DNA from: Candidatus Levyibacteriota bacterium
GTDB lineage: Bacteria; Patescibacteriota; Microgenomatia; Levybacterales; UBA12049
Direction of reading: 5' to 3'
DNA: 40,579 bases
Assembly: GCA_016204425.1 (NCBI GenBank)
Contig: JACQKR010000036.1
Span: 1-40,579 of the forward strand
In this document: one piece after another, positions 1 through 40,579 of the stretch
Numbering within the stretch: the first letter of the stretch is position 1
Layout: every line of letters begins with the position of its first letter
Program-made: the position numbers and the translations under genes
The notes under the pieces: generated by a model
What the model was told of the DNA's origin: nothing
Database searches by the model: none
The model's input: only the letters and a program-made list of their open reading frames with translations

Positions 1-4
1 CTCG

Positions 5-33
5 TTGACAGCTTCAAGAAAGTTCATTAAACT
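5..33 (+). promoter_or_regulatory. Putative sigma70-type promoter of the suf operon (TTGACA-17-TAAACT)
   Basis: TTGACA at 5-10, TAAACT at 28-33, 17-nt spacer, upstream of the Rrf2 ATG at 60. Confidence 0.45.
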
Positions 34-59
34 TATACAAACTTACTATTAGTTTCGAT

Positions 60-494
60 ATGATACATTTTTCCCGAGATGAAGATTACGCTGTCATTCT
101 GGTCAATACTCTTGCCAAGCAGCACAAAAAACGTCTTGTTCCTTTATCGGAAGTAGCAAAACAGTATAATATTTCTCTTTTTTATCTTCGCAATCTTGCG
201 AATAAACTTGTACATAAAGGGGTGATCAAAGCAGTTGAAGGGAAAAAGGGTGGCTACTTTCTTCAGAAGGACCCGAAACGAATAACTATTGGAGAAATAC
301 TAGAAACTTTTTCCAGAAAGCCAATGCTTGAGTGTTGCAGTATCGGGAGCAAGACAGGAACATGTGATAAGGTCGACTTTTGCGAAACCGGTCATATTTG
401 GAGAAAACTCCATGATGAGTTCTTCAAGAAAATTGCTCGACTGAGCATCTCAGATTTTATGGCGTTAAGGAGAGAAAAACATGCTACTTCTTAA
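60..494 (+). CDS. Rrf2/IscR-family transcriptional regulator
   Basis: Rrf2 winged-helix pattern (DYAVILVNTLAKQ...GGYFLQKDPKRITIGEILE) plus Cys cluster CCSIGSKTGTCDKVDFC; first gene of suf operon. Confidence 0.9.
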   Translation: MIHFSRDEDYAVILVNTLAKQHKKRLVPLSEVAKQYNISLFYLRNLANKLVHKGVIKAVEGKKGGYFLQKDPKRITIGEILETFSRKPMLECCSIGSKTGTCDKVDFCETGHIWRKLHDEFFKKIARLSISDFMALRREKHATS

Positions 495-1227
495 AAATTT
501 TCAATCGTCAGTAGATAAAAAAGAGATTCTTAAAGGAATCGATTTGGCAGTCAATCCAGGGGAAATCCATGTGATTATGGGTCCGAACGGATCAGGGAAG
601 ACAACACTCGCAATGAGTCTGATGGGACACCCGGGATATAATATCAAATTTCAAATGGCAAATTTCAAATATCAAATAAACGGAAATGATATGGTTAATT
701 TGTCTCCTGAGGAGAGGGCAATGGCAGGGCTGTTTGTTTCATTTCAGTCACCTGTTGAAATATCTGGTATCTCATTTCTTGCTTTCCTGAGAACGGCAGT
801 AAAAGCTCTTCGACCGGATGAAAAGATTCCGCTCTCACAATTCAAAGAATCAGTGAAACAAGCACTTCATGCAGTTTCGCTTGATGAAAGTTTCATGCAG
901 CGATCGGTCAATGAGGGGTTCTCGGGCGGTGAAAAAAAACGGGCGGAAATAGCACAGCTTTTGGTGTTAAGACCAAAATTCGCAATTCTTGATGAAATCG
1001 ACTCAGGACTTGACGTTGATAGCCTCAGGATACTTGCAGCAGTAGTGAAGAATATCGTAGAAGACAAAAGGTGTGGCATGGTTATTATTACGCATTACCA
1101 GAGGATGTTTCAGTATCTTACGCCTCAAAAAGTGCATGTATTGATTGATGGAAAAATCAAAAAATCAGGAGGCATGGAATTGGTTCGCGAGATTGAAAGG
1201 GGAGGATATGCAGCCCTCCTTCGCTAA
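481..1227 (+). CDS. sufC: Fe-S cluster assembly ATPase SufC
   Basis: Walker [10 protein letters not shown], signature [11 protein letters not shown], Walker [13 protein letters not shown]; precedes sufB. Confidence 0.95.
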
Positions 1228-1253
1228 AGCTTCGGAAGGGCAAGCAGTTTGAT

Positions 1254-2642
1254 ATGCAAAGTCTTGATGTTAATTACCAGTTTGGTTTCCATGATGATAT
1301 AACGCCATTTTTTTCAACGCCAAAAGGCTTATCCGAAAATATCGTACGGGAGATATCGGGCATGAAACAGGAGCCGGAATGGATGCTTCAGAAAAGACTT
1401 GCAGCCCTGAATATATTTTATGCAAAACAAATGCCACCGTGGGGCGGTGATCTTTCTCGTATAGATTTTGACAATATTTATTACTATGTGAAGCCGACAG
1501 ACAAGCAGGGAAGAACCTGGGACGATGTACCCAGTGAAATAAAAAATACGTTTGAAAAAATTGGTATTCCGGAAGCGGAGCGAAAGTTCCTCTCAGGCGT
1601 TGGTGCGCAGTATGATTCGGAGGTCGTCTATCACAGTATCTCAAAAATGTTAGAAAAAAAAGGGGTTATTTTTGTCGATACCGATACGGCAGTTAAAAAA
1701 TATCCGGAGCTGGTAAAGCAATATTTCGGCACCATAATTCCGGCTGCAGATAATAAGTTTGCAGCGCTAAACACCGCTACCTGGTCAGGAGGATCGTTTA
1801 TCTACGTTCCAAAAGGTGTCCGGGTCGAGCTTCCCTTGCAAGCATATTTCAGAATCAATGCCAAAAACATGGGTCAGTTTGAGCGCACGCTTATTATTGC
1901 AGATGAGGGGTCATATGTGCATTATGTAGAAGGTTGTACCGCGCCTATTTTTACCACGGATTCTCTTCATGCTGCCGTGGTTGAAATTGTCGTCAAGAAA
2001 GGAGCCCGGGTACGATACACGACAATTCAAAACTGGAGCAAAAATGTCTATAACTTAGTCACGAAACGGATGTTTGTTGAGGAGGAAGGAATCGGCGAGT
2101 GGATTGATGGAAATCTCGGCAGTCAACTGACAATGAAGTATCCGTCTGTGTATTTGAAAGGAAGAAAGGCACGAGGAGAAGTACTATCTCTTGCATTTGC
2201 AGGGGCGGGACAGCACCAAGATGCGGGGGGGAAAGCTATTCATCTTGCTCCTGAAACAAGCTCTGCTATTACTTCAAAATCAGTGTGTAAAGATGGTGGC
2301 CGGACATCATATAGAGGACTCCTCAAAGTGATAAAGGGAGCAGAGAATTGCAAGTCGACCGTACGGTGTGATGCACTCATTCTTGATTCACTCAGCCGTT
2401 CCGATACCTATCCGACAATGGATATTGGTGAGGAGCGGGTGACGATCGGGCATGAAGCATCTGTTTCGAGAATTGGAGAAGAGCAGCTCTTTTATTTTCA
2501 ATCCCGTGGCATGTCGCAGCAGCAAGCAGAAGTGATGATCGTGAACGGATTTATGGAACCGATTGTGAAAGAGCTTCCTATGGAGTATGCGGTTGAGCTC
2601 AATCGACTAATACAGTTAGAAATGACTGGCTCGGTTGGTTAG
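1254..2642 (+). CDS. sufB: Fe-S cluster assembly protein SufB
   Basis: SufB-like sequence ([42 protein letters not shown]). Confidence 0.96.
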
Positions 2643-2681
2643 TGAGTCGGGGTCCTAATATCTGCCACCCCTTCTTAAATA

Positions 2682-3251
2682 ATGAAAAAGATAGAGTTAG
2701 TACTTAAAAAAAACGAAGAAAAAATTCTGCCTGTCATTTGGATTGATGACGATGAGACTGAAATACATCTTGCTGCACGGTTAGTCGGAGATGGAGCGAA
2801 ACTGACCGTTCTCGGACTCTTTTTTGCGACTGAAAATCGAGCGGTTGTCTTCACAACAGATGTAATGCATGAAGGGAAGCATACAACGAGCCTCACAAGG
2901 ATTCGTGGTGTTTTCAAAAATAGGTCGTCGTTCAACAATGACGGTATTGTGCGGATAAGAAAAGGCGCCAAGAACGCGAACGGATTCTTCGATTCAAAAG
3001 TACTGCTTTTTGATGATGCGAAAGGAAGAAGTGTGCCATCTTTGGAGATTGATGAGAACGAGGTAAAAGCAGGACACGCCTCAACAATCGGAAGGCCTGA
3101 CGCGCTGCAGCTTCTCTATCTTCGCTCACGAGGGTTGAGCGAGGAGGAGGCAGAAAGCCTCATCGTTACAGGGTTTTTTGATCAAATCAAACGTTTATTG
3201 CCGGAAAAAGAAAGAAGAGCCGTTGAAAAGAAGCTTGGGGGCTCCGCATGA
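2682..3251 (+). CDS. sufD: Short SufD-like Fe-S assembly scaffold protein
   Basis: SufB/D C-terminal core: VKAGHASTIGRPDALQLLYLRSRGLSEEEAESLIVTGFFD; only 189 aa. Confidence 0.85.
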   Translation: MKKIELVLKKNEEKILPVIWIDDDETEIHLAARLVGDGAKLTVLGLFFATENRAVVFTTDVMHEGKHTTSLTRIRGVFKNRSSFNNDGIVRIRKGAKNANGFFDSKVLLFDDAKGRSVPSLEIDENEVKAGHASTIGRPDALQLLYLRSRGLSEEEAESLIVTGFFDQIKRLLPEKERRAVEKKLGGSA

Positions 3252-4465
3252 AGGATATAAAGAAACAGTTTCCAATTTTTCAAAATAGACAATTGATATA
3301 CCTTGACTCTGCTGCAACAAGTCAAAAGCCTGTTATGGTTCTTGATGCGGTACGTGCGTATTACGAATCATATAACGCAAACATTCATCGAGGACTCTAC
3401 CCTATTGCGGAGCAAGCGACAAAGAAAGTTGAAGAAGTACGCCAAAAGGTCGCAAAATTCATCAACGCAAGACGTCCGGAAGAAATAATTTTTACCAAAA
3501 GTGCCACAGAGGCCGTTAATTTAGTGATGTATACATGGGGTAGGGAAAATATTGATCAGGGGGATATTGTCGTGACAACCATTATGGAGCATCACAGCAA
3601 TTTTGTGCCATGGCAGCAACTCGCAAAGGAAAAAGGAGCAAAATTTCACGTGCTTGATATGGACGAAAATTCTCAAATTTCAATCCTCAATTTCCAAGCA
3701 AATATCAACTTTAAAAAAACAAAAATTATTGCAATAACCTACATTTCTAACATGCTTGGAACGATTAATCCGCTAAAAGAGCTTATTGCTACGGTAAGAA
3801 AAGAAAATCCAGAAATTGTAGTTATCGTCGATGCTGCCCAAGCCGTTCCGCATAAACCGGTTGATGTCCAAGCGTTGGATTGTGATTTTTTGGTTTTTTC
3901 AGGGCACAAAATGCTTGCTGAGACAGGGATTGGTGTGCTGTATGCAAAAAAAGAATTATTGGAAGCAATGCCGCCGTTTCTCTATGGAGGGGATATGATA
4001 CGCGAGGTCGCAATCGAAAAAACCACATTTGCCGGGCTTCCTAATAAATTTGAAGCGGGAACCATCAATATTGCGGGCATCGTGAGTCTTGGTGCGGCAA
4101 TTGATTTTCTCAATGCGATTGGCATGGATCGTATTCAAGAGCACGAAAAAACACTTACGAAGTATTGCATGGAAGCGTTACAAAATGTTGATGGCATTAC
4201 TGTTTTTGGCCCAAGGGATCTTCTCGCACGAAGCGGCGTCGTTTCATTTACCATAGACGGGATTCATCCCCACGATGCCGCACAGATCCTGGGAGATATG
4301 AATATCTGTGTCCGCTCGGGGCATCATTGCACAATGCCTCTGCATACGCGCTTAGGAGTTCCAGCGTCAACCCGGGCAAGCTTTTATATATACAATGACG
4401 AACAAGATATCGATGCGTTCATTTCGGGAATAAAGAAAGTAAAGAAAATTTTTCAATCGAAGTGA
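3248..4465 (+). CDS. sufS: SufS-type cysteine desulfurase
   Basis: Class V aminotransferase; IYLDSAATSQKP, VFSGHKMLAETGIGVLY, VRSGHHCTMPLHTRLGV. Confidence 0.96.
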   Translation: MKDIKKQFPIFQNRQLIYLDSAATSQKPVMVLDAVRAYYESYNANIHRGLYPIAEQATKKVEEVRQKVAKFINARRPEEIIFTKSATEAVNLVMYTWGRENIDQGDIVVTTIMEHHSNFVPWQQLAKEKGAKFHVLDMDENSQISILNFQANINFKKTKIIAITYISNMLGTINPLKELIATVRKENPEIVVIVDAAQAVPHKPVDVQALDCDFLVFSGHKMLAETGIGVLYAKKELLEAMPPFLYGGDMIREVAIEKTTFAGLPNKFEAGTINIAGIVSLGAAIDFLNAIGMDRIQEHEKTLTKYCMEALQNVDGITVFGPRDLLARSGVVSFTIDGIHPHDAAQILGDMNICVRSGHHCTMPLHTRLGVPASTRASFYIYNDEQDIDAFISGIKKVKKIFQSK

Positions 4466-4507
4466 CATTAATTTTTTTCTGAGCCTCTAAAGTGGTAGAA
4501 TACTCAC

Positions 4508-4795
4508 ATGCCAACACTTGAAGATTTTGAAAAACGATTAGAAAAAATTGAAGATCGAAACAGGAAAGTAGAGACGGATAAGGCGTGGGAAACGAGCTAC
4601 ATGAGAAAAGGTTTGTTGATCCTTTTTACCTATATTGCGATTGGATTATATCTTAATGTTATAGGTATACAAAACCCGTGGATTAATGCGATTGTTCCTG
4701 CAATTGGATTTTTCCTCTCTACCCTCACACTTCCATTTTTCAAGGATTTGTGGCGGAAATATTTTTATCAAAAATATACCACTCCGCCCCGTTAA
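4508..4795 (+). CDS. Small two-TM hypothetical protein
   Basis: 95-aa ORF with coiled-coil-like N-terminus and two hydrophobic segments; 3' end lies in a dispersed repeat. Confidence 0.65.
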   Translation: MPTLEDFEKRLEKIEDRNRKVETDKAWETSYMRKGLLILFTYIAIGLYLNVIGIQNPWINAIVPAIGFFLSTLTLPFFKDLWRKYFYQKYTTPPR

Positions 4796-4817
4796 ACGGG
4801 GCTCCGTTGGGTATTAC
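4776..4817. repeat. Dispersed hairpin repeat ATACCACTCCGCCCCG..CGGGGCTCCGTTGGGTATTA, copy A
   Basis: Same sequence frame recurs at 20884-20930. Confidence 0.8.
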
Positions 4818-4847
4818 ACATTGTTTTGATTTTAGAGGAGTTTAGTT

Positions 4848-5483
4848 ATGGATACGACGAAACAATATTGCACGATATATATCGTGCGACATGGTGAAAC
4901 AACAGCGAATGCTTCGGGGATACTTGGTTTGGATACCGATCTTACTGAAAAAGGGAAACAGCAAGCATCCTCTTTGCGAGACAGGTTCAAGAACATTGCC
5001 TTTGCGGCAGTCTACGCCTCAGATCTGGTTCGTACCCAGCAAACAGCTGAGATTCTTAACCTGGAGCGGAAATTGGCAGTTAATGTGTCTGCGCTTATTC
5101 GGGAACGCAACTACGGCAGTATGGAAGGGAGTGACGAAGAGATCTATAAAAAGCGAATCAGGGAATATCTTACAAGAATGGAAGCGCTTTCTGATGAAGA
5201 ACGATGGAAATTTCGTTTTCTTCCCGATATGGAAACAGAGGAGGAAGCTGTTTCACGGTTTATCCGATTTGCCCGTGAAGTTGCCGTCGCATACTCCGGA
5301 AAACATGTTTTACTCGTTTCACATGGGAATGTCATGAGGACGTTCCTCATTCATCTCGGGTTCGCGACGTATCGGGAACTTCCGACAGGATCAATTGAAA
5401 ACACCGGATACATCAAGCTTCGTTCTGACGGAGTAGATTTCTTCATCGATGAGACAGTGAGAATACACAAAAGCAATGGATAA
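4848..5483 (+). CDS. Histidine phosphatase (phosphoglycerate mutase-like) family protein
   Basis: RHGETTAN phosphohistidine motif, LVSHGNVMR. Confidence 0.9.
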   Translation: MDTTKQYCTIYIVRHGETTANASGILGLDTDLTEKGKQQASSLRDRFKNIAFAAVYASDLVRTQQTAEILNLERKLAVNVSALIRERNYGSMEGSDEEIYKKRIREYLTRMEALSDEERWKFRFLPDMETEEEAVSRFIRFAREVAVAYSGKHVLLVSHGNVMRTFLIHLGFATYRELPTGSIENTGYIKLRSDGVDFFIDETVRIHKSNG

Positions 5484-5838
5484 TTATTTATATAGAGAAG
5501 AAATACTGGATCACTACAAAGATCCGCATAATTTTGGAAAGCCACATACTTTTGATATATCGTCGATGCAATATAATCCTTTCTGTGGCGATGAAATTGA
5601 GCTATTTGTGAGCACGGAGGACGATACTGTTCGTGACATTCATTTTAAAGGAAAAGGGTGTGCGATTAGTCTTGCGGCAGCGTCCATGCTGACTGATTTT
5701 GCAAAGGGGAAGAAAAAAACTGCATTGACAAAATTTAGCCAACACGATATGCTTGACCTGTTAGAAATTGAGCTGTCAGAAACGAGGAAAAAGTGCGCGC
5801 TACTTGGGTGGGCTGTGTTGCAAGACTGCCTAAAATAG
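5476..5838 (+). CDS. sufU: SufU/IscU-like iron-sulfur scaffold
   Basis: DHYKDPHNFG, NPFCGD, GKGCAIS, RKKCALLGW cysteine pattern. Confidence 0.9.
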   Translation: MDNYLYREEILDHYKDPHNFGKPHTFDISSMQYNPFCGDEIELFVSTEDDTVRDIHFKGKGCAISLAAASMLTDFAKGKKKTALTKFSQHDMLDLLEIELSETRKKCALLGWAVLQDCLK

Positions 5839-5840
5839 CT

Positions 5841-5868
5841 CAAAGTACAAAGTTGAAAGTTCAAAATT
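5841..5868 (+). repeat. Heptanucleotide array (CAAAGTA CAAAGTT GAAAGTT CAAAATT)
   Basis: Four consecutive 7-bp units, followed by an inverse-sense array at 5901-5935. Confidence 0.7.
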
Positions 5869-5900
5869 AAGGAACTTTATTTTATAAATATTTCTTGTCT

Positions 5901-5935
5901 AACTTTGCATTTTGCACTTTAAATTTTAAATTTAT
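5901..5935 (-). repeat. Inverse-sense heptanucleotide array (AACTTTG CATTTTG CACTTTA AATTTTA AATTTAT)
   Basis: Consecutive 7-bp units, reverse complement in character to 5841-5868; ends 4 nt before ferredoxin ATG. Confidence 0.65.
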
Positions 5936-5939
5936 TTGT

Positions 5940-6215
5940 ATGCCGTATAAAGTAAAAGTCGATCGAACCCTCTGCATTGGCGCTGCGTCATGTGTCGCTG
6001 TCGCGCCAAACACCTTTGATTTAGATAATGAAGGGAAAGCGGTAATTAAGAAAAAAGACGGGACAACAACATCGGATTTTGTTCGTTATGAAGATATTGC
6101 TGATGATGAAACCAATATCATGAATGCTTCGAAGTCTTGCCCGGTAAATGCGATTATTATCATCGAAGTCGATGAAAAAGGTAATGAAGTCAAGCAAGTC
6201 TGGCCGGAAGCATAA
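5940..6215 (+). CDS. Ferredoxin, single-cluster type with three cluster cysteines
   Basis: VDRTLCIGAASCVAVAP...SCPVNAI; ATG at 5940 preferred over the upstream ORF start at 5895. Confidence 0.85.
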   Translation: MPYKVKVDRTLCIGAASCVAVAPNTFDLDNEGKAVIKKKDGTTTSDFVRYEDIADDETNIMNASKSCPVNAIIIIEVDEKGNEVKQVWPEA

Positions 6216-6330
6216 GGCACATGGTCGTCTACCACACGCTGCAAGAGACGCTCGCAAACACGCAGCCATTACTCCAAAAACACAAACCAGCTCGCTAAGT
6301 GAAAGTCGATCACAACTTTTAGAGCAAAAC

Positions 6331-6492
6331 ATGCTGTATAATGAATCGACTTTCAGTTCTCTTTCAGGTGGGCAGCCGACCATGTTTCGAACCCAACCTT
6401 GTCCCGTTTGTAAAACGCCTATGGGCGATATGCCGGGGACAAGAGACGCAATTTGTAAGTCTTGCGGTTATAAGGATCCCTGCTGCGAATGA
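6331..6492 (+). CDS. Small zinc-ribbon protein
   Basis: 53 aa from internal ATG of ORF 6148..6492: PCPVCKTPMG...CKSCGYKDPCC. Confidence 0.5.
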   Translation: MLYNESTFSSLSGGQPTMFRTQPCPVCKTPMGDMPGTRDAICKSCGYKDPCCE

Positions 6493-6577
6493 ATTTATCT
6501 CGCTTTTCGATATAGCAATAATACACATATGAATCCAACGGTTGTTTGTCGGCTTTTCTTTCATCTATAATACTTGT

Positions 6578-8350
6578 ATGGTTGATTTGCAGTGGTTGAT
6601 CGGTGGTGAGGCGGGGTATGGAATCATGACGGTTGGGCTCATGATGTCAAAGATTTTTACCCGTCTTGGTCTTCATGTTTTTGATTACGTTGAATACCCA
6701 TCTCTCATTCGTGGAGGACATAATGCATATTATGTAAGGGGGAGTGATGTCGAGATGACTTCTCAGAAGCGGCCCGTTGACATTCTCGTCGCACTTAATC
6801 TTGAAACGATCACCCTTCACAAAACAGAGCTCTCTCCCAATGCTGTTGTGATATTCGATCCAAATATCGTTCAAGTGAAAGCAGAAGATTTTTCTCCCAC
6901 TGTAAAGCTTTATCCTGTACCATTTCTTGAGTTGACAAAGAAACTTGGTGCAGATCGGCTCATGATCAATACGGTTGCCGTCGGCGCTTCATTGGCACTC
7001 TTCTCATCAGATTTCTCAATTCTTGAGAAGATTATGAATGATATTTTTGGCAGGAAAGGTGAACAGGTCGTCGGTGAAAATGTGAACACGTCAAAAGCGG
7101 GTTTTGACCATGTTGTCGGGCAGTATGGGAAGACACTCGTTGCAAATATAGCAAAAACAGAACAAAAGAATCTTCTCATTGGCGGAGCAGAGGCAATAGC
7201 ACTCGGGAGTATTAAGGCTGGATTGAAGTTTGCTGCGATCTATCCGATGACACCGATCAACGGAGTTATGACAACGCTTGTCGCAAATGCACTGACATAC
7301 AATATTGTTGTCAAAGAGCCTGAGGACGAGATAGCTGGAATCAATATGGCGCTTGGAGCCGCATATGCTGGCGTTCGGTCCATGGCCGCAACTTCAGGCG
7401 GAGGCTTTTCGCTCATGGTTGAAGGGTTGGGTCTTGCAGCACAAACAGAAGTGCCAATCGTTATTATTATGGGAATGCGTCCCGGACCGGCGACCGGCAT
7501 GCCGACCTGGACAGAACAAGGAGACTTGCGATTTGTGCTTCATGCACACCAAGGAGATTTTCCACGAATCATAGTCGCGCCGGGGGATCCGACAGAAGCT
7601 TTCTATCACACCATGCATGCATTTAATCTGGCTGAGAAATATCATTTGCCGGTTATCGTTCTTGTTGATAAATACCTCAACGAGGGACACGTTACGGTTG
7701 AATCGAAGATACTGAGGGAGATGAGTGATACATTTGTTTTGCAACGTGGCAAACTTTTAACTGATGCGGAAGTCGCAGCACAAACTGACTACAAGCGATA
7801 TTTGCTGACAACGGACGGCATTTCTCCCCGGAGTTTGCCGGGACAGAAAGGCGGGATAAGCCTTACCGGGTCAGATGAGCACGATGAGCGTGGGCTTTAC
7901 AATGAAGAGGCTGAGGTGCGCCAAGCAATGATGGATAAGCGCTTTAAGAAAATGGAAACGGCTCTTTCTGATTTTCCAAAGCCTGAACTATATAGCAGTG
8001 AATCCGAGAATCTCGCGACATTGCAGCAGGCACCACTGACACTTGTGTCATTCGGATCAACCAAGATGCCGATTCTTGAGGCGATGCGCTGGCTTAAGCG
8101 GGATGGAATCCACGTTAATTTTGTCAAAGTGTCATACTTGAATCCATTCCCGACTGAGCCATTAGCCATCCTTCTGAAGCAAGCGAAGAAAACATTGATA
8201 ATAGAAAATAATCATGAAGGACAGTTTGAAGGACTGATCCGTGAACGGACAGGTCTCGTAATGAATGAGCATTTGCGAAAATATGACGGACGGCCGTTCT
8301 ATCCCGAAGAGATTGTCGATCACGTAAAAGCTCTTTTAGCAAAAAGCTAA
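6578..8350 (+). CDS. 2-oxoacid:ferredoxin oxidoreductase, fused gamma-alpha subunit
   Basis: N-terminal gamma domain (GGEAGYGIMTVG...YVEYPSLIRGGHNAYYVR) followed by alpha domain (YPMTPINGVMTTL...EPEDEIAGINMALGAAYAG). Confidence 0.92.
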   Translation: MVDLQWLIGGEAGYGIMTVGLMMSKIFTRLGLHVFDYVEYPSLIRGGHNAYYVRGSDVEMTSQKRPVDILVALNLETITLHKTELSPNAVVIFDPNIVQVKAEDFSPTVKLYPVPFLELTKKLGADRLMINTVAVGASLALFSSDFSILEKIMNDIFGRKGEQVVGENVNTSKAGFDHVVGQYGKTLVANIAKTEQKNLLIGGAEAIALGSIKAGLKFAAIYPMTPINGVMTTLVANALTYNIVVKEPEDEIAGINMALGAAYAGVRSMAATSGGGFSLMVEGLGLAAQTEVPIVIIMGMRPGPATGMPTWTEQGDLRFVLHAHQGDFPRIIVAPGDPTEAFYHTMHAFNLAEKYHLPVIVLVDKYLNEGHVTVESKILREMSDTFVLQRGKLLTDAEVAAQTDYKRYLLTTDGISPRSLPGQKGGISLTGSDEHDERGLYNEEAEVRQAMMDKRFKKMETALSDFPKPELYSSESENLATLQQAPLTLVSFGSTKMPILEAMRWLKRDGIHVNFVKVSYLNPFPTEPLAILLKQAKKTLIIENNHEGQFEGLIRERTGLVMNEHLRKYDGRPFYPEEIVDHVKALLAKS

Positions 8351-8377
8351 CGTGGCAGGAAAGGTGAAATCATTTAT

Positions 8378-9001
8378 ATGACTGCAGTACAAGATTATAA
8401 AGAGATTACAAAACAGAGCTATGATGAACATGCAGAGGAGTTTGCATCTTTTGCGGCAGCATTTCGCGGGAAGTTAAAACAGTGGATAGCATCATTTGCA
8501 GATCAGCTGAAAGCAAATGATCAAGTGCTTGATGTCGGATGCGGGGCAGGAAGAGACGCACATTATTTTATCGAGCATGGTTTGCATGTGACCGGGATTG
8601 ATAACTCAGAGAAACTTATCGACCTCGCAAAAATAAAAGTACCGGACGGAGCATTTTTTGTTATGGATTTTGAGGAGTTACCTTTGCCAAAAGAGAGCTT
8701 TGAAGGGGTGTGGGCGAGCGCGAGTCTTGTCCATGTTCCAAGAGAAAACTTGCTGCCTATATTGAAGAGAATTCATGCACTGCTCAAGCCGGGTGGTGTG
8801 TTTTTCTCAAGCTGGCGTGTTGGAAAAGGTGAGAAATTCACTGTTGAGAAAAGAGGGAATGCAGAATTGAAGCGATATTACACATACTATGACCCTGAGG
8901 AACTTATCGATTTGATGAAAAAGGCAGATTTTATAGAAGTAACACATGAGTTGGATGAGATAGAAACAGGTATGTGGGTTGGGGTATTCGCTCATAAATA
9001 A
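8378..9001 (+). CDS. Class I SAM-dependent methyltransferase
   Basis: DQVLDVGCGAGRDAHYF motif I; HALLKPGGVFFSSW. Confidence 0.9.
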   Translation: MTAVQDYKEITKQSYDEHAEEFASFAAAFRGKLKQWIASFADQLKANDQVLDVGCGAGRDAHYFIEHGLHVTGIDNSEKLIDLAKIKVPDGAFFVMDFEELPLPKESFEGVWASASLVHVPRENLLPILKRIHALLKPGGVFFSSWRVGKGEKFTVEKRGNAELKRYYTYYDPEELIDLMKKADFIEVTHELDEIETGMWVGVFAHK

Positions 9002-9002
9002 T

Positions 9003-10991
9003 ATGCCGACGACAGTAAAAGATTTAGAAATAACATACGATAAGCCAAACTGGTGTCCGGGGTGTGTCGTACCGGAGACATTTATTCAAACGAATCCCTC
9101 TTCGCGAGTCGTGACGAAGATTAAGGAAAGTGACCGCGTTATTGGAAGTGACGGGATGCCACATGAAGTGACCAAGGTCATGGAGCATGTCCATGAGGGG
9201 GTTTTGTATAAACTCGTTTCTAAGTATTTCGGTGAAACGTCACTTACCCCAGAGCATCCTATACTTGCAGTCCGCAGGAAACATAAGAAGCTACACAATA
9301 AAGAATGGAAATCAGAATGGATCGAAGCTGGAGAGCTCAAAACCGGTGACTACCTTCTGTATCCTGTTCTTAAAGAGGTAAGGGATCTCTCTTCAGTAGC
9401 GCTCCTATACGACAAAAAAACCAAGGATACGAGAAGCCGGGATTTACCCAAAGAAGTTCGATTGGACAAGGCGTTTTTGCGACTTGCTGGATATTATATC
9501 GCAGAAGGATATGTGCATAGACGGTCGATTAATTTTACCTTTCACGTAAAAGAAGAGGATTTTGCAGATGATGTCATAACAGTGATGCAAGATCTTTTTA
9601 GTCTCTCGTCAATAAAGCGATATCGCAAAGGGAAAAAGACGATTGATCTTTCGTTTAATTCGTCATATCTATCAGAAATATTTGAAACATGGTTTGGGAA
9701 AGGAGCTGAACAGAAAAAAATTCCAGATTTCCTCATGTATCTCTCAAAAGAGAGGCAGACAGAGCTTCTTAAAGGAATGTGGAGGGGAGATGGATGGGTA
9801 AGTCAAAAAACGCACAGAGCTAATTACAAAACGATCTCAAAAGTGCTTTGCGAGCAAGTAAAAATGCTTCTTCTTCGTCAGGGAATTTTACCAACGATTA
9901 CTGTTAACAAAGCATATAGTATCCACAAAGTTTCTTATTCCATTCAAGTCATCGATCCACACGATTTTTCTCTTTTACAAACCTTTCTTAATGGTAATTC
10001 AGACAAGGTGACAGATCGTTCAAGAAGCTTGATCACAAAGGATTTTGCATTCTTGCCGATTAAGAAAATTGAGACGAAGCCATACAGGGGACCTGTGCAC
10101 AATTTTGAGGTAGATACAGAAAATGCATATGTGACTGAAAACGCAATTTTGCACAACTGCGGAGACTTTGGTATTTGGGTATCGCTGAAGAATGCGATCG
10201 TTCAGCTTGAGCTTAATCCGTGGGAAGTTGTTCTCGTCTCAGGGATAGGCTGTTCGAGCAAGTTGCCATACTGGGTCAAGACATATGGTTTTAACGGCCT
10301 ACACGGCCGTCCAATGCCCGTTGCAGAAGGAATACGGCTTGCTAATCATGGACTGAAGGTTATCGTCATTGGAGGCGATGGTGATCAGTATGGTGAAGGG
10401 GGTAATCATCTGATGCATGCGGCACGACGCAATGTCGATTTGACACTTCTGATTCATAACAATCAGATTTATGGATTGACAACGGGGCAGTACTCACCGA
10501 CAACGAGTATCGGGGATAAGAACAAGGCGACACCCGTACCGGTCACTGAAGCGCCGGTGAATCCCATGTCTCTTGGCCTTGCAGCCGGTGCTACGTTTGT
10601 CGCACGGGGTTTTTCAGGCGACAATAAGCAGGAAACCCAGCTCTTAGTGGAAGCGGTAAAACACAAGGGATTTGCCATGGTCGATACAATGCAGCCATGT
10701 GTCACATTCAATCACCACAATACTTTCTCATGGTTCTATGAAAGAGTCTATAAGCTTGAGGAAGCAGGACATGATCCGAAAGACAAGATTCAGGCATTTG
10801 CCAGAGCCGAAGAATGGCCTTTGCGCCGAGCGCTGAAAGAGGGGGAAAAAGAAAAAGTCGCAACCGGGATTTTCTATCGTGAAGAGCGGCCAACCTGGGA
10901 AGACGGCATGCCGCAGATTGCTACGTCCCCGCTTGTCAGACAGCCAATCGACAAAGTCGACATCAATCCCCTCTTTGATGAGTTGATGTAG
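9003..10991 (+). CDS. 2-oxoacid:ferredoxin oxidoreductase beta subunit, intein-containing precursor
   Basis: Exteins join to KPNWCPG|CGDFGIWVSLKNAIVQLEL...VSGIGCSSKLPYWVKTYGFNGLHGRPMPVAEG...VIGGDGDQYGEGGNH; ATG at 9003. Confidence 0.95.
   Translation: MPTTVKDLEITYDKPNWCPGCVVPETFIQTNPSSRVVTKIKESDRVIGSDGMPHEVTKVMEHVHEGVLYKLVSKYFGETSLTPEHPILAVRRKHKKLHNKEWKSEWIEAGELKTGDYLLYPVLKEVRDLSSVALLYDKKTKDTRSRDLPKEVRLDKAFLRLAGYYIAEGYVHRRSINFTFHVKEEDFADDVITVMQDLFSLSSIKRYRKGKKTIDLSFNSSYLSEIFETWFGKGAEQKKIPDFLMYLSKERQTELLKGMWRGDGWVSQKTHRANYKTISKVLCEQVKMLLLRQGILPTITVNKAYSIHKVSYSIQVIDPHDFSLLQTFLNGNSDKVTDRSRSLITKDFAFLPIKKIETKPYRGPVHNFEVDTENAYVTENAILHNCGDFGIWVSLKNAIVQLELNPWEVVLVSGIGCSSKLPYWVKTYGFNGLHGRPMPVAEGIRLANHGLKVIVIGGDGDQYGEGGNHLMHAARRNVDLTLLIHNNQIYGLTTGQYSPTTSIGDKNKATPVPVTEAPVNPMSLGLAAGATFVARGFSGDNKQETQLLVEAVKHKGFAMVDTMQPCVTFNHHNTFSWFYERVYKLEEAGHDPKDKIQAFARAEEWPLRRALKEGEKEKVATGIFYREERPTWEDGMPQIATSPLVRQPIDKVDINPLFDELM
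9063..10157 (+). mobile_element. Intein (365 aa) with LAGLIDADG homing endonuclease domain
   Basis: Starts at Cys (CVVPETFIQ), block B LTPEHPIL, LAGLIDADG-like LRLAGYYIAEG and LLKGMWRGDGW, blocks F/G VHNFEVDTENAYVTENAILHN followed by Cys+1; 1095 nt in frame. Confidence 0.95.
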
Positions 10992-10995
10992 TAAA

Positions 10996-11628
10996 TTATT
11001 TCTTCTGATCAGGGCAAAGGTCTCCGAGAGGGCACCCTTCACAGGTATGGGGGCGGGCGGTGCATATATCACGGCCGTGAAGAATGAGCATGTGAGAGAA
11101 ATCGATCCAGTGCTCTTTCGGAACAATCTTCATCAAATCCTGCTCTATTTTCTCAGGGTCTTTTTTATCTGTTAATCCTAGTTTGGTAGACAACCGCATG
11201 ACATGGGTATCGACGACGATCCCTTCTGCTTTGTGGTACGCATTCCCCAAAACAACATTTGCTGTTTTTCGTGCAACACCCGGAAGCGCATCAAGCTCCT
11301 CCATATTGTCCGGCACTTTCCCTTTATATTTCTCTGCAATAATTGCTGCTGCGGCTTGTATGTTTTTCGCTTTATTATTGTGAAAATTTACTTTTTTAAT
11401 CATATTGTCGATATCTTCTACTGATGCATCTGTATAGTCTTTGGCTGTTTTGTATTTTTTAAATAGCTCAGGGGTGATGAGATTGACCAGCTTATCAGTT
11501 GCTTGAGCCGAGAGAATCGTCGCAACGAGTAGCTCGAGTGGAGTTGTGAAGTTTAAAGCGGTTTTTGGATTTGGGTACACTTTCGAAAGGCGTTTAATAA
11601 TGAGTTGTACTTTTTGTTCTCTTGTCAT
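10996..11628 (-). CDS. nth: Endonuclease III
   Basis: HhH LDALPGVARKTANVVLGNA, VDTHVMRLSTKLGL, C-terminal 4Fe-4S CTARPHTCEGCPLGDLC; start MTREQK at 11628. Confidence 0.95.
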   Translation of the reverse strand: MTREQKVQLIIKRLSKVYPNPKTALNFTTPLELLVATILSAQATDKLVNLITPELFKKYKTAKDYTDASVEDIDNMIKKVNFHNNKAKNIQAAAAIIAEKYKGKVPDNMEELDALPGVARKTANVVLGNAYHKAEGIVVDTHVMRLSTKLGLTDKKDPEKIEQDLMKIVPKEHWIDFSHMLILHGRDICTARPHTCEGCPLGDLCPDQKK

Positions 11629-11655
11629 AGCAAGTATTATACAGCTTTTTATATT

Positions 11656-11722
11656 GTCATTGCGAACGAAGTGAAGCAATCTCAAGATGGGGTTGCTTCG
11701 TCATTTCATTCCTCGCAATGAC
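11656..11722. repeat. Palindromic dispersed element GTCATTGCGA...CTCGCAATGAC (intergenic copy)
   Basis: Terminal inverted repeats; related copy inside cca at 24026-24100. Confidence 0.85.
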
Positions 11723-11737
11723 AAAAGATGATCAAAC

Positions 11738-11766
11738 AAAAATCCCTCGCAGAGCGAGGGATTTTT
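11738..11766 (-). terminator. Intrinsic terminator AAAAATCCCTCGC-AGA-GCGAGGGATTTTT
   Basis: 13-bp perfect stem, 3-nt loop, T-rich tail; downstream of the minus-strand zinc-ribbon gene. Confidence 0.85.
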
Positions 11767-11813
11767 ATTGTGTTTCTTGAGAATTCATTGATGAACGCTC
11801 AAGAAGAAAACTG

Positions 11814-11847
11814 TCCTCCTTCTCGCCAGCTGGCGGATTCGGAGGAT
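11814..11847. repeat. Palindromic repeat TCCTCC-ttct-CGCCAGCTGGCG-gattc-GGAGGA
   Basis: Nested palindrome seen directly. Confidence 0.7.
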
Positions 11848-11856
11848 CTTCGACGT

Positions 11857-12000
11857 TTAAGCTTTTCCAATTTTGTACATACCTGTTCCACAAACTGGAC
11901 ATTTTCCTTTCATTGCTGGCTTACCGTTCTTCATTGTGACAGGTTGTGCATTTGGATCATCTCTTTTTGCTCGACATTTTACGCAATACATTTCGGCCAT
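11857..12000 (-). CDS. 47-aa zinc-ribbon protein, DUF5679-like
   Basis: MAEMYCVKCRAKRDDPNAQPVTMKNGKPAMKGKCPVCGTGMYKIGKA with G-rich RBS; below the 60-aa track cutoff. Confidence 0.85.
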   Translation of the reverse strand: MAEMYCVKCRAKRDDPNAQPVTMKNGKPAMKGKCPVCGTGMYKIGKA

Positions 12001-12065
12001 GGTTTTCACCCCCCTTCATAATAGAATTATTTGCATATCGATTATTTGCCATGGAAAGATGGTAT

Positions 12066-12347
12066 TTACCACAATTTCAATGAAAAAAGTACCAATTCAG
12101 CAATAATGATTGCACTTGTAAGGAGAGTGGTTTTTAGCAAATCTGTTTTTACGTATGAGTAGTCAATTGCCGCAACGCTCGTTTTTGTCTGCAAGGGAGA
12201 AGGAGAAGCCGAAGAGAAAGAGTATGATATTCCACGAGGCGGTTCTTGTGTCGGTTGAGAAGCAGTGATTGTTCTGCCTTCGACAAAACTTGTATGTCGA
12301 AGGTCGGCTAACTTTTTCTCTTTTCGAGTTTTTCTATTCTTAGCCAT
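12066..12347 (-). CDS. Hypothetical protein with C-terminal TM segment
   Basis: Basic N-terminus MAKNRKTRKEKKLADLRH and C-terminal hydrophobic helix. Confidence 0.6.
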   Translation of the reverse strand: MAKNRKTRKEKKLADLRHTSFVEGRTITASQPTQEPPRGISYSFSSASPSPLQTKTSVAAIDYSYVKTDLLKTTLLTSAIIIAELVLFSLKLW

Positions 12348-12407
12348 TATAGTAGCCTAGATTACACTATTGACACGAGGCTGTCAAGAGGCTAATATGC
12401 TTACAGT

Positions 12408-12878
12408 ATGCTGTCTACTGTAGGGCTGATTGCCATTTTGCTTATTGTTGCTTGGCTCTCGGCACTATCCTATCTGTTTTGGAAGCTGCATACAAAGTAC
12501 CTCATTTTTGAAGAGAATGGTGAACAGAAAAGCCTCCCATCCCTTCTTGAAGCCCTAACAAAAGAGCTATCACTTTCAAAAAAACATATTGCAGAACTAT
12601 CCAAACGGTGTGATAAAATAGAGGAAGAGGGAAAGTTTCATATCCAGAAAATCGGTCTTCTCAGGTTTAATCCCTTTAAAGATACGGGTGGAGACCAGAG
12701 TTTTATCGTCGCACTCATTGATGCGAATGATACGGGAATTGTTATTTCTGGATTATATTCTCGATCTGGGACAAGATGGTATGCTAAGAAGATAGTTGCA
12801 GGGAAGGGATCAGATCATGAACTTTCAGACGAAGAGAAAAAAGCCCTCAAATTAGCAACTCATATCGGAAACGAATAA
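12408..12878 (+). CDS. DUF4446-like protein
   Basis: N-terminal TM plus KIGLLRFNPFKDTGGDQSFIVALIDANDTGIVISGLYSR. Confidence 0.8.
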   Translation: MLSTVGLIAILLIVAWLSALSYLFWKLHTKYLIFEENGEQKSLPSLLEALTKELSLSKKHIAELSKRCDKIEEEGKFHIQKIGLLRFNPFKDTGGDQSFIVALIDANDTGIVISGLYSRSGTRWYAKKIVAGKGSDHELSDEEKKALKLATHIGNE

Positions 12879-12884
12879 TCTTAC

Positions 12885-14063
12885 ATGAAAAGCAAACTTG
12901 TTACAACAATAGTTCTGTCATTAATTGTCTATGTCATTTCGGCTGTCACATCATATAAGCTTTTTGTGAATAGTGCTGTTATCGATTCGCTTACTCCCGT
13001 CACCCCTGTCGATGAAGCAAAAAAAGGGAACGATTTTGATGCACTAACTTTTGATGAGTCCTTACCAAAAACACAGGAATGCCCGCTCAATGGCGCAAAG
13101 TATTCAAAGCAGCAAAAACAATGGTGGGAGAAGCATAGGCCGCTTGGCGTTATGATCGAGAATCATGAAGATTCACGACCGCAGTCAGGGATTTCATTTG
13201 CCGATGTGATCTATGAAGCTGTGGCAGAAGGTGGTATTACCCGGTTTTTAGCAATATTTTATTGTCAGGACGCAGGAATTATCGGACCGGTCCGATCTGC
13301 ACGAACGTATTTTCTTGATTGGGTTTCAGAATATGGTGATTACCCGCTGTACGCGCATGTCGGCGGAGCAAATACTCCCGGTCCGGCAAACGCACTTGGC
13401 CAGATTGGTGACTATGGATGGAGTGTCTACAATGATATGAATCAGTTTTCCATAGGTTTTCCTACATTCAGGAGGGATGAGAGTAGGCTTGGGAGACAAG
13501 TTGCGACAGAGCACACGATGTACTCCACGACATCAAAGCTATGGAAAGTTGCAGAGTCTCGAAAATTGACCAATGTCGATGAAGATAAGAATACATGGGA
13601 TGAATCATTTGTGCCATATGATTTCAAAGAAGATGCGAAGACCGATGAGAGGGCAAGCGCACAGACGGTGCATCTTGAAATGTGGGAAAAATACAAGCAA
13701 TATGCCATTGATTGGACGTACGATAAGCAGAACAATGTTTATATGCGAAAAAATGGTGGCGCAGTATATACCGATCAAAATACGAAGAAACAGCTGAGTG
13801 CAAAAAATATTGTGGTATTATATATGCGAGAAAGTTCAGCAAATGATGGGTATGAAGGAAATGCACATCGTTTGTATCGAAACAAAGGGACAGGGAATGC
13901 AGTCATTTTCCAGGATGGAAAACAGATTAAAGCAACATGGAGAAAAGACAAGAGAGAAGCTCGAACGATTCTGACTGCAAGTGATGGGTCAAAAATCGAA
14001 TTTAATAGAGGTCTCATTTGGTTTGAAATCCTGCCCCTGGAGGGTGTCTTAGAAGTCAAATAA
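12885..14063 (+). CDS. DUF3048 (YerB-like) lipoprotein/secreted protein
   Basis: RPLGVMIENHEDSRPQSGISFADVIYEAVAEGGITRFLAIF, GPVRSARTYF. Confidence 0.9.
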   Translation: MKSKLVTTIVLSLIVYVISAVTSYKLFVNSAVIDSLTPVTPVDEAKKGNDFDALTFDESLPKTQECPLNGAKYSKQQKQWWEKHRPLGVMIENHEDSRPQSGISFADVIYEAVAEGGITRFLAIFYCQDAGIIGPVRSARTYFLDWVSEYGDYPLYAHVGGANTPGPANALGQIGDYGWSVYNDMNQFSIGFPTFRRDESRLGRQVATEHTMYSTTSKLWKVAESRKLTNVDEDKNTWDESFVPYDFKEDAKTDERASAQTVHLEMWEKYKQYAIDWTYDKQNNVYMRKNGGAVYTDQNTKKQLSAKNIVVLYMRESSANDGYEGNAHRLYRNKGTGNAVIFQDGKQIKATWRKDKREARTILTASDGSKIEFNRGLIWFEILPLEGVLEVK

Positions 14064-14096
14064 ACCGGCTATAAGTTATAATAAGGGGCAGGAAAT

Positions 14097-14675
14097 ATGT
14101 TATCTGATTTAATTACATCAAAATCTCGAGTCAAACTTCTCAACGTTTTTCTCGCAAATCCGTATGAGATGTACCACGTCCGGGAGTGTGTTCGAAGGAC
14201 GGGCGACGAGATTAACGCGGTACGCCGTGAGCTGCAATACCTCGAAGGAAAAGGGATTTTCATCAAAGAGAATAGGGCAAACAGAGTGTATTACTCCCTA
14301 TCCAAAAATTATCCGTTTTATTTTGACTTGCTAGAGCTTGCCTCAAAAACGATCGGTTTAGGTGCAGATTTCCTGAAAAACAGAGCCAAACTTGGAAAAA
14401 TAAAATATGCAATGTTTTCGGGGAGTTTCGTTCGTCGTATCAAGCGGTATCCGGATCAGGTCGATTTTATGGTTGTTGGGACAGTCGTCTTGCCTGAGCT
14501 TGCAGTTCTTGTCCGGAATGAAGAAGCCCGTCTTAATACTGAAATTAATTACACGGCAATGACCGAGGAAGAATTTAAATTCCGAAAGAAACGAAATGAT
14601 CCCTTCATTATAGGCATTCTCTCCGGATCTCGGGTCATGCTTCTTGGGGACGAGGAGGCAATGCTAGCGACATGA
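14097..14675 (+). CDS. Winged-helix regulator with nucleotidyltransferase-like C-terminal domain
   Basis: N-terminal wHTH (SKSRVKLLNVFLANP...REC) and MFSGSFVRRIKRYPDQVDFMVVG. Confidence 0.75.
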   Translation: MLSDLITSKSRVKLLNVFLANPYEMYHVRECVRRTGDEINAVRRELQYLEGKGIFIKENRANRVYYSLSKNYPFYFDLLELASKTIGLGADFLKNRAKLGKIKYAMFSGSFVRRIKRYPDQVDFMVVGTVVLPELAVLVRNEEARLNTEINYTAMTEEEFKFRKKRNDPFIIGILSGSRVMLLGDEEAMLAT

Positions 14676-16051
14676 GGAAGCGTCCGACGTTTCTTTTTAT
14701 TTTCATTCTTTTTATATCACTTATTGCATTCCTTATTAATAGTCCAAAGGAAATCCACCTTCCTGAGAAGATACTACTTCCAGGAACACAAACAGCAATT
14801 TCTCTTCCGAAGAAAATTCAACTTGTTGACACGCAGAGCTTGTTGCGTTTTATCCGTGTAGAACGGAATCTTTCGTTTCGAAAAGGTCTTGACCTTGAGG
14901 GAGGAACGAGTATTACCTTACGAGCAGATATGAGATCTGTCCCAAACGATCAACGTAAAAATGCACTCGAATCGGCAAAAACAGTCATTGAGCGACGAGT
15001 GAATTTTTTCGGGGTTTCAGAGCCTGTTGTGCAAACAGCTGCCGGAAACAATGACTACCGTGTTATTGCTGAAATTCCGGGTGTCACCGACGTGAACCAG
15101 GCAGTAAGCCTCATTGGTACGACAGCGAAGCTGACATTCTGGGAAGAAGGGGCAACAGGAGCAGCAGAGCTAGCACCACCAGACCAAATTCCTCTCAATA
15201 GCCAGGTATTTCTTGGTCAAAATCCCAAGAAGACCGATCTCTCGGGTGCCGATCTTCGGCAGTCAACGGTTACATTTGATCCGAACAGTGGGCAGCCTGT
15301 TGTCCAGCTTGCATTCACAGGAGAAGGTGCGAAGAAGTTTGCTGCTATCACGAAAAGAAATGTTGGAAAACGGTTAGGATTCTCTCTGGATAACATTATG
15401 GTAGATGCCCCTGTTGTGCAAAACCCAATCCTCGATGGAAACGCGATTATTTCAGGTTCGTTTACAACGGAACAGGCAAAAGCTCTTCAGCTGCAGTTGA
15501 ATGCCGGCGCATTACCTGTTTCACTGAGCGTTCTTGAGCAGCGGGCAATCGGCGCAACACTTGGAAGTACCTCTGTTCAGAAAAGCCTTATTGCCGGCGC
15601 AATAGGATTTGTTGTTATCGTAATATTTATGATAATACTCTATGGAAGGCTAGGAGTTATTGCGAGTCTGGCACTTATTGTCTATACCCTTATTACTTTG
15701 GCGTTTTTTCGACTTATTCCGGTGACGCTGACTCTTGCCGGTATTGCCGGGTTTATTCTTTCCATAGGTATTGCGGTTGATGCAAATATTCTCATCTTTG
15801 AGCGGATGCGTGAAGAGTTGCGAAAAGGGAAATCGGATGAACAGGCGTTAGCCTTGGGGTTTACAAGGGCATGGTCATCTATTCGGGACTCGAATATAGC
15901 AAGTCTTATCACGAGTGGAATTTTGTACTATTTCGGAACAGGTATGGTTCGGGGATTCGCATTGACCTTGGCTATAGGGGTTCTCGTATCTATGTTTTCA
16001 GCGATTCTTGTCACACGGACTTTCTTACGAATGGTCTATAACACGCGATAA
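14672..16051 (+). CDS. secD: Protein translocase subunit SecD
   Basis: RKGLDLEGGTSITLRAD, GAGA...GIAVDANILIFERMREELRKG. Confidence 0.96.
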   Translation: MRKRPTFLFIFILFISLIAFLINSPKEIHLPEKILLPGTQTAISLPKKIQLVDTQSLLRFIRVERNLSFRKGLDLEGGTSITLRADMRSVPNDQRKNALESAKTVIERRVNFFGVSEPVVQTAAGNNDYRVIAEIPGVTDVNQAVSLIGTTAKLTFWEEGATGAAELAPPDQIPLNSQVFLGQNPKKTDLSGADLRQSTVTFDPNSGQPVVQLAFTGEGAKKFAAITKRNVGKRLGFSLDNIMVDAPVVQNPILDGNAIISGSFTTEQAKALQLQLNAGALPVSLSVLEQRAIGATLGSTSVQKSLIAGAIGFVVIVIFMIILYGRLGVIASLALIVYTLITLAFFRLIPVTLTLAGIAGFILSIGIAVDANILIFERMREELRKGKSDEQALALGFTRAWSSIRDSNIASLITSGILYYFGTGMVRGFALTLAIGVLVSMFSAILVTRTFLRMVYNTR

Positions 16052-16053
16052 CT

Positions 16054-16956
16054 ATGCTTACAATTATTAAACATAAAAATATCTATTTTCTCATTTCGCT
16101 TCTGGTAATCATTCCCGGCCTTATATCACTTTTTCTCTATGGCCTGAGGCTGTCAATTGATTTTACGGGTGGTACCCGACTGACGTTGTCGTTTCCAAAG
16201 AATGTTACGGAAAAAGAAATAAATACCATTCGATCTGTTTTTACCGAGGAAAAAATCCATATCGCTACGTTGCAGCCTGCAAAGAATAGTGTCGTTGTTC
16301 GAACTCCCCCGCTGAACGAAAAACAGAACAGACAATTGTTAACAAAACTCGATCAACAGCTTGATACCTTCCGACAGGAGCAATTTGAAACAGTCGGTCC
16401 GACAATAGGGAGAGAGACGACGTTAAACGCGTTAAAAACCCTTGTTCTTGCTTCACTTCTCATAGTTTTCTATATCGCATTATCTTTTCGTAAAGTGCCT
16501 AAGCCCGCGTCAAGTCTACGATTTGGCGTATGCGCTATTATCGCGTTGATACATGATGTTTTAGTCGTTATAGGGATATTTTCTCTTCTTGGACACTTTT
16601 TTGGCGTTGAGGCGGATAGTTTGTTCGTTACTGCGCTCCTTACTGTTATCGGTTTTTCAGTGCATGATACGATTGTCGTATTCGATAGAATAAGAGAAAA
16701 TTTACTCAGAACAGGTGGGTCGACGCTTGCACAAGTCGTGAATGACTCAATATTACAGACATTAAGTCGATCCTTAAACACTTCTTTAACAGCACTACTT
16801 GTTTTATTTACCCTCTTACTCTTTGGAGGGGAGACGATTCGGTGGTTTGTTGTCGCACTTTTGATTGGTATAGCAAGTGGTACGTTCTCATCCATATTTA
16901 ACGCCGCACCACTTCTGGTTGTTTGGCATGAATTGGATCAGAAAAGAAAGAAATAA
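16054..16956 (+). CDS. secF: Protein translocase subunit SecF
   Basis: IDFTGGTRLTL, VGPTIGRE, GFSVHDTIVVFDRIRENL. Confidence 0.96.
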   Translation: MLTIIKHKNIYFLISLLVIIPGLISLFLYGLRLSIDFTGGTRLTLSFPKNVTEKEINTIRSVFTEEKIHIATLQPAKNSVVVRTPPLNEKQNRQLLTKLDQQLDTFRQEQFETVGPTIGRETTLNALKTLVLASLLIVFYIALSFRKVPKPASSLRFGVCAIIALIHDVLVVIGIFSLLGHFFGVEADSLFVTALLTVIGFSVHDTIVVFDRIRENLLRTGGSTLAQVVNDSILQTLSRSLNTSLTALLVLFTLLLFGGETIRWFVVALLIGIASGTFSSIFNAAPLLVVWHELDQKRKK

Positions 16957-16997
16957 TCATTGTGCATTAAGAGGTAATACGCTAGAATTTTTACTTC

Positions 16998-18212
16998 ATG
17001 TTACTTTATAATTCTCAAACGCGGAAAAAAGAATTGTTTGTCCCACTGGATAAAAAAACGGTAAAGATATATGTCTGTGGCATTACCCCGTATGACACAA
17101 CGCATCTCGGACACGCATTTACCTATACGATATTTGATGTATTTCTCCGGTATGTAGCCTATAAGGGTTTCGATGTTCAGTACGTACAAAATGTTACCGA
17201 TATCGATGATGATATTCTCAAGAAAGCGAAAGAAGTTGGAAGAGATTGGAGAGAGCTTGGTGATTACTGGACCAATCGATTTCTTTCCGACATGCGGTCG
17301 TTGAACATCCTGCCACCCACGCATTATGTCAAGGCGACAGGATCAATTGGGAAAATTATTGAGATTACAAAAGGGCTCATTACGAAAGAGTTTGCATATG
17401 AGAACGACGGCAACGTCTATTTCGATTATAAAAAATTTAAGTCATATGGAGCATTGAGTAAGTTGACCGAGAAACAGATGCTTCTTATTGCAAGAGAGCG
17501 CGGGGGAAATCCGGATGATACTTTAAGAAAACATCCGCTTGATTTTCTTCTCTGGCAAAAATCCAAAAAAGATGAGCCGTTCTGGGAGAGTCCATGGGGC
17601 CTGCCTGCCGCCCGCCTGCCGGCAGGGCAGGGCAGGCAGGGAAAAGGTCGTCCCGGCTGGCATATCGAGTGTTCAGCGATGATTCATCAATATCTCGGCG
17701 AGCAAATAGACATCCATGGTGGAGGAAGAGACCTTATCTTCCCGCATCATGAAAGCGAAATTGCACAGTCTGAAAGTTACACGGGTAAGCGTCCGTTTGT
17801 CGGATATTGGATGCATATTGCAATGCTTTTGCATGAGGGTGAAAAGATGTCAAAGTCCCTTGGAAATCTGGTTATGGTAAAAGATTTATTGAAAAAGTAC
17901 TCAGCAAATGCGATCAGATGGATGTTTTTAACACATCACTATCGGGTACCGTGGGAATTTCATGAGGAAGAAATAAAGGAAGCAGAGAAAAATATTGTTG
18001 CAATAAAAACAGCATTAGAAGTAAAAACAAACGAAGGACGAAAGAATCTCTATTGCATAAAAAAGTTTGAATTTTTCATGGAGGATGACATCAATGCTCC
18101 TGATGCATTACACGTTCTTAGGAAAATAGCGAAAAGGATTACTGAGGATAATGAAGTTCATTTGCAAAAATCTCTTCGGGGGCTCGTTGAAATTTTGGGA
18201 TTTCAATTTTAA
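16998..18212 (+). CDS. cysS: Cysteinyl-tRNA synthetase
   Basis: VCGITPYDTTHLGHA, GRPGWHIECSAM, HGGGRDLIFPHHESE, KMSKSLGN; contains an in-frame palindromic insertion. Confidence 0.96.
   Translation: MLLYNSQTRKKELFVPLDKKTVKIYVCGITPYDTTHLGHAFTYTIFDVFLRYVAYKGFDVQYVQNVTDIDDDILKKAKEVGRDWRELGDYWTNRFLSDMRSLNILPPTHYVKATGSIGKIIEITKGLITKEFAYENDGNVYFDYKKFKSYGALSKLTEKQMLLIARERGGNPDDTLRKHPLDFLLWQKSKKDEPFWESPWGLPAARLPAGQGRQGKGRPGWHIECSAMIHQYLGEQIDIHGGGRDLIFPHHESEIAQSESYTGKRPFVGYWMHIAMLLHEGEKMSKSLGNLVMVKDLLKKYSANAIRWMFLTHHYRVPWEFHEEEIKEAEKNIVAIKTALEVKTNEGRKNLYCIKKFEFFMEDDINAPDALHVLRKIAKRITEDNEVHLQKSLRGLVEILGFQF
17600..17641. repeat. GC-rich palindromic element inside cysS
   Basis: CCTGCCTGCCGCCCGCCTGCCGGCAGGGCAGGGCAGGCAGGG, identical over 42 bp to 24262-24303 in cca. 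Confidence 0.95.
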
Positions 18213-18257
18213 AAATACAAAAGCACTTCATTTACTATTGCCTGTTCTTGGTTTTGT

Positions 18258-18287
18258 TTGACGAAAAGCCTTATAGTGTGCTAAACT
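18258..18287 (+). promoter_or_regulatory. Putative promoter of DGR target gene (TTGACG-18-TAAACT)
   Basis: TTGACG 18258-18263, TAAACT 18282-18287, ATG at 18297. Confidence 0.45.
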
Positions 18288-18296
18288 CCTGAACTA

Positions 18297-18455
18297 ATGG
18301 AAAGAGTAGTAGCAAGAATAGCAAAAGATCCTCGCAACCAAGATCCAGTTCAGCAATTTGCTGTTGAAAGCGCATTGCGAATGCTTTTTGATGCAGGTGT
18401 TGTAGATCCAGGTGCAGACGCAATTATTGCTGCTTTATCACGCAAGCTCGAATAG
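18297..18455 (+). CDS. N-terminal fragment of the DGR target gene (frame broken)
   Basis: MERVVARIAKDPRNQDPVQQFAVESALRMLFDAGVVDPGADAIIAALSRKLE*; downstream ORF continues in another frame, open from about 18392. Confidence 0.55.
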   Translation: MERVVARIAKDPRNQDPVQQFAVESALRMLFDAGVVDPGADAIIAALSRKLE

Positions 18456-18670
18456 AAGCTTCTGAACGACCACGAGAAGCAGTACTGCCTTCAGCAGACC
18501 AGTTAGTCCATTCTGAGAGAGAAGCACTTGGAGCATTTTTCGGAAAAGACATTGCTGTTCCAGAGCCTCCTAGTGGTTTACTCACTACTCTTGAGAGATT
18601 AGGTGAGCTCAATATTGCTGGCTTTGATCCTCACTATCTTCCCAAGCAATCCTTAAAAGAACGAGATAAA

Positions 18671-19213
18671 TTGCCGGGTTGGAAAGTAAAACCAGAGCAT
18701 TGGTTCTGGGAACAAATAAAAGATGGAAATCTCCCTCAAGATGCAGCAACGCTTAAAGAGGGCTGGTACCTCGTTGATAGGAGAGGAAAGCCAAATTACC
18801 AAGATGATAAGCAAATGTATGAGGATGATTACCTTGCTCCGTTCATGGAGAATCTTAGAGAAACAGGTAGAGTTCAAAAATACCGTTTTGTTCCTGATAA
18901 TTCTCGCTTTGGTGCCTCAGCAGATGAGATTGAACAGGTTATACTTCCAGAGTTGGCTAGTATTTTGGGATCCGAAGGCATTGTAAGAAGTAAAAGAGAA
19001 ATTGAATTCAACGTCTTAGGGAATATGCACTATCCAGAATGGGGAGAAACAAATACATGGGAATGGTACGCAGATAAATTCGAGGACGATAGCCGTCTCA
19101 TCGGTGGTCACTCTGGCGGTGGTGGTCTGGCGCATGTCAGCTACGATTGGTCTGACAACCGGCATGACGGGGTCGGTTTTGCTCCTCTGGTAGAATTTCC
19201 CTCAGAAGCTTGA
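18671..19213 (+). CDS. DGR target (variable) protein, C-terminal part carrying the VR
   Basis: ORF (open without start from about 18392) ending FEDDSRLIGGHSGGGGLAHVSYDWSDNRHDGVGFAPLVEFPSEA, resembling DGR C-type-lectin-fold ends. Confidence 0.8.
   Translation: MPGWKVKPEHWFWEQIKDGNLPQDAATLKEGWYLVDRRGKPNYQDDKQMYEDDYLAPFMENLRETGRVQKYRFVPDNSRFGASADEIEQVILPELASILGSEGIVRSKREIEFNVLGNMHYPEWGETNTWEWYADKFEDDSRLIGGHSGGGGLAHVSYDWSDNRHDGVGFAPLVEFPSEA
19078..19193 (+). repeat. DGR variable repeat (VR)
   Basis: 116 bp ungapped match to 19534-19649; 14 mismatches, 12 at TR adenines. Confidence 0.92.
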
Positions 19214-19338
19214 TACCTTGGTTGCTTTTCTCCTGGCATATCCTTGGAATTTGATGCTTGAAAACTTGGATAAATTTTCCTACACTTTTCTTGATGAGGT
19301 TCATGCATTCTCTAGCTACGGCTTAGAATCGCCGCATC

Positions 19339-19408
19339 TTTTATTGGGTACAGATTTCCGAGTTTTTATCTCCGCTGCGGAGATAAAAAGAGTACTTCTC
19401 CAATAAAA
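19339..19408. other. Extended inverted repeat / cruciform-forming hairpin between VR and TR
   Basis: Inner arms TTTTTATCTCCGC / GCGGAGATAAAAA (19363-19389); outer arms TTTTATTGG / CCAATAAAA. Confidence 0.8.
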
Positions 19409-19533
19409 CAGAGAGGGAAGAGAACTACGTGCCTTAAGCTTAGTGCTCGTATGTAGAGAGCAGAATAAAATACAGGAAAGATAGTTGTTAACAGAACCTA
19501 AATTTCCAGTGATGCAAGAAGGCTTAGGCATTT

Positions 19534-19649
19534 ATTCGAGGACGATAACCGTCTCATCGGTGGTAACTCTGACAATGGTGGTCTGGCGGATGTCAACTAC
19601 AATTGGTCTGACAACCGGAATGACGATATCGGTTTTGATCCTCTGATAG
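19534..19649 (+). repeat. DGR template repeat (TR)
   Basis: Adenine-rich counterpart of VR with AAC/AAT codons (GATAACCGT, GGTAACTCT, GACAAT, GTCAACTACAAT). Confidence 0.92.
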
Positions 19650-19653
19650 TCTC

Positions 19654-19941
19654 TCACATCTTTAGTGTTTTTATCCAGCCACCAAGCATTTTGCCGATCT
19701 CTAAAAGTTGCTCAACGAGTTGCTGGTACTTTTTATTGTCAAGGCATTTTGTTTCGAAAGCGAGTCTGAGTAGTATTTTGAGAAGATCAAGCTTTATGCT
19801 TACTTTTTGTAAGACAGGGAGCTTTTGTTCACGTGGAAGATACCCCGCTAGGATGATATTTTCAAAAATTTCTAGACTAACTTGATCTATTTTTTGACCG
19901 AGCGTGTATCTTTTGCCTTTTGGAAAAAGAGAAAGGAGCAT
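19654..19941 (-). CDS. avd: Avd-like DGR accessory protein (four-helix bundle)
   Basis: FPKGKRYTLGQKIDQVSLEIFENIILAGY...LPVLQKVSIKLDLLKILLRLAFETKCLDNKKYQQLVEQLLEIGKMLGGWIKTLK. Confidence 0.88.
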   Translation of the reverse strand: MLLSLFPKGKRYTLGQKIDQVSLEIFENIILAGYLPREQKLPVLQKVSIKLDLLKILLRLAFETKCLDNKKYQQLVEQLLEIGKMLGGWIKTLKM

Positions 19942-20016
19942 TTTATACGGTATCTAGGCAACCAGGACATTTGTTTGACAGAGCAGCAAAAGTATAGTGT
20001 ATGAATACCTGAAGAT

Positions 20017-20430
20017 ATGGCAGTGCAGGAAACTCGTCCGGGTGGTCACAAGGATATTACGATGCTTTCACGGGCAGCTCTCTTGAAGGAGACATCTGAC
20101 TCAGGACTTGAGCCTGAAGAAAAAGCTCACAACAGATTTCTTCATGACCTAGCGACCAATAATAATGTTGTTGGAGTCGCGTATCTCCCGCAAGGGACAC
20201 AAGGAAGGGGTTCTCGGCTTGGCGTTCTCCTAAGAGAAGTTGGCGTTGGTGAGGGAAAAGAAGCGGTTCCACCTCCTGTTGCTGTTGGGAAATTAACGAA
20301 AAGTTTAAAAAGAAGAAGTCCTCCAGTCTCATATATCATCGTTGGTAACCATTCAGTAGAGGATATTGTCGCACAACAGAGTGCTGGAGCAATTAACGGT
20401 ACGCAGCCAAGAGTTATCCTGTTTTCGTAA
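20017..20430 (+). CDS. Hypothetical protein
   Basis: 137-aa ORF, convergent with yqeY. Confidence 0.5.
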   Translation: MAVQETRPGGHKDITMLSRAALLKETSDSGLEPEEKAHNRFLHDLATNNNVVGVAYLPQGTQGRGSRLGVLLREVGVGEGKEAVPPPVAVGKLTKSLKRRSPPVSYIIVGNHSVEDIVAQQSAGAINGTQPRVILFS

Positions 20431-20872
20431 GTGATTCTTTTACAAGCTTACTCACGAGATTTCCATCCGCTTTCCCTTTTACCTTCGGCATCAGGTTTCC
20501 CATGACCTTGCCGATGTCTTGCATAGAAGCTGCGCCTGTTTGCTGGATTGCTTCTGAAACAAGTTGCTTAATTTCTTCCTCACCCATTTGTTCAGGGAGA
20601 TACGATTCAAGTATTTTGAGCTCAACTGTCTCTTTTTCAACCAAATCCTGCCTGCCTGCTGATTGAAATTGTTCAATTGAGTCTTTTCGCTGCTTTGCTT
20701 CTTTTTGTATGACTGCCAACGTATCTTCATCGGTAGCTGTGTATCCGGCGCCACCTTTTTGGATTTCATAATAATTGATTGCAGAAAGAAGCATACGAAG
20801 CGTTGACGTCGAAACGACGTCTTTTGCAAGCATCGATTTTTTTAACTCATCCTGAAGTTGCTGTTTTGTCAT
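20414..20872 (-). CDS. yqeY: GatB/YqeY domain protein
   Basis: LQDELKKSMLAKD...STLRMLLSAINYYEIQK, KQRKDSIEQFQSAGRQDLVEKE, YLPEQMGEEEI. Confidence 0.92.
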   Translation of the reverse strand: MTKQQLQDELKKSMLAKDVVSTSTLRMLLSAINYYEIQKGGAGYTATDEDTLAVIQKEAKQRKDSIEQFQSAGRQDLVEKETVELKILESYLPEQMGEEEIKQLVSEAIQQTGAASMQDIGKVMGNLMPKVKGKADGNLVSKLVKESLTKTG

Positions 20873-20883
20873 AGCAGTATTAT

Positions 20884-20930
20884 ATACCACTCCGCCCCGC
20901 CCCGCCAAGCGGGGCTTCGTTGGGTATTAT
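20884..20930. repeat. Dispersed hairpin repeat ATACCACTCCGCCCCG..GCGGGGCTTCGTTGGGTATTA, copy B
   Basis: Shares both flanks with copy A at 4776-4817. Confidence 0.8.
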
Positions 20931-20971
20931 AATTATTTATATTTTGAAAACAGAGGAGTATACATGAAACA

Positions 20972-21757
20972 CTAATAGACATTCACTAATCCACGTTGCA
21001 GTACTTTCTTAAAACTTTTCCAGAGGAATATCAGTGCCAGTGTCAGATAAACGAGATTCAAAAGCAAACTGATTACCAACTTCATCGGATCAAGTACGCC
21101 TTGAAACAACACTTCTCTTGCTCCTTCAAAAATGTAGCTTGTCGGAAGACAACGGGCAATAAATTGTGCCCATCCAGGTAAAATATCAACCGGATAGTAA
21201 ATCGCAGAGAATGGTGCGAAAGCCCACGCCGTGGTCCACGCAAGTGTTTGTACTTTTGTGCCGTAACGCAGAATAATTCCTGCAATGGTGAATCCTAATG
21301 CCCAACCGCTCATGATAAGTAGAATCATAAACGGGATCATGAGAAAGCCAAAGGTAAAAATATGCGTTTGAAAGAGGACAAATGCCACAATCATTGCAAC
21401 AATAGTACTCATAAGTCCTTTCACAAGGCTCAATATCAGGAGTGCGCTTACCCACTCTGAAAATTTCAATGGCGACACAAAAAGATTTATAAGATTCTTA
21501 TCCCACATCTCCGAGAGAAGACTAATTGATAATTCATATTCTGCCCTCCAGGCAAAGATCCAGAAAATAATTCCTGAAATAATTGCGATCACAAAAAGCG
21601 TAGGATCTGGAGAGAATTGTTTAAAGTATGAGATAGTCAACCCCCACATAACAAGGTCAATAACCGGCCAATAGAAGACCTCGCTGAGGCGGTCCCAGCT
21701 ATGTCGAAGATCGAACAAGTACCGTAAAATAATTCCTTTTATTCTATGTAGTTTCAT
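20972..21757 (-). CDS. ABC-2 type transporter permease
   Basis: Multi-TM protein, translationally coupled to the ATPase gene. Confidence 0.85.
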   Translation of the reverse strand: MKLHRIKGIILRYLFDLRHSWDRLSEVFYWPVIDLVMWGLTISYFKQFSPDPTLFVIAIISGIIFWIFAWRAEYELSISLLSEMWDKNLINLFVSPLKFSEWVSALLILSLVKGLMSTIVAMIVAFVLFQTHIFTFGFLMIPFMILLIMSGWALGFTIAGIILRYGTKVQTLAWTTAWAFAPFSAIYYPVDILPGWAQFIARCLPTSYIFEGAREVLFQGVLDPMKLVISLLLNLVYLTLALIFLWKSFKKVLQRGLVNVY

Positions 21758-22701
21758 TTTACCTTTGCAATTGAGAAAAAATAATCTTCAAGAGAAGGTT
21801 TATCGATGCTTATCTCGTCAAAAACTATTTGTTCTCTTGAAAGTTTTTGAAGGAAATCGGATAGTTCCTTTTCTTGCATATCTATACGGATATATTTTCC
21901 TTTCAAAGAATAAGAGAGTTTTTGTTTTTCACAATATTCGATGAGCTTTTCCATATTTTCTGAGACGAGTAGTTCGATATGACTCACTGCTATTTTTTTT
22001 GCGAGATTCTGCGGAAGATCATCTGCAATGATTTTTCCGTTATTGATAAAAATAACCCGATCACAAAGCTCCTCGATTTCAGCCATATTGTGTGATGTGA
22101 TAAGGACAGAAACGTCATACGTTTTCCGTTGTTCTTCAATAATATTTCGGACATGGAGTGCCACTTCAGGATCAAGCGATGCAGTCGGTTCATCAAGAAG
22201 AAGCACTTTTGGATAATTTATGAACGCTTTCGCCAAGTTGACCCGCGTTTTCTGTCCTGCAGAAAGATTCGCAATTTCTTTCTTCAATAATTTTTCAAGA
22301 CGAAATGACTCAACAATACGGTTTATTCTTTCTTTCCTGTTTGGAATATCGTAGAGATAAGAAATAAAGGTGAGACACTCGGCAACAGTCAATCGCCAGG
22401 GGAATTGCGTGTATGTAGTTGAGAAATTAACTTGTTCCAGTACTTCTTCTCGATGTTTGTGAAGATCTTTTCCGAAATAGGCAACGATTCCTGATGTAGG
22501 AGTGAGTACGCCGAGCAGCATTTGCATTGTCGTTGTTTTTCCGGCTCCGTTTGGACCGAGAAATCCGACAATTTCTCCACTTTTGACAGTGAAGGAGATA
22601 TCATCAACTGCAGTAAAATAATTGCCTCGTCCAGAGGACGACCAGCCTTTGGCTGGAAATTGTTTTGTGAGGTTTTTCACCTCTAAAATGACGTTAGACA
22701 T
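21754..22701 (-). CDS. ABC-2 type transporter ATP-binding protein
   Basis: Walker A GPNGAGKTT, signature LSAGQKTRVNLAKAF, Walker B VLLLDEPTASLDP. Confidence 0.95.
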   Translation of the reverse strand: MSNVILEVKNLTKQFPAKGWSSSGRGNYFTAVDDISFTVKSGEIVGFLGPNGAGKTTTMQMLLGVLTPTSGIVAYFGKDLHKHREEVLEQVNFSTTYTQFPWRLTVAECLTFISYLYDIPNRKERINRIVESFRLEKLLKKEIANLSAGQKTRVNLAKAFINYPKVLLLDEPTASLDPEVALHVRNIIEEQRKTYDVSVLITSHNMAEIEELCDRVIFINNGKIIADDLPQNLAKKIAVSHIELLVSENMEKLIEYCEKQKLSYSLKGKYIRIDMQEKELSDFLQKLSREQIVFDEISIDKPSLEDYFFSIAKVK

Positions 22702-22709
22702 AGTAGTAC

Positions 22710-22875
22710 GTCATCCTGAATCCTGAACTAAATTCAGGACAAGTTTTATTTCAGGATCCCTTGAATGTTGTAAAGACCTGCCTGCCCTGCCTGCCGGCAG
22801 GCAGGCGGCAAGGCAGGGATTCTGAATCAAGCTGAAAGTCCTGCGGCACAACGTGCGGCATGGGTTCAGAATGAC
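22710..22875. repeat. MITE-like composite element with imperfect terminal inverted repeats
   Basis: GTCATCCTGAATC...GGTTCAGAATGAC ends, with a nested GC-rich palindrome. Confidence 0.65.
22777..22818. repeat. GC-rich palindromic element (intergenic copy)
   Basis: CCTGCCTGCCCTGCCTGCCGGCAGGCAGGCGGCAAGGCAGGG, related to the copies in cysS and cca. Confidence 0.85.
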
Positions 22876-23044
22876 AATTATTTTGTCTGAGTAGGAACTC
22901 GCGGTTACCGAAGAAGTGCAGCAGTTACGTTCTTAAAATGGGTAATTGAAATAGCATACGTAAAAAGGCAGATCCTCGTGTTTCACTCCTGCGAACCAGG
23001 AATTCTAAGCTCAACTATGTCGCATTATAGAAAGAATGTCTGAT

Positions 23045-24541
23045 TTATGCAAGTTTCTGCACTCTCTGTAGTAGGTATTCTTTTGTATTTTTTGCGAGAT
23101 CCTCGTCAACTTCTTCAAACAATTTTTGCAGAATTTCTCCAATTTTAGGTCCCGGTTTGATCTGGAGTTGCTTCATAATATCATTGCCGTCGATTGCCAA
23201 ATCGTTGATAGAGAAGGGTAATGGGGCAAGCTGCTCTTCAATCCGTTTTTTGAATAATTTTAATCTCCAGCTTTCCGCTGTTTGCGTTCCACCACCTAAC
23301 CGGTCTCCAATACGAAGATCCATCATGTCTTTAACACTCTCAACACCGACCCGACGAATAAATCGTCTCACCGCCGCATCGGTTATTTTTTCATCCACAG
23401 TGAACATGTGCCATCGGACGAGTGTCACGATTTTTGTTTTATCTTTTTTTGAGAATCGTAGCCGATCACTTATCTCAGCTGCAATTCTGGCTCCTTCGAT
23501 CTCATGATTGTAGAAGATGACAAGCCCCTCTTTATCAGTTGCTGCAACTTTTGGTTTCCCGATATCATGGATAAGCGTTGCAAACCGAACAATCGGGTCC
23601 GTTGAGGGACAGTATTTCAAGGACAGGACATTGTGAGTAAATACGTCTTCTTTGTGGTGTCTGCCGGGACGCTCCTGAGAAACGCCGATTCCTTCGAGAA
23701 GCGCAGGAAGAATGTATTCCAAGAGATTGGTATTTTTCAAAAGCATGACTCCTTCATAGGCAAATTCACTGCTGAGGATTTTCATCAGTTCATCCCGAAT
23801 CCGCTCTTTTGAAATGTCGTTTAATAATGCGGCATCATGCATAATTTCTTGGAGCGTTTCAGCTTCGATTGAAAAACCAAGTTGCGTCGCTAGCCGGATC
23901 GCACGCATCAAGCGAAGCGCATCTTCCTTAAAGCGTTTGCTTGCGTCCCCTACTGCGCGTATTATTTTGTTTTGTATATCTTTCTGTCCGCCATATGGAT
24001 CAATGAGCTGAAAATGCCCGTTATTGTCATTGCGAGCCGAAGGCGTGGCAATCTCTGGGATTGCTTCGTCATTCAGCGAAGCAGAATTCCTCGCAATGAC
24101 AGACTGATTGATTTGTTTAGCATTTAACTGTAAAGCGATTGCATTTATAGTAAAATCCCGACGGGCCAAATCTTCCTCAACCGTTTTTCCCCAAGCGATC
24201 GTTTCCGGGTGTCTTCTGTCTTTGTATCCGTGTTCTGTACGAAATGTTGTCACTTCAACAACCTGCCTGCCGCCCGCCTGCCGGCAGGGCAGGGCAGGCA
24301 GGGCGTGCTCTCCGTCACTTTCAATAGGGATGCCGACAGTGCCGAACGTATTGTCATAGAAGCCGTCTGGAAAAAGCTTGAGAATGTCCTGTGGAGTGGC
24401 ATTTGTCGTGAAATCCCAATCGTTCACGGATTTTTCCAAAAGCAGGTCCCGAACACAGCCACCGACAAGATAGATTTCAAATCCAGCGTTTTGGAAGGTT
24501 TCATAAATGGAGCGAATACTCTGAGGAATTTTTCCTATCAT
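23045..24541 (-). CDS. cca: CCA-adding enzyme / poly(A) polymerase family with HD domain
   Basis: YLVGGCVRDLLL, WDFTTNATPQDILKLFPDG, RRDFTINAIALQL, LIHDIGKP; carries two in-frame palindromic insertions. Confidence 0.93.
   Translation of the reverse strand: MIGKIPQSIRSIYETFQNAGFEIYLVGGCVRDLLLEKSVNDWDFTTNATPQDILKLFPDGFYDNTFGTVGIPIESDGEHALPALPCRQAGGRQVVEVTTFRTEHGYKDRRHPETIAWGKTVEEDLARRDFTINAIALQLNAKQINQSVIARNSASLNDEAIPEIATPSARNDNNGHFQLIDPYGGQKDIQNKIIRAVGDASKRFKEDALRLMRAIRLATQLGFSIEAETLQEIMHDAALLNDISKERIRDELMKILSSEFAYEGVMLLKNTNLLEYILPALLEGIGVSQERPGRHHKEDVFTHNVLSLKYCPSTDPIVRFATLIHDIGKPKVAATDKEGLVIFYNHEIEGARIAAEISDRLRFSKKDKTKIVTLVRWHMFTVDEKITDAAVRRFIRRVGVESVKDMMDLRIGDRLGGGTQTAESWRLKLFKKRIEEQLAPLPFSINDLAIDGNDIMKQLQIKPGPKIGEILQKLFEEVDEDLAKNTKEYLLQRVQKLA
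24026..24100. repeat. Palindromic element GTCATTGCGAG...CTCGCAATGAC inside cca
   Basis: Perfect 11-bp inverted ends; 75 bp = 25 codons in frame. Confidence 0.93.
24262..24303. repeat. GC-rich palindromic element inside cca
   Basis: 42 bp identical to the cysS element at 17600-17641. Confidence 0.95.
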
Positions 24542-24608
24542 TTTTGCTATAGTATAGCAGATAAATCTTAGGATTTTCGCGGATGAGGAGCTGATTTACG
24601 CAGAATAT

Positions 24609-26285
24609 ATGAAGCGGTGGGAAATACAAAATAAGTTCAAAGTTCAAAGTTCAAAGTTCAAAGTTGAGGAACTCATTACGTTATTGTTAGAGAATAGAAA
24701 AATAAAAACGGAAAAAGAGATCGATTCGTTTTTGCATCCGAAATTAGAAGAGGTAACCATTAGTTTGGTTGGGTTCGATAAAAAGCAACTGCACAAGACA
24801 CTCACGCGGATTGAAAAAGCAATATCGCAAAAAGAGCAGATTATTGTGTTTGGGGATTATGATGTTGACGGTATTACGGGAACAGCAGTTCTTTGGGAGA
24901 CACTGCATGGTTGTAGCGCCAATGTTATGCCGTATATTCCAAATCGTGTTGAAGAAGGCTATGGCCTTTCTTCGAAAGGAATTTCAAATATCAAATCTCA
25001 AATGCCAAATGTCAAATTAATAATAACAGTTGACAATGGAATTGTAGCAAACGAGGCTGTTGATTTTGCCAACCAAGAAGGAATAGATGTGATTGTAACA
25101 GATCATCACGTACCTTCTGAAACATTACCAAAGGCTTTCGCTATTGTTCACACTACTATGCTTTGTGGGGCAGGGGTGGCATGGCTGCTCTCGCAGCAAA
25201 TCAAAGATCAAATAGCAAAAATCAAATATAATTTTGAAGATGATCAGCAGCTCGAGTTAGTTGCGTTAGCAACTATTGCTGACTTAGTTCCACTTACTGG
25301 TGCAAACAGAACATTAGTAACATTTGGTTTGAAAAAATTACGGAGAACAAGACGTCTTGGCATAGTCGAGCTTCTAAAAGAAGCTGCATGTGATCAGTCG
25401 ACTCTTGGTGTCTATGAGGTGGGACATATTATTGCTCCCAGACTCAATGCTGCAGGAAGGATAGAAAATGCGATGGATAGTTTGCGGCTTCTCTGTACGA
25501 AAGATGCAGCTCGAGCACAAGTCCTCGCATCGAAGCTGGGAGTCACAAACAGGAGTAGGCAAATGATGACAATTGAGGCAGCTCTCCACGCGATCGGGAG
25601 AATCAAGAATCAAGAATCAAGAATCAAGAAATTACTCTTCGTTGCTCACGAAAGCTATCAAGAAGGCGTGATTGGATTGGTCGCTGGGAAATTGGTTGAG
25701 GAATATTATCGACCTGCAATTGTACTGTCAGTAGGGGATAAATATGCGAAAGGATCAGCACGTTCGGTGTCAGGATTCAATATGATTGATTTTTTGCGTG
25801 AACATATTACTCACTTTGTAAATGTTGGGGGACACCCGATGGCTGCCGGTTTTACCGTAGAGACGAAAAATCTTCCGATGCTTCAGAAGATACTCGAGGA
25901 TTTTGCAGAAGGAATGCTTGATGATGTCCTTCTGACTCGAAAGATAAAGATTGATTGTGAACTGAGATTTTCTGAAATTACGAAATCAACGTATCTTTCA
26001 CTACAAAGGCTGGCACCGTTTGGCATGGGAAACCCGGAGCCTGTATTTATGACCAGCAAAGTAACTGTTGATGACAGCAGGATTATCGGAAGAGACGGGA
26101 AACATTTAAAATTGCGATTGTCTCAAGGAGATAAGCATTTCGAAGCGATCGCATTCGGGATGAGTGAGTTTGCTGCGAAGATTAAAGACGAAAAAATAGT
26201 AGATGTTGCCTACACGATAGACAATAACGTCTGGAACGGAACGGAAAAGCTGCAACTCAAGATAAAAGATATAAAAGTGGAATAA
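24609..26285 (+). CDS. recJ: Single-stranded-DNA-specific exonuclease RecJ
   Basis: DHH family: VFGDYDVDGITGTAVLWE, VTDHH, GGHPMAAGFTV, LAPFGMGNPEPVF. Confidence 0.95.
   Translation: MKRWEIQNKFKVQSSKFKVEELITLLLENRKIKTEKEIDSFLHPKLEEVTISLVGFDKKQLHKTLTRIEKAISQKEQIIVFGDYDVDGITGTAVLWETLHGCSANVMPYIPNRVEEGYGLSSKGISNIKSQMPNVKLIITVDNGIVANEAVDFANQEGIDVIVTDHHVPSETLPKAFAIVHTTMLCGAGVAWLLSQQIKDQIAKIKYNFEDDQQLELVALATIADLVPLTGANRTLVTFGLKKLRRTRRLGIVELLKEAACDQSTLGVYEVGHIIAPRLNAAGRIENAMDSLRLLCTKDAARAQVLASKLGVTNRSRQMMTIEAALHAIGRIKNQESRIKKLLFVAHESYQEGVIGLVAGKLVEEYYRPAIVLSVGDKYAKGSARSVSGFNMIDFLREHITHFVNVGGHPMAAGFTVETKNLPMLQKILEDFAEGMLDDVLLTRKIKIDCELRFSEITKSTYLSLQRLAPFGMGNPEPVFMTSKVTVDDSRIIGRDGKHLKLRLSQGDKHFEAIAFGMSEFAAKIKDEKIVDVAYTIDNNVWNGTEKLQLKIKDIKVE
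24634..24668 (+). repeat. Heptanucleotide tandem repeat (AGTTCAA)x4 plus degenerate fifth unit, within recJ
   Basis: Direct count of units. Confidence 0.95.
25609..25636 (+). repeat. Heptanucleotide tandem repeat (AGAATCA)x4 within recJ
   Basis: Direct count of units. Confidence 0.9.
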
Positions 26286-26286
26286 T

Positions 26287-26691
26287 TTATGCTTCCGGAC
26301 CCTTTGGGCCGGAATTCCTGTCGATGAACACGTCGCCACCTAGCGCCGGTTCTGATGTTACAGGTGGTAATGCGATAGGTCCTGGAACTTCGCCCGGGCC
26401 TAAGGCTGCAATAGTAGAAGGAATCGTTCCGGGATCAGAACAATCATCTTCCGGAAATCTCAATGGGTGTCCATCTATTCGTATTTTAGAGAATTTTGGT
26501 GGTTCCTTCGGTGTACGTGTTAAGGTCTCAAAATAAATCTTTCTGCCCTCTTCATCTCCAATTCCCGGTGCGACCTCTGTCTCTATGAAGTCAAGATATG
26601 CCCTCCAAGCATTTCTGTCTCGTTCTGCGCCGGCTGTTTGGCTGGCAACTTCTTCTAAATCTAAGCCATCTTCTGGATGCTTGTTACTCAT
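26287..26691 (-). CDS. Hypothetical protein
   Basis: 134-aa ORF with a strong upstream promoter and structured leader. Confidence 0.6.
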   Translation of the reverse strand: MSNKHPEDGLDLEEVASQTAGAERDRNAWRAYLDFIETEVAPGIGDEEGRKIYFETLTRTPKEPPKFSKIRIDGHPLRFPEDDCSDPGTIPSTIAALGPGEVPGPIALPPVTSEPALGGDVFIDRNSGPKGPEA

Positions 26692-26698
26692 ATATTAA

Positions 26699-26730
26699 AA
26701 ACAATCTCCTCTTTCTTGAGGAGATTGTTG
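26699..26730 (-). terminator. Intrinsic terminator/attenuator hairpin AACAATCTCCTC..GAGGAGATTGTT in leader of the 134-aa ORF
   Basis: 12-bp perfect stem, 6-nt loop, T-run on the minus strand immediately before the start codon. Confidence 0.7.
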
Positions 26731-26817
26731 GTTTGGTTTTTGCAACGCAATCTCCCCCTCAGTCGAGGAAGTGACAAATAAACCAGTACTTTACTTTACT
26801 AAATTGCATGTAAGAAT

Positions 26818-26846
26818 ATTGTAAGACAGGAGGTGGCGCTTGTCAA
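26818..26846 (-). promoter_or_regulatory. Consensus-like sigma70 promoter TTGACA-17-TACAAT
   Basis: TGTCAA at 26841-26846 and ATTGTA at 26818-26823 on + strand, 17-nt spacer. Confidence 0.7.
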
Positions 26847-27013
26847 GGGGAGGATTTAGCTGTATGATACAGCTTAGTTCAAAGTTCAAAATGCAAAGTG
26901 TCCCGCCGGAGCGGGATCCAGCGTTAGTCGTGACAAAATTATAGTTTAAAAGCTCAAAATTTTAAACTTTACACTGAAACTTTTCATTTTTAGCTTTGAA
27001 TTTTTAACTTGAT

Positions 27014-28384
27014 ATGGAAAACTTGTCAAAACGAACACTGATCGCAGATTGCCTCAATAAAATAGGTGATACCGTGCGGGTTGCTGGCTGGGTGCAGACC
27101 GTCCGTGCTCATGGGAAGATAGCATTTTTTGATATTCGGGATCATTCCGGATTGCTGCAGGTCGGAGGATTCACTCCTGAGCTGGCACATCAAATGGCGA
27201 CACTGGATTCACAAGACGCCGTAATCGTGACAGGGAAAGTCAAGAAACGTGAAGAACGGTATGTCAATCTATCTCTCCCGACCGGTTCAATTGAGCTTGA
27301 GGCAGAAGAGATACAGGTGCTGCAAAAGTCCTCAGAAATGCCGTTTGATATGGGAGGAAAAGAGCTGCATCTTGAGCTGCCGACTTTGCTTGATTACCGT
27401 TCACTGACACTGAAGCATGAGAAAGTGCGGCAGATCTTTATAGTCCAAGCAGCGCTCGCTGAGGCATTTCGGCAGCTTGCAAAAGAGCTCGAATGCACTG
27501 AGATTTTTGTTCCCACAATTGCTGCCGGAGCGACAGAAGGTGGAGCAGAAGTATTCCCGATTGATTATTATGGACGGAAGGCGTTTTTGACGCAGAGTCC
27601 GCAGCTTTACAAACAAATGATGGTTGGAGTGTTCGAGCGTGTGTTTACCATAGCGAAAGCATATAGAGCAGAGCCCTCGGTAACAACGCGGCACCTTTCC
27701 GAAGCGACACAGATGGATATTGAAATAGGATTTATCGATGATTTTGTACAGCTTTTGGATGCTTTGGAGTTTGTCGGAACAGGTATGGTAAAGCGCGCTT
27801 CAGATGCACATCCTGAAATTCTCGCATCATTCGGGGTTGAGCAACCGCTTATCCCGTCCCGCGTGCCGCGGCTCACGCTGAGGGCGGCGCAGAAAATCGT
27901 TTCAGAGCGCACAGGACGGGATCTTTCAAAAGAACAGGATTTGAATCCGGAAGATGAAAAAGATATTTGTCTTTGGGCGCAAGAAGAGCATAAATCAGAT
28001 TTTGTGACGATAACACACTTCCCGACAAAAAAACGGGCGTTTTATACGATGCCGGATCCCAAAGATCCTGAATATAGCCTGTCGTATGATCTGCTTTTTC
28101 GCGGCCTTGAAATCCTCAGTGGAAGTCAGCGTATCCATGAATATGATGCGCTGGTAGTAAAGATGAAAGAAAAGGGAGTAGATCCAAAAAATTTTGGCAT
28201 GTACTTAATGGCATTTAAATATGGCATGCCGCCTGAGGGAGGATTTTCTTTTGGACTTGAAAGACTTACAATGAAACTACTCAATTTAGGAAATGTGAGG
28301 GAAGCATCGCTTTTCCCAAGAGATATGGAGCGTGTCGATGAAAGATTTTCGGAAACAACTCACAAAAACACTCAAAAAACATAA
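27014..28384 (+). CDS. aspS: Aspartyl-tRNA synthetase, archaeal/eukaryotic-type (aspartate--tRNA(Asp/Asn) ligase)
   Basis: OB-fold VRVAGWVQTVRAHGKIAFFDIRD; LTQSPQLYKQMMV; YRAEPSVTTRHLSE; GFSFGLERLTMKLLNLGNVREASLFPRD; no bacterial GAD insertion at 456 aa. Confidence 0.92.
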   Translation: MENLSKRTLIADCLNKIGDTVRVAGWVQTVRAHGKIAFFDIRDHSGLLQVGGFTPELAHQMATLDSQDAVIVTGKVKKREERYVNLSLPTGSIELEAEEIQVLQKSSEMPFDMGGKELHLELPTLLDYRSLTLKHEKVRQIFIVQAALAEAFRQLAKELECTEIFVPTIAAGATEGGAEVFPIDYYGRKAFLTQSPQLYKQMMVGVFERVFTIAKAYRAEPSVTTRHLSEATQMDIEIGFIDDFVQLLDALEFVGTGMVKRASDAHPEILASFGVEQPLIPSRVPRLTLRAAQKIVSERTGRDLSKEQDLNPEDEKDICLWAQEEHKSDFVTITHFPTKKRAFYTMPDPKDPEYSLSYDLLFRGLEILSGSQRIHEYDALVVKMKEKGVDPKNFGMYLMAFKYGMPPEGGFSFGLERLTMKLLNLGNVREASLFPRDMERVDERFSETTHKNTQKT

Positions 28385-29303
28385 GCCGTCTCCAAATCAC
28401 GTTGCAATTCTTTTCATCCCACTGCTTTTGGGCATGATCTATACTCTTGCTCGGGAAGTGAATACATCACTGAAAAAACAAATTGAACAAAATCGTATTG
28501 AACAGTTCATATCTCCCGGAGCAATAGCGCCTTTGCCACTGGTAAAAGTACCGTACAATCCTATTATTTCAGCAGATGCTGCGATCATCATTGATGATGC
28601 ATCAAAAGTCGTCATCTATGAAAAAAATGCTCATTTTCGCTTTTCCATGGCTTCGACCACAAAAATTATGACGGCACTCATCGGGATTGAATATTACAAA
28701 GATAACGATATGTTGGCGGTGAAAAGAGACCGGGTAGAGGGAGCTGCTGTTGGAATGAAAAAGGGAGACATATTCTATTTTGACGATTTACTTTACGGAA
28801 TGCTTCTCCCTTCAGGTAATGATGCAGCATTTGCAATTGCCGATAACTATCCTGGAGGAGTACCTCAATTTGTGAAACGGATGAATGAGGTTGCGCTCAG
28901 TCTTCACTTGTATGATACGCATTTCTCTGATCCTGCAGGACTTGATGACGCAGGTAATTATACGACTTCATATAATCTTGCATTGCTCTCATCTTATTCG
29001 CTCAAGAATAAATCACTTGCTCGAATTTTTGCGACGAAGAAAAAAGTTATTGCAAATGTGGACGGTACAAATGAATATGAAATTTATAATCTCAACAAGT
29101 TACTCGGCTTTGAGGGAGTAAATGGTGTAAAGACAGGCTTTACCCAAGGAGCAGGAGGCGTTCTGGCAACATCAAAAGTTGAAAATGGACACACATTCAT
29201 TATCATCGTAATGAAAAGTGAAGACCGGTTTTTTGACACGGAGAACTTGCTGAGGATAGTCAATAATAATATTACGTTTTTCAATCCCGGAGCAGGAAAA
29301 TAA
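28332..29303 (+). CDS. D-alanyl-D-alanine carboxypeptidase (serine-type)
   Basis: SMASTTKIMTALIG (SxxK), PSGNDAAFAIADNYPG (SxN), VKTGFTQGAG (KTG); GTG start overlapping aspS. Confidence 0.92.
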   Translation: MSMKDFRKQLTKTLKKHKPSPNHVAILFIPLLLGMIYTLAREVNTSLKKQIEQNRIEQFISPGAIAPLPLVKVPYNPIISADAAIIIDDASKVVIYEKNAHFRFSMASTTKIMTALIGIEYYKDNDMLAVKRDRVEGAAVGMKKGDIFYFDDLLYGMLLPSGNDAAFAIADNYPGGVPQFVKRMNEVALSLHLYDTHFSDPAGLDDAGNYTTSYNLALLSSYSLKNKSLARIFATKKKVIANVDGTNEYEIYNLNKLLGFEGVNGVKTGFTQGAGGVLATSKVENGHTFIIIVMKSEDRFFDTENLLRIVNNNITFFNPGAGK

Positions 29304-29304
29304 G

Positions 29305-30378
29305 TTATTTTATCCACTCGTTCTTTAGCGCTGAAACGTACCCATAGAAAGAATCATCGAGTCCTTTGAAGACGTATACCGGCATAAGATAGTTTTGGTC
29401 GTTCCCATTCAGATAATATCCTAAGACGACGTCTTTTATTTTAATTTCGGTTTTGTCACCGAAATAGGCGGCTACGTACCCTTTTCCGTTCACGAGCTCG
29501 TTATATGCCTCATACGTGCTTTTCAAAGGATAGTCGGCTTTAATATCACTAATCTTCTGGTGAGAGAAATGCGTCTCAACCACTTCCGGCTTATTATCAA
29601 GCGCTTCACGTGAGAGCGGTTTTGTAAATCCGACAAATAGCTTTATCTGTGAATAGAAAGGGGAATAATAAAATATAGGAAGTTTGTTAAGATCTCTCTG
29701 AAAAAAATCTACTTCGATCACTGGTGCTGCTTCTTTTTTCCCTGCCGGAATTAGCTTACCGTCTATGACAGAGAGTCGGTAGGTTTTTGTTTTTGCTACA
29801 TCGACATCAGGCGGGAAGTACGCCATTTTTGAAAGAAACTCCTGCGCTGCTTTAATGCTGTTTGCTTCATTGACGACATAGATGCCGTTTCGAACATTTT
29901 CTTGCGTAAGGAAAGGCGATGTCATGGTAAAATCTTTTGTTTCCAAATTGATTATAAGGCTTCGTTCTAAATCTCCGGCACTGTCCCATTGGAGTGTGTA
30001 TTTTTTTAGTTCACGATCAGGCCTTGTGAATCCAACAGCTGATGCCGACTGGCGAGCGTCCCGGTATTCAAGAAGGCTCGGATTTTCATGAGTAATGAGT
30101 TTATAAATTTGTATTCTGCTTTGAAAAGCAGGTAGTCTTCCGGTCAACGTGTCGATAATATAGGTAAATTTTTTGTCAGTAACATTATTCGGAAATTGTA
30201 TGGCAGGAAGTTTACCAAATGTTGTTGTAGGAGGTGCAACCGGACGAGGAAAAAAAACTGTTTTTGCAGTCTTACCGATATTTATGCCTATGAAAAAGAG
30301 GCTGACGGCGGCAAGAAACAACCCTCCATATTTTATGACATTTTTTGATAGTTCTGTTACCGTATGGAGTGTTGCCAT
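29305..30378 (-). CDS. Hypothetical protein with N-terminal TM segment
   Basis: Long ORF; ATG at 30378 preferred (MATLHTVTELSKNV). Confidence 0.75.
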   Translation of the reverse strand: MATLHTVTELSKNVIKYGGLFLAAVSLFFIGINIGKTAKTVFFPRPVAPPTTTFGKLPAIQFPNNVTDKKFTYIIDTLTGRLPAFQSRIQIYKLITHENPSLLEYRDARQSASAVGFTRPDRELKKYTLQWDSAGDLERSLIINLETKDFTMTSPFLTQENVRNGIYVVNEANSIKAAQEFLSKMAYFPPDVDVAKTKTYRLSVIDGKLIPAGKKEAAPVIEVDFFQRDLNKLPIFYYSPFYSQIKLFVGFTKPLSREALDNKPEVVETHFSHQKISDIKADYPLKSTYEAYNELVNGKGYVAAYFGDKTEIKIKDVVLGYYLNGNDQNYLMPVYVFKGLDDSFYGYVSALKNEWIK

Positions 30379-30454
30379 ACCTTGAGTATAGGTAAAACAT
30401 ACTGTAGAATCAAGGAGACACATAGCTAAGTTTATTAGTTATGCGTTATTAGTT

Positions 30455-31867
30455 ATGAGTTCGGTTAGAACACGGATCGCACCATCCCCAACAGGCGAGG
30501 ACATTCATATTGGCAATCTCTATACTGCGCTCATCAACTGGGCGTATGCGAAAAAAAATAACGGTCAATTCATCGTTAGAATAGAGGATACGGATCGTGA
30601 ACGGTATGTGAAAGGTGCTGAAGAGAAAATTCTTGCCTCATTACACGCATTTTCGATCACCAATGACGAAGGTCCGGATGTTGGAGGGCCTTATGCACCA
30701 TATCGTCAGTCAGAACGTCTTCCTATTTATAAGCAACATGCAGAGGAATTGATTGCAAAAGGGAAGGCGTACTATTGTTTCTGTTCCAAAGAGCGTCTTG
30801 AGGAACTCCGAAGTACGCAGCAGAAAAACAAACAAATCCCTCGATACGATAAGTATTGCCTTCTCAATGTAAAAAACGCAAAAGAGAGAATAGCAGGTGG
30901 TGAGAAATACGTCGTTCGGCTGAATGTGACACCTGATAAAAAAGTCTGGTTTGATGATGTTATCAGAGGAAAAATCGAGTTTGATTCAAATCAGATAGAT
31001 GACCAGGTACTTCTCAAATCCGATGGATATCCAACCTATCATTTGGGAGTCGTAGTCGATGACCATCTGATGAAAATTTCACATGTCGTGCGGGCTGAAG
31101 AATGGATCTCATCGACTCCAAAGCACGTGATTTTATATGAATCATTCGGGTGGCCTCTTCCTGTCTTTGCCCATATGCCGATCCTACGGAATCCCGATAA
31201 ATCGAAGCTTTCGAAGAGAAAGAATCCTGTCTGGGCGTCCTGGTATCTGGGTGAAGGGTATTTGCCTGAGGCGATTCTGAATTTTTTGGCACTTCAGGGA
31301 TGGAGCCATCCTGATGGAAAAGAGCTGTTTTCAGTAGCAGAGTTCATTGAAAAAATCGATCTGAAAGATATTCATCCTGCGGGTCCGATTTTCGATATTA
31401 ATAAATTACAATGGATGAATCAGCAGTATATACAAACGCTTGATAATAGTTCATTAAAAAATAAGCTATTAAATTTTTATGAAGAGAATCAAACAATTCA
31501 CGGTTTTTTATCAAATAATAAGGCAAGCGAGACGGTGCTGGAATTGGCAAAGACAAGAATGAAAGCACTGAAGGATTTTTCGTCTCTTGTTCATTATTTG
31601 TTTGAATCTCCTGGTAAAGATATGATGAGCGAGGAGCATATGCAGATAATTCCCTTAATTAAGACTGCCCTTGAACAGGTCGCTTCGTGGAAGAGTAGTG
31701 AGATTTTAGCCGTGTTAAAAGAACTAATGAGTAAACAAAGTTCAGCGAAGATGTCTCTTTTCTATGTTTTATTTACCGGTAGCAAGCAAGGGCTGCCACT
31801 TCCTGAGATGTTAGAAGTTTTAGGAAAAGATGAAGTGTTAAAGCGGTTAGAGAATTTACAAAAATGA
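30455..31867 (+). CDS. gltX: Glutamyl-tRNA synthetase
   Basis: RIAPSPTGEDIHIGNLYTALINWAYA, RIEDTDRERYV, KSKLSKRKNPV. Confidence 0.95.
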   Translation: MSSVRTRIAPSPTGEDIHIGNLYTALINWAYAKKNNGQFIVRIEDTDRERYVKGAEEKILASLHAFSITNDEGPDVGGPYAPYRQSERLPIYKQHAEELIAKGKAYYCFCSKERLEELRSTQQKNKQIPRYDKYCLLNVKNAKERIAGGEKYVVRLNVTPDKKVWFDDVIRGKIEFDSNQIDDQVLLKSDGYPTYHLGVVVDDHLMKISHVVRAEEWISSTPKHVILYESFGWPLPVFAHMPILRNPDKSKLSKRKNPVWASWYLGEGYLPEAILNFLALQGWSHPDGKELFSVAEFIEKIDLKDIHPAGPIFDINKLQWMNQQYIQTLDNSSLKNKLLNFYEENQTIHGFLSNNKASETVLELAKTRMKALKDFSSLVHYLFESPGKDMMSEEHMQIIPLIKTALEQVASWKSSEILAVLKELMSKQSSAKMSLFYVLFTGSKQGLPLPEMLEVLGKDEVLKRLENLQK

Positions 31868-32463
31868 AGCTTACTCTTGCCCGTCTTATATCTTCTGTTA
31901 CAAATCCAATTGTGTTTCTTCTTCCACTTCCCTATCTTCTTGTTTTCAGGGTGACTGGGGACGATGGGCTCGCGCTCAAATGGTTTTTTTTCTCAACCGC
32001 TTTCATAAGTGTTGTTGGGATGTTTGTCCTCTATGCTGTTCATAGAAAAATATTTACCGATTTTGATGTTTCTCGCCGGAATCAACGCCATTTGCTCTTT
32101 GCTGTAGTCGGAGCGGTGTCATTTGTATACCTCCTGGGATTAATTTTCTTACAAGGACCGCCGGTCTTGTATATTGCAATTGCGTGTATATTCATAAGTA
32201 TTTTTGTTTTCAGCATTATTAACATATTTCTTAAAGCGAGTATTCACCTTGCGACATTCTCGGCGTTTGTTTTTATTCTTGCCGTTATGTACGGTGAGCG
32301 ATTGCTGTTATTATTGCTTTTGATGCCGGTTATTGCCTGGTCCCGCGTTCAAACGAAGCGTCATTCAATAGATGAGGCTACTATTGGAGGCTTTGCAGGT
32401 GTATTATTAACATTGGGGATGTATATTGTGTTAAAGTACGTTTTTCATTTGAGCATGCCATGA
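31864..32463 (+). CDS. PAP2-like phosphatase-related membrane protein
   Basis: Multi-TM; KASIHLATFSAF and WSRVQTKRHSIDEATIGG resemble PAP2 motifs. Confidence 0.65.
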   Translation: MKLTLARLISSVTNPIVFLLPLPYLLVFRVTGDDGLALKWFFFSTAFISVVGMFVLYAVHRKIFTDFDVSRRNQRHLLFAVVGAVSFVYLLGLIFLQGPPVLYIAIACIFISIFVFSIINIFLKASIHLATFSAFVFILAVMYGERLLLLLLLMPVIAWSRVQTKRHSIDEATIGGFAGVLLTLGMYIVLKYVFHLSMP

Positions 32464-32831
32464 TACAGCCGACAAAACTAATCAAATCGTTCGGATATGC
32501 GCTTGAGGGGTTGGCGCACGCCTGGAAATTCGATCAGAATCTCCGTATTCATGTCCTCATCGCGGTAATCGTTCTCCTCTTAGCGTATTTCTTACAAGTG
32601 CCCTTTATTGAAGTCATCATCTTAAGTGTATTGATCATTCTCGTTATAACGACTGAGATGATCAATACTGCGATTGAAAACATGGTAGATCTGATTACGA
32701 GTGAGCATCGTCAGGAAGCAAAGATCGCAAAAGATGTCTCATCGGGCATGGTTTTCATCGCTGCTGTCGGATCACTGGTTGTTGGTCTTCTCATCTTCTT
32801 ACCATATATTTTCAAGCTCATTACCCAATAG
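32460..32831 (+). CDS. dgkA: Diacylglycerol/undecaprenol kinase
   Basis: SFGYALEGLAHAWKFDQNLRIH...TTEMINTAIENMVDLI...AKDVSSGMVF. Confidence 0.93.
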   Translation: MIQPTKLIKSFGYALEGLAHAWKFDQNLRIHVLIAVIVLLLAYFLQVPFIEVIILSVLIILVITTEMINTAIENMVDLITSEHRQEAKIAKDVSSGMVFIAAVGSLVVGLLIFLPYIFKLITQ

Positions 32832-32897
32832 TTTATTAGATTTTTTGCCTCATTTCCTGTAAAATGTTCCTACTTCACGTATAGTATGAAGTGACAA

Positions 32898-32968
32898 TGC
32901 CGGATCGTCTAATGTTAGGACAACGGACTCTGAATCCGTTTATCTACGTCCGAATCGTAGTCCGGCAG
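32898..32968 (+). tRNA. tRNA-Gln (anticodon CTG)
   Basis: Cloverleaf: acceptor TGCCGGA/TCCGGCA, anticodon arm ACGGA-CTCTGAA-TCCGT, T arm CTACG-TCCGAAT-CGTAG; CCA not encoded. Confidence 0.93.
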
Positions 32969-33000
32969 CCCGACTCAAAAATAATTAAAATTCTTCTAAA

Positions 33001-33014
33001 TTGACATAAATCAC
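33001..33014. promoter_or_regulatory. FNR-type box TTGACATAAATCAC
   Basis: NTGAY-N4-RTCAN dyad 22 bp upstream of tspO start; overlaps a possible -35 hexamer. Confidence 0.4.
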
Positions 33015-33036
33015 TCCCTATGCCAGGATAATCTTA

Positions 33037-33507
33037 GTGAGTAACTATCTAAAACTATTTTTGGCTATACTCGTCTGTCAAGCCGCAGGAATCATTGGAT
33101 CCTTTTTTACAATTAACTCTGTAAATACTTGGTATACAACTCTTGAGAAGCCATTTTTTAATCCTCCTTCTTGGGTTTTTGGTCCTACTTGGACGATTTT
33201 ATATTTATTAATGGGGATTTCTTTGTATCTTGTATGGAATTCAAAAAACACAAAAGAGAAAAAAGTGGGTCTGAAATACTTTTACATTCAATTAGTGCTA
33301 AATGCACTCTGGTCAATTGTATTCTTTGGTTTTAAATCCCCACCGCTGGCTTTAATCGAAATATTGACCCTTTGGATAATGATTTTTTTAACTATTAGAA
33401 GTTTCTTGAAAATTAATAAAAACGCAGCTTACCTGTTGTTTCCATATATTGCGTGGGTGAGCTTCGCGACTATCTTAAACTTATTTATAGTGATTTTAAA
33501 TCCGTAA
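33037..33507 (+). CDS. tspO: TspO/MBR family protein
   Basis: WYTTLEKPFFNPPSWVFGPTWTILYLLMGISLYLVW; GTG start. Confidence 0.93.
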   Translation: MSNYLKLFLAILVCQAAGIIGSFFTINSVNTWYTTLEKPFFNPPSWVFGPTWTILYLLMGISLYLVWNSKNTKEKKVGLKYFYIQLVLNALWSIVFFGFKSPPLALIEILTLWIMIFLTIRSFLKINKNAAYLLFPYIAWVSFATILNLFIVILNP

Positions 33508-33567
33508 TATAGCATTAGAATTAGATATCACAAGTAATTTGGTATATAAAAATGCTCTCGTGTAGTC

Positions 33568-33603
33568 TTCCAAAAAGTTCGAATAGCGTCTATGTCCGCC
33601 AGC
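33568..33603 (+). repeat. 36-bp direct repeat, copy 1
   Basis: TTCCAAAAAGTTCGAATAGCGTCTATGTCCGCCAGC; 33/36 identical to 35215-35250. Confidence 0.9.
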
Positions 33604-33854
33604 TGATTTTTGCTTCCTTGATTAGTCTTCTTTAAATTGAGTGCAAAAATCACTCTGAGTCGAGCACGACGAAGAGCATTTCCTTTAAATATATTAGGCC
33701 CGAATCTCGAACGCCGCAGCGAAGATCTCGTAAAGAAATAAAGATCCCTGTGAGACCGCGAAATAGGGGCTAGTCCGGCAGCAAAAGATCCTCCCCAGAT
33801 TCAAACCTTCCTAATAATTTGTAAAGCAGTGTTCTATCAGTTAAAATCTCGTCC

Positions 33855-35168
33855 ATGGTTGATATAAGGGAATCTTCAGAGTATTCTCGACCTGAAAACG
33901 GTCTTGATTTGCTCGCAAAAGCAACATCGTCTTTCATAACTACTCACCCTGATGGAACAACCACTGAGATAACGATAGATAGTGATGACGATTATATAGG
34001 GAAAATAAGAGGTGCTGGTGGTCGTGTGTCAAAAAGTAGAACAGATACATTAGCAAATGGAATAGAAAGAAGTCTATGGGTACGTGATAACAATACTGGA
34101 GCAGCTATTGTCAGTCATAGCCTGCTATCAGATGATACCTATTCACGCGCAAGATTTAGCTATGCTCCAAATGTAAATGGGATTGATAATCCATTCGTTT
34201 TGCAAATTCAAGGCATATCAACAACTACTCCAAATACAGTTTTCTATGCTCGTTATTCTGAAAACGGACAGATTGGTAATTTCTCGATTGAAGTATCACG
34301 TTCATTAAGAGATGCTAGGAATAGATTGAGCTCAGAGCTGTTTCAGCAAACTGATGAAGGTGAAGGCGTAAGAGAAGAATTTGATTTTGAAAAAACTATC
34401 GACGAACTTGTAGGGATGTATATAACCAATCCTGATCTCTTTAAGCGAGCCCTATCTGGTAGAGCTAGTGGTGGAGCGCAAACAGAAGAGAAGCGAAAAA
34501 GAGGAATTCTGTTTCAAAGACAAGATCCACAGAAATTATCAGCCTCAGCTGCTGATAACATTCTTACACCCGTACTTAGAAAGTATGAAGAATCATTACA
34601 AGAGCCTGAATTACAAGACCTTAAAGGAATACTTTCCAGTGATTTATCTTCTTCGCTCTATCATCTTTTTAATGATAAAGAATTAGATGCTCTTGCGACA
34701 GGTGCAGTAAGGGGAAATATAAATATGGAGGAGTTATTAGAAAGAACATACACATTATTTACAGTAAATATACACATTTTGAAAAGGCTGTATGATGCAT
34801 ATATAGAAAAATCATCTCGATATCGATTGGTTTTTATACCGAAACAATCAGAAGGTTTTTCACAATCGAGTTACCATTTACAGGTACAACCTCTTTTCGA
34901 AAAAGAGGGAGGGATCGAAGAAAGAGACATCTTCGAAGAGGATGCGTCTGAATTTAATCATGGATTGTACACGTACGGTATTACAAAAGATAGTGGTGTG
35001 TACAGGTTAACTGTACAAAATCGACTACAGAATGAAGATGCAAGAAGTATTGAGTTCCCTGAACATTTCGATGCAGAAGCTGTAATAAATGCACTAACTA
35101 TCAATCACTACAATGAATGGGAAAAGGCTTTAGAGTTAGTAAGATATTCTTATGATGAACCTCATTAA
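33855..35168 (+). CDS. Hypothetical protein (no family recognised)
   Basis: 437-aa ORF, flanked by 36-bp direct repeats. Confidence 0.75.
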   Translation: MVDIRESSEYSRPENGLDLLAKATSSFITTHPDGTTTEITIDSDDDYIGKIRGAGGRVSKSRTDTLANGIERSLWVRDNNTGAAIVSHSLLSDDTYSRARFSYAPNVNGIDNPFVLQIQGISTTTPNTVFYARYSENGQIGNFSIEVSRSLRDARNRLSSELFQQTDEGEGVREEFDFEKTIDELVGMYITNPDLFKRALSGRASGGAQTEEKRKRGILFQRQDPQKLSASAADNILTPVLRKYEESLQEPELQDLKGILSSDLSSSLYHLFNDKELDALATGAVRGNINMEELLERTYTLFTVNIHILKRLYDAYIEKSSRYRLVFIPKQSEGFSQSSYHLQVQPLFEKEGGIEERDIFEEDASEFNHGLYTYGITKDSGVYRLTVQNRLQNEDARSIEFPEHFDAEAVINALTINHYNEWEKALELVRYSYDEPH

Positions 35169-35214
35169 ATATTGTCACGAAGAGTTTGGAATAAAGAATC
35201 TTACTTCTGAAGTT

Positions 35215-35250
35215 TGCCAAAGAGTTCTAATAGCGTCTATGTCCGCCAGC
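35215..35250 (+). repeat. 36-bp direct repeat, copy 2
   Basis: TGCCAAAGAGTTCTAATAGCGTCTATGTCCGCCAGC. Confidence 0.9.
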
Positions 35251-35330
35251 ACGAAAATCAATAATACTCTTTTCAAAACCTATAGTTGATATTTCCTCAC
35301 AATTCTGTATAATTCTCAAAACTGCCGTCT

Positions 35331-36476
35331 ATGCAACAAACACACGGAGGAAGATCTCGGTTAATCGTCATTGGAAACCCCGTAGCTGATCTTGTTTCTG
35401 GAGAAGCAGGACAGCCCGGTGCTACCTACAAGCTCGGTGGAGCAGTCGGATATACAGGGGTAGGAGCAGCAATAATGGGTGAGAGCTTGGTAGATGTTGT
35501 CGTCATCTCCAAAGCACCGCTCGATCATGAAGATCCATACGGTGTAAATTATTTCAAAACGGTAAACAGACCAGGTGTAAGTGTTGTAAGACGGGAACCG
35601 ACAGACAACAGGCTGACAATTTTCCACAATACGTATACTGCTGACGGAGTTCGAACACAAAAATGTATCCCGAACCCGCAACCGATCACCCTCAAAGACA
35701 TAATCGATTCAGGCCTTGTGCTAAGGAGAGACGATATCGTTATTCACGCTTCAACATTTCAAGACAGTGACCCGTCTCTCATTGAAGGTCTTTCTAAGTT
35801 GGTAGATACGCAAATTGGCATTGTTCAAGGATTTGCAAGAGCCGTTGATCAAGAAGGCACAGTACGCCCGACTGTACCAACAGAGCTATTAAAAGTCGCA
35901 AAATATTTGCATGCAATCGCGTTAAGTGAGGAAGATATCGCAGGCATCAAAGATGAAAGCGGTAACAGTATTTTAGATGAGCTTATCACAAGCGGAGTTG
36001 AGTACACACTCCTCACCAAAGGACCGGAGGGGGCTGAGATTTTCAGGCGGGGGACGGAGTTCCCGACGGTTTTTCGGCAACCTGCTTACGAGCTGGTTAG
36101 TGAGGAAAAAAAACGATTAGCGACCCCCGGTCCTCATGTCGACGCTGCTTTTACCGGACTGGGGGATACGTGGATCGCTCACTATGGTTTACGTATGGCA
36201 GGATGGGGATATTCACTACTTGAGACGTGGGAAGAAAAACATAATGCCGTTGCTGAAGCAGTGCAAAGCGCAGGACTTGCATGTACGCTTAAGCTTAGAA
36301 AAGCACTCAGTGGAGGTAAGGGAGGTATTGAAGGAGCTCCATCACTTGATGAGTGGCATCGTGTATATCAAGGTGAGGTGCACCAACCGGGATTTGCGGA
36401 ATTTGCTGAGTTAGCCAAGCAAGCGCAATACGAAGTAAATGTCTATTTTCCGGCAAATGCAAGAGAGCGAAGGTAA
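35331..36476 (+). CDS. PfkB/ribokinase-like carbohydrate kinase family protein
   Basis: LIVIGNPVADLV, YKLGGAVGYTGVGAAIMG, DAAFTGLGDTWIA (variant of DTxGAGD). Confidence 0.8.
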   Translation: MQQTHGGRSRLIVIGNPVADLVSGEAGQPGATYKLGGAVGYTGVGAAIMGESLVDVVVISKAPLDHEDPYGVNYFKTVNRPGVSVVRREPTDNRLTIFHNTYTADGVRTQKCIPNPQPITLKDIIDSGLVLRRDDIVIHASTFQDSDPSLIEGLSKLVDTQIGIVQGFARAVDQEGTVRPTVPTELLKVAKYLHAIALSEEDIAGIKDESGNSILDELITSGVEYTLLTKGPEGAEIFRRGTEFPTVFRQPAYELVSEEKKRLATPGPHVDAAFTGLGDTWIAHYGLRMAGWGYSLLETWEEKHNAVAEAVQSAGLACTLKLRKALSGGKGGIEGAPSLDEWHRVYQGEVHQPGFAEFAELAKQAQYEVNVYFPANARERR

Positions 36477-36497
36477 AATTCGAGTAGTGCAGTGCAT

Positions 36498-36995
36498 TTA
36501 TAATTGTTTCCTTTTTACAAGATAGACCATCGATATTAAAACCAGAAATGACGAGATAAGGATGGGAACATAAACCGGGCCTACCCACGGGGTCGGTAGC
36601 AGAAAGAAAGTGTCAAGATCCGTAAGGCTTGCCGGCCAATTGATAGTCAACTTCAGAAAGATGTAGTAAAAGATATCCCAAATACCAAATGCTACAAAGA
36701 AAAAGGCAATTTGTTCTTTGAAACTTTTTGCTGCAAGCAATGCGACTGTTCCTAACATCACTAAAGTGGCGGCTTCACGAACTCTTTCAATATTTAATAT
36801 TGCCGTGTCGGAAATTATTTTGACTGCGGTTTGAGGCTCAAGGAACGCTATGCCCGGAACTAAAAATAATATTTCGGATACACCGGTGGCAGACCACGTT
36901 GACCCTAAAAGATGTCGAAGATACACAACAACAGCAGATTCAACAAATGCAAAAGCGACAGCAAATATCGCTACCTTTATGATTGTGCTTCTCAT
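36498..36995 (-). CDS. Hypothetical multi-TM membrane protein
   Basis: 165 aa, several hydrophobic helices. Confidence 0.7.
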   Translation of the reverse strand: MRSTIIKVAIFAVAFAFVESAVVVYLRHLLGSTWSATGVSEILFLVPGIAFLEPQTAVKIISDTAILNIERVREAATLVMLGTVALLAAKSFKEQIAFFFVAFGIWDIFYYIFLKLTINWPASLTDLDTFFLLPTPWVGPVYVPILISSFLVLISMVYLVKRKQL

Positions 36996-37050
36996 GGTTC
37001 AGCTCGTCCCTCTGCCCTCCATCTCCTTTGTCCGGCTGATACTCGGTACA

Positions 37051-37722
37051 TCATCCACTGTTTTGTTCTCGCGAATTGCCCTTTTTACTCTGTTTGAAGT
37101 ATACGAATACTCGGTAGAGGATCACGATGCACATAAAGAGAAATACGAAAATACTTGCCGGCGGGTACGAAGGGTTTGCCAACTCAGGAGTTTGTTTTAC
37201 TTGTCCTTGAAACCACCGTATCCACCCCGGATACTTCATCACCACTACATGAAGAAAAACAGCAAGGAAGCCTATTTTACCGGCAATACTTAATCGTTTT
37301 TTCCATACATCAGCTCCCAATTCTTGAATTTTCGAATTCCTCGAAATATATGTCATAAATCCCCACGCCACAATCGCTAGTATGCCAAATGTAACTGGAA
37401 TCCATTCCTTGAAATACCACGAAAACCAGGTAAATCGCCCGGTCTGGAAAAGAGAAAAAAATACATGCAGCAGCGCAGTGCCAAATGCCAACAATCCAAG
37501 CTGACGCCTCAGTGCCATCAAAGAAACCATGAAAGGAATCCGTCTCAATGGTCCGATAAGAAGGGTTATGCCTGCTAAAACCACCGCCGTTGAACCAAAA
37601 ACCTTATTGATAATATATATATTGAAATATCCACGGCGGAGAAAGAGATAGAGAGAAAAAATGAGAACAATAATCAGCAAAATGACAAACGCTTTTAACC
37701 ATCTTTTAAGAGATTCATTCAT
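37051..37722 (-). CDS. Ferric reductase-like (MsrQ/YedZ-type) transmembrane protein
   Basis: ALRRQLGLLAFGTALLHVFFS and KIGFLAVFLHVVVM with heme-ligand-type His. Confidence 0.75.
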   Translation of the reverse strand: MNESLKRWLKAFVILLIIVLIFSLYLFLRRGYFNIYIINKVFGSTAVVLAGITLLIGPLRRIPFMVSLMALRRQLGLLAFGTALLHVFFSLFQTGRFTWFSWYFKEWIPVTFGILAIVAWGFMTYISRNSKIQELGADVWKKRLSIAGKIGFLAVFLHVVVMKYPGWIRWFQGQVKQTPELANPSYPPASIFVFLFMCIVILYRVFVYFKQSKKGNSREQNSG

Positions 37723-37773
37723 AGAAAATTTTTCTCACAACCTTAGTCTATCATTTTTTATCATGCAAGTTTT

Positions 37774-38343
37774 TTACTCCTCCTCATCATCCTCTCTCCC
37801 ATTCTCCTCTTGTTTGATAAAAGGCAAACGGACAGAACCTTTCTTCATTTCTATCTCCGGCCGCACAGTTTGCAAGACATGGGCATACCTTCGCGGGTTA
37901 TGGATGAGGTACATGTCAAGATATTTTTTTAGCCGTATGTCATACAATGTGATCGTGCCAAAGTTGAATATTTCTCCTAAAAATGTGTCTTGCACGTCCA
38001 TCGATCGTACGAGGTTGAGTCTGTACTCCTCTGTTTTTCGAAAAATGATCCCCTTTTTATGAATAATATTCTCAGGTGTTATTTCGTAATACTCATTGAG
38101 CCATTGAAGGACAATGAAAATACTAAGAAGTATTTTTATGGCTCCTGAGATACCAAACGATGTGAGAAAAATGGTTGTATTCCCGGAATCAACTATCAGA
38201 AAGCCTTCCCCTAGTACGAGAACATAGTAAAATCCAACAACGATAAATGCAAAAATCAAATCAACAAGCACAAGTTTTGTAAGCAAAATAGCAATACTTT
38301 GCCTGATATTCAGATGTGTCAGAGTTAATTCATGATTTGCCAT
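37774..38343 (-). CDS. Membrane protein with bacterial PH (YdbS/YdbT-like) domain
   Basis: Two TM segments then EYYEITPENIIHKKGIIFRKTEEYRLNLVRSMDVQDTFLGEIFNFGTITLYD. Confidence 0.8.
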   Translation of the reverse strand: MANHELTLTHLNIRQSIAILLTKLVLVDLIFAFIVVGFYYVLVLGEGFLIVDSGNTTIFLTSFGISGAIKILLSIFIVLQWLNEYYEITPENIIHKKGIIFRKTEEYRLNLVRSMDVQDTFLGEIFNFGTITLYDIRLKKYLDMYLIHNPRRYAHVLQTVRPEIEMKKGSVRLPFIKQEENGREDDEEE

Positions 38344-38527
38344 AGTATGCTCCGATTATTCCAAATACAATGATGCTAAAGAGTAGAGATACATATTCCA
38401 AAAGATAGGATTCTTGTTTTCCCGTTGTGATATCGTCAAGTGCCGCAAAATCAAGAAGCAAAAGAGCAGCGATAAGCATAAAAAGAAGGGTTTTTCGTAC
38501 GTTATTATTTATATATGCCATTTTCAT
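38330..38527 (-). CDS. Small membrane protein
   Basis: 65-aa ORF overlapping start of the PH-domain gene. Confidence 0.6.
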   Translation of the reverse strand: MKMAYINNNVRKTLLFMLIAALLLLDFAALDDITTGKQESYLLEYVSLLFSIIVFGIIGAYYGKS

Positions 38528-38590
38528 ATGCTTTTACAAAAAGTCTTTCATATTTGTAATCCTTTCACCCACGTCTTTGTCCTTTTTAGA

Positions 38591-38707
38591 TTAAGCAATT
38601 CCTCGTTTCTTCATCTGTTCCAAAAGTTTATCTGTGGGATTTCGACATGCACAGTTTTTCATATGCTCTCCATCTATTTTAAACTCTTCTTTTTTTGTTG
38701 CTGTCAT
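38591..38707 (-). CDS. 38-aa small protein
   Basis: MTATKKEEFKIDGEHMKNCACRNPTDKLLEQMKKRGIA with strong AGGAGGTG RBS; below track cutoff. Confidence 0.65.
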   Translation of the reverse strand: MTATKKEEFKIDGEHMKNCACRNPTDKLLEQMKKRGIA

Positions 38708-39057
38708 ACATATTCACCTCCTTTTATTGGTCTGTGATTTGGATATTTGCTGCTTCCTTTAAAATGCTTCCCTTTATATATCTCAAGCTCCTTATTTATC
38801 TTATCAAGCCCTGCATGAATTACGTCTTTTACCGAATGCCCTCCAATGCGAGCGATAAGCTGTTTTTTTGGCAGACACAGTGTCATTATGCCACTGTAAA
38901 AATGATTCTTATCGTGTTTTTTGATAACAAACGAAAATTGCGGAATGTCAACGGCAAAATGCATAAGCTTTCTCTTAAGCAATCCCACCTGTCTTTTCAA
39001 CACTTTCTCCATATCTTCTTCCAACTGCAAGCCTTTTAATGTTAGCGTATGTTTCAT
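38704..39057 (-). CDS. HPF/RaiA-like ribosome-associated protein
   Basis: MKHTLTLKGLQLEEDMEKVLKRQVGLLKRKL...HFYSGIMTLCLPKKQLIARIGGHSVKDVIHAGLDKINKELEIYK. Confidence 0.75.
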   Translation of the reverse strand: MKHTLTLKGLQLEEDMEKVLKRQVGLLKRKLMHFAVDIPQFSFVIKKHDKNHFYSGIMTLCLPKKQLIARIGGHSVKDVIHAGLDKINKELEIYKGKHFKGSSKYPNHRPIKGGEYV

Positions 39058-39094
39058 ATCACCCCCATTATCCATAAGTGTGCTATTAATATCA

Positions 39095-39189
39095 GTGACT
39101 TAAATCAATGATCCACTGTAAGGAAAATCAATTCCAGGCTGTAAACGTTGCAGTGATATATGTCATGTAAAGTCTGTGACAGAAATCAA
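39095..39189. promoter_or_regulatory. Cluster of three FNR-type boxes
   Basis: GTGACTTAAATCAA (39095-39108), GTGATATATGTCAT (39153-39166), GTGACAGAAATCAA (39176-39189). Confidence 0.6.
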
Positions 39190-39225
39190 TGCTTTTAAAA
39201 CAGCGAGAAATTATATTGTTTATAT

Positions 39226-39579
39226 ATGATTAAACTCATTGAGAAGGGAATATACGCTCTTATTGAAACGAAGGGGCAAACAAAAATTCTTACCTTGGAT
39301 GGTAACAGGACATTTGCCTGGGTAAGCTTAGCTGAAATCGGGGAAATCTTAGTCGCTTCACATAAATCTCATAAAGTAGACTATATGCTCGCGACAGGGA
39401 GATATAGGACGTATGAAGTAAAAGACGAGCCAAAATTAACCGATCTTGTTCATTTAGAATTACTTGTTGGAGATGGTATATGGCAGGGGTATTTACTCCC
39501 GACAGGATTACCGACAGAAGAAAAGAAACGGAACAGAATCATTCCTACAAACGAAACTATTACAAGATCCACGCACTAA
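39226..39579 (+). CDS. Hypothetical protein
   Basis: 117-aa ORF divergent from the HPF-like gene and sharing the box-containing intergenic region. Confidence 0.7.
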   Translation: MIKLIEKGIYALIETKGQTKILTLDGNRTFAWVSLAEIGEILVASHKSHKVDYMLATGRYRTYEVKDEPKLTDLVHLELLVGDGIWQGYLLPTGLPTEEKKRNRIIPTNETITRSTH

Positions 39580-39580
39580 T

Positions 39581-39672
39581 CCCGTTACAAGTTTATCTTG
39601 AAAACATATTACCATTATGTCTTAATCACTCATTTTGAATAAGAAGTGCTTGTAAAACATACTTGTAACGGG
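39581..39672. repeat. Inverted repeat CCCGTTACAAGT ... ACTTGTAACGGG
   Basis: 12-bp perfect arms separated by 68 nt, between convergent genes. Confidence 0.8.
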
Positions 39673-39673
39673 A

Positions 39674-40318
39674 CTAAACTCCGTCTGCTAGTTCTCCTTC
39701 AAGTTTTTGTAACTCTTTTATAACGAGTCTACTTTTGTTGATATCGACTAGACCTTTGTCTTTGAGAATTTTTATTTCCCTACTGACTGTTTCTCTCGTC
39801 ATCCCCGACTGGGCTGCTAAATCTTTTTCTGAGATATCAAGTGCCACCATATTTTGTCCTTTCCCAAAACGCTTTGCATGAATGATGAGCTCAGTGATCA
39901 GTCGAGCATAGGCGTTCCCTGACATAAGATACGTCATCCGTGTTAGTATCCCGTCTGTGCCTTTATATACTCTACTCATCAGGTTATACAATACATCCGG
40001 ATTACTTTTAATAAATGTAATAGTTTCTTCTCGTGGTGCCCGCCATACTTCCAGATCTGTCATTGCTTCGAAGAAATATTCATTGGGAGTATCATTTATT
40101 GCCCACGACATAGGAAAAAAGGCAATTGGTTTAAATATATTGATAACCAGCTCGTCTCCTTTTTTCGAAATTGCATACTCTTTAACATAGCCTTCCTTCA
40201 GGTAGAAAACTCCGGGCGGATTATCATCTGCCCTTATCAGAATTTCTCCCTTTTTGTACGACTGGCGTTTTAACTGAGTAAAGAATTTGTCTATTTTGCT
40301 TAATAGAATCTCGTCCAT
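39674..40318 (-). CDS. Crp/Fnr family transcriptional regulator
   Basis: Cyclic-nucleotide-binding-like N-terminus, C-terminal HTH LDISEKDLAAQSGMTRETVSREIKILKDKGLVDI. Confidence 0.92.
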   Translation of the reverse strand: MDEILLSKIDKFFTQLKRQSYKKGEILIRADDNPPGVFYLKEGYVKEYAISKKGDELVINIFKPIAFFPMSWAINDTPNEYFFEAMTDLEVWRAPREETITFIKSNPDVLYNLMSRVYKGTDGILTRMTYLMSGNAYARLITELIIHAKRFGKGQNMVALDISEKDLAAQSGMTRETVSREIKILKDKGLVDINKSRLVIKELQKLEGELADGV

Positions 40319-40469
40319 AGCAGTATTTTACCAAATTGAGCCCTCAGTGAAATAATTATGTGATAAGTTTGTTGTATACGGTAGCATATATGGCCTGATA
40401 TAACAGTCTTTTTTTGAATCACTAATATAATAATTTTCTCTTTTTCTTTTGACCAGAACTGCATGATTC

Positions 40470-40579
40470 ATGCTACAAAAAAACCCTTTTTTTAAGCTCT
40501 TTGGTATTATTGGGTTGCTGTCGCAAGCGCTTTTTGTGCAACGGTTTTCAAGCTACTTTGGTATAAAGAAAGCATTTTC
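40470..40579 (+). CDS. 5' fragment of a hypothetical membrane protein (runs off window)
   Basis: MLQKNPFFKLFGIIGLLSQALFVQRFSSYFGIKKAF...; open to window end. Confidence 0.5.
   Translation, partial: MLQKNPFFKLFGIIGLLSQALFVQRFSSYFGIKKAF

What the first reader, a model, noticed from the sequence alone, without database searches (positions are those of the whole stretch)
18297..19941. RT-less DGR cassette with Avd gene inverted and abutting the TR
The order is target-VR, hairpin, TR, then an Avd-like ORF on the opposite strand whose stop codon lies 4 bp past the TR end. No reverse transcriptase ORF (YxDD-type, several hundred aa) is recognisable in the six-frame track. Canonical DGRs carry the RT close to the TR. 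Either the RT acts in trans from another locus, or this is a relic cassette, or the architecture is a minimal satellite-like DGR.
Basis: partly seen in the sequence, partly recalled or inferred. Interest (0 to 1): 0.75.

Follow-up and report, generated by a model that had tools for sequence, protein, structure and literature searches.

The report
Broken hypermutation cassette lacking its enzyme
This is the decaying remnant of a bacterial gene-hypermutation system (a diversity-generating retroelement) that has lost its reverse transcriptase; its intact relatives in related bacteria nearly all carry a slippery DNA repeat at the start of a gene that, in the one well-studied system of this kind, is essential, which suggests that hypermutation in this lineage can be switched on and off.

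Summary
VR 19080-19193 and TR 19536-19649 differ at 14 sites, 12 of them TR adenines (P=4e-7). A bAvd gene (Pfam PF22296, NCBIfam Avd equivalog) lies on the other strand with its stop 4 nt past the TR. No RT exists in the window or in the 64-contig, 73%-complete genome.

The inverted, abutting Avd is not unusual. It is the normal layout here: target, TR, reversed bAvd, RT, seen in 37 divergent-type loci. Only the missing RT is odd, and no other bAvd locus fetched from these genomes with an uncut contig lacks one. The window's bAvd has also lost its start codon and first helix, and its target gene is frameshifted. Best reading: a recent relic. Trans supply is not excluded. A second cassette in this genome (contig C29) is cut off exactly where its RT should begin, but its TR leader differs.

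Side result, probably the more important one: 30 of 37 intact divergent loci carry a short tandem repeat inside the bAvd start, against 0 of 14 of other layouts. All 8 (CA)7 tracts in 73 family genomes sit there, and the ATG is in frame in only 4-6 of 30. Hypermutation in this lineage looks phase-variable. No reads were available to prove slippage.

The parts
18297..18455 (+). N-terminal part of the target gene (frame 0), ends at TAG 18453-18455
   Evidence: translation
18458..19213 (+). conserved body of the target gene in a different frame; no ATG/GTG/TTG in frame before 18671, so the gene is frameshifted
   Evidence: aligns at 47-61% identity with intact targets of G025, G022 and L031; ORF list
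19080..19193 (+). variable repeat (VR) at the C-terminus of the target
   Evidence: mismatch pattern
19363..19389 (+). 12-bp hairpin between VR and TR; a hairpin lies at the same place in G022
   Evidence: folds, alignment
19396..19536 (+). TR leader matching Rfam RT-16 RNA over its full length, 31.4 bits (below the gathering score of 50); the same match lies immediately 5' of the TR in G022 (44.3 bits) and G030 (36.6 bits)
19536..19649 (+). template repeat (TR)
19654..19941 (-). bAvd accessory gene, truncated at the N-terminus (profile positions 1-17 missing; native start, repeat tract and most of helix 1 absent)
19942..20016 (.). short junction where relatives have the bAvd start, a simple repeat and about 1 kb of RT; only 75 nt here before the next ORF
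   Evidence: comparison with G022 and G025
20017..20430 (+). flanking 137-aa ORF of unknown family (right border of the cassette)
   Evidence: no Pfam or NCBIfam match

Best explanation
This is a recently inactivated DGR. It once had the layout normal for this group: target gene with VR, an RT-16-like leader RNA and TR, bAvd on the opposite strand ending at the TR, and a divergently transcribed RT. A deletion removed the RT, the shared bAvd/RT start region and the N-terminal part of bAvd, and the target gene carries a frameshift. While it was active, RT and Avd copied the TR RNA into cDNA mutated at adenines, which replaced the VR; the A-specific VR/TR differences are the fossil record of that. 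Shown: repeats, mutation pattern, truncation, frameshift, no RT in the assembly. Inferred: that the RT was once here, the order of events, and present inactivity.
For: Of the family and class bAvd loci fetched with enough contig, all but the window have an RT nearby; the other exceptions (G022:C45, own C29, L154) are cut by contig ends at the bAvd-RT gap. The two closest relatives of the window's bAvd (73% and 71% identical) are G022:C45 and G025. The G025 locus, whose two contigs overlap, is complete with RT. In the window the bAvd profile match starts at position 17-18, the native start region is gone, and the next gene starts 75 nt away. The target needs two reading frames and the conserved body has no start codon. 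Avd and RT are both essential in the reconstituted BPP-1 DGR (PMC12875486).
Against: VR and TR show little decay: only one clear non-A difference (T>G at 19627). So either the loss is recent or the VR is still being rewritten from elsewhere. The genome is 73% complete, so an RT elsewhere cannot be excluded. The frameshift and the junction come from one assembly with no reads checked.
Confidence: 0.72

Rival explanations
1. The cassette is still active, served in trans by the RT (and intact Avd) of a second DGR in the same genome, most likely the one on contig C29.
For: Own contig C29 (3 kb) holds a second cassette: VR 2004-2135, TR 2506-2637 with 15 of 15 differences at TR adenines, and a bAvd frame open to the contig end, exactly where an RT should start. 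VR/TR of the window are well preserved. Trans diversification of incomplete DGRs has been inferred in Thiohalocapsa PB-PSB1 (PMC10907252).
Against: The C29 leader does not match RT-16 while the window's does, and the C29 bAvd is only 45% identical to the window's. In relatives with several cassettes (G074 with six, G065 and G050 with two) each complete one has its own RT, which argues for pairing in cis. The frameshifted target would make the work useless.
Confidence: 0.15
2. Strain mixture or assembly error: some cells carry the complete locus and the assembly merged or kept a deleted variant.
For: Contigs in this group break at the bAvd-RT gap (G022:C45 ends inside a (GT)n tract; own C29 and L154 end there too). 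In PB-PSB1, long reads revealed variants with intact RT at loci that looked incomplete (PMC10907252).
Against: Here the contig continues for 20 kb past the junction, the junction contains no simple repeat, and the target carries an independent frameshift.
Confidence: 0.1
3. A minimal, satellite-like DGR type that naturally lacks an RT.
For: Target, leader, TR and a bAvd are kept together and the repeats are intact.
Against: No second uncut example among the bAvd loci fetched from family and class genomes. The bAvd is truncated and the target frameshifted, which fits decay, not a streamlined element.
Confidence: 0.03

Closest known systems
Divergent-bAvd DGRs of related small-genome (CPR-type) bacteria, e.g. 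G025:C29/C7 and G022:C45
   Same: Same order and strands, homologous target (51-61%), bAvd (71-73%), leader and TR; bAvd stop next to the TR
   Different: They keep the bAvd start with a simple repeat and, where the contig allows, the RT; the window lost RT, repeat and bAvd start, and its target is frameshifted
BPP-1 (Bordetella phage) DGR
   Same: Adenine-specific TR-to-VR differences; Avd-family accessory protein next to the TR; VR at the C-terminus of the target
   Different: BPP-1 has avd-TR-brt on one strand with the RT present (PMC12875486); here avd is reversed and the RT is absent
Incomplete DGR loci of Thiohalocapsa PB-PSB1 (PMC10907252)
   Same: Loci missing RT or TR while a VR/target remains; genome with several DGRs
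   Different: There transposons/MITEs degraded the loci and population reads show diversification; here no reads and no transposon at the junction
Rfam RF03019 RT-16 RNA
   Same: Full-length match directly 5' of the TR in the window, G022 and G030
   Different: All three scores (31.4, 44.3, 36.6 bits) are below the gathering score of 50

Membership tests
Diversity-generating retroelement | VR/TR pair with differences confined to TR adenines | tested here: met
   12 of 14 differences at TR A, none with A in VR, P = 3.7e-7
Diversity-generating retroelement | VR at the C-terminal end of a protein-coding target | tested here: met
   VR 19080-19193 inside a frame ending at 19213; homologous targets in G025, G022 and L031
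Diversity-generating retroelement | DGR-type reverse transcriptase in the element | tested here: not met
   no RVT_1 and no DGR-RT profile match in window or genome; the genome is 73% complete
Diversity-generating retroelement | accessory gene such as avd | tested here: met
   PF22296 63.6 bits; NCBIfam DivGenRetAVD 81.4 against 80; N-terminal 17 positions missing
Diversity-generating retroelement | intact, expressible target gene | tested here: not met
   frameshift between 18390 and 18455; no start codon for the conserved body
Diversity-generating retroelement | C-type-lectin fold of the variable protein | not tested
Diversity-generating retroelement | active mutagenic retrohoming | not testable with these tools
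   needs population reads or an assay
RT-16 RNA (RF03019) | covariance-model score at or above gathering | tested here: inconclusive
   31.4 bits, full length, E = 0.03; gathering 50; same position in two relatives at 44.3 and 36.6 bits

The most novel reading that the evidence does not exclude
The DGR type from which this cassette descends is phase-variable: slippage in a short tandem repeat just after the bAvd start codon puts bAvd in or out of frame and so switches hypermutation on and off in single cells. The window is a copy that lost switch and RT. The repeat unit differs between loci ((CA)n, (CT)n, pentamers, C10) but its place does not.
Probability: 0.65. Interest if true: 0.82.

Novelty: new variant of a known kind. 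Interest (0 to 1): 0.55.

Why it matters
The cassette itself is a modest finding: a clear case of DGR decay, and a warning that RT-less cassettes should be checked for truncation and for contig ends before being called trans-acting. What comparison brought up matters more. In these bacteria an accessory gene that is essential in the model DGR appears to sit behind a contingency repeat. That would link two classic diversity mechanisms, slippage phase variation and targeted hypermutation, and offers a testable answer to how a cell limits a machine that keeps rewriting its own genes. I found no paper describing it in the open library searched. The label 'new variant' refers to this repeat-switched layout; the window itself is a broken member of it.

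Tried and rejected
Looked for a hidden RT: Pfam RVT_1 and a seven-sequence DGR-RT profile over the whole genome gave nothing. Phage records: no DNA match. Viral contigs: only a 34% relative of the target. Own contig C42, a third bAvd hit at 41 bits, has no repeats and sits between unrelated genes; taken as a 23S-IVP-like four-helix protein. Considered programmed -1 frameshifting of the target: no slippery heptamer seen by eye near 18443-18455, so rejected. Considered that repeats are simply common in these genomes: (CA)7 occurs 8 times in 73 genomes, always at a DGR; (CA)8 in 373 class genomes is less exclusive (11 of about 19 tracts at DGRs) and (CT)8 less still (about 9 of about 36).

Full report
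What is in the window. A 116-nt direct repeat (88%) at 19078-19193 and 19534-19649 shows the DGR signature: of 14 differences, 12 fall on adenines of the second copy (TR), giving G or C in the first copy (VR), and none has A on the VR side. All but one fall on first or second codon positions. The T>G at 19627 is a clear non-A difference. At 19589 the TR has G where the TRs of both closest relatives have A, so that mismatch may be a later change in the TR. Between the repeats lies a 12-bp hairpin (19363-19389), then a stretch matching Rfam RT-16 RNA over its full length, ending at the TR start (19396-19536, 31.4 bits, below the gathering score). The same match lies directly 5' of the TR in G022 (44.3 bits) and G030 (36.6 bits). 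On the opposite strand, stop codon 4 nt past the TR, is a bAvd gene.

No RT. Pfam RVT_1 and a profile of seven DGR RTs from the same family find nothing in the 778-kb, 64-contig, 73%-complete genome. RVT_1 rang in 3 of 14 control genomes and in 19 of 73 family genomes, so the search works.

The layout is ordinary for the lineage. In relatives with an RT the order is target-VR, TR, bAvd reversed, RT, with bAvd and RT starting back to back. One search analysed 37 such divergent loci from the family and class. In 33 loci (32 of these plus L154, whose contig ends before the RT) the TR edge lies between -33 and +53 nt of the bAvd stop, mostly 0-30. G025 looked split over two contigs (target on C29, TR-bAvd-RT on C7), but the contig ends overlap by about 100 nt, so it is a complete locus. 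G022:C45 has the window's exact order, and its contig ends inside a (GT)n tract right before the expected RT. So the inverted, abutting Avd is no novelty of this window. Most loci of the other layouts have bAvd and RT on the same strand.

Signs of decay. (a) Only 75 nt separate the bAvd ORF from the next gene, where relatives have the bAvd start, a repeat tract and about 1 kb of RT. (b) The bAvd match begins at profile position 17-18; the native start and most of helix 1 are absent. (c) The target is frameshifted: the ATG-started N-terminus (18297) stops at 18455, while the conserved body (LPSADQL... onwards, 47-61% identical to intact homologues) lies in another frame without a start codon. 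In the reconstituted BPP-1 system RT, Avd and TR are each required (PMC12875486). The VR/TR pair shows little decay, so inactivation would be recent.

Could an RT act in trans? The genome holds a second cassette on the 3-kb contig C29: VR 2004-2135, TR 2506-2637 (15 of 15 differences at TR adenines) and a bAvd frame that runs off the contig end just where an RT should begin. An RT may therefore exist outside the assembly. Against its use here: the C29 leader does not match RT-16, the two bAvds are 45% identical, and relatives with several cassettes (six complete in G074, two in G050 and G065) keep one RT per cassette. Incomplete DGRs with inferred trans activity, and loci where intact variants coexist with disrupted ones, are documented in Thiohalocapsa PB-PSB1 (PMC10907252), so both rivals stay open.

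A switch in the intact relatives. In 30 of the 37 divergent loci a simple repeat lies at the divergent start: (CA)n, (CT/AG)n, a pentamer 7-9 times, or C10. None of 14 loci with other layouts has one near the bAvd or RT start (Fisher P = 9e-8), and the rest of the same loci holds 18 such repeats in 359 kb. In all 30 an ATG lies 3-50 nt before the tract on the bAvd strand, and in 29 no in-frame start lies between tract and bAvd body, so the tract sits in the bAvd reading frame. That ATG is in frame in 4 loci clearly (L079, L085, L119, L129) and perhaps 2 more (L151, L152), but in 5 of 5 repeat-free divergent loci read by eye (L045, L118, L123, L125, L140; P = 0.0014 with 6 of 30). The other two repeat-free loci (L134, L143) were not used in that count. 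The RT start usually lies downstream of the tract, so the RT frame is mostly unaffected; in five (CT)n loci (L080, L082, L120, L151, L153) no RT start lies between tract and RT body, so one tract might set both frames. Every (CA)7 tract in 73 family genomes (8 of 8) is at such a locus. In 373 class genomes (CA)8 is at a DGR in 11 of about 19 tracts, and (CT)8 in about 9 of about 36. Viral contigs agree in part: same-strand DGRs have none (0 of 71, 0 of 65), while a few divergent ones carry G11, C8 or (GA)18.

Reading of the switch. Different units at one place, in the coding start of an accessory gene that is essential in the model system, with many consensus sequences out of frame, is the pattern of a contingency locus. 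Limits: loci share ancestry, tract lengths come from consensus assemblies, no reads were seen, and the tract may also act on the RT promoter. The window itself has no such tract; it would have been lost with the RT.

Verdict. A real DGR cassette, best explained as a recent relic of a lineage-typical DGR; trans supply is possible but weakly supported. The remarkable element is the repeat in the intact relatives, which the window led to but does not carry.

Noticed in passing
L043, L075, L077-L085, L115-L117, L119, L120, L129, L132, L136, L138, L141, L144-L147, L149-L153 (bAvd/RT divergent starts): Simple repeats of differing unit sit inside the bAvd start of 30 of 37 divergent DGR loci, with the ATG mostly out of frame: likely phase variation of hypermutation.
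   Followed up: yes
L080, L082, L120, L151, L153: In (CT)n-type loci no in-frame RT start lies between tract and RT body, so one tract could set the frame of both bAvd and RT.
   Followed up: partly
L040 (own contig C29), 1410-3011: Second DGR cassette in the same genome, next to a transposase-like ORF (171-1214, minus); the contig ends where its RT should begin.
   Followed up: partly
L115-L120 (G074): One 1.1-Mb genome with six complete DGR loci, each with its own RT.
   Followed up: no
L123: The RT is split into two ORFs (2335-3084 and 2023-2331), perhaps another decaying DGR.
   Followed up: no
window 17615-17626, 22790-22801, 24277-24288: GC-rich palindrome CCTGCCGGCAGG at three places, one inside the cysS reading frame; about 0.2 matches expected by chance.
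   Followed up: no
L031 9059-10531: Two tandem paralogues of the target in a Roizmanbacteria contig, followed by a resolvase-like recombinase; no TR or RT recognised nearby.
   Followed up: no
L121 (G127): Tandem duplication of a bAvd with a partial RT in one DGR locus.
   Followed up: no

Follow-up and report, generated by a model that had tools for sequence, protein, structure and literature searches.

Diversity-generating retroelements (DGRs) are known prokaryotic devices for targeted protein hypermutation. In the DGR of Bordetella phage BPP-1, avd lies upstream of the template repeat (TR), the RNA that recruits RT-Avd is the spacer 3' of TR, and Avd is required for homing (PMC12875486). 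The DGRs of CPR bacteria (Patescibacteria) assigned to 'clade 2', as they appear in the extracts of Roux et al. 2021 (PMC8144416) considered here, resemble the present locus in host group, in a target protein without a recognized domain, in a variable repeat (VR) at the target C-terminus, and in adenine bias, TR and Avd. The locus lies in a stretch of 40,579 nucleotides from a Candidatus Levyibacteriota genome, hereafter the window. We interpret it as a recently inactivated remnant of a DGR belonging to a CPR-specific lineage (Microgenomatia/Levybacteria relatives), with a probability of roughly 80%, because RT is absent, avd is truncated, the target start codon is missing and its repeat pair carries the most non-adenine differences. 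The features of the locus are as follows (window positions).

18297-18455, plus strand: small ORF of 52 aa that overlaps the target frame at its 5' end but is read in a different frame
18482-19213, plus strand: conserved part of the DGR target gene, with C-terminal VR (homology to targets of complete CPR DGRs, 49-51% identity)
19078-19193, plus strand: VR (repeat search, alignment)
19363-19389, plus strand: perfect inverted repeat of 13 bp with a 1-nt loop, 170 bp past VR (sequence read directly)
19419-19538, plus strand: structured RNA immediately 5' of TR, a three-way junction with closing stem, P2, AAUAAAAUACAG and a covarying P3 hairpin (covariance model, Rfam)
19534-19649, plus strand: TR (repeat search, alignment)
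19654-19941, minus strand: truncated avd, without the first ~24 conserved residues, the ancestral start codon and the repeat tract (NF033474, PF22296)
19942-20016, no strand: left end of the lost segment, where the avd start, the repeat switch and the beginning of RT would be expected (comparison with relatives)
20017-20430, plus strand: orphan ORF, 137 aa, at the expected place of RT (no Pfam match, no homologue in 100 relatives)
20414-20908, minus strand: yqeY, flanking gene (PF09424, E 3e-52)

The VR and TR aligned without gaps over 116 bp with 14 mismatches. Differences were seen at 12 of the 29 TR adenines (A to G nine times, A to C three times) and at two of the 87 other bases (G to C at 19133, T to G at 19171), a bias with a Fisher/hypergeometric p of 4.9e-7. 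These recomputed counts agreed exactly with those of the earlier note on this DNA, as did its placement of the VR at the 3' end of an ORF, which closes at 19213, leaving ~20 bp between the VR and the target stop codon. A repeat search recovered the identical pair, its copies lying 456 bp apart, and these two were the only copies in the 778-kb assembly. Non-adenine mismatches were proportionally most numerous in the window (2/87, compared with 1/523 pooled across six other pairs; p = 0.055), which is compatible with drift once the element had become inactive. The inverted repeat at 19363-19389, with hairpins resembling it by eye at the equivalent position in relatives, is a putative terminator or DGR stem-loop.

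The target frame contained no ATG, GTG or TTG from the preceding stop to 18671, and its conserved part starts earlier, at 18482; the missing start codon could be an assembly error. The small ORF at 18297-18455 is possibly the target N-terminus displaced by a frameshift, although this stays a suspicion, since its similarity to the N-termini of relatives did not exceed that of shuffles in three of four. The target matched no domain in Pfam or NCBIfam, a profile search of PDB sequences returned nothing relevant, and no homologues were found among phages, plasmids and viral contigs. An AlphaFold model was of medium confidence (pLDDT 80.6) and of low confidence within the VR (about 50), and Foldseek comparison with PDB and BFVD gave no match below E 0.001. 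Modelling the target for a C-type lectin fold, which had been proposed as a check, therefore yielded no significant structural match, and the claim of a surface or ligand-binding protein gained no backing from either domain or fold searches. The target homologues share an invariant pattern, GN....WG.TNTWEW...RL.GG..GGL.....GF, which by eye we take to be like that of C-terminal lectin-type DGR targets; this sequence pattern suggests a C-type-lectin-like tail, which the structure comparison did not confirm.

A target-protein search of 384 genomes of the class returned homologues at 49-51% identity, and the named homologue records come from Levybacteria (the family of the window), another Microgenomates genome, Curtissbacteria, Kaiserbacteria, Falkowbacteria and a Parcubacteria genome. 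The order target-VR-RNA-TR-avd(-) is common to seven related CPR loci, with RT(+) next in six. The complete arrangement target(+)-VR-TR(+)-avd(-)-RT(+) was present in G071, G187, G331, G348, Kaiserbacteria and Falkowbacteria, where the RT start adjoins the avd start, and a Levybacteria contig (G410 C45) stops before RT, inside a repeat tract. The VR/TR pairs of five relatives and of the second DGR in the window's own genome showed 15-18 adenine mismatches versus 0-1 others, and the bias was strong in each relative pair directly tested. The window agrees with the complete relatives through avd and then breaks off; the shared order of target, TR and antisense avd, all homologous to those of the relatives, marks it as a remnant of this CPR lineage. 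The DGR origin proposed in the earlier note is thus firmly supported by adenine-restricted divergence, an avd gene and complete homologous DGRs of the same order in other CPR genomes. Its VR/TR pair and target ORF stand, whereas avd, the RNA 5' of TR and the absence of RT had all been overlooked.

Several related genomes showed features of their own. G071, a small CPR genome (about 1.1 Mb; contigs C5, C16, C25 and C26), encodes six RT genes with an avd-like gene near each. Target homologues at G272:C9:7477-9213 (two in tandem) and G221:C5:11263-12063 occur with no RT match in genomes that are 94-95% complete. In Falkowbacteria (L103, 4612-6720), a VR-bearing target tail is fused behind an apparent AAA+ ATPase domain in a 703-aa frame.

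The RNA leader of the TR was examined with a covariance model built on 11 other DGR loci, the window being left out. The model detected 19419-19538 at 50.1 bits (E = 4e-7) and also had places in further DGR loci, several in number. When the leader was folded for minimum energy, the window and most relatives shared a three-way junction ending at TR. In the P3 hairpin, 95.8% of cells were paired and 41 double changes were counted, figures that lean towards the structure because the alignment was fitted to it; shuffles had a mean of 13.8 double changes, with 0 of 500 reaching the observed count, and slid versions gave a maximum of 14. Given the matching fold and the model score, the template RNA of the window still looks intact. 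The leader is apparently a relative of the Rfam RT-16 RNA (RF03019), which gave a full-length match immediately before TR at two loci, the window (31.4 bits, E 0.018) and Levybacteria L099 (44.3 bits, E 0.0015), both below the gathering score of 50 bits; a search of eight other DGR loci gave no match. The likeness consists of the stem plan and a AUAAAAUACAG motif, and the Rfam entry as printed carries no description of the RNA as a DGR template leader.

What is left of avd lies directly after TR on the opposite strand. It matched NCBIfam NF033474 (E = 5e-23; 81.4 bits, cut-off 80) and Pfam bAvd PF22296 (E = 3e-17), and the NF033474 match begins at profile position 16-18, the first helix and the start being gone. 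Avd of the relatives opens with LDIPIFxKxYxxYK; that of the window opens with MLLSLFPKGKRYTLGQ, 24 conserved residues late, and 5' of the match there is no homology and the frame runs into a stop. The full-length Avd of a functional DGR is therefore missing. The C-terminal avd frame is still well preserved, as is the leader RNA, which argues that the loss was recent or that the element is still partly used.

No RT-like ORF was found at the locus, tblastn with 26 RT sequences returned no RT fragment there, and neither the RVT_1 HMM nor protein searches found an RT in the 778-kb assembly. A DGR-type RT is accordingly lacking both at the locus and in the assembly. As this draft comprises 64 contigs and is 72.9% complete, the genome may hold an RT elsewhere. 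Three RTs matched 20429-20629 weakly (best E 0.007), a candidate relic that we rejected as chance, since the same stretch is clearly YqeY. The orphan ORF at 20017-20430 takes the expected place of RT.

The unassembled part of the genome gives room for a rescue in trans, in which a second DGR would supply the RT and full-length Avd that copy the window TR into the window VR. That DGR occupies contig C29 (G000, locus L035; 3011 bp), beside an IS-like transposase ORF, with target at 1398-2153, VR at 2004-2135, TR at 2506-2637 and avd at 2647-3009. Its VR/TR mismatches comprise 15 of 34 adenines and 0 of 98 other bases, and because the contig stops within avd, the RT of this DGR probably went unassembled. 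The intact TR and leader RNA of the window would suit such a rescue. However, the C29 avd shares only about 41% identity with that of the window lineage and its TR leader scores 20.7 bits with the leader RNA model (window, 50.1 bits), so that it looks like a DGR of a different type; the target frame without a start codon and the two non-adenine VR/TR differences also speak against rescue, which we consider unlikely.

Less probable still is an artefact of assembly or strain mixing, in which the real genome carries a complete DGR and the assembler joined across RT. The window assembly is a draft, and other DGR contigs end close to this junction (G410 C45 in the repeat tract, C29 within avd). Against this, the contig continues through the orphan ORF into yqeY, its right flank is the conserved secF-yqeY neighbourhood of the family, and the assembly holds no RT sequence elsewhere; we regard the artefact as improbable. 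In most of the family members examined secF lies next to yqeY, which makes cysS, the DGR and the orphan ORF extra in the window. An ordinary duplication of the gene tail followed by random drift, which the earlier note had named as one refuting alternative, would account for two similar copies 456 bp apart but has a negligible chance against the adenine-restricted mismatches, the adjacent avd, the conserved leader RNA and homology to complete DGRs of the same layout.

Two further observations concern the rest of the window. An oxoacid:ferredoxin oxidoreductase beta-like ORF at 8979-10991 has an apparent in-frame intein between NWCPGC and HNCGDFG (translation, by eye). A short GC-rich palindromic repeat of the CCTGCCTGCCGGCAGGCAGG type occurs at 17600-17640, 22776-22818 and about 24300, in frame in cysS and in ORF 23045-24541 and also between genes.

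The junction missing from the window was surveyed in 25 DGR loci whose avd and RT are divergent, and a simple repeat was found within about 90 bp of it in 21. The repeat units are 1, 2 or 5 nt long: CA/GT in 12 loci, GA/CT in four, C/G runs in three, pentanucleotides in two and triplets in none, with tracts such as (CA)n, (GA)n and C10-12. Examples at the avd 5' end or avd-RT junction, by locus, are the following; L044, L026 and L102 also carry them.

L100, 2004-2021
L062, 1264-1288
L066, 1267-1287
L063, 1489-1513
L045, 2334-2354
L089, 5946-5970
L090, 6704-6717

Where its position was readable, the repeat lies between the avd ATG and the conserved domain. All 18 loci with a traceable frame have an ATG upstream of the repeat and an open frame into the tract; the ATG is in frame with avd in two (G071 C16, G041) and out of frame in 16. 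Five further phased loci beyond the first set, taken from the (CA)7 loci of the unselected scan described below, gave one in frame and four out, and most assembled avd alleles appear to be OFF. In each of the four repeat-less loci (G071 C25, G410 C5, Kaiserbacteria and G275), an in-frame ATG stands at roughly the corresponding position. Repeats were denser at the junction (19 in 3,467 nt) than in the remainder of these loci (6 in 138,521 nt; p = 3e-26), the latter count probably containing one or two junction repeats missed by the anchor. In 18 genomes picked mostly for their DGRs, every CA tract lay at a DGR, a rule that did not hold in the unselected 384 class genomes, where 12 of 25 (CA)7 tracts adjoin both avd and RT and 13 do not; chance alone would place about 0.0005 of them at junctions, on the rough assumption of 40 junctions.

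Because the repeat stands between the avd ATG and the conserved domain, slippage would switch Avd between on and off states, and mutagenic homing along with it. The repeat also sits just upstream of RT and may instead, or in addition, affect RT expression. The DGR lineage of the window is thus quite likely phase-variable through a hypermutable non-triplet repeat after the avd ATG, and the window copy would have lost exactly that segment plus RT. A phase-variable switch on a diversity generator looks to be new, as we found no report of repeats or phase variation in DGRs in the open-access papers searched.

The proposed history starts from the lineage arrangement target-VR-[leader RNA-TR]-avd(antisense)-RT. 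In the intact state, RT-Avd would copy the TR RNA with its structured 5' leader into adenine-mutated cDNA, which would replace the VR at the 3' end of the target gene. A later deletion or rearrangement would then have removed RT, the avd start and the intervening repeat tract; a deletion beginning in the unstable repeat tract is a plausible cause. We infer past mutagenic homing, a one-step deletion and present inactivity at the window locus. Where the earlier note wrote that the cell 'diversifies, or once diversified' a protein here, the past tense fits; the present tense does not, given no RT, an N-terminally truncated avd and a target frame without a start, and present function of the locus is unsupported.

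The remnant offers an example of how a DGR cassette can be lost in a CPR genome, and the intact relatives point to a gating of the mutator in CPR cells by a contingency repeat in the accessory gene. Such a repeat in avd would be a testable answer to how diversification is rationed, that is, why DGRs are not always on. Compared with the CPR 'clade 2' DGRs, the window copy has no RT to place in the clade and a truncated avd, and neither the 5' leader RNA nor the repeat tract at the avd start of intact relatives is mentioned in those extracts of Roux et al. 2021 (PMC8144416). The repeats of the relatives resemble the phase-variable contingency loci of Haemophilus, Neisseria and Campylobacter (SSR genes) in having short non-triplet units after the start codon and both in-frame and out-of-frame alleles; they differ in sitting on the DGR accessory gene of CPR bacteria and in being known from assembled sequence. 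With the BPP-1 DGR (mtd-VR-avd-TR-brt), the window lineage has in common the parts list of target, VR, TR, Avd and RT and the logic of adenine mutagenesis. It differs in an antisense avd directly 3' of TR and a covarying structured RNA 5' of TR; this RNA hints that the lineage may recognize its template in another way than the BPP-1 model describes.
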